Made by a program: the position numbers and the translations under genes. The notes beneath the pieces were generated by a model. That model had not been told where the DNA came from. It worked only from the letters and a program-made list of their open reading frames with translations, and made no database searches. Below are positions 1 through 64,000 of a stretch of 64,000 nucleotides of DNA, piece after piece. Source of the DNA: Synechococcus sp. 1G10 (lineage in GTDB: Bacteria; Cyanobacteriota; Cyanobacteriia; PCC-6307; Cyanobiaceae); NCBI RefSeq assembly GCF_002252625.1, contig NZ_NQKW01000001.1, positions 310,001 to 374,000 on the forward strand, in the 5' to 3' direction. Positions within the stretch are counted from its first letter, which is position 1. Every line of letters begins with the position of its first letter.

Positions 1-216
1 GGGAACCATCGCCATGTCCGATTCATGGATCGCTTTCCAGCCCCGGATCGAGGAGCCATCGAAGGGCAGGCCCGTCTGAAACGACTGCTCATTGAGCAGG
101 TCGGCGCAGATGGTGAGGTGCTGCCACCTGCCATGGAGATCGGCAAACTTGAGATCGATCAGCTCAAGGTCCTCGTCCTTGATCCGGCGAAGCACGTCCT
201 GGGCTGAGTTGGCCAT
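1..216 (-). CDS. glnA: Glutamine synthetase type I, N-terminal part (cut by window start)
   Basis: Only the first 72 codons are present, because the gene runs off the left edge. The ATG lies at 214-216. The translation begins [16 protein letters not shown] and continues with the beta-grasp region of type I glutamine synthetase, including [13 protein letters not shown] and the conserved FDGSSIRGW motif. The enzyme makes glutamine from glutamate, ammonia and ATP and is the main entry of ammonium in cyanobacteria. It is transcribed away from apcF across a 249 nt divergent spacer. I looked for an NtcA site (GTA-N8-TAC) in that spacer and did not find a clear one. The identity is secure from the N-terminal motifs, although the active-site residues lie outside the window. 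Confidence 0.95.
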
Positions 217-385
217 GGGGGCAGGGAAGGACTGAGGGGAGGAAGGCTGGCGGCAGCCAGAGCGGGCAACCGGAATCGATGCTTAGGCCGCTCCACCCTG
301 GCTTTCGTCTCCGTTGTAACCCTCGACCCGGTCCGTGCCGTGGCGTGAGCTGGCAAGCCAAGCTGCGTAACCGTTTCTGTCAGAT

Positions 386-420
386 TGGCCAGATCCCATG
401 GCTGGACAGGGATCTGGCCA
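386..420. promoter_or_regulatory. Perfect 12-bp inverted repeat between glnA and apcF
   Basis: TGGCCAGATCCC (386-397) is followed after an 11-nt loop by its exact reverse complement GGGATCTGGCCA (409-420). It lies about 45 nt upstream of the apcF ATG and 170 nt from the glnA ATG. No T-run follows on either side, so it is not a typical intrinsic terminator. It could be an operator or a hairpin in the apcF leader. The symmetry is seen directly; the function is not known. Confidence 0.6.
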
Positions 421-465
421 GACCCAGATGCTAGTTTCCGATCCAGGTGAGACGATCTCGACGTC

Positions 466-984
466 ATGCGCGATGCCATCACCGGTCTGATCGGCCGGTA
501 TGACCAGCTGGGGCGCTATCTCGATCGCGATGCGATCGACAGCATCGCCACCTACCACTCCCAGGCTGAAGTCAGGCTGGCAGCGGTGGAACTGATCAAT
601 CGGGAAGCGACTGAGATCGTCCGGGATGCCAGTCGGCGTCTCTTCGAGCAGGACCCGGAACTGCTGCTCCCGGGCGGCAACGCTTACACAACCCGCCGGC
701 TGTCTGCCTGCCTGCGGGATATGGACTATTTCCTGCGCTACGCCAGTTACGCGCTCGTGGCAGGCGACCCCACCATCCTCAACGAGCGGGTCCTCAATGG
801 CCTCGACGACACCTACAAGAGCCTTGGGGTCCCAACCGGTCCCACGGTGCGAAGCATCGTTCTGTTGGGCGAAGTGCTGGCGGAGCGGCTGGCGGAAGCG
901 GGTCTTGAGCCAGGGAATCTGATCAGCGCTCCGTTCGAGCACATGGCCCGTGGTCTGGCTGACACCAATCTCAGGGCCAGCTGA
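466..984 (+). CDS. apcF: Allophycocyanin beta-18-type core subunit
   Basis: A 172-residue phycobiliprotein of the allophycocyanin beta class. It begins MRDAITGLIGRYDQ, which matches the beta-18 (ApcF) type rather than ApcB. It has the conserved GGNAYTTRR segment (Asn72, the usual methylated Asn) and Cys82 in SACLRDMDYFLRYA, the expected phycocyanobilin attachment site. The tail GLADTNLRAS is slightly longer than usual. ApcF pairs with the phycobilin domain of ApcE in the basal cylinders of the phycobilisome core and helps pass energy to photosystem II. It stands alone here, divergent from glnA, as is common for apcF. The ATG at 466 gives the expected N-terminus. Confidence 0.95.
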   Translation: MRDAITGLIGRYDQLGRYLDRDAIDSIATYHSQAEVRLAAVELINREATEIVRDASRRLFEQDPELLLPGGNAYTTRRLSACLRDMDYFLRYASYALVAGDPTILNERVLNGLDDTYKSLGVPTGPTVRSIVLLGEVLAERLAEAGLEPGNLISAPFEHMARGLADTNLRAS

Positions 985-1087
985 GGGCCGTTGGCTCAGT
1001 GCTTAGGCTGACGTTCATCGATCCTTAGTTTCGCCGCAGGTCTTGGTCACCCTGACTTCCTCCCCATCCATCTCCCCGGCGGCCGCC

Positions 1088-2251
1088 GTGAGTGATCGCC
1101 ATCGCCTGAATCTGGGGCCGATCGCCACTCCCGACCGGCTACTGCTCGGTCCAGGACCGTCCAACGCCCACCCCACGGTGCTGCAGGCCCTCGCCCGCAC
1201 CCCGATCGGTCACCTGGATCCCCTCTACATCGAACTGATGGGTGAGGTGCAGGATCTGCTGCGCTACGCCTGGCAGACAGAGAACCGCCTCACCATTCCG
1301 ATGAGCGGCACGGGCAGCGCCGCCATGGAGGCCACCCTGGCCAACACGGTGGAGCCAGGCGACAAGGTGCTGGTGGCCGTGAAGGGCTACTTCGGCCTGC
1401 GCCTCGTCGACATGGCCGGACGCTACCGGGCCGAGGTGGCCACGATCGAGCGGCCCTGGGGCGAAGCCTTCACGCTCGAGGAGATCGAGCAGGCTCTGGC
1501 CAGCCACCGCCCGGCGATCCTGGCGATGGTTCATGCCGAAACCTCCACAGGCGTCTGCCAGCCAATGGAGGGGATCGGCGAGCTCTGCCGCCGCTACGAC
1601 TGCCTGCTGCTGCTCGACACGGTCACCTCTCTCGGTGCTGTGCCAGTACACCTTGACGCCTGGGGTGTGGACCTGGCCTACAGCTGCAGCCAGAAAGGTC
1701 TGAGCTGCCCTCCAGGCCTCGGCCCCTTCACCATGGGGGAGCGGGCTGAAGCCAAGCTGGCGGCCCGCACAGGCCAAGTGCCCAACTGGTATCTGGATGT
1801 CTCCCTGCTCAACCAGTACTGGGGCAGCAACCGGGTGTACCACCACACCGCCCCGGTGAACATGAACTTCGGCATGCGCGAAGCTCTGCGGCTGCTCGCA
1901 GAAGAGGGCCTGGAGCAGGCCTGGAGCCGACACCGCAGCAACGCGGAGCGCCTCTGGGAAGGCCTCGAACGCCTTGGCCTCGAGCTGCATGTGCCCAAAC
2001 ACCTGCGCCTGCCCACCCTCACCACGGTGCGCATTCCCGAGGGTATCGATGGCAAGGCCTTCTCCCTTCACCTGCTCAACACCCACGGCATCGAGGTGGG
2101 CGGTGGCCTGGGCGCCTTGGCTGGCAAGGTCTGGCGTATCGGCCTGATGGGCTTCAACAGCCAGCCGGAGAACGTCGATCTGCTGCTCAACCTGCTCGAA
2201 ACGGAACTTCCCGCCTTCCGTCAGTCCGCGCCTGTCGCCTCAATCGCCTGA
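1088..2251 (+). CDS. Class V aminotransferase, alanine/serine-glyoxylate type
   Basis: A 387-residue PLP enzyme of the alanine(serine)-glyoxylate aminotransferase family. The N-terminus has the family signature LLGPGPSN, followed by PMSGTGSAAMEA and LLLLDTVTSLG. Lys203 in YSCSQKGLSCPPG is the expected Schiff-base lysine. It probably transaminates glyoxylate to glycine in photorespiration. I chose the GTG at 1088 because the protein then begins SDRHRLNLGPI, as I recall for related cyanobacterial proteins; an in-frame TTG at 1043 would add 15 residues and has no convincing ribosome site. Its 3' end overlaps the convergent tadA by 31 nt. The donor amino acid (Ala or Ser) cannot be read from the sequence. 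Confidence 0.9.
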   Translation: MSDRHRLNLGPIATPDRLLLGPGPSNAHPTVLQALARTPIGHLDPLYIELMGEVQDLLRYAWQTENRLTIPMSGTGSAAMEATLANTVEPGDKVLVAVKGYFGLRLVDMAGRYRAEVATIERPWGEAFTLEEIEQALASHRPAILAMVHAETSTGVCQPMEGIGELCRRYDCLLLLDTVTSLGAVPVHLDAWGVDLAYSCSQKGLSCPPGLGPFTMGERAEAKLAARTGQVPNWYLDVSLLNQYWGSNRVYHHTAPVNMNFGMREALRLLAEEGLEQAWSRHRSNAERLWEGLERLGLELHVPKHLRLPTLTTVRIPEGIDGKAFSLHLLNTHGIEVGGGLGALAGKVWRIGLMGFNSQPENVDLLLNLLETELPAFRQSAPVASIA

Positions 2252-2730
2252 GCTCGCCTCCGACGTCTGAACCAGCTTTCCAGCAGCTCTCTGGCCTCCT
2301 GCTCCCTCACACCCGCCATCACCTCCATGTGGTGATGCGCGCTTGGGTCGGCAGCCAGATTCAGACAGCCGCCCAGGGCTCCACGCTTGGCATCCCCAGC
2401 GGCGAAGACCACCCGACCCATCCGGGCCTGGATCAGTGCTCCGGCGCACATGGGACAGGGCTCCAGGGTCACCAGCAGGCTGCAGGCGTTGAAACGCCAG
2501 TCGTGAATCAGGCGCGCGGCCTGGCTGAGCGCCACGAGCTCGGCATGGCCCAGGGGGTCCTGCTGGGATTGACGCCGGTTCGTTCCCCAGCCCAGAGCAC
2601 GGCCAGCCCCATCGAGAACAACTGCCGCCACGGGGATCTCGCCGGCCTCGCCCGCCCGCTGCGCCATCCGCAGCAACCGCGCCATCCAGAACTGCTGGCA
2701 GCTGAGCGGCAGGGGGGCAGGGTGTCGCAT
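2221..2730 (-). CDS. tadA: tRNA-specific adenosine deaminase
   Basis: A 169-residue cytidine/deoxycytidylate deaminase-fold protein. The zinc motifs are visible: His62 and Glu64 in GHAELVAL (ligand and proton shuttle), and Cys92/Cys95 in EPCPMCAGAL. The internal spacing and the GRVVFAAGDAKRGA stretch fit TadA, which converts A34 to inosine in tRNA-Arg(ACG). The start at 2730 gives the extended N-terminus MRHPAPLP. The 3' end overlaps the convergent aminotransferase gene. Guanine deaminase is a possible alternative, but the motif spacing favours TadA. Confidence 0.9.
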   Translation of the reverse strand: MRHPAPLPLSCQQFWMARLLRMAQRAGEAGEIPVAAVVLDGAGRALGWGTNRRQSQQDPLGHAELVALSQAARLIHDWRFNACSLLVTLEPCPMCAGALIQARMGRVVFAAGDAKRGALGGCLNLAADPSAHHHMEVMAGVREQEARELLESWFRRRRRAQAIEATGAD

Positions 2731-2847
2731 AGGCAGAAGGTGGGAGGCTGAAGCGGCGCACAGTCCACCGAGACTGACAGCCAGCCACCAGATCCAAGGT
2801 CATCCCCGAACGGCCTGCAGCTCTCGTTGCTCCCGTTACACGAGACA

Positions 2848-4302
2848 ATGATTCCCCCGACCGCCTTGCCCTTGGCCGTCACGCCACACCAGGAGAGGGC
2901 GCTCGATCCCCTGCCCTTCGCCTCACCGGGCGTCTTCGACGCGAATCTGGAGGCGTTCCTGCAGGACGCCTCCCATCAGCTCTGCCGCTGGCTGGGCTCG
3001 GCTGAGACCCGTCCGCCCCTGCCGGGCCTGAGCCTGCTGCCCACCGTGGAGCCGGAAGTTTCGGGACTGGGAGCGCAGAGGCTGCTCGCGGATCTGCACC
3101 TGGTGATGGAGGGGGCCTACAACCCGAACCACCCAGGCGCCCTGGCCCACCTCGATCCCCCACCTCTGAGCGCCTCGATGGTGGGGGACCTGATCTGCGC
3201 TGGGCTGAACAACAATCTGCTGGCCGAAGAGCTCTCCCCGTCGCTCAGCCGTCTGGAGCGGAGCCTGTGCGGCTGGCTGGCCCGGCGGCTTGGCCTGGGG
3301 GAGCGGGCCGGTGGTGTCCCCGCCAGCGGCGGCAGTCTCAGCAATCTGATGGCCCTTGTCACTGCGAGGGAAAGCCGCGGCCTGCGCGGCGCCCCCGAGG
3401 CCGTTGTGCTGTGCGGCCTCGACAGCCACACGTCGCTGGAGAAGGCGGCGATGGTGATGGGCCTTCCGGCCGCTGCCCTGCACCGCCTGCCGCTCGATGA
3501 CGACGGCCGCCTCCAGCCGGAACTGGTGGGCGAATGCCTGCAGACCCTCAGCGCCTCCGGCATCCCCGTGATCGCCCTGGTGGCCACGGCTGGCACCACC
3601 GTTCGCGGGGCCGTGGATCCCCTGGTGGAACTGGCCGCCCTCTGCCGCTGCCACGACATCTGGCTGCATGTCGATGCGGCGATCGGCGGAGTGCTTGGTC
3701 TGAGTGAGCGCCACCGCCAGCGGGTCGAGGGCCTGGGGCTGGCGGATTCGGTCACGATCAACCCCCAGAAGCTGCTGGGGATCACCAAGACCTCCTCCCT
3801 GCTGCTGCTGGCTGATCCCACCGCCCTGGAGCGAAGCTTCGCCACGGGGTTGCCATACATGGAGCTCAGCCACGAAGGGGGACATGGTGGTGAGTGCGGC
3901 CTGCAGGGCAGCCGCAGTGCCGAGATTCTCAAGCTGTGGCTTGGCTTGCGCCAGTTGGGCCTCGATGGCATCGAGGTTGTGATCGAGGGGGCGATTCAGC
4001 GACGGCGCCGCCTTCAGCAGCTGTTGCAGGAGGGACAAGGCAGCGGCGATCTCAGCCTGCTCAGCGGCCCGCTGCACCTGCTGGCCTTCCGGCCTCGCCA
4101 GCTGGATGCCGCCGGCTGCGAGCACTGGTCGCAGCACTGCCGCCAGGAGCTGCTGGCCCACGACCTGATGCTCTCCCGCCCCCGCTACCAGGGGAAACAC
4201 CACCTCAAGGCAGTGCTGGGCAATCCCCACACCCAGGAGGAGCATCTGCAGCGGCTCGCCGGGGTGGTCAGCCAGTCGCTGCGGTCCGGGGATCTGACCT
4301 GA
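2848..4302 (+). CDS. PLP-dependent group II decarboxylase family protein
   Basis: A 484-residue fold-type I PLP enzyme of the glutamate/diaminobutyrate/aromatic amino acid decarboxylase family. Visible signatures are GGVPASGGSLSNLMAL (phosphate-binding glycine-rich loop), ATAGTTVRGAVDPL, and LHVDAAIGG, whose Asp pairs with the pyridine nitrogen. Lys308 in NPQKLLGITKTSS is the likely Schiff-base lysine. Most family members have His before this lysine and Trp after it; here the context is Gln-Lys-Leu. The substrate cannot be assigned; aspartate, diaminobutyrate or aromatic amino acids are all possible. I prefer the ATG at 2848 over the in-frame TTG at 2827. The gene stands alone after the tadA start region. 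Confidence 0.88.
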   Translation: MIPPTALPLAVTPHQERALDPLPFASPGVFDANLEAFLQDASHQLCRWLGSAETRPPLPGLSLLPTVEPEVSGLGAQRLLADLHLVMEGAYNPNHPGALAHLDPPPLSASMVGDLICAGLNNNLLAEELSPSLSRLERSLCGWLARRLGLGERAGGVPASGGSLSNLMALVTARESRGLRGAPEAVVLCGLDSHTSLEKAAMVMGLPAAALHRLPLDDDGRLQPELVGECLQTLSASGIPVIALVATAGTTVRGAVDPLVELAALCRCHDIWLHVDAAIGGVLGLSERHRQRVEGLGLADSVTINPQKLLGITKTSSLLLLADPTALERSFATGLPYMELSHEGGHGGECGLQGSRSAEILKLWLGLRQLGLDGIEVVIEGAIQRRRRLQQLLQEGQGSGDLSLLSGPLHLLAFRPRQLDAAGCEHWSQHCRQELLAHDLMLSRPRYQGKHHLKAVLGNPHTQEEHLQRLAGVVSQSLRSGDLT

Positions 4303-4403
4303 AACCTCAGCCTTCGGCACCAGGCAAAATGCCAGCGGGGTGAGCGGCTTTCAGGTGTGAGCTGGCATCGTGGACCCATTACGACCATGTGCGATCAACA
4401 GCC

Positions 4404-4658
4404 ATGAGCGAGACGCCACCTCAGGCAAACCCCCGCGGACGCTGGGTGGCGATTGTCACCGGCGCCCTTTCAATTGTGATCGGGGTGCTGTATCTCGCAC
4501 TGATCACGGTGCTCGACGCCCGGGGTCCCCTCCAGCCCCCTCCCCCCGAGGCCCTGGGCGAGGTGGCAACTGCCGGTCCCGCCGCCGCTGCAGAGGCTCC
4601 ACCACACGGCGCAGGGCCACCTCCAGAAAACCGCGCAACGCCCCCTCCCTCCGGTTGA
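4404..4658 (+). CDS. Small single-span membrane protein, conserved-type hypothetical
   Basis: Eighty-four codons starting MSETPPQANPRGRW, then one hydrophobic helix (about residues 15-40, VAIVTGALSIVIGVLYLALI) followed by LDARGP and a proline-rich stretch. The first 50 residues look like a genuine membrane anchor with a positive-inside N-terminus. The last 30 residues are low-complexity Ala/Pro and lie antisense to the 3' end of the GTPase gene, with 155 nt shared tail to tail. An in-frame GTG at 4389 is an alternative start. The function is unknown. Confidence 0.7.
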   Translation: MSETPPQANPRGRWVAIVTGALSIVIGVLYLALITVLDARGPLQPPPPEALGEVATAGPAAAAEAPPHGAGPPPENRATPPPSG

Positions 4659-6096
4659 GGTCGTACTGGCGGCGCACCACCTCCTGCAGCCCCCCATCGC
4701 CCCAGTCCTGACCCTGCTCGAAGTAGGTGAGGAAGCTGAGGCCCGCGATCCGCGTCAACCAGGCAGCACTCACCCCCTGCACCGCCTTGCTGACCACCAG
4801 TGCCGGCAGGTTCAGGCTCAGGGCGGTGGTGATCAGTCCGAGCCCCCCCTTGATCACCCCCAGACCCGCCAGGGTGCGTCCCACCGAGAGGGCCAGGTCC
4901 TGGCCGGCCTCGCGCGTCAGCGTCACCCCGTAGGCCCGGCCCAGCTCCACCACCATCTGAGCGTTCACGGCGGCGGTGCCGAGCAGATCCACCACCGGCA
5001 GGGGGTTCACCACCAGCACCCCGGCGCCGATCCACATGTAGCGATCGACGATGGCCTCCCCGTCCTGGCGCCGCTGGCGTGAGAGCAGGGCACGGCTGGC
5101 GTCGCTGAGACGCTGGCTCTGCAGCAGAATGTTATCGGCGATCAGCTCCTCGCCGTCCTGATGCAGCAGCTCCGAGAGACGGCGCAGCAGGGCGTCGACC
5201 TCAGGAGCAGGCTGCAGCGGTCGACCGCCGGGCCTGGGGATCGACTGGGGCGCGGCGGCGGCGGGGATCACGTCCTCGGCGGCGATTCTGCCGCTGCAGC
5301 GCTGGCGCAGCAGGGCCAGCAGCCGCCGCTCCTCCTCCTCGCCGCGCAGGTCACATTTGTTCAGCACCAGCACCAGCCGCTTACCAAGGCTGGCGAGAGC
5401 TTCGAACACTTGGAACTCCGCGGCGCGCAGATCGCCATCCACCACCAGCACCAGCAGATCGGCACGGGCCGCCTGCCGGCGGGCCTCAAGCTCACGCTCC
5501 TGACCGTCACGGCCGGATTCGAGAATGCCCGGTGTATCGACCAGCTGCAGGCCACGCTGCAAGCCCTTCAGGCGCAACCGGTAGGTCTGACAGGAGGTGG
5601 TTGAGCCCATCGCGGCCCCCACATCCCCCACCACCTGCTTGAGCAGGGCACGGATCAGGGAGGTCTTGCCGGCGGAGCCACTGCCGAAAATCACCAGCAC
5701 CAGATCGCCGCGGGCGAGCTCCGCCTCCACCCTGTCGCGCTCCTGTCGCAGGGCTTCGCGCGCCACCTCATCGCGTACCCGCTCCAGCACCGGATCGATG
5801 GAGCGCAACTGCTGACCGGCCGCCTCCTGGCGGCTGCTGGGGGCGGGTAGGGGCTTGCTGCCGGAACCAGGGACTGGCCTGGGGTTGCGCCAGGCCAGCA
5901 GCCAGGGCCAGGCCAGGCGCAGCAGCAGCACAGCGCCGCCACCCAGCACCAGCACCAGCAGCGGGCCCACCAGGGCCGGTGGCAGAAGGTAGCTGAGCTG
6001 CCACACCAGGTTGTTGAAGGCCTGCAGCAGCAGTGAAAGGGCCACGATCACGGCCAGGGCCGCCGCCACCCAGATCCAGAGGCGCAGGCGTGGCAT
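4504..6096 (-). CDS. Membrane-associated Era-like GTPase with DUF697-type C-terminus
   Basis: A 530-residue protein. Two hydrophobic segments (about 8-28 and 40-68) are followed by a GTPase domain with G1 GSGSAGKTS (138-146), G3 DTPG (187-190) and G4 NKCD (246-249). The C-terminal half (about 345-490) is hydrophobic and contains VDRYMWIGAGVLVVNPLPVVDLLG, typical of the DUF697/YcjF family found in cyanobacterial GTPases. The final 25 residues are Arg/Pro/Gly-rich and coincide with the antisense overlap with the small membrane protein at 4404-4658. The start ATG overlaps the stop of the upstream PBP gene by one base (TGATG), suggesting coupling. The cellular role is unknown. Confidence 0.85.
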   Translation of the reverse strand: MPRLRLWIWVAAALAVIVALSLLLQAFNNLVWQLSYLLPPALVGPLLVLVLGGGAVLLLRLAWPWLLAWRNPRPVPGSGSKPLPAPSSRQEAAGQQLRSIDPVLERVRDEVAREALRQERDRVEAELARGDLVLVIFGSGSAGKTSLIRALLKQVVGDVGAAMGSTTSCQTYRLRLKGLQRGLQLVDTPGILESGRDGQERELEARRQAARADLLVLVVDGDLRAAEFQVFEALASLGKRLVLVLNKCDLRGEEEERRLLALLRQRCSGRIAAEDVIPAAAAPQSIPRPGGRPLQPAPEVDALLRRLSELLHQDGEELIADNILLQSQRLSDASRALLSRQRRQDGEAIVDRYMWIGAGVLVVNPLPVVDLLGTAAVNAQMVVELGRAYGVTLTREAGQDLALSVGRTLAGLGVIKGGLGLITTALSLNLPALVVSKAVQGVSAAWLTRIAGLSFLTYFEQGQDWGDGGLQEVVRRQYDLNRREGALRGFLEVALRRVVEPLQRRRDRQLPPRPGPRGEGAGGDPGRRAP

Positions 6097-8294
6097 CAGG
6101 GCTTCGCCGCTGGGGCGGCACGGCTCGGGGTGGCCTGGCGCATGATGTCGCCCCAGAGGCCGGCGGCCAGGGCGCTGCCGCTGCGGGTCGGGCTGTTGTC
6201 GTCGTTGCCCAGCCAGATGCCCATCACCCAGTGGCGACTGGGCTCATAGCCGATGAACAGGAGATCCCTGCCCCCGTTGGTGGTGCCGGTCTTGCCCCCC
6301 TCCTCCCCGCCGAGGTAGGCCGCACCGCCGGTGCCGGAGCGCACCGCGGCCTGGAGCAGCCCCTGCATGCTGCGGGCCACCTCAGGCTTGAGCACGCTGC
6401 GGCCGGCCTGGATGGCCCTGTTCGGCTGATCGCCCTTGTTGCGCAACTGGCGGCAGCGTTCACTCTCGAGGCCCGCGCAGGTCTCGGCGTCGGTGAGGCG
6501 GCGAATGGTGCTGGGGGCATGCCAGACCCCGCCGTTGGCCACGGCCCCATAGGCGGCGGTGAGCTCGATCAGCCGAGCCTCGCTCTGACCGAGGGTCAGG
6601 CCTGGCACGGGGTTGAGGCTGGAGCTGATGCCCAGATCCTGGGCCTGCTGCACCACTGCCTCCAGACCCACCCGCCGGGCCAGTCGCAGGGCGGCGGTGT
6701 TGCTGCTGATGGCGAAGGCCTGGCGCAGGCTGAGGCTGCCGCCGCAGCCACTGGAGAACGACTGGCCGCGCCAGCTCAGGGGACTGCAACTGATCAAGTC
6801 GCCGGGCCTGGAGCCCCGCTGCAGTGCCGCCAGGTAGGTGAAGAGCTTGAAGGTGCTGCCGGGCTGCCGCAGGGCCTGACTGGCCCGGTTGTACTGGCTG
6901 GTGCGGTAATCGCGCCCGCCGGCGATGGCGATCACTCCGCCGTTGCGGCTGTCCAGCAGCACCACAGCCCCCTCGCTTACCCCCAGGGGAGCGGAAACGG
7001 CCAGGCGCCGTCGCAGCTGCCGCTCCACCACCTCCTGTACCGGCGGATCCAGGTGGGTCTCCACCAGGAAATTCCCCTCCGCCGCCACATCCACCCCCAG
7101 CAACCTCTCCAGGTCGAGACGCACCTGATCCGTGTAGTACGGCGCAGGGCGCCGGCTGCCGCTGCGGCAGGCCTGGCTCCCCAGCTGAATGGGGCTGCGG
7201 CGGGAGCGGCGGGCCCGGTCAGCGCTGATGCGGCCGCTGTCGGCCATCTTCAGCAGCACGACGTTTCGGGCCTCCAGGGCCGCCTGGGGGTTGATGCAGG
7301 GATCGTGGCCGTTGGGAGAAGGCAGCAGACCCACCAGCAGGGCCGCCTCCTCCAGGCTGAGCCTCGCCGCCGGTTTGGCGAAGTAATGGCGGGCGGCGTC
7401 CTCGAAGCCCCAGCCCACTCCCAGGTACACCCGGTTCAGGTAGCTCAGCAGCAGGTCGCCCTTGCTGAAGCGGGCCTCCAGTTGCAGGGCCACCAGCAGC
7501 TCCCGCCACTTGCGGATCAGCGTTTCACCCTGGCCCACCTGCTCCGGGTAGAGGCTGCGGGCCAGCTGCTGGGTGAGGGTGCTGCCCCCCTCCAGCACCC
7601 GTCCACCGAGCACGTTGGTGGCCAGGGCGCGGGCGGTGCCGATCGGATCCACGCCGGGATGCCACCAGAAGCGGCTGTCCTCACTGGCGAGCAGGGCATC
7701 CACCAGGACCGGCGGGAAATCGGAGAGGGCGTCGTTTTCGCGGTGTTCGCTTGATTCCGCGGAACTGATGGGCCGGTTCAACCGGTCGTAGAGAGCGAGG
7801 GGGCCCCGCACCGGCGCCAGGCTGCCCCGCACCGGCGCCCACACAGCGGCCAGAGCGAGCAGGAGCAGGCCACCCGAACCGAGCCCCGCCAGCACCAGGG
7901 TGAGGCCACGGGCCAGCCGCTGTCCCCGGGGCATCGGCTTGCGCTCGAACACCAGCTCCGGCAACCCCGGCTCCTCGGGGGGGCCGAAGCGCACCACATC
8001 TCCATCCCGCAGCAGCAGCTCCCGGATCCGCTGGCCGCGCCAGAACAGCCCGTTGGTGGAGCCGCTGTCACGAATCAGCCAGTCGTGGCCCACTGGTTCG
8101 AGCCATGCGTGCTGCTTGCTGACAGCGGGGTGATCCAGGCTCAGCTCAAGGCCAGGATCGCGGCCGAGGCGGACCAGCCGGCCGTGGAGCGTCATCCGCA
8201 GGGGGGCGTGACCGCTCAGATGGATCTCCACCCGCGCGGAAGCCTGGCTCTCCAGCTCCACCACCCCCCGCTTCAGGCCCTCAACGGCGCTCAC
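6096..8294 (-). CDS. FHA domain-containing class A penicillin-binding protein (PBP1A)
   Basis: A 732-residue bifunctional peptidoglycan synthase. A forkhead-associated domain comes first (about 22-115; RLGRDPGLELSLDHPAVSKQH and the SGSTNG motif), then one transmembrane helix (about 130-152). The GT51 glycosyltransferase follows, with catalytic Glu205 in ASEDSRFWWHPGVD and GGSTLTQQLARSLYP. The transpeptidase has the SxxK serine in GSTFKLF, SSNTAAL as SxN, and KTGTTNGG as KTG. FHA domains bind phosphothreonine, so this enzyme may be recruited or controlled by Ser/Thr phosphorylation. It starts at GTG 8294, overlapping the end of lspA by 14 nt. It is co-directional with lspA, bioY and the GTPase. 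Confidence 0.93.
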   Translation of the reverse strand: MSAVEGLKRGVVELESQASARVEIHLSGHAPLRMTLHGRLVRLGRDPGLELSLDHPAVSKQHAWLEPVGHDWLIRDSGSTNGLFWRGQRIRELLLRDGDVVRFGPPEEPGLPELVFERKPMPRGQRLARGLTLVLAGLGSGGLLLLALAAVWAPVRGSLAPVRGPLALYDRLNRPISSAESSEHRENDALSDFPPVLVDALLASEDSRFWWHPGVDPIGTARALATNVLGGRVLEGGSTLTQQLARSLYPEQVGQGETLIRKWRELLVALQLEARFSKGDLLLSYLNRVYLGVGWGFEDAARHYFAKPAARLSLEEAALLVGLLPSPNGHDPCINPQAALEARNVVLLKMADSGRISADRARRSRRSPIQLGSQACRSGSRRPAPYYTDQVRLDLERLLGVDVAAEGNFLVETHLDPPVQEVVERQLRRRLAVSAPLGVSEGAVVLLDSRNGGVIAIAGGRDYRTSQYNRASQALRQPGSTFKLFTYLAALQRGSRPGDLISCSPLSWRGQSFSSGCGGSLSLRQAFAISSNTAALRLARRVGLEAVVQQAQDLGISSSLNPVPGLTLGQSEARLIELTAAYGAVANGGVWHAPSTIRRLTDAETCAGLESERCRQLRNKGDQPNRAIQAGRSVLKPEVARSMQGLLQAAVRSGTGGAAYLGGEEGGKTGTTNGGRDLLFIGYEPSRHWVMGIWLGNDDNSPTRSGSALAAGLWGDIMRQATPSRAAPAAKP

Positions 8295-8760
8295 GGGGAC
8301 GTCCCTCCCACAGATCGAGGATCAGGCAGACCACCGCCACATTGATCGCCACATCGGCAAGGTTGAACACCGGGAACTGGACGGGCACCAACTCGAGAAA
8401 ATCGACCACGCCACCGATCCGCCAGCGGTCGAGGCCATTGCCCACGGCCCCCCCCAGCAAGGATCCGAGTCCCAGACACTGCCAGCGCGGTAACGATGGC
8501 TGGCGCTGGATCCACACCACCAGCAGCAGCGCCACCACCAGGCTCACCACACCCAGCCAGACGGCCTGGCCGCTGAACAGGCTGAACGCAGCACCGGTGT
8601 TGAACACCAGCCTCAGACGCAGGAGCCCCGGAATCAGGGGTGCCGCCAGACCCGAGGGCAGAGCGGCCGAAGCCCACGCCTTGCTGAGCTGGTCGAGCAC
8701 CACCACCAGCCCCGCCACGGTCCAGGCGAGACGACGACTGGAGCTCACGCCTGCGCTCAT
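8281..8760 (-). CDS. lspA: Lipoprotein signal peptidase II
   Basis: A 159-residue integral membrane aspartyl protease that cleaves prolipoproteins. It begins MSAGVSSSRRLAW and has four hydrophobic segments. The catalytic aspartates are visible in GNGLDRWRIGGVVDF and FNLADVAINV, and the N-terminal VVVLDQLSKAW and FNTGAAFSLF motifs are typical. The ATG (8758-8760) overlaps the stop of bioY (ATGA) and the 3' end overlaps the PBP start, so the three genes are probably translated from one mRNA. The open frame continues upstream out to 9468, but that extension is antisense-like sequence over bioY and is not part of the protein. Confidence 0.95.
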   Translation of the reverse strand: MSAGVSSSRRLAWTVAGLVVVLDQLSKAWASAALPSGLAAPLIPGLLRLRLVFNTGAAFSLFSGQAVWLGVVSLVVALLLVVWIQRQPSLPRWQCLGLGSLLGGAVGNGLDRWRIGGVVDFLELVPVQFPVFNLADVAINVAVVCLILDLWEGRPRERR

Positions 8761-9416
8761 GGGTCCACCAGCAGGAGGCGGCGCAGGGGCCAGGCCAGCA
8801 CCGCCACGCCGCAGCAAAGCAACAGCTGGGGCAGCAGGGGGCCGAGGCTGTAGGCGACCAGCAGATCGGGCAGTCCAGCGGCCCAGCGGCCCGCCAGAGC
8901 CCCGAGCAGCAGGTTGGCGATGCCGCAAAGCTGGATCACCACCAACCCCAGGCAGGCAGCTCCCAGCAGCTGCAGCAGCTCGCCCATCCCCTCCTGGCGG
9001 GCCAGCCGACCACTCACCCAGGCTGCTGGCATGAAGCCGGCCAGGTAGCCGAAGCCTGGATCCAGCAGGTAGGCCATACCACCGCCGGAATGGAACACGG
9101 GCAGCATCAGCAGGCCGAGGCTGAGATAGCCCACCGCCGCCAGCAGGGCCGGCCTGGGGCCGCAGACCAGGGCCGTGAGCAACAGTGCCGGCACCTGGGC
9201 GGTGACGGGGAGATCGAACAGGCGCAGCCCGCCTCCGGCCAGAGGCAGGGGAATGGCGGCCTGGATCAGACCCCCCATGATGATCAGCAGCAGCCCCACG
9301 AGGGCCCCACTCCAGTTGGCTAAGGCCCGCAAACGAAGGGTGATTGGCTGACTCCATCCTGCTGTAGTGGATGCCAGCTGAACAGCGGCGGTGATGAGCT
9401 TCCCCGATCTGAACAC
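8757..9416 (-). CDS. bioY: Biotin transporter S-component BioY
   Basis: Up to 219 residues with about six hydrophobic helices. The family features are the N-terminal GGLIQAAIPLPLAGG and the central motif LLPVFHSGGGMAYLLDPGFGYLAGF, which resembles the biotin-binding region of BioY. It would import biotin with an ECF energising module encoded elsewhere. The start is uncertain: GTG 9416 overlaps the divergent sipA start by about 23 nt, while an in-frame TTG at 9332 gives a protein starting just before the first helix. Neither has a strong ribosome site. It overlaps lspA by 4 nt. Confidence 0.88.
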   Translation of the reverse strand: MFRSGKLITAAVQLASTTAGWSQPITLRLRALANWSGALVGLLLIIMGGLIQAAIPLPLAGGGLRLFDLPVTAQVPALLLTALVCGPRPALLAAVGYLSLGLLMLPVFHSGGGMAYLLDPGFGYLAGFMPAAWVSGRLARQEGMGELLQLLGAACLGLVVIQLCGIANLLLGALAGRWAAGLPDLLVAYSLGPLLPQLLLCCGVAVLAWPLRRLLLVDP

Positions 9417-9747
9417 CGATCAACCCGGTGAGCCCGTGGCTCAGCCGCCGGACGATCAGCCGAACCATGGGCCAACGGATCCGCCTTCCGGCGCTGCCGC
9501 TGAGCCCGAAGCACCAGAGTTCAGCGTGGGGGACTGGGTTCGGATCACGACCCGACTCACCTATCTCAAAACCGCCGATCCGATGCCGATGCTGCGACCA
9601 CCCGATCTGGTCGATGGCGATGAAGCCGGCCAGGTGATGGCGCTCAGGGCCATCAACCTCCTGGCCGTGCGCTTCCGGCGCGGCACCTTCCTGCTGGGTG
9701 CCGATCAGCTCAGCGCCTGCACCCCCGAGGGGCAGCCCAGGGGGTGA
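9394..9747 (+). CDS. sipA: SipA-type regulator (DUF3148), NblS-interacting protein
   Basis: A 117-residue protein. The C-terminal 70 residues carry the DUF3148 signature: FSVGDWVRITTRLTYLKTAD, then DPMPMLRPPDLV, and FRRGTFLLGADQL. In Synechococcus elongatus SipA binds the histidine kinase NblS (Hik33) and modulates high-light and nutrient stress responses. Known SipA proteins are about 70-80 residues; this one has a 45-residue acidic, Pro-rich N-terminal extension. ATG 9394 is preferred over GTG 9391. Its 5' end overlaps the divergent bioY start and its 3' end overlaps the convergent M16 gene by 43 nt. Confidence 0.85.
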   Translation: MSFPDLNTDQPGEPVAQPPDDQPNHGPTDPPSGAAAEPEAPEFSVGDWVRITTRLTYLKTADPMPMLRPPDLVDGDEAGQVMALRAINLLAVRFRRGTFLLGADQLSACTPEGQPRG

Positions 9748-11027
9748 GAGCCCCAGACCTTCCCGGCGGCCCGCAGGGCCTGAGGCGGTCCGCAGAGGCT
9801 GAGGCTGGGCCGGCTCAGCAGCTGGCGGGCGACGACATGGAGCATGTCGGGGTCGAAGCCTCCGGCCCGCTCCAGCGCCTCATCGGCGTAGGACCAATCC
9901 AGGCCATGGCCAAGCACCATCGCCTGGCGATCGGCAATCTGGCCGCAGGTCTGCCGGCCGGCCGCAGAGGCGCCGCGGAACTTGGCGAGGGCCAGGGCCA
10001 GTTCCTCCTCGCTCAGGGGCTGATCCAGCAGCCTTTGCCACTCAGAGAGCAACTCCATGGTGGCCTCAGCGGCCCGCTCAGCAGAACTGGAGAGATGGAA
10101 AACGAAGGGTGCGGCGCCACAGCGGGCCGGGGCGTGGACACCCACGTCGTAGGCCAGGCCGTGATCTTCCCGCAGCGCCACGAACAACCGGCTCGACATC
10201 CCCACTCCCAGGTGGCACTGCAGCAAGCGCAGGGCCAGGGAGCGGGGATCGGCCAGGGGCACCGTGGTGGTCCCGAGCATCAGCACCAGCTGCTCGGTGT
10301 CCTGCTCCTCGAGCACCAGAGCCGGCTCGTTCTCCGCCTCCTGCCCACTCAGCAGCGACGGGGATCGGCAATTCCAGGCTGGTCTGCCGGCGGGCTGCAG
10401 CAACTCGATCAGGTCCTGGGGTGGCCGGCCCACCAGCACCAGGGCCGCGCCGTGCCCCCCCAGGGCTCCTGCGGCATCGACCAGCTGGGGACGATCAAGC
10501 CCGGCCAGCTCAGCCTCCACACCGAGGGGGTCGTGGCCATAGGGGCCCTGGCCGTAAAGGTGGGAACGAAGCTGGTCGTGGGCCTGCTGGAACGGGTCTT
10601 CGCGCAGGCGTCCGAGGGTCTGCAGGTTGAGTTGCCGCTCCAGGCTGATCTGATCAGGATCGAGCCAGGGGGACTGCACCATGAGCCCAAGCAAAGGCAG
10701 CAGGGCAGCGGCGTCGTCGCTGGCGCACTTCAGACTGATCACCAAGGCGTCTTCGCTGGCTTCGCAGCGCAATTCATCGCCGAGGCCCTCCACCAGATCA
10801 GCCAGTTGATCGCTGCTGAGATCGCCGCAGCCCCGGCTGAGCAGTCCTGCCAGCAACTGGGCCCGGCCGCGCTGGCCTGGCGGATCGGCCGCACTGCCGC
10901 TTCGGATCCAGAGCCTGGCGGAAAGGATCGCCGGTCCTGCTCGGCGCAGCACCGAGACCGGGCAGCCCCCGGGCAGCTCGAAGCGCTCGGGCTGGGGAAG
11001 GGGAGGAAGGGGGGTGGAGCGGCTCAT
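9705..11027 (-). CDS. M16 peptidase family protein lacking the zinc motif
   Basis: A 440-residue protein with the overall pattern of an M16 (insulinase/pitrilysin) subunit, including NLQTLGRLREDPFQQAHDQL and LRLLQCHLGVGMSSRLFVALRE. The HxxEH zinc motif expected near residue 60 is absent; the equivalent stretch reads RAQLLAGLLSRG. It is probably the non-catalytic partner of the upstream M16 protease, as in two-subunit processing peptidases. Its ATG at 11027 overlaps the stop of that gene (ATGA), indicating coupled translation. The frame is open upstream to 11051, but the ATG in the overlap is the natural start. Confidence 0.88.
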   Translation of the reverse strand: MSRSTPLPPLPQPERFELPGGCPVSVLRRAGPAILSARLWIRSGSAADPPGQRGRAQLLAGLLSRGCGDLSSDQLADLVEGLGDELRCEASEDALVISLKCASDDAAALLPLLGLMVQSPWLDPDQISLERQLNLQTLGRLREDPFQQAHDQLRSHLYGQGPYGHDPLGVEAELAGLDRPQLVDAAGALGGHGAALVLVGRPPQDLIELLQPAGRPAWNCRSPSLLSGQEAENEPALVLEEQDTEQLVLMLGTTTVPLADPRSLALRLLQCHLGVGMSSRLFVALREDHGLAYDVGVHAPARCGAAPFVFHLSSSAERAAEATMELLSEWQRLLDQPLSEEELALALAKFRGASAAGRQTCGQIADRQAMVLGHGLDWSYADEALERAGGFDPDMLHVVARQLLSRPSLSLCGPPQALRAAGKVWGSHPLGCPSGVQALS

Positions 11028-12301
11028 GCGGGCAGGGCCAGCAGACGACAAGCCCGCTCGGGAGCCAGCAGTGGCAGCAGCTCAGCACCGAGGCGCTCCA
11101 CACTCCAGCTCTGCAGCAGCTCGAGGGGATGGCTCAGCGGTTGCAGACGCCCCCAGAGGCACTGGTGACCGATCAGACCCGCCACCGACGACGCCGACTC
11201 CAGGCCGAAGCGATATCCATTGGCCACAAGACGGCGGGCGCGCTCCAGCTCACTCTCGGGGGGAGGTGTGCAACAGATCTCCTGCCAGACCGCTGCGATC
11301 TGCTCCTCCACTGCCGCCACCTGCTCCGGAGCGCAGACCGCCTCGAGCAGGGCCAGGCTGCCGGATTCGAGCACATTCAGATCCAGATCGATGCTCTCCA
11401 CCAGGCGCAGGTCTTCGCGCAGCCGCTGCACCAGGCGACTGCGGCGCCCTTCAGCCAGCAGGCTGGTGAGCAGATCGGCGCCGGCCAACGCCTCTTGATC
11501 GGCGGCGGCGGGAAGCTGCCAGGCCATCAGCAGGCGAGCCGCCTCAAGACGGGGCAGCTCCAGTTCATGAACACCGGGGAGCAACTCCAGGGCCACCCCT
11601 GGCGGCGGTGCCGTGGCCTTTGAATCAAGACCGGCCAGGGCACTGCTCGCCAGCAGGGTCTCGATCGGCAGCTGATCGATGGCACCGGCAATGGCCAGGC
11701 TGCAGCGCCGAGGCCGGTAGGCGTTGCTGTGAAAGGAGGCCATCCCGCCGGGGGTCTGGGCCTTGAGTGCCCTGCGGTCCCCCAGGATCGGCCGGCCGTA
11801 GGGGTGCTGAGGACAAGCCAGGGCGAGCAAGCGCTGGAAGGCCACCTCCTCGGGCTGATCCTCACTCTGGGCCAGCTCTTCGAGCACCACCTTGCGCTCC
11901 ATCCGGAAATCGCCGGGATCTAGACGCGGCTTGAGCACCAGATCGAGCAGCAACTCCAGGGCTTCGGCCACCGCCTCCGCTGGCACGAGTACGTGGTAAT
12001 GCACGTCGTCGAAGCCCGTGGCCGCATTACTGCTGCCACCCAACGACTCGATGCGGCGATCGAATTGCCCCGCTTCCAGACGCTCACTTCCCTTGAAGAC
12101 CATGTGCTCCAGGAAGTGGGCCATGCCCTCCTGGCCAGGCTGTTCACCGGCGCTGCCGGCCTGGCACCAGAAGTCGAGGCAGACAAGAGGAGCTTGCTCC
12201 TGGCGCAGACTCACCACCTCCACCCCATTGGCGAGACGCAGCAGGCAGGGATCCTCGAAGCTGTCGGCAGCCTGGAGCGGGGGAGGGGAGGGAAGGGGCA
12301 A
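11024..12301 (-). CDS. M16 zinc peptidase, catalytic subunit
   Basis: A 425-residue insulinase-family metalloprotease. The inverted zinc motif HFLEH is at residues 62-66 in [16 protein letters not shown]. The downstream [19 protein letters not shown] segment supplies the third metal ligand in the family. The C-terminal half has the M16 repeat-like [20 protein letters not shown]. The substrate is unknown; relatives degrade peptides or process precursors. The start is a TTG at 12301, since no ATG or GTG fits better. It is translationally coupled to the zinc-less partner gene downstream and divergent from pcyA, with a 56 nt spacer. Confidence 0.92.
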
Positions 12302-12357
12302 CGGCTGGGCCGAACGGGCGTGGCAGGATCAGCATTCTGCTGGCCGAGGCTGCCCAA

Positions 12358-13098
12358 GTGACCTCAACCGTCCCTGCCGCATCTGGGCTGCACCCACTCG
12401 TGGATGCCCTGGCCGAAACGATCCGCAGCAGCTGGAGCTCGCTGCCGGGGCTGGCTCCCCTGGCCATCGACCAGGATCTGGAGGCGATCAGCGGCAGCCT
12501 CGACGGCGAGAAGCTGTTCATTCACAACGAGCTGCGCCGCTGCCGCGGCCTGCGCAAACTCCATCTGGAAACCGCCCGGCTGGGAGCAGGTCTGCAGATC
12601 CTGCACTGCGTGTTCTTCCCTGATCCCCGCTACGACCTGCCCGTCTTCGGTGCCGACATCGTTGCAGGACCGGCTGGAGTGTCGGCCGCCATCGCCGATC
12701 TCTCACCCACGGGCGGGGAGTTGGCCGCCGGGATCGCTTCCGGTCTGGCCGCCCTGCCGCGGCGCCCCTACAGCCAGCCGCGGGAGCTGCCGCCCTGGGG
12801 GACGATCTTCTCCCCCTTCGTGCGCTTCGTGCGGCCGGTGACTGAAGAGGAAGAAGGATGGTTCCAGGAGGAGGTGGCGGCGCTGCTGGCGGTGATGGCC
12901 AAGGCAGTGGCCAGCACGCCGGAGCAGGCTGTTGATGACCCCGCTACGGTTTTCCGGTATCACGGCCAACTCTCGTATTGCCAGCAGCAGAAACGGAACG
13001 ACAAAACCCGCCGCGTGCTGGAGAAGGCGTTCAATCCGAGCTGGGCGGATCGCTACATCGAGAAGCTCCTCTTCGACGATCCCCCCTTGCCCGCATGA
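12358..13098 (+). CDS. pcyA: Phycocyanobilin:ferredoxin oxidoreductase
   Basis: A 246-residue ferredoxin-dependent bilin reductase that converts biliverdin IXalpha to phycocyanobilin in two two-electron steps. Family signatures are [20 protein letters not shown] (substrate Glu), [22 protein letters not shown] (His and Asp residues that protonate the bilin) and the C-terminal [19 protein letters not shown]. The start is GTG 12358. The stop overlaps the ATG of devB (ATGA), so it is in a tight operon with an exporter. It supplies chromophore for ApcF and the other phycobiliproteins. Confidence 0.95.
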
Positions 13099-14009
13099 GC
13101 GGCCTGCCGCTGCGACCGGTGCTGATCGGCGCCGCTGCCCTGCTGGTTGTAGCCGGGACGGTCACCCTGATCAGCCGCAGCCAGCAGGGTGCCAAACCGG
13201 AGGCCGAGCCCAAGACCGTTTCCCAGCCCCGGACGCTGGAAGCGGTCTCGGCCCTGGGACGCCTTGAGCCTGCCGGTGACATCCGCAAACTCGCAGCACC
13301 GATCACCGGCATCGGTGGCAGCCCGCGGATCACCGAGCTGTTGGTGGAGGAGGGTCAGCGGGTGCAGGCGGGTCAGTTGCTTGCGACCTTCGACACCGGC
13401 CCCGCCCTTCAGGCCCAGCGGCGACTGCTCCAGAGCCGCATCGCCAACCTCAACGACCAGGTGACCCTGCTGGGGCGGGAAATCTCCCGCTACCGCCAGC
13501 TGGCCAAAGCGGGTGCCACCCCTGCCGCCGACCTCGAAAGCCGCGAACTCACCCTGGTGGAGCTCAAGGGCAGTCTGCGCGAAGCCCAGGACGAACTGGT
13601 CAAGACGGAAGCCGATCTGGTGAACACGGAGTTGCGGGCTCCGTTCAGCGGCACCGTGCTGAAGCTGCAGTCGCGGGTGGGCGAGCGCCCCGGCGATGAC
13701 GGAATCCTCGAACTGGGGGCCAGCGACCAGATGGAGGTGCTGGCCGAGGTGTACGAGAGCGACATCAACCGCCTGCAACTGGGCCAGCGGGCCAGTGTCA
13801 CCAGCGAGAACGGGGGCTTCAGCGGCACCCTCAACGGTCGGGTCATCCGGATCAGCCCCCAGGTGCGTCAGCGGGATGTGCTCTCCACCGACCCCACCGG
13901 TGATGCCGATGCCCGCATTGTGGAGGTGCGGCTCGCCCTCGATCCGGCCGACATCCCCCGGATCAGAACTCGCACCGGACTCAAGACAGTGATTCGCTTC
14001 GAGCCATGA
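13095..14009 (+). CDS. devB: DevB-type membrane fusion (HlyD family) subunit of ABC exporter
   Basis: A 304-residue periplasmic adaptor. One N-terminal anchor (about 7-25, [17 protein letters not shown]) is followed by the lipoyl-like half [17 protein letters not shown], a coiled-coil hairpin (about 90-170) and the second lipoyl half [13 protein letters not shown]. In heterocystous relatives DevBCA exports envelope glycolipids with TolC; unicellular species carry homologues of less certain substrate. The ATG is in the pcyA stop overlap and the stop overlaps the devC start by 4 nt. Confidence 0.92.
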
Positions 14010-15193
14010 GAGCCTGGCCCGGTATGGCGGCGATCTGGAACCGGCGCCGGATTCCCCTGGCCTGGCTGCTGCTCACCCGGCAACCGGCCCGGCTGGCGGT
14101 GGCCCTGGCGGGCATCAGCTTCGCCGGGATCCTGATGTTTATGCAGTTCGGCTTCCGTGACGGGCTGTTTGACGCCAGCGTCACAGTGCACAAGCTGTTC
14201 GACGCCGACCTGGTGCTGCTCAGCCCCCGCTCCAGCAGTTCAGTGAGCATGGCCGGCTTTCCCCGCCGCCGCCTGGTCCAGACCCTGGCCGATCCCGACG
14301 TGGCCGGCATCACGCCGGTGCACTGGAACCTGGTGCTCTGGCGCAATCCCAAGGATCTGAGCACCCGCTCGATCCTGGCCCTGGGATTCGAGCCTGGCGA
14401 TCCCCTGTTAACCGTTCCAGGCCTGGCAGCGAAGGCCAGGGTGCTCAACCAGCGGGGTCGGGTGCTCTTCGATGAACTCTCCAGGCCTGAGTTCGGGCCC
14501 GTGGCCGAATGGTTCCGGGCGGGCCGCACGGTGGAGAGCGAAATCGGTGGCAAGCGTGTGCGTGTAGGCGGCCTCGTGGGCCTCGGGGTGTCATTCGGGG
14601 CCGACGGCAACATCCTCACCAGCAGCGAGACCTACCTCCAACTGCTGCCCAACACGCCCCCCGGCAGCATCGAAGTGGGCCTGATCCGCCTGCGCCCGGG
14701 GGCGGATCAGGCCCTGGTTATGAAGCGCCTCAAGGACTCCCTGCCCAAGGACGTGAATGTATTCACCAAACAGGGCTTCATGGACTTCGAGAAGGACTAC
14801 TGGCGCAGCAGCACGGCCATCGGCTTCATCTTCACCCTCGGTGCCGCCATGGGCTTCATTGTCGGCTGCGTGATCGTCTACCAGATCCTCTACAGCGATG
14901 TGAGTGATCACCTGCCGGAATACGCCACCTTGATGGCGATGGGGTACCGCCTCTCCACCCTGCTGGGGGTCGTGGCCCGGGAGGGATTGCTGCTGGCACT
15001 GCTCGGCTACCTGCCGGCCTACGCCGCCGGCCAGGGCCTCTATGCGCTGGTGCGATCAGCGACCCGTCTCCCGGTGTACATGGACATGCCCCGGGCTGTC
15101 CTGGTGTTCAGTCTGATCCTGGTGATGTGCATGGGTTCGGCCGGCATGGCGATGCGCCGCCTCGGGGATGCCGACCCCGCCGAGATCTTCTGA
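14006..15193 (+). CDS. devC: DevC-type ABC exporter permease
   Basis: A 395-residue MacB/FtsX-type permease. The N-terminal helix (about 32-52) contains the DevC motif GISFAGILMFMQFGFRDGLFD. A large periplasmic domain follows, then three C-terminal helices (about 270-385; IGFIFTLGAAMGFIVGCVIVYQ and VVAREGLLLALLGYLPAY). It forms the membrane part of the exporter with DevB and DevA. Start ATG 14006 overlaps the devB stop (ATGA). Confidence 0.93.
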   Translation: MRAWPGMAAIWNRRRIPLAWLLLTRQPARLAVALAGISFAGILMFMQFGFRDGLFDASVTVHKLFDADLVLLSPRSSSSVSMAGFPRRRLVQTLADPDVAGITPVHWNLVLWRNPKDLSTRSILALGFEPGDPLLTVPGLAAKARVLNQRGRVLFDELSRPEFGPVAEWFRAGRTVESEIGGKRVRVGGLVGLGVSFGADGNILTSSETYLQLLPNTPPGSIEVGLIRLRPGADQALVMKRLKDSLPKDVNVFTKQGFMDFEKDYWRSSTAIGFIFTLGAAMGFIVGCVIVYQILYSDVSDHLPEYATLMAMGYRLSTLLGVVAREGLLLALLGYLPAYAAGQGLYALVRSATRLPVYMDMPRAVLVFSLILVMCMGSAGMAMRRLGDADPAEIF

Positions 15194-15215
15194 ACGCCGC
15201 CCCAGCCGTGTCGCC

Positions 15216-15971
15216 ATGACAGCCTCTCCCTCGTCCCTTCAAGCCCGCTCTGCCCCGGCTGGTTCCCCGCTGCCGATGGTCGAGGTGGAAGGTCTCTGCC
15301 ATTGGTATGGAGCCGGTGAGATGCGCCGCCAGGTTCTCCAGCAGGTGAGCCTGACCATCCAGCCCGGGGAGGTGGTGCTGCTCACTGGTCCCTCGGGTTG
15401 CGGCAAGACCACCCTGCTCACCCTGGTGGGAGCCCTGCGCCAGGTGCAGCAGGGCCAGGTGCGGGTGCTGGGCCAGCACCTGAACGACTCCAGCCGGAAG
15501 CAGCGTCAGCAACTGCGGCGGCGCATCGGCATGATCTTCCAGGGACACAACCTGCTGCGCTGCCTCAGCGCCGAGCAGAACGTGCAGATGGGCTCCGACC
15601 TCCTGCCCAACCTCAGCTACCGGGCCCGGCGCGATCAGGCGCGTGAGTGGCTGCGGGCTGTGGGCCTCGGCGACCATCTCGACAAACTGCCCCACGGGCT
15701 CTCCGGAGGCCAGAAGCAACGGGTGGCGATCGCCCGGGCCCTGGCGGCCCACCCCCGCCTGCTGCTGGCCGATGAACCCACCGCTGCGCTCGACAAACAG
15801 AGCGGTCGCGAGGTGGTGGATCTGCTCAAGCGCCTCGCCAGGGAGCAGCACTGCGCAGTGCTGATGGTGACCCACGACCCCCGCATCCTGGATGTGGCCG
15901 ACCGGCTTGTGCAGATGGAGGACGGCCGCCTGATGGCCGCCCGGGTGCCTGAGCCGGAACCTGCGGCCTGA
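15216..15971 (+). CDS. devA: DevA-type ABC exporter ATPase
   Basis: A 251-residue ATPase of the LolD/DevA class. It has Walker A GPSGCGKTTLL, the family-typical IGMIFQGHNLL, the signature LSGGQKQRVAIARAL, Walker B LLLADEPTAALD and the switch His in VTHDPR. It drives the DevBC exporter. ATG 15216, 22 nt after devC, gives MTASPSS; the frame is open further upstream to 15168 but that part overlaps devC. The roughly 20 residues before the first strand are low-complexity. Confidence 0.93.
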   Translation: MTASPSSLQARSAPAGSPLPMVEVEGLCHWYGAGEMRRQVLQQVSLTIQPGEVVLLTGPSGCGKTTLLTLVGALRQVQQGQVRVLGQHLNDSSRKQRQQLRRRIGMIFQGHNLLRCLSAEQNVQMGSDLLPNLSYRARRDQAREWLRAVGLGDHLDKLPHGLSGGQKQRVAIARALAAHPRLLLADEPTAALDKQSGREVVDLLKRLAREQHCAVLMVTHDPRILDVADRLVQMEDGRLMAARVPEPEPAA

Positions 15972-16030
15972 GGGCCCACGGGTGAAGGTTGGTAGGGTGG
16001 AAGATCATTCCAACGAGCCCGAAGCAGTTC

Positions 16031-16186
16031 ATGGCGAAACGCAGGAACCTCAAGAAAGAAAAGCAGGAGCGCAACCGCTCCTACGCCCGCAAGTTCAAGA
16101 AGCGCAAGCTCCGCAACGACGGCCGTGGTGAAGGGGCCGGCAACGGCGTCACCGGTACTGCCAACAACGGCGGCGCCGCCGACTGA
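16031..16186 (+). CDS. Small highly basic protein, hypothetical
   Basis: Fifty-one codons starting MAKRRNLKKEKQERNRSY, with a Lys/Arg-rich first 35 residues and a Gly/Asn-rich tail ending NGGAAD. The charge pattern resembles small ribosome-associated or RNA-binding proteins, but I cannot assign a family. It lies 59 nt after devA and 40 nt before the glycosyltransferase start on the same strand. It has strong coding character (Lys/Arg codon use matching the neighbours), so I consider it real. Confidence 0.7.
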   Translation: MAKRRNLKKEKQERNRSYARKFKKRKLRNDGRGEGAGNGVTGTANNGGAAD

Positions 16187-16226
16187 TCCGGGAGCCGGTG
16201 CTCTCACCAGCTGCCGCAGCCAAGCC

Positions 16227-17159
16227 ATGTTCCCCAGCGTCGTCATCCCCACCTACAACCGCCGGCCGATCCTGGAGAAGGCACTGCTGGCGCTGGAGGA
16301 TCAGCGGCTGGAGCAGCCTCTGGAGGGCTACGAAGTGGTGGTGGTCGACGACGGCTCCACAGACGGCACTGCCGAGTGGCTGCGGCAGGAGGCGGGGCGT
16401 TTCCCCCATGTGCGCCTGATCGAACAGGACCATGGCGGACCCGCCGAAGGCCGTAACCGCGGCGTCGACCACGCCCGCGGTGATGTGATCGTCTTCATCG
16501 ACAGCGATCTGGTGGTCACCGGCACCTTCCTGCTGGAGCATGCCCGGGCCCTTTCAGCCAGCTGGCAGCGCAGCGGCAACCGGCTCTGTTTCACCTATGG
16601 GGCTGTGATCAACACGGCCAATTTTGAAGATCCCACCAGCGAACCCCACAAGCTGAGCGATCACTCCTGGGCCTACTTCGCCACCGGCAACGTGGCGATC
16701 GATCGCCAGCTGCTGGAGCGCTCCGGCCTGTTCGACACCGGCTTCCGCCTCTACGGCTGGGAAGACCTGGAGCTGGGGGAGCGGCTGCGCCGCCTGGGGG
16801 TGGAGCTGGTGCGCTGTCCGGCGGCAGTTGGGTACCACTGGCATCCCGCTCTCAGCCTGGAGCAACTGCCGGACCTGGTGCGGATCGAGCAGGAGCGGGC
16901 CCGCATGGGGCTGGTGTTCTACCGGAAGCACCCCACCCGGCGAGTGCGCTTCATCATTCAGTTCACCTGGTGGCACCGCCTGCTCTGGGAGCTGCTCACA
17001 CTGGGGGGTCTGGTGAACGAGCGCACGCTCCGGCCGCTGCTGGCCTGGCTGATCCGTCATGGCAAGAACGCTCTGGCCATGGAGCTGCTGCGTTTACCGC
17101 TCAACCGCCTGGGAGTGCGCGCCCTGTTCCGCGAAGCCCGCGCCGAGGGCCTTCGCTGA
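16227..17159 (+). CDS. Family 2 glycosyltransferase
   Basis: A 310-residue GT-A fold enzyme. It starts MFPSVVIPTYNRRPIL, with nucleotide-binding VVVVDDGSTDGTAEWL, the metal-binding Asp motif VFIDSDLVV and the acceptor/base motif GWEDLELGERLRRLG. The C-terminus has a hydrophobic amphipathic stretch (FIIQFTWWHRLLWELL) that may dock at the membrane. The sugar donor and acceptor are unknown; an envelope or LPS polysaccharide role is plausible. ATG 16227 is chosen because it precedes the first beta strand directly; the frame is open upstream through the small basic gene. Confidence 0.9.
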   Translation: MFPSVVIPTYNRRPILEKALLALEDQRLEQPLEGYEVVVVDDGSTDGTAEWLRQEAGRFPHVRLIEQDHGGPAEGRNRGVDHARGDVIVFIDSDLVVTGTFLLEHARALSASWQRSGNRLCFTYGAVINTANFEDPTSEPHKLSDHSWAYFATGNVAIDRQLLERSGLFDTGFRLYGWEDLELGERLRRLGVELVRCPAAVGYHWHPALSLEQLPDLVRIEQERARMGLVFYRKHPTRRVRFIIQFTWWHRLLWELLTLGGLVNERTLRPLLAWLIRHGKNALAMELLRLPLNRLGVRALFREARAEGLR

Positions 17160-17299
17160 CCGTTTGGTAGCTTGAGGGGTCCTTAATAAACCGCACACCT
17201 GTCCGTTTCGGGTGCTCAGTCGGCTTCGGTGCTCCTTTTTCAGGGGTCATCGCGTCTGATCCCTGGCAGGTGGAGGCGAACCCGAAACCCTTCCCAACC

Positions 17300-18016
17300 A
17301 TGGCTGTTGTCACCCTCTCCGAGATGATGGAGGCTGGGGCCCACTTCGGGCACCAGACGCGTCGCTGGAATCCCAAGATGTCGCGCTACATCTACTGCGC
17401 ACGCAACGGGGTTCATATCATCGATCTAGTGCAGACCGCAGTCTGCATGAACAACGCCTATAAGTGGACTCGCAATGCCTCCCGCAGTGGCAAGCGTTTC
17501 CTCTTCGTTGGCACCAAGAAACAGGCTTCCGAGGTGATCGCCATCGAGGCCACCCGCTGCGGCGCCGCCTATGTGAACCAGCGCTGGCTGGGGGGCATGC
17601 TCACCAACTGGAGCACGATGCGTGCGCGCATCGACCGCCTCAAGGATCTCGAGCGGATGGAGAGCTCCGGCGCCATCGCCATGCGACCCAAGAAGGAAGC
17701 AGCTGTACTGCGTCGGGAACTGGAGCGTCTGCAGAAGTACCTCGGCGGCCTTAAGTCGATGCGCCGTCTGCCCGATGTGGTGGTTCTGGTCGACCAGCGC
17801 CGGGAGAACAACGCCGTGCTGGAGTGCCGCAAGCTCGACATCCCCCTGGTGTCGATGCTCGACACCAACTGCGACCCTGACCTGGCCGACGTGCCCATCC
17901 CCTGCAACGACGACGCGGTTCGCTCCGTGCAGCTGGTGCTTGGCAGGCTCGCCGACGCGATCAACGAAGGTCGCCACGGCAGTCAGGAGCAACGCGCCGA
18001 AGACGACGAGGCCTGA
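17300..18016 (+). CDS. rpsB: 30S ribosomal protein S2
   Basis: A 238-residue S2 protein starting [19 protein letters not shown], followed by [36 protein letters not shown] and [14 protein letters not shown], all characteristic. It is co-directional with tsf, the usual pair. The 140 nt leader (17160-17299) is AT-richer than its surroundings and contains CCTTAATAAA at 17181-17190, a possible promoter -10 region, and a pyrimidine-rich CTCCTTTTTC segment; an autoregulatory S2 leader is known in other bacteria but is not proven here. Confidence 0.97.
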
Positions 18017-18033
18017 AGCCAGTCGACACCATG

Positions 18034-18055
18034 AACTCAGGCCCTGGCCTGAGTT
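18034..18055 (+). promoter_or_regulatory. Perfect 10-bp hairpin after rpsB
   Basis: AACTCAGGCC (18034-18043) and GGCCTGAGTT (18046-18055) are exact complements separated by CT, so a stem of about 9 bp with a tetraloop can form 17 nt after the rpsB stop. It ends TTTGTCC, which is a weak T-tract. It could be an attenuator or 3'-end processing site between rpsB and tsf. Confidence 0.6.
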
Positions 18056-18061
18056 TGTCCT

Positions 18062-18086
18062 GGGGTTCCAAGCTGTCTGGAACCCC
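18062..18086 (+). promoter_or_regulatory. Perfect 9-bp hairpin before tsf
   Basis: GGGGTTCCA (18062-18070) and TGGAACCCC (18078-18086) are exact complements with a 7-nt loop. No T-run follows. It is the second of two back-to-back stem-loops in the 111 nt rpsB-tsf spacer and sits 41 nt before the tsf ATG. Confidence 0.6.
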
Positions 18087-18127
18087 TGAATCACTCCCCC
18101 CAACCCTTCCCCTCCCTAACTCCTCCC

Positions 18128-18790
18128 ATGGCTGAGATCTCAGCGAAGCTCGTCAAGGAACTGCGCGAGAAAACAGGCGCCGGCATGATGGATTGCAAAA
18201 AGGCGCTCGGTGAATCCGCCGGCGACATGGGCAAGGCCGCCGAGTGGCTGCGCCAGAAGGGCATTGCCACCGCCGAGAAGAAAGCCGGCCGCACGGCTGC
18301 TGAAGGCGCCATCGGCAGTTACATCCACACCGGTGCACGGGTTGGTGTGCTGGTCGAAGTGAACTGCGAAACCGACTTCGTCGCCCGCGGTGAGATCTTC
18401 CAGGAGCTGTTGCGCAATGTGGCTATGCAGATAGCAGCCTGCCCCAACGTCGAATATGTCAGCACCGAGGAGATTCCCGCCTCGATCGCCGATCGCGAGA
18501 AGCAGATCGAGATGGGTCGTGACGACCTGGCTGGCAAACCCGACAAGATGAAGGAGAAGATCGTCGAGGGGCGCATCGGCAAACGCCTCAAGGAACTCGC
18601 CCTGCTGGAGCAGCCCTTCATCAAGGACAGCTCGATCACCGTGGCTGAACTGGTCAAGCAGGTGGCCGGCAAGATCGGCGAGAACATTCAGGTGCGTCGC
18701 TTCACCCGATACACCCTCGGTGAGGGCATTGAGGTGGAGCAGGCCGACTTCGCCGCCGAGGTGGCCGCCATCACCGGCAAGGCGGCCTGA
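18128..18790 (+). CDS. tsf: Translation elongation factor Ts
   Basis: A 220-residue EF-Ts, the guanine nucleotide exchange factor for EF-Tu. The N-terminal UBA-like domain [20 protein letters not shown] is diagnostic, followed by [25 protein letters not shown] and the C-terminal [21 protein letters not shown]. Length is typical for the compact cyanobacterial form. Start ATG 18128. It follows rpsB after a spacer containing two hairpins. Confidence 0.97.
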
Positions 18791-18838
18791 GCTGAGCGCG
18801 CCCCTGGCGTCCCCCTTCCGTCCCCCCGCCTCAGCCGA

Positions 18839-20203
18839 TTGGAGACCAGCGCCAGCGCGTTGTCAGAAGCCCACGGGCACCTGGAGCGGATCCGCCGGCG
18901 TCTGGGGGAGGGTCATCGGGATCTGTATCACGACCTGGCCCTCTACCTGCAGGTGTTGCGCGACGGTCTGCTGGAGGCCGTGCAGCAGGCCGTCTTCCAT
19001 GTGGCCACCCAGGTGGTACCTGAGCGCTATCAGCAACTGAACGATCGCCAGCGCCAGGAGTTGCCCAGGCGTCTCGAGCAACTGGTGCAGCGTTGCGGCT
19101 GCCTGCTGACCCTTGAGCAGCTGCTGGTCCTGGCGCGCCAGGTCCAGAATGAACAGAGGCGCCAGGGGCTGCAGCAGCAACGGCAGTTGGCCCGGGCCCT
19201 GGCGCAGATGTCCGGCGGAGCTGACGAGGGCGACTCAGAGGATGACTGGGACGAGCGTGAGGAAGCCGAGGGCTCGATCCGGCTGGATCTGAACCTGCCC
19301 CTCTCCGCCGAGCTGTTCTCCGGTGGCATCCCTGCCCTGGCCGGCCTCACCAGGCTGGTGGCCCCTTCGGCGGAGTGGGTGGCCGAAGAAGGGCGCGGCG
19401 ACGAAGACGGCCATGACGATGACTACGACGTTGTGGAGGAAGGCGACGAAGCAGGAGAGGGAGAGGACGAAGACCTGGACCTGGACCTGGACCTGGACCT
19501 GGAGGAGTCGGCCCTGAAGGGATTGGGGGAAGTGGATGGATTGGAAGGTTTGGAGAACCTCGAGGCCGGGGACGTTGTTGCCGCCGAAGCGGAGCCCGAC
19601 GATCCCACTGACATCCTGCGGGCCCTGCTGGTGATGGCCGTACCCCCCGAACGCCGCTCCCAGGTTCAGGATCCTGATCACCAGCGTCCCGGCACCTCAA
19701 CAAGACCACTGCCGCAGAGGTCGGATGAAGCCGATGGGGATCAGGGCCTGGTGCCCCAGCAGCCGGTGGAGCTGCTGGAGTGGTGGAAGGCGCTGGACCA
19801 GGCGCTGCAGCGGCGTCTGCGCAACCTCTCCCACGCCATCAATCTGGATCTGATCAAGCTGGGACTCACCCGCAGCCTGCTGCCACTGAACCTGCTCGAT
19901 GCCGTGCTGCAGGGAGACCTGGAAGCTCTGCCCGCCCCGGCCAACCTGCTGAAGATTCAATTGCCCTTCAGCAGCCCTGACATGCCGATCCAGGTGCAGG
20001 CCCTGGGGGTGCTGCTGCGCACCAGCGACCTCGAGTACGAACAGCCCCGTCTGCGCACCTGCCGCAAGCGCCTCGAGCAGCGCCGCGCCAGCGTGCGCAA
20101 AATGGCTCAGCAGTATCGCCACTGGCAGCGGCGGGCCCGGGCACTGGAAGCGGAACAACAGTGGATGCAGGACAGTCAATCCACCCCCGAGAGCCCAGCC
20201 TGA
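18839..20203 (+). CDS. Hypothetical protein with long acidic insert
   Basis: A 454-residue soluble protein I do not recognise. Residues 1-125 are helical and Gln/Arg/Leu-rich (HLERIRRRLGEGHRDLYHDLALYLQ). Residues about 127-250 are very acidic and include a run of five Asp-Leu dipeptides from residue 212 encoded by a tandem hexanucleotide. The C-terminal part (about 310-454) is helical again and contains LDQALQRRLRNLSHAINLDLIKLGL and a basic coiled coil. The two conserved-looking ends and the variable acidic centre suggest a scaffold or adaptor. The start is TTG 18839 or TTG 18860. Its 3' end overlaps recG by 43 nt, so the genes may be coupled. Confidence 0.8.
   Translation: METSASALSEAHGHLERIRRRLGEGHRDLYHDLALYLQVLRDGLLEAVQQAVFHVATQVVPERYQQLNDRQRQELPRRLEQLVQRCGCLLTLEQLLVLARQVQNEQRRQGLQQQRQLARALAQMSGGADEGDSEDDWDEREEAEGSIRLDLNLPLSAELFSGGIPALAGLTRLVAPSAEWVAEEGRGDEDGHDDDYDVVEEGDEAGEGEDEDLDLDLDLDLEESALKGLGEVDGLEGLENLEAGDVVAAEAEPDDPTDILRALLVMAVPPERRSQVQDPDHQRPGTSTRPLPQRSDEADGDQGLVPQQPVELLEWWKALDQALQRRLRNLSHAINLDLIKLGLTRSLLPLNLLDAVLQGDLEALPAPANLLKIQLPFSSPDMPIQVQALGVLLRTSDLEYEQPRLRTCRKRLEQRRASVRKMAQQYRHWQRRARALEAEQQWMQDSQSTPESPA
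19472..19501 (+). repeat. Tandem hexanucleotide repeat (5 x GACCTG) inside the acidic gene
   Basis: Five perfect copies of GACCTG run from 19472 to 19501, encoding alternating Asp-Leu in the acidic insert. Such in-frame hexamers expand and contract by slipped-strand mispairing without frameshift. Confidence 0.9.
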
Positions 20204-22689
20204 ACCATGGAGGCTGGATCACCACCCTGCAGCAGGCGTTGCAGCTGGAGGTGGAGCGTGGGTTCGAGAACCTGCAGGGCCGCCGAGAACGGTTCAGCCT
20301 CTTTCTGGAGCGCCAGTGCCGCCAGCCACCGGAGGAGCTGATCCGCCGGGTGCCGGAGGCGGCGCCAGCCCTGATCGCCCTGGCGGAGCTCTTCGCCTCC
20401 TACGACACGTTGCCGCTGGCCCAGCGCCAGTCATTGCTGAGGCGATGCCGGGAGCGCCTGCACAGCCTGCGCCAGAGCCTGGATCCCCCCCGGCCGCCCG
20501 GCCCTCCGCGCCTGAAACTGGCCCCCCAGGAGCCGGCCTCCAGCAACGGTGGCTCGGGAGCCCACAGAACGGCCAGCCCCATCCAACCCGACACTCCCCT
20601 GGCCGAGGTGCCGGGAATCGGGCCGAAAACCGCCACGCGGCTGGCGGGGCTGGGGTTGCTGCTGGCTTGCGACCTGCTGCGTCACTATCCGCGTGACTAC
20701 CTCGATTACGCCAACCTGGTGCGCATCAGCGAGCTGGTGCCTGGCAGCACAGCCACGATCGTGGCCACGGTTCAGCGCTCCCATGCCTTCGCCAGCCCGC
20801 GCAACCCCCGGCTGGTGATCCTGGAGCTGCAGCTCCGCGACATCACCGGGCGGCTGCGATTGAGCAAGTTCTTCGCCGGCAAACGCTTCAGCTCACCGGG
20901 CTGGCTCAAAGCCCAGCAACGCCAGTTCCCGCAGGGCTGCAGCGTGGCCGCCAGTGGCCTGGTGCGCCAGACCCCCTACGGCCCCACCCTGCAGGATCCC
21001 CTGCTGGAGGTGCTCGACTCCCCCGGAACCCCGGTGCGCTCGCGTCAGATCGGACGGCTGGTGCCGGTCTATGCCCTCACCGAAGGTCTCGGCGCCGAAC
21101 GCCTGCGCCAGGCCATCCAGACCGTGCTGAGCGCCGCAGCTCACTGGAGCGATCCCCTGCCGGCAGCCCTGCGGCGGCAGGAGGGCCTGCTGGATCGATC
21201 CGCCGCCTGGCGAGGGCTGCACGATCCCGCCGATCACGACGACCTCAGGGCCAGCCGCCACCGGCTGGTCTTCGATGAATTCCTGCTGCTCCAGCTCAGC
21301 CTGCTGCAGCGGCGAGGGCAGCTGGCGAGGCGGCCGGCACGGCCCCTGCGACTGCCGAAGGGGCAGAACAACCTGATGGCCTCCTTTCTGGAGTTGCTGC
21401 CCTTCCAGCTCACCGAGGCCCAGCGGCGGGTGCTGGCCGACATTCAGGCCGATCTGGAGCAGGAGCAGCCGATGGCCCGCCTGCTGCAGGGAGATGTGGG
21501 CAGTGGCAAGACCGTGGTGGCGATCGCAGCCCTGCTGGTGGCCATCGAAGCCGGTTGCCAGGGGGCCCTGATGGCCCCCACAGAGGTGCTGGCCGAGCAG
21601 CATGCCCGCAAACTGGGGGAGTGGCTGAGCCAGCTGCACGTGAGCACGGCCCTGCTGACGGGATCCACCCCGGCGGGGCGGCGGCGCCAGCTGCTCCAGG
21701 ACCTGGCCAACGGCCAGCTGCAGCTGCTGGTGGGCACCCATGCCCTGCTGGAGGATCCGGTGACCTTCGCCCGCCTGGGGCTGGTGGTGGTGGATGAGCA
21801 GCACCGCTTCGGAGTGCGCCAGCGTGACCGACTGATGGGCAAGGGCCTGCAGCCCCACCTGCTGACCATGACCGCCACCCCGATTCCGCGCACCCTGGCC
21901 CTCTCGGTGCACGGCGATCTGGAGGTGAGTCAGATCGACGGCCTGCCACCTGGGCGCACCCCCATCCGCACCCGACTGCTGCGCGGCGGCCAGCGCCAGG
22001 AGGCCTACGAGCTGATCCGCGAGGAGGTGGCCCGGGGCCAGCGGGCCTATGTGGTGCTCCCCCTGGTGGAGGAGTCGGAGAACCTTGACCTGCGCTCGGC
22101 GGTGGCCGTCCACCAGCAACTGCAGGAGGAGGTGTTCCCGGACCTGCGCGTGGGCCTGCTGCACGGGCGGATGCCTAGCCCCCGCAAACAGGAGGCGATC
22201 AACGCCTTCGCCAGCGGCAGCTGTGATGTGCTGGTGTCCACCACGGTGGTGGAGGTGGGCGTCGACGTGCCGGAGGCCAGCGTGATGGTGATCGAGCACG
22301 CCGAGCGTTTCGGGCTGGCGCAGCTGCATCAGCTGCGGGGCCGGGTGGGGCGTGGGGCAGCGGCCTCCCATTGTCTGCTGATCAACGATGGCAGGGCCGG
22401 GCAGGCCCAGCAGCGGCTGGAGCTGCTGGTGCGCTCCAGCGATGGCTTCGAGATCGCCGAGATGGATCTGCAGCTGCGGGGGCCAGGGCAGGTGCTGGGA
22501 ACCCGCCAGTCGGGCCTGCCCGACCTGGCCCTGGCCAGCCTCAGCGACGATGGGGAGGTGCTGGAGCATGCCAGGGCTCTGGCAAGGCGGCTGCTGGAGC
22601 ACGACCCCGAGCTGGAGAGCCATCCAGGCCTGCGCCAGGCGCTGCTCGAGCAGCGGCAGCGGCAGGTGGATGCCGGCAGCTTGAATTGA
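20161..22689 (+). CDS. recG: ATP-dependent DNA helicase RecG
   Basis: An 842-residue RecG, which remodels stalled forks and branched DNA. It has an N-terminal extension (about 1-140) as in other cyanobacterial RecGs, then the wedge domain with VPGIGPKTATRLAGLGL and HYPRDYLDY. The helicase core has Walker A LLQGDVGSGKTVVAIAAL, DEQHRFGVRQR (DExH box), TMTATPIPRTLALS, VSTTVVEVGVDVPEA and QLRGRVGRG. The start is the GTG at 20161 overlapping the previous gene; no in-frame ATG is available before the conserved part. Confidence 0.95.
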   Translation: MDAGQSIHPREPSLNHGGWITTLQQALQLEVERGFENLQGRRERFSLFLERQCRQPPEELIRRVPEAAPALIALAELFASYDTLPLAQRQSLLRRCRERLHSLRQSLDPPRPPGPPRLKLAPQEPASSNGGSGAHRTASPIQPDTPLAEVPGIGPKTATRLAGLGLLLACDLLRHYPRDYLDYANLVRISELVPGSTATIVATVQRSHAFASPRNPRLVILELQLRDITGRLRLSKFFAGKRFSSPGWLKAQQRQFPQGCSVAASGLVRQTPYGPTLQDPLLEVLDSPGTPVRSRQIGRLVPVYALTEGLGAERLRQAIQTVLSAAAHWSDPLPAALRRQEGLLDRSAAWRGLHDPADHDDLRASRHRLVFDEFLLLQLSLLQRRGQLARRPARPLRLPKGQNNLMASFLELLPFQLTEAQRRVLADIQADLEQEQPMARLLQGDVGSGKTVVAIAALLVAIEAGCQGALMAPTEVLAEQHARKLGEWLSQLHVSTALLTGSTPAGRRRQLLQDLANGQLQLLVGTHALLEDPVTFARLGLVVVDEQHRFGVRQRDRLMGKGLQPHLLTMTATPIPRTLALSVHGDLEVSQIDGLPPGRTPIRTRLLRGGQRQEAYELIREEVARGQRAYVVLPLVEESENLDLRSAVAVHQQLQEEVFPDLRVGLLHGRMPSPRKQEAINAFASGSCDVLVSTTVVEVGVDVPEASVMVIEHAERFGLAQLHQLRGRVGRGAAASHCLLINDGRAGQAQQRLELLVRSSDGFEIAEMDLQLRGPGQVLGTRQSGLPDLALASLSDDGEVLEHARALARRLLEHDPELESHPGLRQALLEQRQRQVDAGSLN

Positions 22690-22709
22690 GTCCTCTGCCA
22701 TCCCCGCGC

Positions 22710-23456
22710 GTGAGCCCCAGCCTGCCCAGGCCCTGGAGCCCGATTCCCATCCAGGACACAGCCGAACCGCTGATTCCCCTGCCGAGGCAGTTGCTGCGCC
22801 TTGAGCCCCACCCCTACACGTCGCTGGGAGCGCCCTACGGCGACGGCTGCAGCCCCTTCCAGCTGCGCAGCGGTGTGGTGGAACGCCTGCTGGTGGCCCA
22901 GGGCGAGCTGAAGCGCCGGCACGGCGATTGGTGCCTGGCGATCTTCGATGGCTGGAGGCCCGTGCGGGTGCAGCAGTTCATGGTGGAGCACACGATCGCC
23001 AGCGAATGCCGCCGGCTGGGAGTGGACCCCCGGCAGAGCGGGCCCGAGCTGGAGGCGGTGACGGCGGAGGTGGGCCGCTTCTGGGCCGCCCCCAGCCCTG
23101 ATCCGGCTACGCCACCGCCCCACAGCACCGGCGGGGCGGTGGATCTCACCCTGGCCACTACAAGCGGAGAACCGCTCGATCTGGGCGGGGAGATCGATGC
23201 GATCGGAGCTGTCTCGGAGCCCGATCACTACGACCCGGCGCGGCGATCGCAACGCCTGGATGACAGCTGTGGGGCAAGGGAGCTCGAGCTGGAGTGGCAC
23301 CAGCGCCGCGGCCTGCTGGGCGAGGTGATGGCGGCAGCCGGATTTGCCCAGCACCCCAACGAGTGGTGGCACTTCAGCCACGGCGACCAGCTCTGGGCCT
23401 GGCGGCAGGGAGCTGCGGCTGCTATCTACGGGGGCTGGGATCCAGGCAGGGGCTGA
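22710..23456 (+). CDS. D-alanyl-D-alanine dipeptidase (VanX/DdpX type)
   Basis: A 248-residue M15-family zinc peptidase. Key motifs are IFDGWRPVRVQQ (Arg of the transition-state site), HSTGGAVDLTL (zinc His and Asp) and NEWWHFSHGD (catalytic Glu and zinc His). It hydrolyses D-Ala-D-Ala in wall recycling or nutrition. No signal peptide is evident. Start GTG 22710, 20 nt after recG. The 3' end overlaps the convergent small secreted protein by 31 nt. The vancomycin-resistance function of VanX is not implied. Confidence 0.9.
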   Translation: MSPSLPRPWSPIPIQDTAEPLIPLPRQLLRLEPHPYTSLGAPYGDGCSPFQLRSGVVERLLVAQGELKRRHGDWCLAIFDGWRPVRVQQFMVEHTIASECRRLGVDPRQSGPELEAVTAEVGRFWAAPSPDPATPPPHSTGGAVDLTLATTSGEPLDLGGEIDAIGAVSEPDHYDPARRSQRLDDSCGARELELEWHQRRGLLGEVMAAAGFAQHPNEWWHFSHGDQLWAWRQGAAAAIYGGWDPGRG

Positions 23457-23803
23457 CGCTGCAGTTCCCGCCAGATGCGATCGGCTTCCTCCCTGCTGAT
23501 CCGGTTCTCGTTGGCGCAGCGCTTCAAGCTGGCCTCCCCCAGCTCCAGCTGCATCTGACGCAGGCGTTGCAGCACCTGCGGGGGTTGATCCGCAAATAGC
23601 AGCAGCTGGCTCTGGTAAGCCTTGAGCAGTTGCTCCGACCGGCAGGTGTCGCCGTCGGGCTTGTAGATCTTGACCGGAGTTTTCGGAGGCGGCGCCATCG
23701 TGCGGGCCCGAAGTGGGGACCCCAAGGGGCTGAGCGCCACCAGGGCCAGGCTGGCGGAACCCAGCAGCAGGCTGGCAAGACAGGACCGCACACGAGCCGT
23801 CAT
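23426..23803 (-). CDS. Small secreted protein with signal peptide, hypothetical
   Basis: A 125-residue protein with a clear N-terminal signal (MTARVRSCLASLLLGSASLALVAL) and a likely cleavage near residues 33-36 (LRARTM). The mature part is helical, Gln-rich and has two cysteines (TCRSEQ and KRCANEN) that could form a disulfide in the periplasm. The start ATG overlaps the sir stop by one base (TGATG). I do not recognise a family; its place right after sir on the same strand suggests co-transcription. Confidence 0.8.
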   Translation of the reverse strand: MTARVRSCLASLLLGSASLALVALSPLGSPLRARTMAPPPKTPVKIYKPDGDTCRSEQLLKAYQSQLLLFADQPPQVLQRLRQMQLELGEASLKRCANENRISREEADRIWRELQRQPLPGSQPP

Positions 23804-25635
23804 CAGCTCTCGGAAGGGAGCAGCGCCTGAATTCGTTCGGCGCCAAGGCTGGAGACGAACTGGCCGAAGCTCTGACGCCCGCCTTTGCTCTTCCAGCTCA
23901 GCAGAAGCGGCTCGAGGGTGGTCTCAAGATCCACCAGGGGCATGCGCTCCAGGTACGGAGCCGCCAGCTGGGTGAGGTTGGGGGTGCCGCCCAGCCAGAG
24001 CTGATACTGCTCCACGCCGCTGCCCACCAATCCAACTTCGGCCATGTAGGGCCTGGCGCAGCCATTCGGGCAACCAGTCATCCGCACCAGCAGCGGCCGC
24101 TCGATGCCGAGCCGTTCCAGCAGGGCCTCCAGGCGCTCAAGCACCGCCGGCAGGATTCGCTCCGATTCGGTGATCGCCAGGCCGCAGGTAGGCAGGGCCG
24201 GGCAGGCGATGGCATGGCGCGCCAGCAACGACGGTGCTTCCGGCGTCTCGAAACCGAGGGCCGCGAGGGCCTGCTTCACGCTGCTGCGCTGGGAGGTCCC
24301 GATCGAGCAGAGCAGCAGGTCCTGGTTGGGGGTGAGCCGCACCTCCAGCTGATAGGTCTCGACCAGGCGGCGCAGGCCGCGCTTGCGCTCACCCTCGAGC
24401 CGGCCACAGAGCAAGGGCAGCCCCACGAACCAGAGCCCACGGTACTGGCGATGCCAACCCAGATAGTCGTCCAGACGAGACTTCGGTTCTGCCCGCATGG
24501 GCTTGATCGGCGCTTCCAGGTAACGGCCGAGCTCCTGGCGGAACCAGTCGACCCCGCGGTCATGGATCAGGTATTTCATGCGGGCGTGGCGCCGCTGCTC
24601 CCTGTCGCCGTGATCGCGCTGGAGGGCCACGATGGCCTGCACCAGATCGAGCACATGCTCAGCCTGCACGTAGCCGAGGGGGTCGGCGGTGCGGGCGAAG
24701 GTTTCGTCCTTGTTGTGCGTGCGGCCCATGCCGCCGCCCACATAGACGTTGCAGCCACGCAGACGGCCGGAGGGGTCGGTGAAGGCCACCAAGCCGATGT
24801 CCTGGGTGAGCAGATCAACCGAGTTGTCGCCCGGCACGGTGACGGCCACCTTGAACTTGCGGGGGAGATAGGTGCCTCCGTAGAGCGGCTCGTTGGGGTC
24901 ACCGCTGAATCCAGCCCCCTGCAGCTGCCGCTGACGCACGCGCTTAACGGCCGCGGCCGGCTTGAAGCGATAGCTGTGGTCGCCATCCACCCAGAGATCC
25001 AGATACGACCCCTCAGCCGCCAGCGGAGCGATCAGGTCGGCGATTTCGTCGGCCAGACGCCTGGCGGCGGGATAGCCACCCTTCTCGAAAGGAGCTGCCG
25101 GGGCCATCACGTTGCGGTTGATGTCACCGCAGGCAGCGAGGGTCGAGCCCATCGAGCGCACGATCGTGCCGATCACCTCACGGATGTCGGCCTTGGCGAT
25201 GCCATGCATCTGGAAGGCCTGGCGGGTGGTGAGGCGCAGGGTGCCATTGCCGAGGCGGTCGGAGAGATCGTCCATGGCCAGGTAAAGGGGCACCGGAATG
25301 CGGCCAGCCGGGCTGCGCAGGCGCAGCATCATCTGCCAGTCCTTCTCCTGGCCCTTCTGGCGGTTGTCGCGGTTGTCCTGCTGGTAGCTGCCATGGAACT
25401 TGAGGATCTGAACGGCCCCATCGGTGAAGAAGGGCTTGTCGTTCTCCAGTTCGGTGGACAGGGGCTCCTTGAGATAGTCGCTGGCCGCCTTCAGCCGCTC
25501 GAACTTGCTGGGGGGCTTGATTGCGCTGCCGTTGGCGGGCGGAGAGGATCGAGAGGCTGCATCCACAGCGTCGGTTTCAAGCGTGGTGCTGCCGGATCCC
25601 GACGACTTGACTTGACGGTCGGGGGTGAGAGTCAC
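23803..25635 (-). CDS. sir: Ferredoxin-sulfite reductase
   Basis: A 610-residue siroheme/4Fe-4S enzyme that reduces sulfite to sulfide with ferredoxin. The cluster cysteines are visible in ACPALPTCGLA (C-x5-C) and TGCPNGCARPYMAE (C-x3-C). Siroheme-binding arginines appear in the N-terminal RLTTRQAFQMHG and DINRNVMAPAAP. Start GTG 25635 gives MTLTPDRQ; the open frame extends to 26157 but that overlaps glyS and is antisense. It is divergent from glyS with an 88 nt spacer and followed by the small secreted protein. Confidence 0.96.
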   Translation of the reverse strand: MTLTPDRQVKSSGSGSTTLETDAVDAASRSSPPANGSAIKPPSKFERLKAASDYLKEPLSTELENDKPFFTDGAVQILKFHGSYQQDNRDNRQKGQEKDWQMMLRLRSPAGRIPVPLYLAMDDLSDRLGNGTLRLTTRQAFQMHGIAKADIREVIGTIVRSMGSTLAACGDINRNVMAPAAPFEKGGYPAARRLADEIADLIAPLAAEGSYLDLWVDGDHSYRFKPAAAVKRVRQRQLQGAGFSGDPNEPLYGGTYLPRKFKVAVTVPGDNSVDLLTQDIGLVAFTDPSGRLRGCNVYVGGGMGRTHNKDETFARTADPLGYVQAEHVLDLVQAIVALQRDHGDREQRRHARMKYLIHDRGVDWFRQELGRYLEAPIKPMRAEPKSRLDDYLGWHRQYRGLWFVGLPLLCGRLEGERKRGLRRLVETYQLEVRLTPNQDLLLCSIGTSQRSSVKQALAALGFETPEAPSLLARHAIACPALPTCGLAITESERILPAVLERLEALLERLGIERPLLVRMTGCPNGCARPYMAEVGLVGSGVEQYQLWLGGTPNLTQLAAPYLERMPLVDLETTLEPLLLSWKSKGGRQSFGQFVSSLGAERIQALLPSES

Positions 25636-25723
25636 AGCAGAGGCACCAGCGTCACTCGAAGGTAGCGAAGCAGGGTGAGGCTGACGGGCTTTCAATACAG
25701 TCACAGGCTGCTGAGCTGTGCGA

Positions 25724-27892
25724 GTGGCCACGTTCCTGCTGGAAATCGGAACCGAAGAACTGCCGGCCGATTTCGCGCGCCTGGCCCTGCCGCAACTGGA
25801 GGAGCAGGTGCGACACGACCTGGCCGCCCAGCGCCTGCCCCATGGCCTGGTGGAGGCCACCGGCACACCGCGGCGCCTGGTGGTGCGCGTTGCCGATCTG
25901 CCCCTGCGCCAGCAGGACCTGGCTGAGGAACGCAAGGGCCCCCCGGGGGGACAGGCCTTCATCGACGGGCAACCGGGGCCGGCCGCCATCGGGTTCGCCA
26001 ACCGCTGTGGCGTCGATCCAGCCAGCCTTGAGCTGATGGACACCCCCAAGGGCCCGTTCGTTTTCGCCCGCATCCTGCAGCCGGGCCGACCCAGCGAAGA
26101 AGTGCTGGCGGAGCGCATCCCTGCCTGGATCACCGCCCTGCAGGGGAGACGCTTCATGCGCTGGGGCGAGGGGGAGCTGCGGTTCAGCCGCCCGATCCGC
26201 TGGCTGGTGGCCCTGCTCGATCAGCAGGTGATTCCCGTGGTGCTGGAGGGCAGTGATCCCTTGATCAGCAGCGGCCGGATCAGCCGTGGCCACCGGCTGT
26301 CGGAGGACACCCTCACCATCCCCGACGCCAACCTTCACAGCGAGCTGCTGGCTGCAGCCGGTGTACTGGTGGAACGCCAGCAGCGGGCCGACTGGATCCG
26401 CCGGGAGGTGCTCGCGGCTGCCAGCGCCGCCCAGGCACGGCCTGATTTCCCCGAAGAGCTTTTCGAGGAACTGGTGGATCTGGTGGAAAGCCCCAGCCTG
26501 ATCGAGGGTTCCGTGGAGCAGCGTTTCCTGGACCTGCCGCCGGAGGTGCTGAGCACGGTGATGCGCAGCCACCAGCGCTACGTACCCCTGCGCCGCCTGG
26601 AAGCGTCGGAGGATCCCCTGGCCCTCTCGGCCCAGGACAGCCTGCTGCCCCGGTTCATCTGTGTGGGCAATGGGTTGCCGGGAGCAGCCGCCACGGTGCG
26701 GCGTGGCAATGAGCGGGTGCTCAAGGCCCGGCTGGCCGATGCAGAGTTCTTTCTCCAGGCCGACCGCGCCATCAGCTGCGAAGAGCGGCGGCAGCGCCTC
26801 GTGAGCGTCACCTTCGCCGAAGGGCTTGGCAGCTTGCTCGATCGCAGCGATCGCCTGTACTGGCTGAGCCATCTGCTGCTGCAGCACCTCTCGCTGACTC
26901 CGGAACATCGGGAGGCGGCCCTGCGGGCCGCGCATCTGTGCAAGCACGATCTGGTCAGTCAGATGGTGGGGGAATTTCCCGAACTGCAAGGGGTGATGGG
27001 AGCCAAGTACGCCCTGGCGGAGGGGGAATCCAGGGCCACGGCCCTGGCGGTGCTGGAGCACTATCTGCCGCGTGGAGCCGGGGATCAGCCGCCCAGTTCC
27101 GATGCCGGGGCGGTGGTGGCTCTGGCCGAGCGCTTGGAGCTGCTCCTGAGCATTTATGCCAAAGGAGAGCGGCCGAGCGGATCGTCAGACCCCTATGCCC
27201 TGCGCCGGGCGGGCAACGGCGTGCTGCAGATCCTGTGGGAGCGAGGCTGGTCTCTGAATCTGATCAGTCTGCTGAATCAGGCCAGCACCCACTGGGCCCA
27301 GGTGTTGCCCGACCTGCAGCTCGATGCCCTCTCACTCGCAGGCGAGCTTGTGGAAGCCCTGCGCCTGCGCATGGTCTCCCTGCTCGATGAAGAAGGCTTC
27401 GATTCCGACCTTGTCCAGGCCGTGGCAGGAGATGGGGTGCCAGCCGAGCGGCTGCTGGGTGATCCGATCGACGCACGCAAGCGCCTGGCCCTGCTGGCCC
27501 AGCTCCGCATGAACGACCAGCTGGCACAGGTGCAGGCCGTGGTTCAGCGGGCCGCGCGGTTGGCGGTGAAAGGGGATCTACCGGCCGACGTGTTCAGCCC
27601 AGGGGAGGTGGTGGATCCTGCCCTGTTCAGCTCCCCCAGCGAAACGGGCATGTTGCAGGTGCTGATGCAGCTGGTGCCGATCCTGGCTGTTGACGACGGG
27701 GAGACCCGTTACCCCCTGCTGGCCAACAAGCTGGCTGAGGGGGCTGAAGCCCTCTCAGCCTTCTTCGATGGCGCCAGCAGTGTGATGGTGATGTGCGACG
27801 ACCTGTCCGTGCGCCGCAATCGCCTGAACATGCTGGCGGTGTTGCGCAACCAGGCCAGCGCACTGGCGGATTTCAGCAAGCTGAGCAGCTGA
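25724..27892 (+). CDS. glyS: Glycyl-tRNA synthetase beta subunit
   Basis: A 722-residue GlyS of the alpha2beta2 glycyl-tRNA synthetase. It starts ATFLLEIGTEELPADFARLAL and contains FMRWGEGELRFSRPIRWLVAL, STVMRSHQRYVPLR, CVGNGLPGA, NERVLKARLADAEFF and the C-terminal DPYALRRAGNGVLQIL anticodon-side motif. The start is GTG 25724; a GTG two codons upstream (25718) is equally possible. It pairs with a GlyQ subunit encoded outside the window. Confidence 0.96.
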   Translation: MATFLLEIGTEELPADFARLALPQLEEQVRHDLAAQRLPHGLVEATGTPRRLVVRVADLPLRQQDLAEERKGPPGGQAFIDGQPGPAAIGFANRCGVDPASLELMDTPKGPFVFARILQPGRPSEEVLAERIPAWITALQGRRFMRWGEGELRFSRPIRWLVALLDQQVIPVVLEGSDPLISSGRISRGHRLSEDTLTIPDANLHSELLAAAGVLVERQQRADWIRREVLAAASAAQARPDFPEELFEELVDLVESPSLIEGSVEQRFLDLPPEVLSTVMRSHQRYVPLRRLEASEDPLALSAQDSLLPRFICVGNGLPGAAATVRRGNERVLKARLADAEFFLQADRAISCEERRQRLVSVTFAEGLGSLLDRSDRLYWLSHLLLQHLSLTPEHREAALRAAHLCKHDLVSQMVGEFPELQGVMGAKYALAEGESRATALAVLEHYLPRGAGDQPPSSDAGAVVALAERLELLLSIYAKGERPSGSSDPYALRRAGNGVLQILWERGWSLNLISLLNQASTHWAQVLPDLQLDALSLAGELVEALRLRMVSLLDEEGFDSDLVQAVAGDGVPAERLLGDPIDARKRLALLAQLRMNDQLAQVQAVVQRAARLAVKGDLPADVFSPGEVVDPALFSSPSETGMLQVLMQLVPILAVDDGETRYPLLANKLAEGAEALSAFFDGASSVMVMCDDLSVRRNRLNMLAVLRNQASALADFSKLSS

Positions 27893-27910
27893 GGCTGGTC
27901 ATCCCAAGCC

Positions 27911-29317
27911 TCAGCTCTTGGACGTCAGCGCGGGCTCCCGCTCCTCCCTGGCCTGAGGCTCGGCAACCACGGGCTCGGCGAGAGGCTCTTTCCTGGCTTT
28001 GCCCACTCCCTGCAGCTGCTCTGATTCCTGGGCCAGGCTGGCCAGCCAGGTTTCCATTTCTTCAGGGCTGCGCACCACGCTGGGCACAGGCTTGTACGAC
28101 TGAGGGGCCAGGGCATTGCCACGCAGCACGGCACCAAGGGTGAGCAGGGTGAGCTTGATCTGCTGCCAGGGGTTCATCATGACAACCCGCTTGTAGAGAT
28201 AGCTGTCGAAAGTGAGACGTTGTACGTCCTTGTCGTCACACATCTCGACGAAGGCTTCGCGGGCCGCATCGTTGCGATAGAAGATATTCTGAAGGATTTC
28301 CAGCACCTTATAGGTGGCGCCGTACTGCTTGTCCCACTTACGGATGTAAACCTTGAGGTCAGCTTCGCTGGGAATCTTGGCTCCGGAGGCACTGGCAGCA
28401 ACGATCTGCTCGGCACACATACGGCCACTCTTGGCGGCGAAGTAGATCCCTTCGCCAGAACTCTTGGTGACGTAGCCGGCGGCATCTCCCACCAGGGCCA
28501 TGCGGCCCACGACACGACGGGGACGCGGATGCTCGGGAATCGGGTGGGCCTCCACCTTGATCACCTCACCGTGCAGCAGCCTGGCACTGGCCCGCTTACG
28601 GATGCCCTTCTGCAGGCTTTTGATCAGAGCCTGATTCTTCTGCATCGTTCCCGTACCCACAGCCACGTGGTCGTACTTGGGGAAGACCCAGGCATAGAAG
28701 TCGGGGGAGACATCGGTGCCGACATACATTTCCGCCAGATCCTCGTAGTAGCTCATCTCCTCCTTGGGCAGGCGGATGCGCTCCTGGAAAGCAATAGCCA
28801 CGTTGTAATCACCGGCATCCATGGCCTTGGCCACGCGGCTGTTGGCTCCGTCGGCACCGACGATCAGATCCACTTCAAGGCTCTTGATCTCCCCGGTAGG
28901 GCCACCGCCGGAGTAGTCGGCGTAGTGGAGCGTGTAGGGACCCTGGCGGGCTGAGCCGGTGTCGATCGACTGAACCAAACCGTTGACCAGATGGGCACCG
29001 AGCTCGGCGGCGCGGTTGCGCAGGAACCCATCGAGGATTTCCCGGCGGCACATGCCGATATATTCGTGCTCGTTTTCAAGATGGATATCCACCTCACGAT
29101 TGGAGGGGGAAATCATGCGCATGTTGCGCACCTTGCGATCGATGATCGACTCAGGGAGATCGAATTCATCAACCATGCAGAGCGGAATCGCACCACCGCA
29201 GGGCTTGGCATTGTCAAGCTTGCGCTCGAAGAGCCAGGTTTCAATTCCCGCCTTCGATAGCACTTCGGCTGCGCAGGAACCGCTCGGGCCGCCACCCACC
29301 ACTGCGACTCGCAACAT
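27911..29317 (-). CDS. chlP: Geranylgeranyl diphosphate reductase
   Basis: A 468-residue FAD enzyme that saturates geranylgeranyl groups to phytyl for chlorophyll and tocopherol. The Rossmann motif VVGGGPSGSCAAE follows the initial MLRVA. Further signatures are ERKLDNAKPCGGAIP, ADGANSRVAKAM, LPKEEMSYYEDLAEMYVG and GRMALVGDAAGYVTKSSGEGIYFAAKSGR. Start ATG 29317 is chosen because it directly precedes the Rossmann strand. The last 50 residues are Glu/Ala-rich and dispensable-looking. It is divergent from the VanY-type gene and convergent with glyS. Confidence 0.96.
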   Translation of the reverse strand: MLRVAVVGGGPSGSCAAEVLSKAGIETWLFERKLDNAKPCGGAIPLCMVDEFDLPESIIDRKVRNMRMISPSNREVDIHLENEHEYIGMCRREILDGFLRNRAAELGAHLVNGLVQSIDTGSARQGPYTLHYADYSGGGPTGEIKSLEVDLIVGADGANSRVAKAMDAGDYNVAIAFQERIRLPKEEMSYYEDLAEMYVGTDVSPDFYAWVFPKYDHVAVGTGTMQKNQALIKSLQKGIRKRASARLLHGEVIKVEAHPIPEHPRPRRVVGRMALVGDAAGYVTKSSGEGIYFAAKSGRMCAEQIVAASASGAKIPSEADLKVYIRKWDKQYGATYKVLEILQNIFYRNDAAREAFVEMCDDKDVQRLTFDSYLYKRVVMMNPWQQIKLTLLTLGAVLRGNALAPQSYKPVPSVVRSPEEMETWLASLAQESEQLQGVGKARKEPLAEPVVAEPQAREEREPALTSKS

Positions 29318-29436
29318 CTTGAAACCTGCTCCGCGGGAATGATCCTTGAGCGCGAAGCTAACACCCACGCTCGGCGTGATGTTGATCAAGCCAGGGCTGA
29401 CATCTACGATTGTGACGAAGTTTGTTACGAGGTTGC

Positions 29437-30183
29437 GTGCCACCGCGAAGGCCGCAGCGCCTGAAGCGCAGCGAACAGCGCGAGGATCTGCCGGTGGCGC
29501 GCCGCACCCTGCCCGAGGCCCGTGGCCGAAGGAGCCTGCTCAAGCCAGTGGCCACCACGACCGTCGTACTGCTGGTGTTGACGGCCGGTGGGATGCTGCT
29601 CTTCCTTCAGCCCCTGCGGCTCTGGCTGGCGCCCCAACCGGTGCCTGGCCTTGAGGCACGCCAGAGCCTCGACGGTCGCCTGCTGGGTCACTTTCCCTAT
29701 CCCGAAGCGCCCGCCAGCGGCCTGGAGGCGGTGGCCCCTGGCCTGAAGCTGCGACCGGAGGCTGCCAGAGCCCTGCTGGCCATGCAGCGCGCCGCCAACG
29801 CCGAGGGCGTCGACCTGAGGTTGCTCAGCGCCTTTCGCTCGAAAGAACTGCAGAAGGGCATCTTCTTTGATGTCAAGGCCGAGCGGAACCAGACCGCCCA
29901 GGAACGAGCCGAGGTGAGCGCGCCACCGGGATTTTCAGAGCACAGCACTGGCTATGCGGTCGATCTCGGCGACGGCGCCACCCCCCAGAGCCATCTGAGC
30001 GAAGGGTTTGATCGCACCGCAGCCTTCCGCTGGCTTGAGGCCAATGCCAATCGCTTCCACTACCAGCTGTCCTTTCCAAGGGGAAACAGCCAGGGGGTGA
30101 GCTACGAGCCCTGGCACTGGCGCTACGAGGGATCTCTGGAGGCCTTACGCCTGTTTGAGCCGGCCCGTCAGCTGGGCCGCTGA
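29437..30183 (+). CDS. VanY-type D-alanyl-D-alanine carboxypeptidase
   Basis: About 248 residues: a basic cytoplasmic tail, one anchor helix (ATTTVVLLVLTAGGMLLFLQ) and a periplasmic M15 peptidase domain. The zinc/catalytic motifs are FSEHSTGYAVDLGD (His and Asp ligands) and YEPWHWRYEG (catalytic Glu region, zinc His). LLSAFRSKELQ carries the substrate Arg. It trims the terminal D-Ala of peptidoglycan stem peptides. Start choice is uncertain among TTG 29422, GTG 29437 and GTG 29494, all ahead of the anchor. Confidence 0.88.
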   Translation: MPPRRPQRLKRSEQREDLPVARRTLPEARGRRSLLKPVATTTVVLLVLTAGGMLLFLQPLRLWLAPQPVPGLEARQSLDGRLLGHFPYPEAPASGLEAVAPGLKLRPEAARALLAMQRAANAEGVDLRLLSAFRSKELQKGIFFDVKAERNQTAQERAEVSAPPGFSEHSTGYAVDLGDGATPQSHLSEGFDRTAAFRWLEANANRFHYQLSFPRGNSQGVSYEPWHWRYEGSLEALRLFEPARQLGR

Positions 30184-30236
30184 ACCGATTGAGCCTATGG
30201 CTTAAAGGAGGTGCTGGGATAAGATGAGGGATTGTT

Positions 30237-30254
30237 GCAACCGGTTTCGGTTGC
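30237..30254 (+). promoter_or_regulatory. Stem-loop in the typA leader
   Basis: GCAACCG (30237-30243) pairs with CGGTTGC (30248-30254) around a 4-nt loop, 30 nt upstream of the typA ATG. Just upstream is a strong Shine-Dalgarno-like AAAGGAGGT (30204-30212) that is not followed by a convincing ORF. The structure is seen directly; a regulatory role is inference. Confidence 0.45.
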
Positions 30255-30284
30255 TGCGGACAAGATTAAGAGAGAGAATCCTGT

Positions 30285-32090
30285 ATGAGCGCCAATCAGA
30301 GCGCACCGATCCGCAACATCGCGATCATTGCCCACGTTGACCACGGCAAGACCACCTTGGTGGATGCCCTGCTTCAGCAATCGGGCATCTTCCGCGAAGG
30401 GGAGGCAGTGCCCACCTGCGTGATGGACTCCAACGATCTGGAGCGCGAACGCGGCATCACGATTCTCTCCAAGAACACTGCCGTCGATTATGCGGGCATC
30501 CGCATCAACATCGTCGACACCCCTGGCCACGCTGACTTCGGCGGAGAAGTGGAGCGGGTCCTGGGCATGGTCGATGGAGCGCTGCTGATCGTGGACGCCA
30601 ACGAGGGCCCGATGCCCCAGACGCGTTTCGTGCTCAAGAAAGCTCTTGAGCAGGGTCTGCGTCCGATCGTGTTCGTCAACAAGATCGACCGGGCACGGGT
30701 GGACCCTGAGCAGGCCGTCGACAAGGTGCTCGACCTGTTCCTGGAGCTGGGAGCCGACGACGACCAGTGTGATTTCACCTATCTCTTCGGCAGTGGCATG
30801 GGCGGTTACGCCAAGCCCGACATGGCCACGGAGAGTGAAACGATGAAGCCGCTCTTCGACGCCATCCTGCGTCATGTGCCGCCACCGGTAGGCGATCCCG
30901 AGAAGCCGCTGCAGATGCAGGTCACCACTCTCGATTATTCGGACTTCCTCGGCCGGATCATGATCGGTCGGATCCATAACGGGACGATCAAAGCCGGCCA
31001 GAGTGCGGCACTGATCCGAGACGACGGCAGCATCAAGCGTGGTCGCATCAGCAAGTTGCTGGGCTTCGAAGGCCTGGCCAGGGTAGAGATTGCCGAGGCG
31101 CGCGCCGGTGATCTGGTGGCCGTGGCCGGTTTCGATGAGGTGAACATCGGCGAGACCATCGCCTGCCCTGATCACCCCGAAGCCCTGCCGCTGATCCGGG
31201 TTGATGAACCCACTCTGCAGATGACCTTTGTGGTCAACGATTCTCCCTTCGCTGGCAAGGAAGGCAAGTTCGTCACCAGTCGCCAACTGCGTGATCGCCT
31301 CCAGAAGGAGCTGCTCACCAACGTGGCCCTGCGGGTCGAGGACACCGATTCCCCAGACCGCTTCGCCGTCAGCGGCCGTGGTGAACTCCACCTCGGCATC
31401 CTGATCGAGACCATGCGCCGGGAAGGCTTCGAATTTCAGGTTTCGCAGCCTCAGGTGATCTTCCGCACCATCGACGGCACCCCCTGCGAACCAGTCGAAA
31501 CCCTGGTGATGGATGTCCCCGAAGATGCCGTTGGCAGCTGCATCGAGAAGCTGGGAACGCGCAAGGGCGAGATGCAGAACATGGAAACCGGCAGTGATGG
31601 CCGCACCCAGCTGGAGTTCGTCGTTCCGGCCCGGGGCCTGATCGGCTTCCGTGGAGAGTTCGTGCGGGCCACCCGGGGCGAGGGGATCATGAGCCACTCC
31701 TTCTTTGAATACCGCCCTATGCAGGGCGATTTCGACGCTCGCAGGAACGGGGTCCTGATTGCCTTCGAGGAGGGAACAGCCACCTTCTATGCCCTCAAGG
31801 GCGCTGAAGACCGTGGCCAGTTCTTCATCACTCCCGGCACCAAGGTGTACAAGGGCATGATCGTCGGGGAGCACAACCGGCCACCCGACCTTGAACTCAA
31901 CGTCTGCAAGGCCAAGCAGGTCACCAACATCCGCTCGGCCGGTGCTGAGGTGCTCGACACGCTGCAGTCGCCGATCCAGATGACACTGGAGCGGGCCTTG
32001 GAGTACATCGGCCCTGACGAGATGCTGGAGGTGACGCCGGAATCGATCAGGCTGCGCAAGCTGCCGGCGAAAAAGACCGCCAAGCGTTGA
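30285..32090 (+). CDS. typA: Ribosome-associated GTPase TypA/BipA
   Basis: A 601-residue translational GTPase. G1 is [17 protein letters not shown]2 region ERERGITI, G3 [16 protein letters not shown] and G4 NKIDR. The EF-G-like domains follow with [21 protein letters not shown] and the TypA-specific C-terminal [19 protein letters not shown] and [14 protein letters not shown]. It acts in ribosome assembly and stress adaptation. ATG 30285 is preceded by a purine-rich AGAGAGAGA ribosome site. Its stop overlaps the TTG start of the DUF309 gene (TTGA). Confidence 0.97.
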
Positions 32091-32452
32091 GCGAGGTGCT
32101 GGAGGACGACCCCCGCTTCCGGCATGCGGTCGTCCTCTTCAATGCCGGTCAGTGGTACGCCTGCCACGACGGGCTTGAGGAGCTCTGGCATGAAACCCTG
32201 GGGCCTGACCGGCCCGTGCTCCAGGGCATTCTTCAGATCGCCGTTGCCCATCTCCATCTCGAGCGAGGCAACCAGCGAGGCGCCACGATCCTGCTGGGAG
32301 AAGGTGTGGGCCGTCTGGCCCGCAGCGGTTCTGAGGCCCTCGGTCTCGACCTCGTTCACCTGCGGCAGGCCAGCACGGCCCGATTGCGCTGTCTGCAGGC
32401 TGGCGGTGACCCAGCCGCACTGCCCCTGCCCAGCCTGCAGCCGCAGCCTTGA
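32087..32452 (+). CDS. DUF309 family protein
   Basis: A 121-residue helical protein with the DUF309 signature: HAVVLFNAGQWYACHDGLEELWH (the HxxLExxW core), LQGILQIAVAHLHLERGNQRGA and a final helix. The family resembles TPR-like helical hairpins and has no established biochemical role. The start TTG 32087 overlaps typA by 4 nt and the stop overlaps a possible TTG start of lptA, so it is embedded in an operon. Confidence 0.85.
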   Translation: MSEVLEDDPRFRHAVVLFNAGQWYACHDGLEELWHETLGPDRPVLQGILQIAVAHLHLERGNQRGATILLGEGVGRLARSGSEALGLDLVHLRQASTARLRCLQAGGDPAALPLPSLQPQP

Positions 32453-32535
32453 GCGTCCGCCCTGAAGCTGGGCTCCAGGCATTGGCCCGTAGATTGCCAG
32501 CTTCGATTGAGTTCGCTCACCCCATTGCCGTTGAG

Positions 32536-33150
32536 ATGCTGATCACTGCCCGGCTGAGCACTCTCCTGCTGAGCCCGCTCCAGCTGGATCCCATCCAGTG
32601 GTCTGGGTCCCTTCAATGGCGACGGCCAAAGCTGGCGTTGACGGCCCTCAGCGCCATCGCTCTAGTGCTGGGCTCAGCTGCCATTGGCCGCGCCCAGCCG
32701 ATCCAGCTCCAGCCCGGGGGACAGGTCGGTCCGGCCCTTGATCAGGTGCCTGCGGCGCCAGCGCCAGCGCCAGCGCCAGCCCCGGCACCCACCGGCCAGG
32801 TCACGATCGAATCCGACAGCCAGCAGGCCGATAATGTCACCGGCATCATCACCGCCACAGGCAACGTCAGGATCGTCTATCCAGATCGCCGGGTGGTGGC
32901 CACCTCTCGCCAGGCTCAGTACTTCACCAGGGAGGGGATGATCCTGCTCAGTGGTGATGTGGATGTGATACAGGAAGATGGCAACCTGCTGCGGGCCGAC
33001 CGGGTGACCTATCTGGTGGAGCAGGAGCGGGCCCTGGCCCAGCCACTGGAAGGCCAACAGGTGTTCAGCAAGTTGTTGATCCAGACCAAACCCCAGATCC
33101 AGCCGTCGCCTGGACCGCAGCAGCAGCCCTCCACCCTCCCGCTTCGATGA
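32536..33150 (+). CDS. lptA: LptA/OstA-like periplasmic LPS transport protein
   Basis: About 204 residues: N-terminal hydrophobic signal (LALTALSAIALVLGSAAIGRA, cleavage likely after GRA), a Pro-Ala linker, then an OstA beta-jellyroll with VTIESDSQQADNVTGIITATGNVRIVYPDRRVVATSRQAQYF and GNLLRADRVTYL. It would carry LPS across the periplasm. Its position directly before lptB and lptF supports the call. ATG 32536 is preferred; an in-frame TTG at 32449 overlapping the DUF309 stop would add 29 residues before the signal. Its stop overlaps lptB (ATGA). Confidence 0.85.
   Translation: MLITARLSTLLLSPLQLDPIQWSGSLQWRRPKLALTALSAIALVLGSAAIGRAQPIQLQPGGQVGPALDQVPAAPAPAPAPAPAPTGQVTIESDSQQADNVTGIITATGNVRIVYPDRRVVATSRQAQYFTREGMILLSGDVDVIQEDGNLLRADRVTYLVEQERALAQPLEGQQVFSKLLIQTKPQIQPSPGPQQQPSTLPLR
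32755..32778 (+). repeat. Tandem hexanucleotide repeat (4 x GCGCCA) in lptA linker
   Basis: Four perfect GCGCCA units encode the Ala-Pro linker between the signal peptide and the OstA domain. In-frame slippage would only change linker length. Confidence 0.85.
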
Positions 33151-33875
33151 GTCTCTCCCTGGAGAGCGTGGCCCTGAGCCTGGGGGGCCGGCCCCTGGTG
33201 AAGGAGGTGAGCCTGCAACTCGAGCCTGGAGAGGTGGTGGGCCTGCTTGGGCCGAACGGGGCAGGCAAGACCACCACCTTCAACCTGGTGACGGGCCTGC
33301 TCAGGCCCGACAGGGGTCAGGTGCTCCTGGATGGCCACCGGGTTGAAGGGCTGCCGATGCCCAAACGGGCACGGCTGGGCATCGGCTATCTGCCCCAGGA
33401 AGCCAGTGTGTTCCGCCAGCTCACCGCTCGGGAGAACCTGCAACTGGCGCTGCAACAGAGCGGCACCCCGGTGCGGTTGCGGCGTCAGCGCTTGGAGCAG
33501 TTGATCGAGGAATTCCATCTCAGCAAGTTCCAGCACCGCCGTGGCTTCCAGCTCTCAGGTGGTGAGCGCCGGCGCTGCGAGGTGGCCAGGGCCCTGGCGG
33601 TGGGCCGCGAGGGGCCGCGCTATCTGTTGCTGGATGAACCCTTCGCGGGCGTCGATCCCCTGGCGGTGGCTGATCTGCAGACCTTGATCGGCAGCCTGCG
33701 CCAGCGCGGCATGGGCCTGCTGATCACCGACCACAACGTGCGCGAGACCCTGGCCATCACCGATCGCGCTTACATCCTCACCGAAGGGAGCATTCTTGCC
33801 TCAGGCCCCTCCTCCGAGGTGGCCAGCGACCCCCTGGTGCGGCGTCACTATCTGGGCGAGGGATTTCAACTGTGA
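33147..33875 (+). CDS. lptB: LPS export ABC transporter ATPase
   Basis: A 242-residue LptB. Walker A LGPNGAGKTTTFNLVTG, the LptB-typical IGYLPQEASVFRQLTARENL, signature LSGGERRRCEVARALA, Walker B YLLLDEPFAGVDPLA and switch His in ITDHNVRETL. The C-terminal AYILTEGSILASG and [12 protein letters not shown] are diagnostic of LptB. ATG 33147 overlaps lptA; the stop overlaps the GTG of the permease gene. Confidence 0.96.
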   Translation: MSLSLESVALSLGGRPLVKEVSLQLEPGEVVGLLGPNGAGKTTTFNLVTGLLRPDRGQVLLDGHRVEGLPMPKRARLGIGYLPQEASVFRQLTARENLQLALQQSGTPVRLRRQRLEQLIEEFHLSKFQHRRGFQLSGGERRRCEVARALAVGREGPRYLLLDEPFAGVDPLAVADLQTLIGSLRQRGMGLLITDHNVRETLAITDRAYILTEGSILASGPSSEVASDPLVRRHYLGEGFQL

Positions 33876-35077
33876 GCGCAGCCACCAAGGCCGAAGCCAA
33901 GCCAGCGGTTCAACGCCTGCTCCGGCCAATCACGCTGTCGTGGCAGCGGTTGCCGCTGATGGATCGCTGGCTCACGGGCGAGCTGATGGGACCACTGCTC
34001 TTCGGAGTCGCGGCCTTCACGGCGGTGTCGCTGTCGGTGGGAGTGGTCTTCGAGCTGGTGAGGCGTGTCGCTGAATCCGGTCTGCCGTTGCTGACGGCCC
34101 TGCAGGTGCTCGGCCTGCGGATGCCCGGCTTCCTGGTGCTCTCGTTTCCAATGGCCACCTTGATGGCTACCCTGCTGGCCTACAGCACCCTTTCCAGCAA
34201 CAGCGAACTCATCGCCCTGCGCAGCGTGGGGGTGAGCACCTGGCGCATGGTGTTGCCGGCATTGATCGTGGCGGTACTGATGAGTCTGCTTACCTTCATG
34301 TTCAACGACCTGATCGTTCCGAGCGCCAATCTGGAGGCCTCCAACACCTTGAATCAGGCCCTGGGCAAGGCGATCGCGGCGGAGAAGGGGAGCAACATCA
34401 TTTATTCGCGCTTCAGCCGACGCCCCAGCAAGTTGGATGAAAGCGGCAGCGAGCGCTATCTCTCCCAACTCTTCTACTCACGACACTTCAAGAATGGGGA
34501 GATGGAGGAAGTCACGGTCCTTGATTTCAGCAGCCCCAGTGGAACTCAGATCCTCAAAGCCAAAAAGGGCACATGGAACGATGGGGCAGGAATGTGGGAG
34601 TTCAGCGACGGACAGATCGTGCTGGTGGGCGACAATGAAAACACAACCTCAGCCAAGTTCGATCGCTATCTATACCCGCTCGACCAGGGGCCTCTCAAGC
34701 TGGCGGCTCTGCCCAAGGATGCGGCCGCCATGTCTGTATCGCAGGCGATGCGGGCTGAAACTCTGTTGCGGGAAGCCGGGGATCAGAAGGAAGCGCGGCG
34801 GATGAGGGTGCGCATTCAGGAGAAGTTCGCCTTCCCGGCCATCTGCCTGGTGTTTGGTCTGATCGGAAGCAGCCTGGGGGTAAGACCCAACGCACGCACC
34901 AGCCGCAGCCAGGGGTTCGGCATCAGTGTGCTGCTGATCTTTTCCTATTATCTGATGTCTTTCATCTTCAGCTCCCTGGGGGTGAAGGGAACTCTCGGGC
35001 CCCTGCTCGCAGCCTGGTCGCCAGTGCTGATCGGGTTGATGCTGGGTCTGCTCCTGTTACGCCAGGCCAGCCGCTGA
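33872..35077 (+). CDS. lptF: LptF/LptG family LPS export permease
   Basis: A 401-residue YjgP/YjgQ-family permease. Three helices near the N-terminus (about 36-135; [32 protein letters not shown]), a periplasmic jellyroll domain (about 150-270), and three C-terminal helices starting with [37 protein letters not shown] is the coupling helix motif. Only one LptF/G-type gene is present here, as in other cyanobacteria where a single permease may act as homodimer. Start GTG 33872 in a 4-nt overlap with lptB. Confidence 0.93.
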
Positions 35078-35132
35078 GCCAGGCCTGCAGGCAGACTGGG
35101 CGGCAGATCTGTCCCGCCACGAGCGTGCTTTT

Positions 35133-36041
35133 GTGAACGATCCGGTGCTCTCCCTCGGCCTGCTGGCCTTCGCGCTGCTGCTGGTGGCGCTGCCTCTGGC
35201 CTTCTGGGGCCTCAGCGGCGGTCGCACCAGCAGCCCCGTGCGCCTGCTGGTAGCGGCCGCCAATCTCAGCCTCACGGCCCAGCTGACCCTGCGCTGGTGG
35301 GAGTCGGGCCATTTTCCGATCAGCAATCTTTACGAATCCCTCTGCTTCCTGGCCTGGGCCTGCACCCTCACCCAGCTGCTGGTGGAGCGCTCCTGGCCCA
35401 GTCCACTGGTGTCCGCGGCGGCAACACCCATGGGCCTGGGCTGTCTGGCCTTCGCCAGCTTCGCCCTGCCCGATCGGCTGCAGGAGGCCTCACCCCTGGT
35501 GCCGGCCCTCCGCTCCAGCTGGCTGGTGATGCATGTGAGCGTGATCATGGTGAGCTACGCAGCTCTGCTGGTGGGATCGCTGCTCTCAGTGGCAGTGCTG
35601 TTCACCGAGCGCGGCAAGGACCTGCAGCTGCGCAGCAGCTCCATCGGCAGCGGCGGCTATCGCCAGGCAAAGCTGGCTGGAGAAGCCGCCGACCTGAGCC
35701 TGAGCAGCGTGTCGATCGGCGTAAGCGAGCAGCTTGACAGCCTCAGCTACCGCACGATCACCGTGGGCTTCCTGCTGCTTTCGGTGGGCCTGGTGAGCGG
35801 TGCCGTCTGGGCCAACGAAGCCTGGGGCAGCTGGTGGAGCTGGGATCCCAAGGAAACCTGGGCCCTGATCTGTTGGCTGGTCTACGCCGCCTATCTGCAC
35901 AGCCGCCTGAGCCGGGGCTGGCAGGGTCGCCGTCCCGCCCTGTTGGCGTCGGCAGGCCTGGTGGTGATCGTCGTCTGCTACATCGGCGTGAACCTGCTAG
36001 GGATCGGCCTGCACAGCTACGGCTGGTTCCTGGGCGCCTGA
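35133..36041 (+). CDS. ccsA: Cytochrome c biogenesis protein CcsA (system II)
   Basis: A 302-residue heme-handling membrane protein with about eight helices. The tryptophan-rich motif [26 protein letters not shown] and conserved histidines (LVMHVSV; HSYGWF) mark the CcsA/CcsB family, which delivers heme to apocytochromes c such as c6 and f. Start GTG 35133. The sequence [16 protein letters not shown] in the central loop is less conserved. It is the last gene before a convergent terminator. Confidence 0.95.
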
Positions 36042-36071
36042 CGGGAAGCCGGGCCAAAGCCCGCTTCCCGT
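36041..36071. terminator. Bidirectional terminator-like hairpin between ccsA and rpe
   Basis: ACGGGAAGCCGGGC (36041-36054) pairs with GCCCGCTTCCCGT (36059-36071) with one bulged C and a 4-nt loop. It begins at the last base of the ccsA stop and lies 41 nt before the rpe stop, between two convergent genes. It lacks a long T-run but is the strongest stem-loop I saw in the window. Confidence 0.65.
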
Positions 36072-36111
36072 CGCTGCCTGCCGTACAACGGCGGCGACGC
36101 TGAAGAACCGC

Positions 36112-36795
36112 TCAGACCAGTACGGCCTCGGGGCGGCGGCTGTGGCGAATGCCCTCGATCGCGACGCGGTAGTCGGGGGCATTGAACACGGCCGAGCCGG
36201 CCACGATGGCATTGGCTCCGGCTTCCACCACCTGCCAGGCGTTGTTGGCCTTGAGGCCCCCGTCCACTTCGATCCAGGGATCGAGTCCACGCTCATCACA
36301 CATCCGGCGCAGGCGGCGCACCTTCTCCACGGCCGAGGGGATGAAGCTCTGCCCCCCGAAACCGGGGTTGACACTCATGATCAAGACCAGATCGCAGAGC
36401 TCGAGGCAGTACTCGAGGGTGTCCAGGGGAGTGCCGGGATTGAGCACTGCGCCGGCTTTCTTGCCGAGGTCCTTGATCTGGCCGAGATTGCGGTGCAGGT
36501 GCGGGCAGGCTTCGACCTGCACGTAGATGTGGTCGGCACCGGCCTTGGCGAAATCGCCCACATAGCGCTCCGGCTCCACGATCATCAGGTGGACATCGAG
36601 GGGCTTGCTGGTGACGGGGCGCAGGGCCTCGACGATCAGCGGGCCGATGGTGATGTTGGGAACGAAACGGCCATCCATGACGTCGACATGGATCCAGTCG
36701 GCTCCAGCCTCGTCAACGGCCCTGACCTCATCACCGAGGCGGGCAAAATCAGCGGAAAGGATCGACGGGGCGATCACCAGAGGCTTCGTGCTCAT
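36112..36795 (-). CDS. rpe: Ribulose-phosphate 3-epimerase
   Basis: A 227-residue TIM-barrel enzyme of the Calvin cycle and pentose phosphate pathway. It starts [21 protein letters not shown]; metal and active-site motifs are [42 protein letters not shown] and [11 protein letters not shown] 36795 is the family start; the frame stays open upstream to 36942 but that is the promoter region of glpX. It is divergent from glpX, with a 167 nt shared spacer. Confidence 0.97.
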
Positions 36796-36962
36796 GGTTG
36801 GGGCCACCGGGGGCAAGGGAGCCCGCTGATTGTAGGAACGCGGGGTGGGGGGTCTCACGCGGCGCTGATACAGTGACGCCCGCTTCTTGTCGGAAAGACC
36901 TTGCCGCAGCTGGTCTGCCTGTCTTTCTGCTGACGCCTTCATTCTCCCCCTGCCGGACCGTC

Positions 36963-37967
36963 GTGGATCGCACCCTCATTCAGGAATTGCTCGAAGTTGT
37001 CGAGCAGGCCGCCATCGCCTCCGCCCACCTCACAGGGCTTGGCAAAAAAGATGAGGCTGATGCCGCCGCCGTCGAAGCGATGCGCATCCGAATGGGCTCC
37101 ATCGCCATGCAGGGGCGGATTGTGATCGGCGAGGGCGAGAGAGATGAAGCCCCGATGCTCTACATCGGCGAGGAAGTGGGCAGCGGCACCGGCCCCGGCG
37201 TCGATTTCGCCGTGGATCCCTGCGAAGGCACCAACCTCTGCGCCAATGCCCAGGACGGTTCGATGGCAGTGCTCGCCGCCTCCGACCGCGGCGGGCTCTT
37301 CAATGCTCCCGACTTCTACATGAAGAAGCTGGCGGCACCCCCGGCCGCCAAGGGCAAGGTGGACATCCGCAAGAGCGCGACCGAGAACATCGCCATTCTG
37401 AGCGAATGCCTGGGCATGCCCGCCAGCGACCTGACGATCGTGGTGATGGACCGCGCCCGCCACAAGGACCTGATCGCCGAGATCCGCGCCACCGGAGCCC
37501 GGGTCAAGCCGATCAGCGACGGTGACGTGCAGGCCGCGATCGCCTGTGGCTTCGCCGGCACCGGCACCCACTGCCTGATGGGCATCGGCGCTGCCCCGGA
37601 AGGTGTGATCTCCGCGGCGGCCCTGCGTTGCCTCGGCGCCCATTTCCAGGGCCAGCTGGTGTACGACCCCGCCATCGCTCAGACCAGCGAGTGGGCCGAC
37701 TACACCAAGGAAGGCAACATCGAGCGGCTCAACTCGATGGGCATCACCGACATCGACAAGGTGTACGAGGCCGAGGAGCTTGCCTCCGGTGACAACGTGG
37801 TGTTCGCCGGAAGCGGCATCACTCCGGGCCTGCTGTTCAAAGGTGTGGTCTTCGAGCGCGACTGCACCCGCACCAGCAGCCTGATCATCAGCTCGCTCGA
37901 CTCCTCGGCCCGCTTCACCGATACGGTGCACATCAAGCCCGGCGCCCAAAGCGTCGCCCTGCGCTGA
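36963..37967 (+). CDS. glpX: Class II fructose-1,6-/sedoheptulose-1,7-bisphosphatase
   Basis: A 334-residue bifunctional FBPase/SBPase of the Calvin cycle. It starts [20 protein letters not shown] with metal-site motifs [12 protein letters not shown] and [15 protein letters not shown], then [42 protein letters not shown]. Start GTG 36963. The upstream divergent spacer contains TGATACAGT at about 36867-36875, a possible extended -10 element. It is followed 10 nt later by hemA. Confidence 0.97.
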
Positions 37968-37977
37968 GCCGCCTCCC

Positions 37978-39288
37978 ATGCACATCGCCGTCGTCGGCCT
38001 CAGCCACCGCACGGCTCCGGTCGAGATCCGGGAGCGACTGAGCATCCCCGAGCAGACCATGGAGGTATCCCTCCAGAACCTGCGCGGGGACTCCCAGGTG
38101 CTCGAGGCCTCCATCCTCAGCACCTGCAACCGGCTCGAGATCTACACACTGCTGCGCAGCCCCGAGCAGGGCATCCATGCCGTCGGCAGCTTTCTCAGCC
38201 AGCACTCCGGGCTCGACTTCGGGGAGCTCACCCCCCATCTCTTCACCTACCACCACGAGGACGCGGTGGCCCACCTGTTGCGGGTGGCCGCCGGCCTCGA
38301 CAGCCTTGTGCTGGGAGAAGGTCAGATCCTCTCCCAGGTGAAGAAGATGGTGCGGCTGGGCCAGGAACACGGCTCGATCGGACCGATCCTCAATCGCCTG
38401 CTCAACCAGGCGGTGAGCACCGGCAAACGGGTGCGCAGCGAAACCAACCTCGGCACCGGCGCGGTCTCGATCAGCTCCGCCGCCGTGGAGCTGGCCCAGT
38501 TGAAGGTGGGCCAGGCCCGTGGCCTCGACGAACTGGTGCCGCTCGATCAGGAACAGGTGGCGGTGGTGGGGGCCGGTCGCATGGCCCGCCTGCTGCTGCA
38601 ACATCTGCAGGCCAAGGGCTGCCGCGGCCTTGTGCTGCTCAACCGCACCGCAGAGCGGGCCGAGGCCCTGGCTGCTGATTTCCCTGAGTTCCCCGTCCAG
38701 TGCCGCCCGCTGAGCGACCTGGACCACTGCCTGAGCACCTGCTCACTGGTGTTCACCAGCACAGGGGCCGAGGAGCCGATCATCGACGCCGAACGGCTCG
38801 GCCGCCTGAACCGGCGTTCCTCCCTGATGCTCATCGACATCGGTGTTCCGCGCAACATCAGCGCCGACGTGCGGGAGCTCGGTGGCGTCGAGGCTTTCGA
38901 CGTCGACGATCTCCAGGAGGTTGTGACCCGCAACCAGGAGGCCCGCCGCGACATCGCGGCCGAGGCCGAAGGGCTGCTGCAGGAGGAGGCCCGGCAGTTC
39001 CTGGAGTGGTGGGACGGGCTGGAGGCGGTTCCCACCCTGAACCGCCTGCGCCAGCAGCTGGAGGAGATCCGCGAGCAGGAGCTGCAGAAGGCCCTCAGCC
39101 GCATGGGTCCCGACCTCTCCGTGCGGGAACGCAAGGTGGTGGAAGCCCTGAGCAAGGGCATCATCAACAAGATCCTGCACAGCCCAGTCACCAATCTGCG
39201 GGCGCCCCAGCCCCGCCAGCAACGCCATCAGGCGATGCAGGTGCTGCATCAGCTGTTTGCCCTCGACGCAGAGGGCGAGGCGACTTGA
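37978..39288 (+). CDS. hemA: Glutamyl-tRNA reductase
   Basis: A 436-residue enzyme making glutamate-1-semialdehyde, the first committed step of tetrapyrrole synthesis. The catalytic Cys is in LSTCNRLEIYTLL; the NADPH domain has VVGAGRMARLLLQHL, and the C-terminal dimerisation helix includes KGIINKILHSPVTNLR. It starts ATG 37978, 10 nt after glpX, so the two genes are likely co-transcribed. It supplies heme and bilins used by pcyA and chlorophyll used by chlP. Confidence 0.97.
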   Translation: MHIAVVGLSHRTAPVEIRERLSIPEQTMEVSLQNLRGDSQVLEASILSTCNRLEIYTLLRSPEQGIHAVGSFLSQHSGLDFGELTPHLFTYHHEDAVAHLLRVAAGLDSLVLGEGQILSQVKKMVRLGQEHGSIGPILNRLLNQAVSTGKRVRSETNLGTGAVSISSAAVELAQLKVGQARGLDELVPLDQEQVAVVGAGRMARLLLQHLQAKGCRGLVLLNRTAERAEALAADFPEFPVQCRPLSDLDHCLSTCSLVFTSTGAEEPIIDAERLGRLNRRSSLMLIDIGVPRNISADVRELGGVEAFDVDDLQEVVTRNQEARRDIAAEAEGLLQEEARQFLEWWDGLEAVPTLNRLRQQLEEIREQELQKALSRMGPDLSVRERKVVEALSKGIINKILHSPVTNLRAPQPRQQRHQAMQVLHQLFALDAEGEAT

Positions 39289-39327
39289 TGTCACCAGGGC
39301 TACAGCGGCCAGCCACAGTTTTGTGCT

Positions 39328-39348
39328 GACGCCTGGCGTTCAGGCGTC
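39328..39348 (+). promoter_or_regulatory. Perfect 8-bp hairpin after hemA
   Basis: GACGCCTG (39328-39335) and CAGGCGTC (39341-39348) form a stem with a 5-nt loop, 40 nt after the hemA stop and 62 nt before glgC. No T-run follows. A transcription end or mRNA-stabilising hairpin is possible. Confidence 0.5.
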
Positions 39349-39409
39349 TGGAGGCACCTGATCCGGTACGGTGCTCGCACGCTGACAGCAGCAGTTCCGG
39401 AGGGCATTG

Positions 39410-40705
39410 ATGAAGAGGGTTCTGGCGATCATTCTTGGCGGCGGCGCCGGCACCCGGCTCTATCCCCTCACCAAGATGCGGGCCAAGCCGGCTGTACCGC
39501 TGGCAGGGAAATATCGCCTGATCGATATCCCCATCAGCAACTGCATCAACTCGGGGATCAACAAGATCTACGTGCTCACGCAGTTCAACAGCGCCTCGCT
39601 GAATCGCCACCTCACCCAGAGTTACAACCTCTCCGCCGGCTTCGGGCAGGGCTTTGTCGAAGTGCTGGCGGCCCAGCAGACCCCCGATAGTCCCACCTGG
39701 TTCGAGGGCACCGCCGATGCCGTGCGCAAGTACCAGTGGCTGTTCCAGGAATGGGATGTGGATCAGTATCTGATCCTCTCCGGTGATCAGCTCTACCGGA
39801 TGGATTACAGCCGTTTCGTGGATCACCACATCCAGTCCGGCGCCGATCTGACGGTGGGGGCCCTGCCGGTGGATGGTGATCAGGCTGAAGGCTTCGGGCT
39901 GATGCGCACCGACCTCGATGGCCGCATTCGTGAATTTTCCGAAAAGCCCAAGGGTGAGGCCCTTGAAGCCATGAAGGTGGACACCGCCCGCCTCGGGCTG
40001 GCGGAAGCCGAGGCAGCTCGCCGGCCCTACCTGGCCTCGATGGGCATTTATGTCTTCAGCCGCGACACACTCTTCGATCTGCTGGCGCAGAACCCTGCCT
40101 CAACCGATTTCGGCAAGGAGATCATTCCCACCGCCCTGGGGCAGGGTGACAATCTCAGGGCCTACCTCTTCGACGATTACTGGGAGGACATCGGCACGAT
40201 CGGGGCCTTCTACGAAGCCAACCTGGCTCTGACCGATCAACCGAGGCCAGCCTTCTCCTTCTACGACGAGAAGTTCCCGATCTACACCCGGCCCCGCTAT
40301 CTGCCCCCGAGCAAATTGCTGGATGCCCAGGTCACCCAGTCGATCATCGGTGAGGGCTCCCTGCTGCAGGACTGCAGCATTCACCACTGTGTGCTCGGCG
40401 TGCGCTCCCGCATCGAAGGTGAAGTGGTGCTGCAGGACACTCTGGTGATGGGGGCCGACTTCTTCGAATCCAGCGAGGAGCGGGCCGTGCTGCGCGAACG
40501 GGGCGGCATTCCGGTGGGAGTGGGCCGCGGCACCACGGTGCGCCGGGCGATTCTCGACAAGAATGTGCGGATCGGTCGCAACGTCACGATCGTGAACAAG
40601 GATCATGTCGAGGAGGCCGACCGGCCCGAGCTGGGCTTCTACATCCGCAACGGCATCGTGGTGGTGGAAAAGAACGCCACCATCGCCGACGGCACCGTGA
40701 TCTGA
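39410..40705 (+). CDS. glgC: Glucose-1-phosphate adenylyltransferase
   Basis: A 431-residue ADP-glucose pyrophosphorylase for glycogen synthesis. It has [20 protein letters not shown] (nucleotide binding), [34 protein letters not shown] (Glc-1-P site) and a left-handed beta-helix C-terminus with [13 protein letters not shown]. It is normally activated by 3-phosphoglycerate. A clear GGAGGG ribosome site at 39399-39404 supports ATG 39410 over the adjacent TTG 39407. Confidence 0.97.
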
Positions 40706-40818
40706 ACCAGCTGCTGAGCCAGCCGATCTGAGCGCTTGCTGACACAGGCGCCAGGCCACCGGCGTTCGGGCAGGCTCAAGGCCACACTGAACCCGAACGG
40801 CCTGCACGCCAACTTCTC

Positions 40819-42234
40819 ATGAGCAAAGCACACTTCGGCCTGATCGGCCTCGGAGTGATGGGCGAAAACCTGGTCCTCAACGCTGAACGCAACGGGTACT
40901 CCAGCGTCGTCTTCAACCGCACCTACGCCAAGACCGAAGACTTTCTGAATGGCCGGGCCGCCGGGCTGAACATCATCGGTGCCCATACCCTCGAGGAATT
41001 CGTCGGGGCCCTGGAGCGACCCCGCCGCATCCTGATGATGATCAAGGCGGGAGAACCGATCGACGCCATGATCGCCCAGATCTCACCCCTGCTGGAGGAC
41101 GGTGATCTGCTGATCGACGGCGGCAACTCCCTCTACACCGACACCGAGAGGCGGGTGAAGGAGCTTGAGAGCCAGAGCTTCGGCTACATCGGCATGGGCG
41201 TCTCCGGCGGCGCCAAGGGAGCACTGGAGGGGCCGAGCATGATGCCCGGCGGCACCAAGGCCGCTTACGACGCCATTGAGGGCCTGGTGTGCAAGATGGC
41301 CGCACAGGTGGCGGACGGCCCCTGCGTCACCTACATCGGCCCTGGCGGTGCTGGCCATTTCGTCAAGACCGTGCACAACGGCATCGAGTACGGAATCGAG
41401 CAGATCCTGGTCGAGGCCTACGACCTGATGAAGCGCTGCGCCGGCATGGATGGCCTGGCCATGGCCAAGGTGTTTGACGGCTGGAACCAGCTGGAGGAGC
41501 TCTCCTCCTACCTGGTCGAAATCACCGAGGTGTGCCTGCGCACCCGGGATCCCGAGGATGGCGGGGATCTGGTGGAGAAGATCCTCGATGTGGCCGGCCA
41601 GAAGGGCACCGGGCTCTGGACCGTGGTCAGTGCCCTGGAGATGGGGGTGGCTGTGCCCACCATCTATGCGGCGCTCAATGGCCGGGTGATGAGCTCCCTT
41701 CACAGCGAGCGCCAGACGGCGGCGGCCGTGATCGCCGCGCCTGAGGCGGCGGCGATCGAGCTGGGTGAACCCTCCGAAGGCATGCCAGCCCTGCGCGATG
41801 CCATCACCCTCGCCTGCATCGCCAGCTATGCCCAGGGCATGGCCCTGATGGTGGAAGCCTCGGCCCTGCATGAGTACGACCTCAACCTCTCCGCCATCGC
41901 CCAGATCTGGAAGGGGGGCTGCATCATTCGCGCCAAGCTGCTGCAGCGCATCCAGAACGCCTACGACGCCAACCCGGAGCTGACCAACCTGATGGTCGAC
42001 CCCTGGTTCGCCGAACAGGTGAATGCGCGCCTCCCCGGCCTGCGTCAGGTGGTGGCCGGGGCAGCCCTGGCCGGCATCCCCGTGCCCTGCCTGAGCAGCA
42101 CCCTCGATTACATCGACAGCTACCGCACGGCGCGGCTGCCCCAGAACCTGCTCCAGGCCATGCGCGACTGCTTCGGCGCCCACACCTACCAACGGGTGGA
42201 CCGCGAGGGCAGCTTCCACACCGAGTGGCTGTGA
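40819..42234 (+). CDS. gnd: 6-phosphogluconate dehydrogenase (decarboxylating)
   Basis: A 471-residue oxidative pentose phosphate enzyme. Motifs: GLIGLGVMGENLVLNAERNG (NADP), DGGNSLYTDTERR, GMGVSGGAKGALEGPSMMPGG, GAGHFVKTVHNGIEYG (catalytic Lys) and the C-terminal RVDREGSFHTEWL. It starts ATG 40819 after a 113 nt spacer. The stop overlaps the pgl ATG by one base (TGATG). Confidence 0.97.
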   Translation: MSKAHFGLIGLGVMGENLVLNAERNGYSSVVFNRTYAKTEDFLNGRAAGLNIIGAHTLEEFVGALERPRRILMMIKAGEPIDAMIAQISPLLEDGDLLIDGGNSLYTDTERRVKELESQSFGYIGMGVSGGAKGALEGPSMMPGGTKAAYDAIEGLVCKMAAQVADGPCVTYIGPGGAGHFVKTVHNGIEYGIEQILVEAYDLMKRCAGMDGLAMAKVFDGWNQLEELSSYLVEITEVCLRTRDPEDGGDLVEKILDVAGQKGTGLWTVVSALEMGVAVPTIYAALNGRVMSSLHSERQTAAAVIAAPEAAAIELGEPSEGMPALRDAITLACIASYAQGMALMVEASALHEYDLNLSAIAQIWKGGCIIRAKLLQRIQNAYDANPELTNLMVDPWFAEQVNARLPGLRQVVAGAALAGIPVPCLSSTLDYIDSYRTARLPQNLLQAMRDCFGAHTYQRVDREGSFHTEWL

Positions 42235-42965
42235 TGCGCAGCCAGCCGCCGGCCACCTACAGGGTCGAAGTGGCCGCCGATGGCGGCGAGCTGGCCCGGC
42301 GCACCGCCGAGACCATCGCTGCCTGCATCGATCTGGCCCTGGCCCAGCGGGATCGGGCCCAGATCGCCCTCGCCGGGGGAGGCACACCTGCCGCGGCCTA
42401 CCGGCTGCTGGCGCGGGAGCGGCTGCCCTGGCAACGGGTGGATGTGCTGCTGGGCGATGAACGCTGGGTGGCGGCCGACGACCCCTCCAGCAACGCCCTG
42501 ATGCTGCATCAGACCCTGCTGGCGGAGGCCCCGGGATCCGAGGCGCGCTTCCATCCGGTGCCCACCGACCTGGAGAGCCCGGAAGCCAGCGCCGCCGCCT
42601 ACGCCGCCATGGTGGCCAGGCTCTGCCCCGGCGATCCACCGATCTTCGATCTGGTGCTGCTGGGTCTGGGGGAGGACGGCCACACGGCTTCCCTCTTTCC
42701 TGGAACCCCGGCCACCACGGTCGTCGACCGGGAGGCCACGGTGAGCGAAGGCAAGGGACTGCCCAGGGTCACCCTCACAGCTCCCGTGCTGAGCGCGGCG
42801 CGCCAGGTGCTGTTCCTGGTGAGCGGGGCCGGCAAGCAGCAGGCCCTGCGGCGCCTGCTGGATCCCGATGAATCACCCGAGCGCACGCCCGCCCGGCTGG
42901 TATGCCCACGCCAGCAGGTGCTGATCCTCGCCGATGCCGCCGCTGCGGCAGGCTTGGAGGAGTGA
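42234..42965 (+). CDS. pgl: 6-phosphogluconolactonase
   Basis: A 243-residue NagB/RpiA-fold lactonase. Motifs: IALAGGGTPAAAYRLLA, VDVLLGDERWVAADDPSSNALM and LVLLGLGEDGHTASLFPGT (catalytic His region). It catalyses the step before gnd in the oxidative pentose phosphate pathway; the two genes are in reversed pathway order but translationally coupled. The ATG is in the gnd stop overlap, and its own stop overlaps the next gene's GTG. Confidence 0.95.
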   Translation: MRSQPPATYRVEVAADGGELARRTAETIAACIDLALAQRDRAQIALAGGGTPAAAYRLLARERLPWQRVDVLLGDERWVAADDPSSNALMLHQTLLAEAPGSEARFHPVPTDLESPEASAAAYAAMVARLCPGDPPIFDLVLLGLGEDGHTASLFPGTPATTVVDREATVSEGKGLPRVTLTAPVLSAARQVLFLVSGAGKQQALRRLLDPDESPERTPARLVCPRQQVLILADAAAAAGLEE

Positions 42966-43534
42966 TCGAGCTGGCCCTGATGGTTGCACCCCTGCTGGTG
43001 GTGAGCGGTGATGGATTCAGCGGCTGGCTGGCCCTCAACGACACGATCATGGGCGGAAGCAGCAGCGGGGCCTGCCGCAGCGGACCGTCCGGACTGGTGT
43101 TTGAGGCGGAAGTGATCGAAGCCGGCGGCGGCTTCGTGAGCTGCCGCTCCCCCCTGTTCTCGCCGCCCCTTGACCTGAGCGCCTACCGGGCGCTCCAGTT
43201 CGACCTGCGCGGCGACGGGCGCCGCTACAAGCTTGCCGTGGCCTGCGCCGATGGGGTGGCTGGCCTCACCGAACTGATCCCGGGGGGGCTGCGCTGGGTG
43301 AGCGAATTCGCCACCAACCCGGATGGTCCCACAACAGTGGAGATCCCCTTCGAGCAGTTGAAAGCCTCGGTACGGGCCCAGCCCATGTCACTGCCCCTGC
43401 TGCGCTTCGATCCCAGCCGGATCACCCGGCTGCAGATCCTGCACTCGAAGTTCGGCGACGATGGCCGACCCAACCCCGGCTTCCGCGCCGGTGCCCTGCG
43501 CCTCGACGTGGAAGCGATCCGGGCCGTTCCCTGA
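42962..43534 (+). CDS. CIA30 family protein
   Basis: A 190-residue beta-sandwich protein of the complex I intermediate-associated protein 30 family, with NDTIMGGSSSG near the N-terminus, GGFVSCRSPLFSPPLDLS, QFDLRGDGRRYKL and ITRLQILHSKFG. In mitochondria CIA30 assists complex I assembly; in cyanobacteria its role is not established. GTG 42962 overlaps pgl (GTGA); an ATG at 42980 is also possible. The link with gnd-pgl is positional only. Confidence 0.85.
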   Translation: MIELALMVAPLLVVSGDGFSGWLALNDTIMGGSSSGACRSGPSGLVFEAEVIEAGGGFVSCRSPLFSPPLDLSAYRALQFDLRGDGRRYKLAVACADGVAGLTELIPGGLRWVSEFATNPDGPTTVEIPFEQLKASVRAQPMSLPLLRFDPSRITRLQILHSKFGDDGRPNPGFRAGALRLDVEAIRAVP

Positions 43535-43535
43535 C

Positions 43536-43901
43536 GTGAGCGAGCTGCTGAGACGGGTTGCCGCTGCAGCTGATCTCTGCCTGAAACCCCATCGGCACGC
43601 TGTGGTGATCAGCTCTGGCCAGCCGGGCCAGGAAGAGTGCAGCCTGCGGCTGCTATGCCGCCGGGCCGATGGCGAGCGGTCGGAACTTGACGACATCGAG
43701 CTGGAGATCTACCGCAGCGGAGACGATCTGCACCTGATGCTGAGCTGGCCTGAGCAAACCGATCAACCCATGCTGTGGCAAGGCAACCATCCGGTCTGGA
43801 TGAATGGCGACAGCGGCCAGCGCTGCGAGCGACCACCCGCCGGGGCGGCACTGGAGGCTCTGGCCAGGCGGCTGCGGGCTTTGCTCAGCCCTGATCGGTG
43901 A
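43536..43901 (+). CDS. Hypothetical protein
   Basis: A 121-residue soluble protein starting GTG 43536 directly after the CIA30 gene. It has a helical start ([20 protein letters not shown]), central beta-like stretches with [24 protein letters not shown] and a tryptophan/proline-rich middle ([21 protein letters not shown]), ending with a Leu/Arg helix. No family recognised. Its 3' end overlaps the convergent ilvD by 17 nt. Confidence 0.75.
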
Positions 43902-45555
43902 CCGCCCCCAGGCTGCTGCTGCTCACCTGGCGGGCGTACTTGCCCAGGACACCCGTGCGGTAGCGGGGCTCGGGTTTCACCCAGGCAGCACGGCGGCGCT
44001 CCAGCTCGGCCGGATCCACGTTCAGCTGAATCAGCAGCTGGTGCGCGTCGACGGTGATGCTGTCGCCCTCCTGCACCAGGGCAATGGTGCCGCCCACGGC
44101 GGCTTCGGGGGCCACATGGCCCACCACCAGCCCGTAGGAGCCGCCACTGAAACGACCATCGGTGATCAGCGCCACCGATTCCCCCAGGCCCTGGCCCACG
44201 ATCGCGGCCGTGGGCGAGAGCATCTCGCGCATCCCGGGTCCGCCGACAGGGCCCTCGTAGCGAACCACCACCACATCACCGGCATGGACCCCACCGGCGA
44301 GGATCGCCTCCAGGGCGCTCTCCTCGCTCTCGAACACCCGGGCCGGACCGGTGATCACCGGGGTCTTGACGCCGCTGATCTTGGCGACAGCCCCCTCTTC
44401 GGCCAGGTTGCCCCTGAGGATCGCCAGGTGCCCTTTGGCATAGAGCGGATTGGAGAGGGGCCGGATCACCTCCTGATCGGCCGGCGGCACGCTGGGGACA
44501 TCCGCAAGCACCTGCTTGAGCGTGAGGCCTTCGATGGTGCGGCAGTCGCCGTGCAGAAGGCCGGCATCAAGCAGCAGCTTCATCACCTGGGGGATGCCAC
44601 CGGCCCGGTGCAGATCCACCGTCACGAAGCGGCCGCTTGGCTTGAGATCGCAGATCACCGGCACCCGCTGCCGGATGGTTTCGAAATCATCGATCGTGAG
44701 CGGCACCTCGGCGGTGCACGCAATCGCCAGCAGGTGCAGCACCGAGTTGGTGGAGCCACCCACCGCCATGATCACGCTGATCGCATTCTCGATCGCCTCA
44801 CGGGTGATCAGATCGCGGGGGCGGATGTTCGCCTCGATGGCCCTCACCAGCACTTCGGCCGAGCGAGCGGCGCTTTCGGCCTTCTCCGGATCCTCGGCCG
44901 CCATGGTGGAACTGTAGGGCAGGCTCAGGCCCATTGCCTCAAAGGCAGAGCTCATCGTGTTGGCGGTGAACATGCCGCCGCAGCTGCCGGCGCCAGGGCA
45001 GGCGTTCTTCTCGATCGCCAGCAACTCCTCCTCATCGATGCGGCCCCCGGAGAACTGACCCACCGCCTCGAAGGCACTCACCACGGTGAGATCGCAGGGG
45101 CCAAGCCGTCCGGGCTTGATCGTGCCGCCGTACACGAAGATCGCCGGGATGTTCATGCGGGCCATGGCGAGCATGGCGCCGGGCATGTTCTTGTCGCAGC
45201 CGCCGATCGCCAGCAGGCCATCCATGCTCTGGGCATTGCAGGCGGTTTCGATCGAATCGGCGATCACCTCCCGAGACACCAGGGAGTACTTCATTCCCTC
45301 AGTGCCCATCGAGATGCCGTCGCTGACGGTGATCGTGCCGAACATCTGGGGCATGGCCCCCGCCAGGCGGGCGGTCTCCTCGGCGCAGCGAGCCAGATCG
45401 TTCAGGCCGATATTGCAAGGGGTGATCGTGCTGTAGCCGTTGGCGATGCCGATGATCGGCTTGTTGAAGTCACCGTCGCCAAAGCCAACCGCCCGCAACA
45501 TGGCCCGGTTGGGAGAACGCTGAACGCCTGCAGTGATGGCGGCGGAACGGAGCAT
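43885..45555 (-). CDS. ilvD: Dihydroxy-acid dehydratase
   Basis: A 556-residue Fe-S enzyme of branched-chain amino acid synthesis. It has [16 protein letters not shown] and [14 protein letters not shown] (cluster cysteines), [14 protein letters not shown] and the C-terminal [21 protein letters not shown]. Start ATG 45555 gives [20 protein letters not shown]. Monocistronic by spacing. Confidence 0.97.
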
Positions 45556-45609
45556 GAACCCTTCAGTGGCACCGCTAGCAACCTACCGAGGCGTGCTGCC
45601 GCCTCTCCT

Positions 45610-45637
45610 CAGGCTTCAGGCTTCAGGATTCAGGCTT
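45610..45637. repeat. Heptanucleotide tandem repeat (4 x CAGGCTT, one variant)
   Basis: Units at 45610, 45617, 45624 (CAGGATT variant) and 45631. The array fills the short spacer between ilvD and the next leftward gene and extends over that gene's last codons. It resembles the short tandemly repeated heptamers known in cyanobacterial genomes. Confidence 0.8.
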
Positions 45638-45923
45638 CGGGGCTGAGGGTCTCCAGCTGACGGCGCACATCTTCGATCGCCCGGTTCAGCTCGTTGACCT
45701 TGTGTTGCAGCTGCCGCTCCAGCAACGGACGCCGCACGCCGTCTTCTCCCTCACGGGAGCCTCCCTGCAGGCGCGAGAGAGTGAGACTGCGCCGCTGACG
45801 CTGGGCCAGGCGGCGGCGCTCGGCTTCAGCAAGCAACCACCAGGCCAGGCCCGCGGCACCGATCACCACCCCGGCGACGGCACTGGCCAGGATGGGACTG
45901 GCGGGGGATCCGCGTTCGGCCAT
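45630..45923 (-). CDS. Small membrane-anchored coiled-coil protein, hypothetical
   Basis: A 97-residue protein: one N-terminal helix (ILASAVAGVVIGAAGLAWWLL) followed by a basic segment (RRRLAQRQRRS) and a predicted coiled coil (LERQLQHKVNELNRAIEDVRRQLETL). No family recognised; the architecture fits a scaffold or cell-division-type accessory protein, but this is only shape-based. It sits between ilvD and the GMC oxidoreductase, 36 nt from the latter, on the same strand. Confidence 0.75.
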   Translation of the reverse strand: MAERGSPASPILASAVAGVVIGAAGLAWWLLAEAERRRLAQRQRRSLTLSRLQGGSREGEDGVRRPLLERQLQHKVNELNRAIEDVRRQLETLSPEA

Positions 45924-45959
45924 GGGTGTCTGGTCCTCCCAACCCCTGATCGGGCAAGC

Positions 45960-47462
45960 CTAGAGCCGCTCCGCCATCCGAAGAGCATTGGCGATCACGG
46001 TGAGGCCTGGCGACACGATCGGGCAGCTGGGGAAGACACTGGCATCGGCAATGGTCAGGTTGACCAGGCCATGGACGCGTCCGTCGCGGTCGACCACTGA
46101 GAGGGCCGGATCGTCGCCCATGCGGCAGGTGCCGCAGGCGTGGCCGATCACCGCCAGGGGCGCCTCGCCACGGGGATAGAAGGGGGCCGGGCGCACCTCG
46201 GGGGTGAGGGGATCGGCGTCCACCGCCTTGAGCACGGAGAGCCAGCGGTAGACGAGCCGGTCGTGGGCCTCGAGGTTGTTGGCCAGATACTGAATGCTCA
46301 GCCGCTCCCCGCGCAGCTCGATGCGGTTATCGGGATCGGGCAGAACCGGACTCATCGCCCACCAGCAGATCGAGCGCACCGCCAGCTGCTCCAGGGCGGC
46401 GTTGGGGAGCAACCGCGTCACCAGAGAGAGCACAGGCGGCGACTCTGCGAACTGGGCGTCCTGCAGCACCCCGCCACCGGTTTCGATATGGCCGAGCGGA
46501 AAGCTGACGTTCTGGTCGCCCCAGACGTAGTCGTTGACCCCGAGGCTGCGGGGGAAGCGGCCGCTGTGGGTCTCGCGGGCCAGCTGCAGGATGGCGGTGA
46601 GCTGGGGTTTCATCAGGTTGCGGCCCACCTGGCCCGAGCCGTTGGCCAGGCCATCGGGGTGGAGCTCGCTGCGGGATCGCAGCAGCAGCGCTGGCGTGTT
46701 GACCGCACCGGCGGCCAGCACCACCTGATCGCCGCGGAACAGCCAGAGCTGGCCATCGATCTCTGCTTCCACTCCCTTCACTTCGCGGCCGCTGGGATCC
46801 ACATGCAGCTGGGTGACCCGGGCGTTGCTGATCAGGCGGGCGCCGGAATGCTCGAGGGCCGGCTGCACCCCGAACAATTCGGCGTCACCGCTGGGATCCT
46901 CCTCAACCTCTGACCAGCTCAGCGGCAGGTCGTAGGGATGGCTGCCCTGGCGCTCCAGCCCTTGGCGCAGGGGCTCGAACAGCGGATCCAGCGGCAGGGG
47001 CTGATGGGGGTAGGGGCCACTGCGAGGGGCCTCCTGCGGGTCGAGGCCGGCTCGGCCATGGACCCGGTAAAGCGCCTCGGCCCGTTCGTACCAGGGGGCG
47101 AGTTCGTCGTAGGTGATCGGCCAGGCGGGGGCCACCCCCTCCTGCAGGGGCAGGCCTTCGAACTCACGCGGCCACATCCGCTCGAGCACCCCACCCCAGA
47201 TCTTGGTGTTACCACCCAGGGCGTAGATGGTCTGGGGGGCGAATGGATCGCCGTCAGGGCCGAACCATGACTCACCGGAGTGGTAACGGTTCTTGCGGAA
47301 CAGATCCACGCTGGCCACATTCTGATCGGCCAGGGCCATGGCCCCTCCTCGCTCCAGCAGCAGCACCGAGCGGCCCTTGGCCGCGAGGGCACCGGCCAGG
47401 CTGCCGCCGCCGGCGCCGGAACCGATCACGATCACATCGTGGTGCTGGTCGTCAAAGATCAT
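45960..47462 (-). CDS. GMC-family FAD-dependent oxidoreductase
   Basis: A 500-residue flavoprotein. The FAD Rossmann motif is VIVIGSGAGGGSLAGALAAKG, followed by LLLERGG and the GMC loop ALGGNTKIWGGVLERMW. The C-terminal GMC domain has HACGTCRMGDDPALSVVD, VHGLVNLTIADASVFPS and SPGLTVIANALRMAE. Where many GMC enzymes have Asn before the late Pro, this one reads VSPGLT. It resembles dehydrogenase-type members (sugar or alcohol donors) rather than oxidases, but the substrate is unknown. No signal peptide is seen. Its ATG overlaps the ctaE stop (ATGA), so it is made together with the terminal oxidase and may feed it electrons. Confidence 0.9.
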   Translation of the reverse strand: MIFDDQHHDVIVIGSGAGGGSLAGALAAKGRSVLLLERGGAMALADQNVASVDLFRKNRYHSGESWFGPDGDPFAPQTIYALGGNTKIWGGVLERMWPREFEGLPLQEGVAPAWPITYDELAPWYERAEALYRVHGRAGLDPQEAPRSGPYPHQPLPLDPLFEPLRQGLERQGSHPYDLPLSWSEVEEDPSGDAELFGVQPALEHSGARLISNARVTQLHVDPSGREVKGVEAEIDGQLWLFRGDQVVLAAGAVNTPALLLRSRSELHPDGLANGSGQVGRNLMKPQLTAILQLARETHSGRFPRSLGVNDYVWGDQNVSFPLGHIETGGGVLQDAQFAESPPVLSLVTRLLPNAALEQLAVRSICWWAMSPVLPDPDNRIELRGERLSIQYLANNLEAHDRLVYRWLSVLKAVDADPLTPEVRPAPFYPRGEAPLAVIGHACGTCRMGDDPALSVVDRDGRVHGLVNLTIADASVFPSCPIVSPGLTVIANALRMAERL

Positions 47463-48061
47463 GACCAGGCGTAGAGGAGAAGAAAGAGCAGCACCCAGAT
47501 CACATCCACGAAGTGCCAGAACAGGGAGGTGGCGATCACCCCCTGCTCACCGGCGGCGTAGTTGGCCGGGCGGAAGGAGCGCTGCAGCATCAGGGCCATC
47601 AGCAGGATGCCGCTGAGCACATGCAGGCCGTGGAAGCCGGTGAGCAGGTAAAAGCAACTGCCAAAACTGCCGCTGGTGATTCCGAAGTCAAGCGAGCGCC
47701 ATTCGATCGCCTGGCCGTAGAGGAACACGGCCCCCATGGCCATGCTCAGCAGCCAGAAGGCACGGAAGCCCCAGATCTGCCCCTTGGAGAGGAAGTGCTC
47801 GGCCAGAGCAACTGTGCCGCTGCTTGAAACCAGCACCACTGTGTACAGCAAGGGGGTGCGCCACTCCAGCCCCTCCACCCCTGGCGGCAGCCATTGCAGG
47901 GCGGAGAGCTTCAGCACCGCATAGCCACTGAAGAACGCCAGGAAGATGACGCTCTCGGAGCAGAGAAAAATGATGAAGCCGGTGAGGCTGTAGTTGGCGT
48001 GCGCCGCTTCGTGACTCTCGGGGGACGGAGCGGCGGCATCGAGGGGAGGGCTGATGGTCAT
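47459..48061 (-). CDS. ctaE: Cytochrome oxidase subunit III (ARTO type)
   Basis: A 200-residue five-helix subunit III. It starts MTISPPLDAAAPSPESHEAAHANYSLTG with FIIFLCSESVIFLAFFSGY, FYLLTGFHGLHVLSGI and a terminal SLFWHFVDVIWVLLFLLLYAWS, all typical. It is 3 nt downstream of ctaD and overlaps the GMC gene. It belongs to the oxidase whose subunit II lacks CuA. Confidence 0.93.
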   Translation of the reverse strand: MTISPPLDAAAPSPESHEAAHANYSLTGFIIFLCSESVIFLAFFSGYAVLKLSALQWLPPGVEGLEWRTPLLYTVVLVSSSGTVALAEHFLSKGQIWGFRAFWLLSMAMGAVFLYGQAIEWRSLDFGITSGSFGSCFYLLTGFHGLHVLSGILLMALMLQRSFRPANYAAGEQGVIATSLFWHFVDVIWVLLFLLLYAWS

Positions 48062-48064
48062 GGT

Positions 48065-49756
48065 TCAGGCCTGCAGAAGGGCGCGCTCGATCTCATCCTG
48101 GTGCTCCACAAGCGGCCGGCCGGTGCCATAGCCGTAGGGACCGCTGATCACCGTGGGCACATGTTCCTCAAAATTCTCAGCGGGCGGCGGTGAGGGCAAC
48201 AGCCACTCCAAGCCAATGGCATTCCAGGGATTGGCAGGGGCCTTGGCGCCACGCACCCAGGAACTGACCAGGTTGAGCAGGAAGGGAATGATCGACACCC
48301 CCAGCAGGAAGGCACCGAGGCTGGCGATCACATTCCAGAAGGCGAACTCCGGGTCATAGGAGGACACCCTGCGCGGCATGCCCATCAGGCCGAGGGGATG
48401 CATCGGAAAGAAATTGAGGCTGGTGCCGATGAAGGTCAGCAGGAAGTGAAGCTTACCCAGGCCTTCGTAGTACATATGGCCGGTGAACTTAGGGAACCAG
48501 TGGTAAATGGCCGCATAGACACCCATGGTTGCAGCGCCATAGATCACGTAGTGGAAATGTCCAACAACGAAATAGGTATTGTTTACATGAATATCGACTG
48601 GCACGGTGGCAAGCATGATGCCTGTCACACCGGCAAAGACGAAGTTGAACAATCCACCTAGGGCGAACAGCATCGCCGTGTTCAGGCGCAACTTGCCTCC
48701 CCACAGCGTTGCCAGCCAGGCGAACACCTTGATGCCGGTGGGCACCGCGATCAACATCGTGGTGACCATGAAGGCATCACGCATCCACTGGGGCACGCCG
48801 CTGGGGAACATGTGGTGCACCCACACGATCAGGCTCAGCCCCACGATCACCAGGGAGGCACCGGCCACGAAGGGATAGCCGAACAGAGGCTTGCGTGCAT
48901 ATACCGGAAACAGCTCCGAGAACACCCCGAACACCGGCAGGATGATCACGTACACCGCTGGATGGGAGTAAAACCAGAAGAAGTGCTGATAAAGCACCGG
49001 ATCACCGCCCCCCTCGGGCCGGTAGAACGAGGTACCCACGACCAGATCGAACAGCAGCATCACCGCACCACCCGTCAGGGCGGGCAGGCCGATCAGCTGA
49101 ATCGTCTGGGCTGAGAAGGCGGTCCAGCAGAAGATGGGCATCCTGGTGAGGGTCATACCGGGAGCGCGCATGCGCAGGATCGTGGTCACGAAGTTGACCG
49201 CGCCCATGATCGAGGAAATGCCAGAAAGAGCCACCGCCAGGATCCAGAGGGCTTCGCCATTGATCAGATGACCCAGTGGATTCTGCAGACTCACCGGCGG
49301 ATACGACCACCAGCCTGAAGAAGCCGGACCGCCAGGCACCAGGAAACTGGCCATCAGAATCACCCCGAACACCGGCACCAGCCAGAATGCGGCGGCATTC
49401 AGCTTGGGGAAGGCCATGTCGGGGGCGCCGATCATGCAGGGGATCAGAAGGTTGTTGAGCCCGTTGAGAACCGGGAAGATGAACAGGAAGAGCATGATCG
49501 TCCCGTGCATCGTGTAGAGCCCGTTGTACACGGTGCGATCGACCAGATCCGCCTCCGGTGTGATCAGTTCACCGCGCATGATCATCGCCAGCAGACCTCC
49601 CACCAGCAGAAAGAACAGTGCGGTGGCGATGTACTGGATGCCGATCACCTTGGCGTCGGTGTTGAAACTGAAAAAGCGCTTCCAGTTGTCCGGAGCACCG
49701 GGCACAGGATGGGGAGCCCGCAGGATGCGCGATTCGACGCCGGCAGTGGAGGTCAT
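48065..49756 (-). CDS. ctaD: Cytochrome oxidase subunit I (ARTO type, class A2)
   Basis: A 563-residue heme-copper oxidase subunit I with 12 helices. Metal ligands are visible: His in LYTMHGTIMLF (low-spin heme), FYSHPAVYVIILP (CuB His and cross-linked Tyr), VHHMF (CuB) and GHFHYVIYGAATMG (high- and low-spin heme). The K-channel lysine is in VPTGIKVFAW. The YSHP motif in place of GHPE places it in the A2 class. ATG 49756 is 4 nt after ctaC. It should reduce oxygen to water and may pump protons. Confidence 0.95.
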   Translation of the reverse strand: MTSTAGVESRILRAPHPVPGAPDNWKRFFSFNTDAKVIGIQYIATALFFLLVGGLLAMIMRGELITPEADLVDRTVYNGLYTMHGTIMLFLFIFPVLNGLNNLLIPCMIGAPDMAFPKLNAAAFWLVPVFGVILMASFLVPGGPASSGWWSYPPVSLQNPLGHLINGEALWILAVALSGISSIMGAVNFVTTILRMRAPGMTLTRMPIFCWTAFSAQTIQLIGLPALTGGAVMLLFDLVVGTSFYRPEGGGDPVLYQHFFWFYSHPAVYVIILPVFGVFSELFPVYARKPLFGYPFVAGASLVIVGLSLIVWVHHMFPSGVPQWMRDAFMVTTMLIAVPTGIKVFAWLATLWGGKLRLNTAMLFALGGLFNFVFAGVTGIMLATVPVDIHVNNTYFVVGHFHYVIYGAATMGVYAAIYHWFPKFTGHMYYEGLGKLHFLLTFIGTSLNFFPMHPLGLMGMPRRVSSYDPEFAFWNVIASLGAFLLGVSIIPFLLNLVSSWVRGAKAPANPWNAIGLEWLLPSPPPAENFEEHVPTVISGPYGYGTGRPLVEHQDEIERALLQA

Positions 49757-49760
49757 GGGA

Positions 49761-50690
49761 TCAGGCGTCGTGGGGAAGGGTGTTGGAGCCGGGCACATTC
49801 ACAAGCGGGGGCGGTGCCGGCTCGATGGTGGCGTAGCCACTGCGGCGTTCGCCGCTGAGCTGCTGGGCGTATTCGCGGGCCGCATCGCTGAGCCCCGGCT
49901 GGAGTGGCAGCCGGGAGGCGCGCCGCAGCCAGTCCTGGTAGGCCTCTTCGCTCTCCACCACCACATCGGCCTGGTTGGCGGCAAACCAGGTGCCGCTGTA
50001 CTCGGAGTCGCGCAGGCGGTAGCGCCCAGGGCGGGTGGCCGTGAGGAACAGGGTGATCGAGCGACCAGGGATCACCTGCTGCTTGAGGCGGAAGGCCGGC
50101 ACATAGAAGCCGTGGATAACGTCTTCGCTCTCCAGTTGCAGGCCGAGGCGACGGTCGAGCGGAAGGTGCAGCTCGGTGGACAAGACCCCGGCCACCGGGT
50201 AGCGGAACTCCCACGACCACTGCCGAGCGATCACCTGCACCTCCCCGCCGGGCAAAGGAGCGGCAGGGGCGGAGTTTGCCTTGGCTGGGCCATGGGCATG
50301 GTCCATGGGGCCGATCAAGCCGATCTCCCTGTTCACCTGGATCGTGTAGGCGGCGATCGCCATCACCAGAACAAGGGGGATCACGGTCCAGACGATCTCG
50401 AGGGTGGTGTTGCCCTCGATCGGCTCCGCATCGCTCATGTCGTACTTCTCAGCCCGGTTGAAGAGCACAACCCAGACCATCACAGAGACCACGCCCACGA
50501 AGACGAAAGTGGCGACGGCAGTCTCGAAGCCGAACAGGCCATCCACCAGAGGGGCAGCCGAGGAGGCCGACACCGGCAACCAACGGGGCACCTGAGCCCC
50601 CATCCAGACACTCAGCAGGGTGAGCAGCACCAACCAGACGGCCAGGCCAATCAGCCGGGGCAGGGGAAAGCGCTGAGGCGTACTGGTCAT
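49761..50690 (-). CDS. ctaC: Cytochrome oxidase subunit II without CuA site (ARTO type)
   Basis: A 309-residue subunit II with two N-terminal helices (about 12-32 and 55-77) and a cupredoxin domain (ARQWSWEFRYP; His193 in VIHGFYVPAF). At the position of the CuA loop C-x-E-x-C-x3-H-x2-M it reads DSEYSGTWFAAN (228-239): both Cys, the His and the Met are replaced, while Glu230 remains. This is the hallmark of the cyanobacterial alternative respiratory terminal oxidase, thought to take electrons from quinol or another donor rather than cytochrome c. A 60-residue polar C-terminal tail follows. ATG 50690 overlaps the DUF2231 gene stop by 4 nt. Confidence 0.93.
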   Translation of the reverse strand: MTSTPQRFPLPRLIGLAVWLVLLTLLSVWMGAQVPRWLPVSASSAAPLVDGLFGFETAVATFVFVGVVSVMVWVVLFNRAEKYDMSDAEPIEGNTTLEIVWTVIPLVLVMAIAAYTIQVNREIGLIGPMDHAHGPAKANSAPAAPLPGGEVQVIARQWSWEFRYPVAGVLSTELHLPLDRRLGLQLESEDVIHGFYVPAFRLKQQVIPGRSITLFLTATRPGRYRLRDSEYSGTWFAANQADVVVESEEAYQDWLRRASRLPLQPGLSDAAREYAQQLSGERRSGYATIEPAPPPLVNVPGSNTLPHDA

Positions 50691-51262
50691 GGCAGGGCCT
50701 CCCGCAGGCTGGCGCCTTCGCCCAGCAGCTGGCTGGCCGTGACGTGCACGCCGAACTCCACACCCAGCTGGGCACCGAGGGTGCCGTGCCAGGCCATCAG
50801 AGCAAACACCAGCAGACCCACCAACAGGTAGCCCCACTGCACCTGGCGGCCCATCTCACGACGCCAGCGGAAGCGCTGGAGTCCACGCCAGAGGGTCATC
50901 AACACGATCGCGAACAGGAGGGCTACGCCCACGGCCCCATGCCAGAGCATGGTGGCTGTGCTGCCCATGCCGAAGCTGCTGGTGACACCGGGGAGCGGAT
51001 CGGCCAGCTGCATCTCCAAGAAACCCGCCGCCACCGTGAAGAAGCTGATCAGGCAGCAGGCCAGGAGGTTGTACCAGCCCACATCGTGAAGGCCGGAGCG
51101 GGTGACCGGCAGGGCCAGGAAGCGGAACAGGCGCCGCTCAAAGGGGAAGAGCGCTCCAGCGATATCGAAGGCGATGGCAATCACGAACAGACCGATCGTG
51201 AGATGCACCAGGTTGGGGTGGATCGGCAGCCGGTAGGGCAGATCGTTGGCTCCAAGCCCCAT
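50687..51262 (-). CDS. DUF2231 membrane protein (second of pair)
   Basis: A 191-residue protein with four to five helices and conserved histidines (LPIHPNLVHLTIG; DVGWYNLLACC; TMLWHGAVG; LMAWHG). DUF2231 proteins often sit beside ARTO genes and may carry heme or assist quinol access; this is not proven. Start is ATG 51262, or GTG 51265, both overlapping the upstream DUF2231 stop. It overlaps ctaC by 4 nt. Confidence 0.85.
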   Translation of the reverse strand: MGLGANDLPYRLPIHPNLVHLTIGLFVIAIAFDIAGALFPFERRLFRFLALPVTRSGLHDVGWYNLLACCLISFFTVAAGFLEMQLADPLPGVTSSFGMGSTATMLWHGAVGVALLFAIVLMTLWRGLQRFRWRREMGRQVQWGYLLVGLLVFALMAWHGTLGAQLGVEFGVHVTASQLLGEGASLREALP

Positions 51263-51759
51263 CACACCAGACCTGCGCGCATCGCCTCCACCACCTTGAC
51301 GGTGTGGAGGCCGTAGACCCAGATCAACTGGTTCCCCAGCACAACCTGCACCACCACCAGGGCACTGAGCAGGCTGCCAGCCCCGAGAAAGGCCAGAGGC
51401 AGCTGCTGGGGATCACGGCTGCGGATCACGTAGCGCCAGGCGGTGAGTACGGAGAGCACTCCGGCCAGCACCCAGCCGAGAGTGCTGTGCAAGTTGAGGA
51501 TGTCGCGGGAGGCGCCATAGGGGTTGGCCAGCCCTGCCTCCACCTGGCCGAAGATGATCGCGATGAAGATCGCCACCGTGGCGAAGAGCAGGTTCCAGAA
51601 GCTCACTTCGTACAGGGAAGGCTTGCCTGCGAGACGGCCGATCAGATCGAAGACGAAGGCGATCAGGGCCATCGCAATCACGAAATGGACCACGATCGGA
51701 TGGATCGTATCGACCCAGGGGAGGTTGCGATCGTTGAGGGGAGGAAGAAGCTCGAACAT
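51262..51759 (-). CDS. DUF2231 membrane protein (first of pair)
   Basis: A 165-residue protein, MFELLPPLND, with four hydrophobic helices. Conserved DUF2231 features are DTIHPIVVHFVIAMALIAFVFDL, a His in ILNLHSTLGWVLAG and a final helix ending VYGLHTVKVVEAMRAGLV. First gene of the overlapping oxidase operon if the small ORF upstream is not counted. ATG 51759 is chosen; the frame is open to 51822 without a better start. Confidence 0.85.
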   Translation of the reverse strand: MFELLPPLNDRNLPWVDTIHPIVVHFVIAMALIAFVFDLIGRLAGKPSLYEVSFWNLLFATVAIFIAIIFGQVEAGLANPYGASRDILNLHSTLGWVLAGVLSVLTAWRYVIRSRDPQQLPLAFLGAGSLLSALVVVQVVLGNQLIWVYGLHTVKVVEAMRAGLV

Positions 51760-51868
51760 GGGTGCACGCCCCTCGTGCCGGTGAATCCAGCTTCGGAGGC
51801 CGCACTCAGCGGGAGTGGCCACGGTCAGGGAATCCGGTTCTGACCCGTCGGATCGGCTCTGGCCTCGC

Positions 51869-52018
51869 TCAGTTCCGGCGGCTGACCAGCCATACGGCCC
51901 CGAGCAGGGCGACGAGCACCAGGCTGATCTCGATCAGACCGCCGCTCCAGATCCACTCCTGGAAGGTGAACTCGGCCAGCAGCGCTGGACTGGGTGCAGG
52001 GGCAGACAGCAGGGGCAC
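51869..52018 (-). CDS. Possible 49-aa single-span membrane protein
   Basis: GTG 52018 to TGA 51869 encodes a 49-residue peptide: a Pro/Ala-rich start (MPLLSAPAPSPALLAEFTF), EWIWSGG, one helix (LIEISLVLVALLGAVWLV) and a basic end SRRN. The length and the positive-inside end suit a small membrane subunit. It is 110 nt upstream of the first DUF2231 gene on the same strand. An AAGG sequence lies just upstream of the GTG. No known psb/pet/ndh small subunit matches it by eye. Confidence 0.45.
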   Translation of the reverse strand: MPLLSAPAPSPALLAEFTFQEWIWSGGLIEISLVLVALLGAVWLVSRRN

Positions 52019-52046
52019 GGACCTTAGGCTCGGGGACGCCCCAGTT

Positions 52047-53861
52047 TCACTCGCCCGCCAGGGCCGCTCCCGCCCGCCGCGGATCGACCGCCCCCAGAGT
52101 TCCCCCGCCGGGCAGGGCCTCCAGCGAGTGGGCTGCCCCCATGGCCGGCGTCAGCCGCCAGCGGTGACCCATCGCCTCCAGCAGCCTGAGGGTGTCAGGG
52201 CTGACGCCCTCCTCCACCGCCAGCTCATCAGGCCAGTGCTGGCTGTGGATCCGGCTGGCAGCCACCGCGGAGGCCAGGTTCAGGCCGTGCTCGAGCCGGT
52301 TGAGCAGCACCTGCAGCACCGTGGTGATGATGCGGCTGCCACCGGGGCTGCCGGTGGCCAGCAACGGGCCACCCTCAGGGGTGAGCACCAGGGTGGGCGC
52401 CATTGAACTCAGTGGTTGCTTGCGCGGCTCGATCGCATTGGCCTTCCCCTGCACCAGACCGAAGGCATTGGCCGCCCCCGGCCGGGCCGTGAAGTCATCC
52501 ATTTCGTTGTTGAGCAGGAAGCCGGCGCCCGGCACACTCACGCCGTTGCCGTAGGGGAAGTTGAGGGTGGTGGTGGTGGCCACCATCGTGCCGTCACGGT
52601 CGATGACTGAGAGATGGGTGGTGTTCAGGTGTTCAGCGATGCGCGCGCCGGACTGGGGATCGAGCTCGCGGGCCGGCCGGTGGCGGCCTGGGCGGATCGT
52701 GCGGCGCAGCTCATCGGCATAGGCCTGGCTCAGCAACCGCTCCAGGGGCATCGCCACGAAGCGAGGATCCCCCAGCCAGCGGTTGCGGTCGCGGAAGGCC
52801 AGGTTCATCGCCTCCGCCATCGGATGCAGGGCGGCGGCGCTGTTGGGCCCCAGGGCCGCCAGATCGAAGCCGTTCAGGATGTTGAGCAGCTGGATCAGGG
52901 TGACCCCGCCGGAGCTGGGCGGGGGCATGGCGATCACGGGATGCCCCCGCCAGGCGCCCACCAGGGGGGGCTGAAGACGGGCCCGGTAGCTGCTCAGATC
53001 CTCGGCGCTGATCAGCCCTCCCCGCCGGCGCATCAACGCCACCAGCTTCTGGGCCACCGGCCCCTGATAGAAGCCCTTGTCTCCCTCGGCGGCGATCTGC
53101 CGCAGGGTGGCGGCCAGCTGGGGCTGACGCAGGCGCTCGCCAGGCCGGTAAGGCTTCCCTCCGGGGCGGAAGAACAGGCGCAGCGACTCAGGATCGGCCC
53201 GCAACAGCGGTGCGGCGGCCTCCAGGGAATCGGCCAGGGCCTTGCTCACCACCACCCCCTCATCCGCCAGACGAATCGAGGGGGCGACCAGGCGGCCCAG
53301 GGGCAGGCGGCCGTAGTTGCGGTGGGCCAGCAGCAGGCCCGCCACCGTGCCGGGCACCCCGGTGCTGAGCAGGCTGCGGGTGGCCTTGTGGCGATCCACC
53401 GCACCGGAGGCATCGAGCAGCAGATCGGGGCCGGCCGCCTGGGGAGCACTCTCCCGGAAGTTGATCGTCACCGCCCGGCCCTTCCCCACCCGCACCTCAT
53501 AGGGATGAAGCGGCCGTCCGCGCCTGAGCCGCTCCGGCTGCCAGAGCACGAGGAAGCCGCCGCCACCCAGGTTTCCCGCCTGGGGATGGGTGACCGCCAG
53601 GGCGAAGGAGCTGGCCACCGCCGCATCGACGGCATTGCCCCCCTGCCGCAGCACATCACGCCCCACCCGGGACGCCTCCAGCTCCTGGCTGGCCACCATC
53701 CCCCCGGCCGACCAGAGCGGCTGGAAGCGCTGACTGGCCTCCTGAAGCACATTGGCCGCAGCCGCCAGGGGCCACAGGCCGAAAGCCGCCAGCGGCAGCA
53801 GGGCCCATCCAACCGCCGGCCGCAGCAGCCTTTTGGCAGGGCGGAGTTCAGGGACCGCCAT
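52047..53861 (-). CDS. ggt: Gamma-glutamyltransferase
   Basis: A 604-residue Ntn hydrolase. A hydrophobic N-terminal segment (about 14-38) suggests export to the periplasm. The large subunit has GGMVASQELEASRVG, GGNAVDAAVASSFALAVTHPQAGNLGGGGFLVL; the autocatalytic nucleophile is Thr414 in HLNTTHLSVIDRDG, followed by ATTTTLNFPYGNGV and SSMAPTLVLTPEGGPLLATGSPGGSRI. It splits glutathione and gamma-glutamyl amides. ATG 53861 is preferred to GTG 53870; either overlaps the upstream oxoprolinase 3' end. Confidence 0.95.
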   Translation of the reverse strand: MAVPELRPAKRLLRPAVGWALLPLAAFGLWPLAAAANVLQEASQRFQPLWSAGGMVASQELEASRVGRDVLRQGGNAVDAAVASSFALAVTHPQAGNLGGGGFLVLWQPERLRRGRPLHPYEVRVGKGRAVTINFRESAPQAAGPDLLLDASGAVDRHKATRSLLSTGVPGTVAGLLLAHRNYGRLPLGRLVAPSIRLADEGVVVSKALADSLEAAAPLLRADPESLRLFFRPGGKPYRPGERLRQPQLAATLRQIAAEGDKGFYQGPVAQKLVALMRRRGGLISAEDLSSYRARLQPPLVGAWRGHPVIAMPPPSSGGVTLIQLLNILNGFDLAALGPNSAAALHPMAEAMNLAFRDRNRWLGDPRFVAMPLERLLSQAYADELRRTIRPGRHRPARELDPQSGARIAEHLNTTHLSVIDRDGTMVATTTTLNFPYGNGVSVPGAGFLLNNEMDDFTARPGAANAFGLVQGKANAIEPRKQPLSSMAPTLVLTPEGGPLLATGSPGGSRIITTVLQVLLNRLEHGLNLASAVAASRIHSQHWPDELAVEEGVSPDTLRLLEAMGHRWRLTPAMGAAHSLEALPGGGTLGAVDPRRAGAALAGE

Positions 53862-56800
53862 AGCCACCACCTCCGGGGGTCTCGATCACGAGGGCCTCGC
53901 CGGCCGCCAGCTCCAGCTCCACAGATCCGCCCAGCTCCAGTTCGCTGCCATCGGCTCGGATCAGCCGGTTGCGGCCCAGCGCCCCAGTGCCACCGCCGGC
54001 CAGCCCGAAGGGAGCCACCTCGCGGGAGCTGGAGAGAATCGCCGCGGTCATCGGCTCAAGGAAGCGGATCCGGCGCATCACCCCGTCACCACCCCGCCAG
54101 CGCCCCGCGCCGCCGCTGCCGCGCCGCAGGCCAAAGGCCTCCAGCCGCACTGGAAAGCGCTCCTCGAGAATTTCCGGGTCGGTGAGGCGGGAGTTGGTCA
54201 TGTGGCTCTGCACCGCTGAAGCCCCTGCAAAACCCTGGCCATCGAGGCCGCGACCGGCGCCGCAGCCGCCGCAGATCGTTTCGTAGTACTGATAGCGCTC
54301 GTTGCCGAAGCTGAAGTTGTTCATGGTGCCCTGGGCAGCGGCCATCACCCCCAGGGCGGCGAAGAGAGCGTTGGCAATCGCCTGCGACGTTTCGACGTTG
54401 CCGGCCACCACCGCGGCCGTCGGGCCCGGATGCAGCAGGCAACCCGGTGGCACCACCAGCTCCAGAGGCCTGAAACAGCCGGCATTGAGGGGAACTGCCT
54501 CCCCCACCAGGCAGCGGAACACGTAGAGCACCACCGCCCGGGTGATCGCCAGGGGGGCGTTGCGGTTGCCGTTGTCCTGGGGGGAGGTGCCCGTGAAATC
54601 GATCACAGCGCGGCGGGCGGGGCGATCGATGCGCACGGCCACCTGGATGCGCAGGCCGCCATCAAGGGGGAGGCTGAAGGCGCCGGGCTCGAGCCGATCG
54701 AACACCCGCCGCACCGCTTCGGCGCCGTTGTCCTGCACGTGGCCCATGAAGGCGGACAGCCGCTGGAGCCCCTCGCGCCGGGCCAGGTCCACCAGCAGCT
54801 GGGCGCCGAGTTGATTGGCGGCCACCTGGGCCTGCAGATCAGCCAGCAGCTGCTCAGGGTTGCGCACGGGATGGGGCCCGGACGCGAGTCGCCGCTGCCA
54901 GTCGGCAGTGAGCAGTACGCCATCCCGCAGCAGGGGCACGTTGTCGAGCAGGAGGCCTTCGTCCGCAAGGCAGCGGCTGAAGGGGGGCATCGAGCCTGGA
55001 GTGATGCCGCCCACATCGGCATGGTGGCCTCGGGAGGCAACGAACCCAGCGTGGCTGGGCAGGAACACCGGGGTGATCACCGTGAGATCGGGGAGGTGGG
55101 TGCCGCCGTTGGCGGGGTCGTTGGAGACGATCGCGTCGCCGGGCTTGAGGGCAGGGCGCTCCCCCCGCCGCACCGCCGAGAGCAGGCTTTCCACGCTGGC
55201 CCCCATCGAGCCGAGATGTACCGGGATATGGGGGGCATTGGCCACCAGTTGCCCCTGGCCATCGAAGAGGGCACAGGAGAAATCAAGGCGCTCGCGGATG
55301 TTCACCGATCGGGCGCTCTGCTGCAGGCGCACGCCCATCTGCTCGGCGATGGCACTGAAGCGGTGGTTGAACAACTCCAGGCTCACGGGATCCAGCGCGG
55401 CCCCCTGCTGCGCTGGTCGGGCTTTCGCCGCCCCATGACTGAGCAGCAGGCAGCCGTCGGGGCAACACTCGGCCCGCCAGCCCGGCGCCAACCAGATGGT
55501 GCCGGTGGTCTCCACCACCAGAGCCGGCCCTTCAAGCCGCTCACCGGGCGTCAGGGCATCGCGGCGGTGCAGCGGAACGGATCGCCAGGCACTACCGCAG
55601 TGGAGTTGGATCAGCCGTTCCTCGACTGCCAGAGAGGCCCGATCAAGGGGAGTTGCTGAGCCGATCTCGGCCGCAACAGACTTCCCTGGAGCCACCACCT
55701 CCACCAGCAGCCACTCCACCATCAGCTCGGCAGCTTCGGGGCAGTGGCCGAAGCGGCGCTCATGGTCGAGCTCGAACTGCTGCCGCAGCAGCCTGGCCTC
55801 CTGCAGCGGCAGGGTGAGCGTCCGTTCACTGGCACCGAGCCGCACACCCACACTCACGTCGGCTCGGACATCAGCACGGACTTCGGCAGCCAGGGCCTGC
55901 CGGCCCCGCTCGTACTGCAATTGGGCCTGCTGCTGGAGCTGCTCCACCAGAGCCTGATCCAGGGGAAGGCGCACCAGCTCCTGCAGCAGCAGTCGCTGGT
56001 CGGCCAGAGCGATGCCATAAGCCGAGAACACCCCGGCCAGGGGATGGAGCAGCACCCGTGTCATGCCCAGCCGCTCAGCCAGGTCACAGGCGTGCTGGCC
56101 GCCAGCTCCACCAAAGCAGATCAGCGCGGCGCCGCGCACATCGTGACCCCGCTGGATCGAAATGCGCCTGATCGCCTCCGCCATCCGCTCGATGGCGATC
56201 GCCAGGGCCCCTTCCGCCAGGGCCTCGGCCGTGGTGGGAACTCCGCTGGCCTGGCCCACCAGCTCCGCCAGCTGCTGGAACCCACGCCGCACCACCGCCG
56301 CATCGAGCCCCTGATCGCGGCCTGGCCCGAAGACCGCCGGGAACGCCTCCGGCTGGAGGCGGCCCAGCAGCAGGTTGGCGTCGGTGATCGTGAGCGGTCC
56401 GCCCAGGCGGTAGCAGGCCGGCCCGGGATCGGCCCCGGCTGAGCTGGGCCCCACCTGCAGACGCTGACCATCGAAGTGCAGCACTGAACCACCACCGGCC
56501 GCCACGGTGTGGATCGGCAGCATCTCCGCCTGCAGGCTGAGGCCGGCGATCTCCGTCTCCTGGCGGCGCTCCCAGCCCGGGGACGGCCCCCCGGCCTCCA
56601 CATGGAAGACATCGGTGGAAGTGCCGCCCATGTCGAAGCCGACGATGGGCATGCTCCCTGCCGCCAGCCGTACCGCCGCCACCATGCCGCCGGCGGGGCC
56701 GGAGAGGATCGTGTCCTTTGCCTTGAGCAGCTCCGGTGCAACCAGGCCGCCGCTCGACTGCATCACCCGCAGGCGGCAGTGGGGTCCGAGCTCGGAGCGC

Positions 56801-57474
56801 AGCTGATCCAGGTAGGCCACCAGGGCCGGTGCAACGGTGGCCTCCACCACAGCCGTCTGCGCCCGGGGCACCAGCCGGGGCCTCCGGCCCACCTGGTGGG
56901 AGAGCACCACCGGCCCAAATCCGAACGGGCGCAGCCACTCGGCCAGCTGCAGTTCATGGCCCGGATGTCGGGCGCTGTGGAGCAGGGCCACCGCGCAGCT
57001 GCTGATGCCGTCGCGGCGGGCGTCGTTGAGGGCCCGCTCCAGGGCTGCATCGAGGAGCAGCGGCGTCAGCTCCGTGCCATCGGCCGCCAGCCGCCCCACC
57101 ACCTCCAGCACCCGCCGGTAGCGCGGAGCCGGCCGCTCGACGTGCAGGGCAAACAGATCGGGCCTGTGCTGGTCACCGATCCAGGCGGCATCGGCAAAGC
57201 CACTGCTGATCAGCAACAGGGTGGGAGCACCCCGGTGCTCCAGCAGGGCATTGGTGGCCACCGTGGTGCCGATCCGCACCTCGCTGACCGCCCCGGGAGG
57301 GAGCGGCTGGCCGGGAGCAAGCCCGAGCAGCTCGCGCATGGCGGCCACCGCCGGGTCCCCGGCCAGCTGCGGCGGCTGCGAGAGCACCTTGCGAACCACC
57401 AGCTCGCCGCCGGGGGCACGGCCCACCAGATCGGTGAAGGTGCCGCCCCGATCAATCGAGAAGCTCCAGCCCAC
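53848..57474 (-). CDS. oplAH: 5-oxoprolinase (ATP-hydrolysing), HyuA-HyuB fusion
   Basis: A 1208-residue hydantoinase/oxoprolinase. The HyuA half (about 1-690) starts MGWSFSIDRGGTFTDLVGRAP and carries TTVATNALLEHRGAP, FDMGGTSTDVFHVEAGG (ATP) and CFGGAGGQHACDLAERLGM. The HyuB half (about 700-1208) has LDPVSLELFNHRFSAIAEQMG, SNDPANGGTHLPDLTVI and GSGGAGRWRGGDGV. It opens 5-oxoproline to glutamate with ATP. Fused single-chain forms are typical of OPLAH; many bacteria split the two halves. It is directly upstream of ggt with overlap, forming a gamma-glutamyl salvage unit. Confidence 0.93.
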   Translation of the reverse strand: MGWSFSIDRGGTFTDLVGRAPGGELVVRKVLSQPPQLAGDPAVAAMRELLGLAPGQPLPPGAVSEVRIGTTVATNALLEHRGAPTLLLISSGFADAAWIGDQHRPDLFALHVERPAPRYRRVLEVVGRLAADGTELTPLLLDAALERALNDARRDGISSCAVALLHSARHPGHELQLAEWLRPFGFGPVVLSHQVGRRPRLVPRAQTAVVEATVAPALVAYLDQLRSELGPHCRLRVMQSSGGLVAPELLKAKDTILSGPAGGMVAAVRLAAGSMPIVGFDMGGTSTDVFHVEAGGPSPGWERRQETEIAGLSLQAEMLPIHTVAAGGGSVLHFDGQRLQVGPSSAGADPGPACYRLGGPLTITDANLLLGRLQPEAFPAVFGPGRDQGLDAAVVRRGFQQLAELVGQASGVPTTAEALAEGALAIAIERMAEAIRRISIQRGHDVRGAALICFGGAGGQHACDLAERLGMTRVLLHPLAGVFSAYGIALADQRLLLQELVRLPLDQALVEQLQQQAQLQYERGRQALAAEVRADVRADVSVGVRLGASERTLTLPLQEARLLRQQFELDHERRFGHCPEAAELMVEWLLVEVVAPGKSVAAEIGSATPLDRASLAVEERLIQLHCGSAWRSVPLHRRDALTPGERLEGPALVVETTGTIWLAPGWRAECCPDGCLLLSHGAAKARPAQQGAALDPVSLELFNHRFSAIAEQMGVRLQQSARSVNIRERLDFSCALFDGQGQLVANAPHIPVHLGSMGASVESLLSAVRRGERPALKPGDAIVSNDPANGGTHLPDLTVITPVFLPSHAGFVASRGHHADVGGITPGSMPPFSRCLADEGLLLDNVPLLRDGVLLTADWQRRLASGPHPVRNPEQLLADLQAQVAANQLGAQLLVDLARREGLQRLSAFMGHVQDNGAEAVRRVFDRLEPGAFSLPLDGGLRIQVAVRIDRPARRAVIDFTGTSPQDNGNRNAPLAITRAVVLYVFRCLVGEAVPLNAGCFRPLELVVPPGCLLHPGPTAAVVAGNVETSQAIANALFAALGVMAAAQGTMNNFSFGNERYQYYETICGGCGAGRGLDGQGFAGASAVQSHMTNSRLTDPEILEERFPVRLEAFGLRRGSGGAGRWRGGDGVMRRIRFLEPMTAAILSSSREVAPFGLAGGGTGALGRNRLIRADGSELELGGSVELELAAGEALVIETPGGGGYGGP

Positions 57475-57483
57475 CCAGGGGCC

Positions 57484-57975
57484 TCAGCGGTAATTCTCGA
57501 ACTGCAGCGGCACCTCCGGGTCTTCGGCGCGCAGGATCTGGATCACCTGCTGGAGGTCGTCCTTGTTCTTGCCGGTGACCCGCAGGCTCTCGCCCTGAAT
57601 CGCCACCGTCACCTTCTTGATCTGATCGCGCACGGTCTTGCTCAGCGACTTGGCCAGCTCCTGGCTGAGCCCCTTGCGCAGCTTCACCACTTGCTGCACC
57701 CGGTTGCCGCCCACCGGCTCCGCCGGCTGGAAATCGAAGATCTTGAGCGAAAGTTCACGCTTGACCGCCTTCTGGCGCAGCACATCGGTCACAGCGTCGA
57801 GGGTCATGTCACTGGCGGTGGTGATCGTGAGGCTGGTTTCCTCCAGATCGATCTCCGTTTTGGAATCCTTGAGGTCGTAGCGCTGGCCCACCTCGCGGCG
57901 CACCTGATCGAGCGCGTTCACCAGCTCCTGCCGATCGAAATCCGACACCACGTCGAAGGAGAAGGTGTCGGCCAT
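57484..57975 (-). CDS. YajQ family nucleotide-binding protein
   Basis: A 163-residue protein starting MADTFSFDVVSDFDRQELVNALDQ, with RYDLKDSKTEIDLEE and GESLRVTGKNKDDLQQVIQILR. YajQ proteins have two ferredoxin-like domains and some bind cyclic di-GMP or tRNA. ATG 57975 is the family start. It is 9 nt upstream of oplAH on the same strand and may be co-transcribed. Confidence 0.94.
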   Translation of the reverse strand: MADTFSFDVVSDFDRQELVNALDQVRREVGQRYDLKDSKTEIDLEETSLTITTASDMTLDAVTDVLRQKAVKRELSLKIFDFQPAEPVGGNRVQQVVKLRKGLSQELAKSLSKTVRDQIKKVTVAIQGESLRVTGKNKDDLQQVIQILRAEDPEVPLQFENYR

Positions 57976-58035
57976 GAGTAAAAGCGTGAAACAAGCAAAG
58001 CCCAGCTTAGAAAAGGACGGCCCAGCCATTCCCCC

Positions 58036-58497
58036 ATGCCCGCCCTCCTTGCCGTCGCCATCCCGCCGGGCAACCCGGCGGCGCCCTTCGCCTGGTCACT
58101 GGTGCTGGCCGGGGCTGTGGTGGTCCTCAGCCTGGTGCCCCTGGCAGCCGGCCGCGCCAAGGCCGATTTCACCCCCGGCGATCTGGCCGCCCCCCGGGCG
58201 ATGTTCGAGCGGCTGCCGGCCTGGGGGAAGCGGGCCAGCTGGGCCCACCAGAACAGTTTCGAGGCCTTCACACTGCATGCCCCGGCTTGCCTGCTCTGTC
58301 TGCTGGCGGCGCCGGCAGTGCTGGCGGCCTCACCACTGGCGGCCGCGGCCGCCTGGCTCCATCCGGCCCTGCGGCTGGCCTACATCGGTGCCTACGTGGC
58401 CAACATTCCTCCCCTGCGCAGCCTCTGCTGGATCGGTGCGCTGCTGAGCACAGCTGTTCTCTACAGCGAAGGGCTCAAGGCCCTGCTGCGCAGCTGA
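58036..58497 (+). CDS. MAPEG family membrane protein
   Basis: A 153-residue four-helix membrane protein with the MAPEG pattern: an Arg/Lys-rich first loop (AAGRAKADFTPGDLAAPRAMFERLPAWGKRASWAHQNSFEAFTLHA) containing the HQNSFEAF motif, then LAYIGAYVANIPPLRSL. Relatives include microsomal glutathione transferase-like proteins; the substrate is unknown. ATG 58036 is divergent from yajQ. Confidence 0.88.
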   Translation: MPALLAVAIPPGNPAAPFAWSLVLAGAVVVLSLVPLAAGRAKADFTPGDLAAPRAMFERLPAWGKRASWAHQNSFEAFTLHAPACLLCLLAAPAVLAASPLAAAAAWLHPALRLAYIGAYVANIPPLRSLCWIGALLSTAVLYSEGLKALLRS

Positions 58498-58522
58498 ACG
58501 GAGAAACCTCCCCGCAGGGATC

Positions 58523-59437
58523 TCAGCTGCCCCCCTTCTCCTGCAACCCCTTGAGCGCGGCAAGCAGGGAAGCGGGACTCTGGGGATCCACCATCAGAAC
58601 TGAGCCTCCACGGGCCGCGGCCATCTCCTGGCCCATCGCCATCCAGTCCCTGGCGAGCAGCAGGCGCAGGCTCTCGGCCGCCGCCGGGTGGGCCTCGATC
58701 ACGGCGGCCAGCTCGGTGGCCGACTCAGCCCGCGCCTTGGCGAGCAGCAGCTGCTGCTTGGCCTGGGCGTCGGCGTCGAGCAGCACCGCCTCCTGCTTGG
58801 CCTTGGCATCGAGCACCAGGGCTTCGGCCCGCCCCTTGGCGGCATTCACCTGGGCTTCCCGCTCGCCCTCGGAGCGCAGGATCGCCGCCCGCTTCTCCCG
58901 CTCGGCGGTCATCTGCTGCTCCATCGCCTGCTGCACCCCCTGGGAGGGCTGGATGTCGCGCAACTCCACCCGGGTCACCTTCACCCCCCAGGGGTCGGTG
59001 GCCTGATCCAGCTCGTTGAGCAGGGTCTCGTTCACTTCCTGGCGGGTGGTGAAGGTCTGATCGAGGTCGAGCTTGCCCATCTCGGCGCGGATCTGGGTGA
59101 GCACCAGGTTCACCATCGCGGCCTGCAGATTGTCAACGCCGTAATAGGCGCGGGCATGCTCAAGCAACTGCCAGTACACCACCGCATCCACCACGATCGA
59201 GACGTTGTCGCGGGTGATGCACTGCTGTGGCGGGATATCGAGCACCCGTTCCTTGAGTGATTCATGGCTCACGACCCGCTCCATTCCCGGAATCACCAGG
59301 GAGAGACCAGGCCTCAGCTCCCGGTCGTACTTGCCGAGACGTTCCACCAGCATCGAGCGGCTGCTGCTGGTGACCTTGATGCCGCTGATGCCCAGGCCAG
59401 CCAGCACCGCCAGAACCGGAATGAGCAGAAATTCCAT
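58523..59437 (-). CDS. SPFH/band-7 stomatin-like protein
   Basis: A 304-residue protein with one N-terminal anchor (MEFLLIPVLAVLAGLGI), the SPFH domain (SSRSMLVERLGKYDRELRPGLSLVIPGMERV; LDIPPQQCITRDNVSIVVDAVVYWQ), and a long Ala/Glu/Lys coiled coil (about 190-270). It forms membrane microdomain oligomers and works with NfeD proteins. ATG 59437; divergent from the NfeD gene with an 86 nt spacer, which supports the pairing. Confidence 0.94.
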   Translation of the reverse strand: MEFLLIPVLAVLAGLGISGIKVTSSSRSMLVERLGKYDRELRPGLSLVIPGMERVVSHESLKERVLDIPPQQCITRDNVSIVVDAVVYWQLLEHARAYYGVDNLQAAMVNLVLTQIRAEMGKLDLDQTFTTRQEVNETLLNELDQATDPWGVKVTRVELRDIQPSQGVQQAMEQQMTAEREKRAAILRSEGEREAQVNAAKGRAEALVLDAKAKQEAVLLDADAQAKQQLLLAKARAESATELAAVIEAHPAAAESLRLLLARDWMAMGQEMAAARGGSVLMVDPQSPASLLAALKGLQEKGGS

Positions 59438-59523
59438 CCAGAGACCATCGCTGGGACCACGGTAGGCAGGATGGGGACAGCGAACGGCGATCGGTTTCTG
59501 CTTTCCCCGTCCTCCCCTCTCCC

Positions 59524-59967
59524 GTGAATCCCATCCTCTGGTTCGCCCTGGCGGCGGCGGTGCTGGCCCTGGAGCTGGCCGGAGCCGACGGTGACGGCCT
59601 GTTGCTGATCGCCGGGCTGGCCGGTCTGCTGCTGACCCTGCTGAGCGCCCTGCTTCCCGCCCTGCCGACGGCGGCGCAGCTGGTGCTGTTCCTGGCGCTG
59701 GTGGCGGCTGGTTACGCCGGATTGAGACGATGGTCGGCGGGACGGCAGGCACGGGCGATCCCACCCTCGGCCAGGGCCGAGCTGGCCGAGGTGATCAGCA
59801 GCTTCGACAGCAATGGCGAAGGGCGGGTGCGCTGGCAGGGCCAGAGCTGGGCCGCCATCAACCTGGCCCCCGGCGAGGCGCTCGCCCCAGGCGCCCAGGT
59901 GAATGTGATGGGCCGTGAGGGAACCTCCCTCCAGGTCCTGCCCCGCCAGAACTCTCTGCCTGATTGA
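59524..59967 (+). CDS. NfeD-like membrane protein
   Basis: A 147-residue protein: three hydrophobic helices (about 3-72), a basic loop (RRWSAGRQAR), and a C-terminal OB-fold typical of NfeD (SNGEGRVRWQGQSWAAINL; GAQVNVMGREGTSLQVLP). The short form lacking the ClpP-like protease domain usually partners stomatins. GTG 59524 start. Confidence 0.9.
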   Translation: MNPILWFALAAAVLALELAGADGDGLLLIAGLAGLLLTLLSALLPALPTAAQLVLFLALVAAGYAGLRRWSAGRQARAIPPSARAELAEVISSFDSNGEGRVRWQGQSWAAINLAPGEALAPGAQVNVMGREGTSLQVLPRQNSLPD

Positions 59968-59990
59968 TCCCGAACTGGAGTAACGCCGAT

Positions 59991-60503
59991 CTAATCGAAG
60001 AACATCAGGCTGACCACCTTGTTCATGTCCTCGGCGGTGCGGCAGCTGGAGAGCAGGGTCTCGCTGTCGTGGAAGGCGTAGCAGATCAGCTGATCGCAGC
60101 GGCCGATGATCTCCTGGTTGCAGAGACTGCTGGCCATGGGCAGGGGCAACTCGTCGTGCTCGGGCTTCTCCACCAGATGCAGCACCCGCTCCATCTGCTC
60201 GCGGCTATCACTTGACTGGCGCTCGAGGCTCTGAGGCAGCAGAACGGTGAGCCGGGCCGGATCGACGCTCAGCACCCCGCGGATCACAGCAGCGTTGACC
60301 CCCTGGGATCCGGATGTGATCAGGTTGTGACCCTCCTGGGCCAGGGAGCGGGCCACCAGTTCCACCAGGTGAATCGAGACGGCAGGAACGTGGCGACTGC
60401 CGAGGATGGCGATGCGGCGCTTGCCGCGATCCTGAAGCAGGGCCAACTCCTGGGCCAGGGTGTCAATCCGGTCGAGGGCCGGCAGATCAAGGGACCGGGT
60501 CAC
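59991..60503 (-). CDS. DprA-like Rossmann-fold protein
   Basis: A 170-residue protein with a nucleotide-binding pattern IAILGSRHVPAVS near residue 33 and NLITSGSQGVNAAVIRGVL, the SMF/DprA-type core, then PQSLERQSSDSREQM and a C-terminal NKVVSLMFFD. It is much shorter than full DprA, lacking the SAM and winged-helix domains. It is often annotated as DNA recombination-mediator protein A; its biochemical role is not shown. Stop at 59991, 23 nt after the convergent NfeD gene. Confidence 0.82.
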   Translation of the reverse strand: MTRSLDLPALDRIDTLAQELALLQDRGKRRIAILGSRHVPAVSIHLVELVARSLAQEGHNLITSGSQGVNAAVIRGVLSVDPARLTVLLPQSLERQSSDSREQMERVLHLVEKPEHDELPLPMASSLCNQEIIGRCDQLICYAFHDSETLLSSCRTAEDMNKVVSLMFFD

Positions 60504-60558
60504 CTCGTGAATGCATCCGATCGGCCGAAACTAGCAGCGCCCTTGCGGGGCCCATGCT

Positions 60559-61659
60559 TCAGGCCTTCAGCAGTAGACCCAGGCGCTCGAACAGGCGATC
60601 GAAGCAACAGTGCTCCTGAACCAGGCGGATGGCATAACTGGCCTTGACCGTCTCGTGCAGGCGCACATGGCCGAAGGCGCGCTCAATCACCTCCACCGTG
60701 GTCAGCGTGTCCTGCTCCACCTTCAGGATCGGAACCTCCAGCTCCTCAGCGCGACTGATCAGCTGGGGCAGAGGTTCCCCAGCCCCCGTGAGGATCAGGC
60801 ATTGGGTGGAGGCCTCCAGGGCCGCCAGCTGAATGTCGGTGCGATCAGCACCCGTGACCACCGCCATGTTGCGGCGACGGCGGAAAAACTCCATGGCGGA
60901 GTTGACGTTCATCGCGCCGATCGAGAGCGTTTCGACCAGCAGATCGAGCCGCTCGGGGCAGCAGAGCACCCGGGCCTCCAGGCGATCGACCAGCTCCTCG
61001 ACTGTGACGCTGCGCAGCAGCGGGCTGCGGGGCAATACGCCCAACACCGGCAGCCCCAGCTGCTCCAGTGCCGGCACCACCTCGGCGCGCAGACGATCCA
61101 CCGCATCGGGATCGACGGCGTTGAGCATTACCCCAGCCAGGCGCTCCTGCAGCAGGTTCCGGGCTGCCAGTATGGGATCGACACTGCGGCTGTCCTCCCA
61201 GAGATGGACCAGCACCACAGGAGCCTCCAGGCCCTTGGCCAGCTGGGGCAGGCTGAGGCCATAGAGCAGGCCTTCGCTGAGGGTGCCGGTGCCCTCCAAC
61301 AGGGTGAGGCCATCGGGGTAGGAGTCCAGCTGTTCCCGCAGGCGGGAGAAGCCCTCGCCGGGATCCAGATTGCCGCGCAGCAGCCGCTCCTGGGCTGTGG
61401 CAGCCCCCAGCAGGTGCAGGGACGGCAGCAAGTTCTCGTCAGGCAGGCCGAGGATGTTGCCGACGAAGCGGACATCGTCGTCGAGGCAAGCCTGGGAGGG
61501 GGGGGTCTCCCCCTGCCGGGGTGGCCGCACACTGGTGGCAAGGGGCTTGCCGTAGCGCACGGAGAGTCCCTGTTTCATCAGGGTCCGGGTCAGGCCGAGC
61601 ACCAGGGCTGACTTGCCGCTGAAGGGATCACAGGATCCGATCAGCAAGGTGCTGCTCAT
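60559..61659 (-). CDS. BioD-like P-loop protein with DRTGG domain
   Basis: A 366-residue protein. The N-terminal dethiobiotin-synthetase-like domain has an unusual P-loop GSCDPFSGKSALVLGLTR, LLEGTGTLSEGLLYGLSLPQLAKG and VMLNAVDPDAVDRL. The C-terminal DRTGG domain follows with FRRRRNMAVVTGADRTDIQLAALEAS and LILTGAGEPLPQL. Related proteins are annotated as phosphotransacetylase N-terminal-like; the reaction is unknown. It sits between the DprA-like and EbsA genes on the same strand. Confidence 0.85.
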   Translation of the reverse strand: MSSTLLIGSCDPFSGKSALVLGLTRTLMKQGLSVRYGKPLATSVRPPRQGETPPSQACLDDDVRFVGNILGLPDENLLPSLHLLGAATAQERLLRGNLDPGEGFSRLREQLDSYPDGLTLLEGTGTLSEGLLYGLSLPQLAKGLEAPVVLVHLWEDSRSVDPILAARNLLQERLAGVMLNAVDPDAVDRLRAEVVPALEQLGLPVLGVLPRSPLLRSVTVEELVDRLEARVLCCPERLDLLVETLSIGAMNVNSAMEFFRRRRNMAVVTGADRTDIQLAALEASTQCLILTGAGEPLPQLISRAEELEVPILKVEQDTLTTVEVIERAFGHVRLHETVKASYAIRLVQEHCCFDRLFERLGLLLKA

Positions 61660-61694
61660 GGCATGACCTCTAGGATTGGCGCTGGCAAACCAAT

Positions 61695-62201
61695 CTAGGC
61701 GCCGGAGGTCTGGGGGGATTCCCCGAGCAGCAGCCAGCGCCAGAAGGCCTCGGGCAGATCGAGCTGGGGGTCACCGAAGGCCTGGGGCTGCCGATGCTCC
61801 AGCAGGTCCATCAGCCAGCGCACCAGCTGATACGTGGGCAGATCAAAGCTGTAGCCCAGTTCCGCTGCTGCCGGGAAACTGAGATCACAGTGGCTTGTTT
61901 CCTGGGGAGCCAGCCCCGCCCGCCAGCGCAGCAGGAACGGATGCTCCCCGTCGGGGCGCATCCGCCGTATTCCCTCGATCTCGCCGATAGCCAGCTGGTC
62001 GAGGGCCTGGATCAACCAGGCTTCCCGCAGCACGCCATCGCAGTAGGGGGCGTAAAGGGCCACCTGGCCGGGGTCATGGCTGGGGGTGGCTCCGAAGATC
62101 GACAGAAGGCCCAATGGAGGAAGCGAAAGAGACGGCCGGAACGAGAGCGAAAAAACGCCGCGAGCGAGTGGCGGATGATTCCAAGGCAAAGAATGGCCCA
62201 T
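61695..62201 (-). CDS. ebsA: EbsA-like type IV pilus biogenesis/biofilm protein
   Basis: Up to 168 residues. The C-terminal 120 residues resemble cyanobacterial EbsA: VALYAPYCDGVLREAWLIQAL, IEGIRRMRPDGEHPFLLRW, CDLSFPAAAELGYSFDLPTYQLVRWLMDLLE. In Synechococcus elongatus EbsA is needed for pilus assembly, biofilm self-suppression and competence. The N-terminal 45 residues are Ser/Pro/Leu-rich and not family-like; starts at TTG 62210, ATG 62201 and TTG 62114 are in frame, and the last gives a length closer to the family. ATG 62201 overlaps the divergent SDR start. Confidence 0.65.
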   Translation of the reverse strand: MGHSLPWNHPPLARGVFSLSFRPSLSLPPLGLLSIFGATPSHDPGQVALYAPYCDGVLREAWLIQALDQLAIGEIEGIRRMRPDGEHPFLLRWRAGLAPQETSHCDLSFPAAAELGYSFDLPTYQLVRWLMDLLEHRQPQAFGDPQLDLPEAFWRWLLLGESPQTSGA

Positions 62202-62991
62202 GACCGACAACGCCGTGCCAGGTCAAGCCGCTTCAGACCCACCGGTGCCGTTCACCTTCTGGCCGGCACTGCTGCCCCTGCGGGGGAGAACCGTGGCGGT
62301 GACCGGGGCCAGTGGGGCCCTGGGCACATCCCTGCTGCGCGCCCTGCATGGCCATGGGGCCGAGCTGATCGCCCTAAGCACCGCCTCTGAGCCGGTGGTT
62401 ATCCGCGGCGGTGACGGCAGGGTGATCCCGCTGCGCAACGTGGTGTGGTGCTGCGGCCAGGAGCAGCAGCTGGAGGCCACCCTGCGCGACGTCGACATCC
62501 TGGTGATCAACCACGGGGTCAACGTCTATGGCGACCGCAGCGCCGCAGCGATCGAGCGCAGCCTGGAGGTGAACGCCCTCAGTGCCTGGCGCCTGCTGGA
62601 GCTGTTCCTGGGCCTGAGCGAGCGTCAGGCTGGAACCCCCTGCCGGGAGGTGTGGGTGAACACCTCGGAGGCGGAACTGCTGCCCGCCCTCAGCCCGCTC
62701 TATGAGATCAGCAAGCGGCTGCTGGGCCAGTTGCTCAGCCTGCGCGCCCTCGATCATCGAGGCGAGAATCCCTGCCGGATCCGGCGGCTGGTACTTGGAC
62801 CGTTCAGCTCTTCCCTCAATCCCTACGGCGTGATGGGTCCAGACTTCGTGGCGGGCCAGGTGATCGCCCAGGCGCGCAGGGGCTTCGGCCTGATCATCGT
62901 GACCCCCAATCCCATCACGGTGGTGCTGGTGCCCCTGCAGATGTGGCTGAGGCACCTCTATGGCCGTCTGTTCAGCCGGGCTGCCAACTGA
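62200..62991 (+). CDS. Short-chain dehydrogenase family protein
   Basis: A 263-residue Rossmann protein. The NAD(P) motif is VAVTGASGALGTSLL, with INHGVNVYGDR (the NAG-like motif), LEVNALSAWRLLE, and a catalytic-type Tyr/Lys in LYEISKRLLG. The C-terminus is hydrophobic (VVLVPLQMWLRHLYG), suggesting membrane contact. The substrate is unknown. ATG 62200. Confidence 0.85.
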   Translation: MTDNAVPGQAASDPPVPFTFWPALLPLRGRTVAVTGASGALGTSLLRALHGHGAELIALSTASEPVVIRGGDGRVIPLRNVVWCCGQEQQLEATLRDVDILVINHGVNVYGDRSAAAIERSLEVNALSAWRLLELFLGLSERQAGTPCREVWVNTSEAELLPALSPLYEISKRLLGQLLSLRALDHRGENPCRIRRLVLGPFSSSLNPYGVMGPDFVAGQVIAQARRGFGLIIVTPNPITVVLVPLQMWLRHLYGRLFSRAAN

Positions 62992-63001
62992 GAGGCCTGG
63001 A

Positions 63002-63868
63002 TCAGAAATCGCGGTCGGTGAGGATCTCGCAGCCATCGGAGCTGACCACGATGGTGTGCTCCCACTGGGCCGAGAGCGATCCATCCACCGTCACGACCGT
63101 CCAGCGATCGCGCAGGGTGCGGCACTCCTTGCTGCCGGCATTGAGGATCGGCTCCACCGCCAGGGTCATGCCAGCGCGCAGCTTGACGTTGGGCAGGTCG
63201 TTGGTGCGGAAGTTGAACACCGACGGCTCCTCATGCAGATTGCGGCCCACGCCATGGCCGGTGAAGTCCTCCACCACGCTGTAGCCATGGGCCTCGACGT
63301 GGTCCTGCACGGCGCCGGCGATGTCGAGCAGGGTGTTGCCGGCCTTGATCCGGGCGAGACCACGCATCAACGATTCCTGGGCCACGCGGCTGAGGCGGGT
63401 GGCGTCCTCGGAACATTCGCCCACGCAGATGCTGACGCAACTGTCGCCGTGGTAGCCCTCGAAGTAGGCGCCGGTGTCGATCTTGACCAGGTCACCGGCC
63501 TTGATCACCTGTTTGGCACTGGGGATGCCGTGGACCACCTGGTCGTTGATGCTGGCGCAGATGCTGGCCGGAAAGCCGTGGTAGCCCTTGAAGCTGGGGG
63601 TGGCCCCCATGGCGCGGATGCGCTCTTCCGCGTGGCGGTCGAGATCGGCGGTGGTCATCCCTGGAGCTGCCATCTCCATGATTTCACGCAGCACCGTGGC
63701 AACGATGCGGCTGGCCTGGCGCATCACCTGGATCTCGCGCGCCGATTTGATCTCGACGCCCCGGCGTCCCTTCTGAATGCGCGGGCCGGTGCTGGTGGTG
63801 GCGCTGGCAGCCTTGGTGGTGGAGGCCTTGGTTGAGGAGCCCGCCAGCAGGTCAGCAAAAAGATTCAT
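63002..63868 (-). CDS. map: Methionine aminopeptidase type I
   Basis: A 288-residue enzyme. Metal ligands are in [18 protein letters not shown] (two Asp), [13 protein letters not shown] (His), LAVEPIL (Glu) and [10 protein letters not shown] (Glu); [22 protein letters not shown] is the substrate pocket. The first 35 residues ([20 protein letters not shown]) are a Ser/Thr/Ala-rich extension that most bacterial MAPs lack. ATG 63868. Confidence 0.96.
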
Positions 63869-63917
63869 CGACGGGGCCCGGGCAATCCAGGATTCAAGCT
63901 ATCAACTTTCCTCATCG

Positions 63918-64000
63918 ATGCTGTCGACCATGCAGGTCCTGGCCCGACTGCGCCGCTGGCATGCCCTGATCGGGCCGGTGGTGGTGCTGCCACTGCTGAT
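63918..64000 (+). CDS. PepSY-type membrane protein, N-terminal fragment (cut by window end)
   Basis: Only 27 codons are present: MLSTMQVLARLRRWHALIGP followed by the start of a hydrophobic helix. The RRWHALIG pattern is typical of the first helix of PepSY-associated membrane proteins. ATG 63930 is an alternative start. Identification is tentative because the gene leaves the window. Confidence 0.5.
   Translation, partial: MLSTMQVLARLRRWHALIGPVVVLPLL

Follow-up and report, generated by a model that had tools for sequence, protein, structure and literature searches.

The ARTO operon of Synechococcus sp. 1G10 ends in a gene for a GMC-fold FAD protein, GMC1, which accompanies this oxidase throughout the family Cyanobiaceae and belongs to a clade that has lost the usual catalytic His/Asn pair. 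The explanation we favour, which we give close to an even chance, is that GMC1 is a non-canonical cytoplasmic flavoprotein dedicated to ARTO, with the DUF2231 pair at the start of the operon as the likely point of electron entry. In the window, by which we mean the whole 64,000-nucleotide stretch analyzed, the six genes form one operon on the minus strand in the order DUF2231-A, DUF2231-B, ctaC, ctaD, ctaE and GMC1. DUF2231-A (51262..51759) encodes a membrane protein of 165 aa with four long helices, and DUF2231-B (50687..51265) encodes 192 aa from a GTG at 51265 or 191 aa from an ATG at 51262, giving an overlap of 4 nt or 1 nt, respectively. The third gene, ctaC2 (49761..50690), overlaps DUF2231-B by 4 nt and encodes ARTO subunit II without CuA ligands; ctaD2 (48065..49756; subunit I, with the motif YSHPAVY) follows after a gap of 4 nt, and ctaE2 (47459..48061; subunit III) after a gap of 3 nt. 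GMC1 (45960..47462; 500 aa) overlaps ctaE by 4 nt, its ATG sitting within the ctaE stop as ATGA.

The order of the six genes and the spacing of -4, -4, +4, +3 and -4 nt given in an earlier sequence-only reading were confirmed by the coordinates and by Pfam. All six genes scored above the cut-off: 123.4 and 122.9 bits for the two DUF2231 genes, 45.9 (COX2_TM), 37.5 (COX2), 512.5 (COX1) and 111.6 (COX3) for the oxidase genes, and 72.5 (GMC_oxred_C) and 34.6 (GMC_oxred_N) for GMC1. The region 45300-52100 contained no promoter-like site and three terminator-like sites, neither count being above that in shuffled sequence, and a search of the DUF2231-A/B junction for repeats found none.

Conservation of the operon was analyzed in 201 genomes of the host family (at most the best seven candidates per genome were scored) and in genomes outside it. 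To be accepted, an ARTO ctaC had to reach 185 bits in the family (the next row scored 163) and 163 bits outside, and a GMC row 284 and 420 bits, respectively, with all thresholds placed at gaps within the score lists. GMC1 is present in 91/91 family genomes with an ARTO ctaC, and the GMC start lies 2.27-2.42 kb past ctaC on the same strand in 90 of the 94 family GMC rows; the remaining four lie at assembly breaks. Two family genomes have the GMC gene without a ctaC row: in G103, ctaD-ctaE adjoin GMC1, and in G105, GMC1 reaches the contig end. The state of ARTO and of GMC1 agrees in 54/55 genomes of eight genera having both states, which were chosen by eye from the family search results. Because GMC1 and ARTO share an operon, their joint loss may reflect one deletion rather than a functional need.

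Compared across cyanobacteria, the gene order around the CuA-less ctaC recurs both in the family and beyond it, including in Trichodesmium and Crocosphaera. Wherever all six genes share a strand, their order is identical (88/88 family loci, 17/17 outside loci and 62/62 named loci), and order and spacing together are far beyond chance. The exact overlap of 4 nt between ctaE and GMC occurs in 19/91 family loci and a spacing of -4 to +30 in 76/91, so spacing in the family is tight as a rule, without the exact overlap being fixed. The 19 loci outside it, which include one of GMC3, are more loosely spaced (median 107 nt). The named loci are 80 kept from 393 relatives, one of the two scan patterns being NNxEAHDRL, which favours H400 of GMC1; they overlap partly with the other genome set, and the counts are not additive. 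ARTO-operon genes lie on the same strand as GMC1 within the fetched stretch in 72/80 named loci, and the genomes of the other eight carry an ARTO-like ctaC elsewhere (8/8). The linkage is kept in other families even where GMC1 identity to that of the window falls to 46-51%. Outside the family, 21 genomes have a GMC row, of which two (G317 and G384) are GMC3, leaving 19 with GMC1; it is absent from 38/57 ARTO genomes there, a count based on the best five candidates per genome, so that a few may have been missed. ARTO can thus work without GMC1. The tie of the GMC flavoprotein to this oxidase, proposed in the sequence-only reading, is supported, and the condition named there as refuting it, an occurrence beside ARTO in this strain alone, clearly does not apply. 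ARTO does not require GMC1 everywhere.

The oxidase core lacks two known routes for electrons. In a gap-free alignment made by eye against a CuA-carrying subunit II from this genome, the CuA ligands C, C, H and M correspond to D228, S232, F236 and N239 in the window subunit II. Among 195 ARTO subunit II sequences picked by similarity to it, both bridging cysteines are missing in all 195; position 228 is D in 194 and N in one, position 232 is S in 195/195, and position 236 is F in 190, H in three and Y in two. The sequence-only reading was therefore right that this subunit cannot hold CuA. Cytochrome bo3 is also without CuA, and its subunit I in E. coli, CyoB, has the same haem/CuB histidines as ARTO: H265, H314, H315, H400 and H402 of ARTO subunit I correspond to CyoB H284, H333, H334, H419 and H421 (57/57), and the ligands H314, H315, H400 and H402 occur in 193/193 ARTO sequences. 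In contrast, the CyoB quinol-site residues R71, D75, H98 and Q101 are all absent from each of these 193 subunits I. Arg71 and Asp75 are given as bo3 quinol-site residues in one source (PMC7497249), and the site is named in another, where residue 101 is printed as Glu101 (PMC10256718).

In a review, ARTO is classed with the bo3-type oxidases and plastoquinol is given as its electron source (PMC6616624). As described there, the Anabaena operon alr2729-alr2730-coxB3-coxA3-coxC3 (type-1 ARTO, CtaII, Cox3/Qox) also encodes a three-subunit haem-copper oxidase with a CuA-less subunit II, and two genes precede coxB as they do here, a likeness by position; GMC1, the sixth and last gene here, does not appear in that operon as described. 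Work on Synechocystis, Trichodesmium and Prochlorococcus ties ARTO to Fe(III) reduction and to adaptation to low iron, and the same literature gives its location as the cytoplasmic membrane (PMC10119275, PMC7676907, PMC5776111); the iron role in Trichodesmium has also been doubted in print (PMC9723768).

The two DUF2231 proteins each carry four invariant histidines, H20, H25, H91 and H152 in DUF2231-A and H16, H21, H109 and H174 in DUF2231-B. These columns show zero substitutions in 188 and 190 sequences, respectively, with gaps in 0-3 rows per column. The positive-inside rule, applied to loop charge, predicts that the histidines lie away from the positively charged side, on the periplasmic side. 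Outside the family, 57/57 ARTO genomes have two or more copies of DUF2231; among genomes without an ARTO row, it occurs in 14 of the class, with a single copy in 11 of these, and in seven others of the phylum. Because the oxidase core lacks both CuA and bo3-type quinol-site residues, electrons probably enter ARTO via DUF2231-A/B, and we regard this pair as the leading candidate for the electron-entry module. Its involvement, raised only in passing by the sequence-only reading, deserves more weight than it was given.

The fold of DUF2231-A gives no clear indication of haem, its matches being generic helical bundles. Foldseek gave a cytochrome bd qOR-2 chain (9r2g) as the best match of the model (E 0.11, TMq 0.56). 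VIA-align gave a designed bundle (Z 14.3), oxidase subunit III chains (Z 13.2 and 12.8) and the designed di-haem protein 4D2 (Z 11.8 and 11.6), where for helical bundles a Z below about 13 may reflect a common arrangement only. A sequence search of the PDB returned no DUF2231 relative, the single match being at chance level (E 0.09).

GMC1 has the GMC_oxred_N and GMC_oxred_C domains, and its predicted model matches GMC enzymes. The best matches are the alpha subunit of Burkholderia FAD glucose dehydrogenase (6a2u, 8grj) and the large subunit of Gluconobacter fructose dehydrogenase (7w2j, 8jej), with E values of 2e-31 and 2e-23, respectively, by sequence and of 4e-42 to 4e-38 for the four structures by Foldseek. 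The FAD fingerprint glycines G14, G16 and G19 are invariant, and no export signal is evident in the window GMC1, consistent with a cytoplasmic location. The best NCBIfam match is the mycofactocin dehydrogenase MftG (TIGR03970), another GMC protein, which may connect a redox carrier with respiration; GMC1 scores 74 bits where 387 are needed and so falls outside that family.

The GMC catalytic pair corresponds to positions 441 (His) and 484 (Asn) in GMC1 numbering. These positions align with the His and Asn of 6a2u and lie 43 residues apart, as do H1147 and N1190 in the titles of fructose dehydrogenase variants, which we take to be the catalytic residues of that enzyme. Unlike these dehydrogenases, GMC1 lacks the Asn in nearly all sequences and the His in most. 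In the first GMC1 set, limited to loci with a GMC above 420 bits, Asn484 occurs in 0/110 readable sequences and His441 in 14/110; in the named set, with the frameshifted L172 omitted, each occurs in 3/79 (76/79 being without the Asn). No sequence in either set has both (0/110 and 0/79). The close paralogues retain both residues in 33/33 cases (15/15 and 18/18), and GMC1 forms a distinct clade with support of 100/100 in a tree of 25 of the 111 GMC1 sequences and 33 paralogue rows; from a second tree, six of 61 rows were left out (L009, L010, L036, L037, L039 and L060). Clade-specific invariant residues are G331, F338, S346 and H400, the last found in 111/111 GMC1 sequences. The idea that H400 is a clean swap for the lost catalytic His is weakened, as a His is found there in 3/18 canonical paralogues too.

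Since the clade has lost the pair used for GMC oxidation, classical sugar or alcohol oxidation by GMC1 is not supported by the residues. This bears on the proposal in the sequence-only reading of a direct sugar/alcohol-to-oxygen module, in which GMC1 is a working dehydrogenase feeding ARTO, and we think this rather unlikely. GMC1 also has no 3Fe-4S stretch, the CCGNNNC segment of 6a2u and fructose dehydrogenase, presumably the cluster ligands, lying opposite a Cys-free segment in the window protein, and no multihaem cytochrome c subunit is found among the six operon genes. Neither PF08450, the gluconolactonase family, nor PF13618 (Gluconate_2-dh3 type, which may not cover the small subunits of fructose and glucose dehydrogenases) has a match in the window genome. 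Nevertheless, the closest solved relatives are sugar dehydrogenases, and the residues of the window GMC1 argue against a firm rejection, as it keeps His441, with Ser at position 484. The same His and Ser are found in L002, a distantly related GMC encoded in this genome (67 bits), so Ser484 need not mean lost activity and the changed second position is not unique to GMC1, which shifts the balance slightly from the favoured explanation towards this proposal; another GMC, L003, retains His and Asn. The neighbourhood also lends this proposal something. GMC2, which has an intact pair, and an MGH1-like/GH63 glycoside hydrolase are found nearby in 12/20 longer family loci, some of which also carry DoxX, glyoxalase, gluconolactonase-family and SDR genes. 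GMC2 occurs in at least 52/201 family genomes, all 52 with ARTO and GMC1, and lies within 6 kb of GMC1 in 43 of them. However, the catalytic pair is kept by GMC2 and GMC3 and not by GMC1, and the window genome lacks both GMC2 and PF08450; the gene set was therefore rejected as direct support for the proposal. A GMC oxidoreductase of marine Synechococcus lineages has been filed under carbohydrate metabolism (PMC4734447), and a Synechococcus GMC gene adjoins glycogen genes (PMC11889915); the passages concerned do not mention a terminal oxidase. No literature joining a GMC protein with ARTO was found among the matches listed.

The loss of the pair could instead mean that GMC1 is dead for substrate oxidation and is an ARTO subunit on the cytoplasmic side with a part in structure, assembly or regulation (by flavin sensing). 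Its dedicated linkage to ARTO, and the invariance of G14, G16, G19 and many other columns despite the missing pair, would fit such a role, which we consider unlikely while still taking it seriously; conservation of the FAD site suggests that redox use is retained, the four clade-specific residues point to a particular active site or interface, and many ARTO genomes outside the family do without GMC1. That same absence suits another arrangement, in which ARTO is a plain plastoquinol oxidase, as published (PMC6616624), and GMC1 and DUF2231 are independently linked to plastoquinone and only co-regulated with it. Another quinol site would be compatible with the missing bo3 residues, although the bo3 site, the one site tested, is absent; the constant company of at least two DUF2231 copies and the fixed gene order also weigh against this arrangement, and we judge it improbable. 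Finally, common descent or transfer could have kept the genes together, with GMC1 in an unrelated role, and most absences could be explained as single block deletions. We hold this to be very improbable, as the linkage persists across families at low GMC1 identity, and as an ARTO-like ctaC is present in all eight named genomes in which GMC1 was not seen beside ARTO.

The explanation we favour, with GMC1 as a dedicated ARTO partner, would work as follows. GMC1 would be a cytoplasmic FAD protein, kin to the GMC sugar dehydrogenases and deprived of their His/Asn pair, that is held under strong constraint by its service to ARTO. Most likely, it would accept electrons from a donor in the cytoplasm using non-classical chemistry, or its flavin would act as a relay, and plastoquinone or the DUF2231 pair would carry the electrons on to the membrane part of the ARTO system. 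The four periplasmic-side histidines of each DUF2231 protein could hold haem b or another metal. A bolder form, possible yet doubtful, gives ARTO a third kind of electron entry, distinct from both CuA and the quinol site of bo3, with DUF2231-A/B as an entry or exchange module that has haem b or metal on its histidines and is possibly also where Fe(III) is reduced, and with GMC1 as the dedicated cytoplasmic donor in a wide range of cyanobacteria.

In summary, many cyanobacteria make ARTO from the same operon as a GMC flavoprotein without the usual catalytic pair. The electron donor of ARTO is unsettled, and GMC1 and the DUF2231 pair provide three candidate genes for answering this question; both DUF2231 genes are found with ARTO in every one of the outside genomes checked. 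If GMC1 still transfers electrons, its clade, which lacks the catalytic pair typical of the superfamily, would represent a new use of the fold.

Gene-by-gene inspection bore out the sequence-only reading of six genes on the minus strand at 45960-51759, ordered DUF2231-A, DUF2231-B, ctaC, ctaD, ctaE and GMC1, and the gene families of this operon of the alternative terminal oxidase (ARTO) were supported by Pfam above the cut-offs. DUF2231-A and DUF2231-B overlap by 4 nt (GTG start) or 1 nt (ATG start), DUF2231-B and ctaC by 4 nt, and ctaE and GMC1 by 4 nt; gaps of 4 nt and 3 nt separate ctaC from ctaD and ctaD from ctaE, all on the minus strand. Just upstream on the same strand (52047-57474) lie mutually overlapping genes for a gamma-glutamyltranspeptidase and a hydantoinase/5-oxoprolinase-type protein, possibly a gamma-glutamyl breakdown pair. 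A small gene after GMC1 (45630-45923) resembles the ssl2009 thylakoid family below the cut-off (31 versus 58 bits).

Both GMC1 and ARTO ctaC were searched in 201 genomes of the GTDB family Cyanobiaceae, with cut-offs set at gaps in the score lists. ARTO ctaC was found in 91 genomes and GMC1 in 93, and all 91 ctaC genomes carry both. On the same contig and strand as ctaC, 90 of the 94 GMC rows start 2271-2416 nt after it, a distance close to the length of ctaD plus ctaE. The remaining four are assembly breaks: ctaD and ctaE adjoin GMC1 in L132 and L076 (loci of genomes G103 and G138), the locus of G163 is divided between L136 and L134, and GMC1 of G105 reaches the end of a 3738-base contig. In eight genera that were chosen by eye as holding both states, presence or absence of GMC1 matches that of ARTO in 54 of 55 genomes, all but G105. 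Of 91 family loci, 76 have ctaE and GMC1 spaced from -4 to +30 nt, 19 of them at exactly -4, and 15 have a spacing of more than 30 nt; the gene order is the same in all 88 family loci with six genes on one strand.

The comparison of gene order around CuA-less ctaC across cyanobacteria showed that the proposed linkage to GMC1 recurs in many strains, inside and outside the family. Among 291 genomes drawn from the phylum, with at most five GMC candidates per genome scored, ARTO occurred in 57 genomes outside the family, and a GMC match of at least 420 bits in 21, all within the ARTO set. Two of these (G317 and G384) carry the paralogue GMC3, leaving 19 outside genomes with GMC1. It lies within 10 kb of ARTO on the same strand in 18 of the 19; in the genome G377, the locus is split over two contigs, one ending in ctaC and the other beginning with ctaD, ctaE and GMC1. 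With the same limit of five candidates, GMC1 is missing from 38 of the 57. A scan of named genomes kept the best 80 of 393 relatives, all 80 from cyanobacteria, including Trichodesmium, Crocosphaera watsonii WH 8501, Pseudanabaena, Moorena, Okeania and Planktothrix. Among these best 80 loci, 61 have an intact GMC1 together with the other five genes on the same strand, and 71 (72 counting L172) have one or more of the five. In the locus L172, from an uncultured cyanobacterium MAG, the five genes accompany a GMC1 that appears frameshifted (GMC pieces from about 4660 and 5014), perhaps through a sequencing error. The order is fixed in all 62 loci of the best 80 with six genes, L172 included. The genomes of the other eight loci, some of which are cut by contig ends, carry ARTO-like ctaC elsewhere, one as fragments only. 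In a subunit I tree of 55 of 61 rows, most GMC1-less loci fall in one 12-row clade from a single family (f7), with further absences in L040 and L041; members of a second, divergent ARTO clade have GMC3 or no GMC. On the basis of the outside-family counts, the best-80 loci and this tree, type-1 ARTO is widely partnered by GMC1, although one large lineage and a scatter of others lack it.

By sequence, the closest solved relatives of GMC1 are FAD glucose dehydrogenase alpha and the fructose dehydrogenase large subunit, and the predicted model (mean pLDDT 90.2) also best matches FAD glucose/fructose dehydrogenases. Unlike these enzymes, the window GMC1 does not have the CCGNNNC cysteine stretch, which we take to be their 3Fe-4S site. 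No NCBIfam family scored above its cut-off for GMC1 (best MftG, 74 versus 387 bits), and PF13618 had no match anywhere in the 3.34-Mb window genome. The N-terminal sequence starts straight at the FAD-binding strand with no evident export signal, and the RR pairs in the first 35 residues of 9 of 110 orthologues can be chance occurrences.

Alignment to 6a2u placed the GMC catalytic pair at 441 and 484 of the window GMC1, 43 residues apart, as are H1147 and N1190, named in structure titles of fructose dehydrogenase variants. In the 110 GMC1 sequences that could be read, residue 484 is G (77), S (28) or P (5) and in no case N or H; His occupies position 441 in 14, including the window's, and Y, N, S, F, G or others occupy it in the rest. 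The 79 named GMC1 sequences have N484 in three and H441 in three, never together. Both residues are kept by 33 of 33 paralogues (12 GMC2, 3 GMC3 and 18 further cyanobacterial). For two remote GMC proteins encoded in the window genome, alignment gave His and Asn in L003 and His and Ser in L002 (C59:31204-31863 and surroundings), so Ser at the second position is known in another GMC type and the His-Ser state of the window is not unique. A 58-row tree split 25 GMC1 off from the whole set of 33 close paralogues (support 100/100). The FAD-binding glycines are invariant in GMC1, as are E398, H400 and R402 of an E-A-H400-D-R segment at a helix start in the predicted model, with A399 and D401 nearly so; H400 occurs in 111 of 111 GMC1 versus 3 of 33 other GMC proteins. 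The changes at 441 and 484, the clade separation, the invariant segment and the FAD glycines argue that GMC1 forms a clade of flavoproteins under constraint that lack the classical catalytic pair.

The direct sugar/alcohol-to-oxygen module proposed earlier, with GMC1 as its dehydrogenase, was not supported. An MGH1-like/GH63 glycoside hydrolase and GMC2 occur near GMC1 in 12 of 20 longer family loci, directly downstream in 11 and about 12 kb to the other side in the locus L052; the hydrolase and GMC2, whose catalytic pair is intact, follow the ARTO operon at L047:9884-14302, L051:9302-14360, L059:10373-14831 and other loci. Genes for DoxX, glyoxalase, gluconolactonase-family (SGL) and SDR proteins accompany part of the 12 (families named from one representative each). 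GMC2 occurs in at least 52 of the 201 family genomes, all 52 with ARTO and GMC1, and lies less than 6 kb from GMC1 in 43. In three loci of the second ARTO type (L022, L023 and L042), the canonical GMC3 is nearby with DoxX, SGL, SDR and partly glyoxalase. Available parts of published accounts file a marine Synechococcus GMC oxidoreductase under carbohydrate metabolism (PMC4734447) and describe an S. elongatus GMC gene by glycogen-breakdown genes, up at subjective night (PMC11889915); those parts mention no oxidase. It is therefore plausible that sugars are oxidised close to ARTO, though by GMC2 or GMC3 and outside the window strain, since genome searches found neither GMC2 nor an SGL match there.

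The claim that subunit II cannot hold CuA held up: in a by-eye alignment to the genome's own CuA-bearing subunit, the ligands C, C, H and M are replaced by D228, S232, F236 and N239. Across 195 ARTO subunits II, D228 is D in 194, S232 is S in 195, and F236 is F in 190 and H in 3. The Met position (239) is still Met in 96 of the 195 and Asn in 98. Subunit I retains the histidines for haem and CuB, with YSHPAVY versus WGHPEVY of E. coli CyoB. The available part of a review classes ARTO as bo3-type and plastoquinol-fed (PMC6616624). However, R71, D75, H98 and Q101 of the CyoB quinol site correspond in ARTO to V/I/L/F, L/F/M, V/F/I/L and G/A/S/V, and none of 193 ARTO subunits I keeps any of the four residues of this single reference. 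The bo3 site is described in the available text of PMC10256718, which prints Glu101 where the CyoB sequence has Q101, and partly in that of PMC7497249. As judged from sequence, electrons are unlikely to enter by either classical route, CuA or a bo3-type quinol site; ARTO may have a quinol site of another kind.

At least two DUF2231 genes occur in all 57 ARTO genomes outside the family, not always by ctaC (none there in the loci L039 and L042). DUF2231 without an ARTO row was found in 14 genomes of the class (11 single-copy, one a weak match; 3 two-copy) and, as one copy, in 7 further phylum genomes. The genomes G236, G256 and G304 have two copies and no ARTO ctaC row, perhaps representing a system that has diverged or has a different partner. 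Among 20 close relatives searched, 14 have DUF2231, each in exactly two copies. Four histidines each in DUF2231-A (188 sequences) and DUF2231-B (190) show zero substitutions; gaps affect 0-3 rows of each column. The model of DUF2231-A (mean pLDDT 86.2) shows four long helices, mean loop charges of 58 sequences predict loops 1-2 and 3-4 inside, and the DUF2231-B topology was taken from hydropathy alone. In both proteins, all four histidines would therefore lie on or close to the outer face, the side where CuA would sit. We infer that they may bind haem or metal, for or against which fold searches of DUF2231-A do not decide. In the available part of PMC6616624, the Anabaena operon is alr2729-alr2730-coxB3-coxA3-coxC3, so a published operon already includes two additional genes ahead of coxB; no description of the invariant four-His pattern was found in the available portions of the literature.

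Among the matches listed from the open-access literature, we found no main text joining a GMC protein with ARTO, and no description of a dedicated non-canonical GMC1 or of CuA loss, bo3-site loss and a constant four-His pair in combination. Available parts of PMC10119275, PMC7676907 and PMC5776111 report impaired Fe(III) reduction in Synechocystis ARTO mutants and raised ARTO transcripts in iron-poor Trichodesmium; iron links are doubted in the available part of PMC9723768.

The component families of the operon are already known, and its GMC1-bearing form is a variant of ARTO. We favour a route in which electrons would enter ARTO through the DUF2231 pair, and GMC1, where present, would be a dedicated cytoplasmic flavoprotein feeding the ARTO system.
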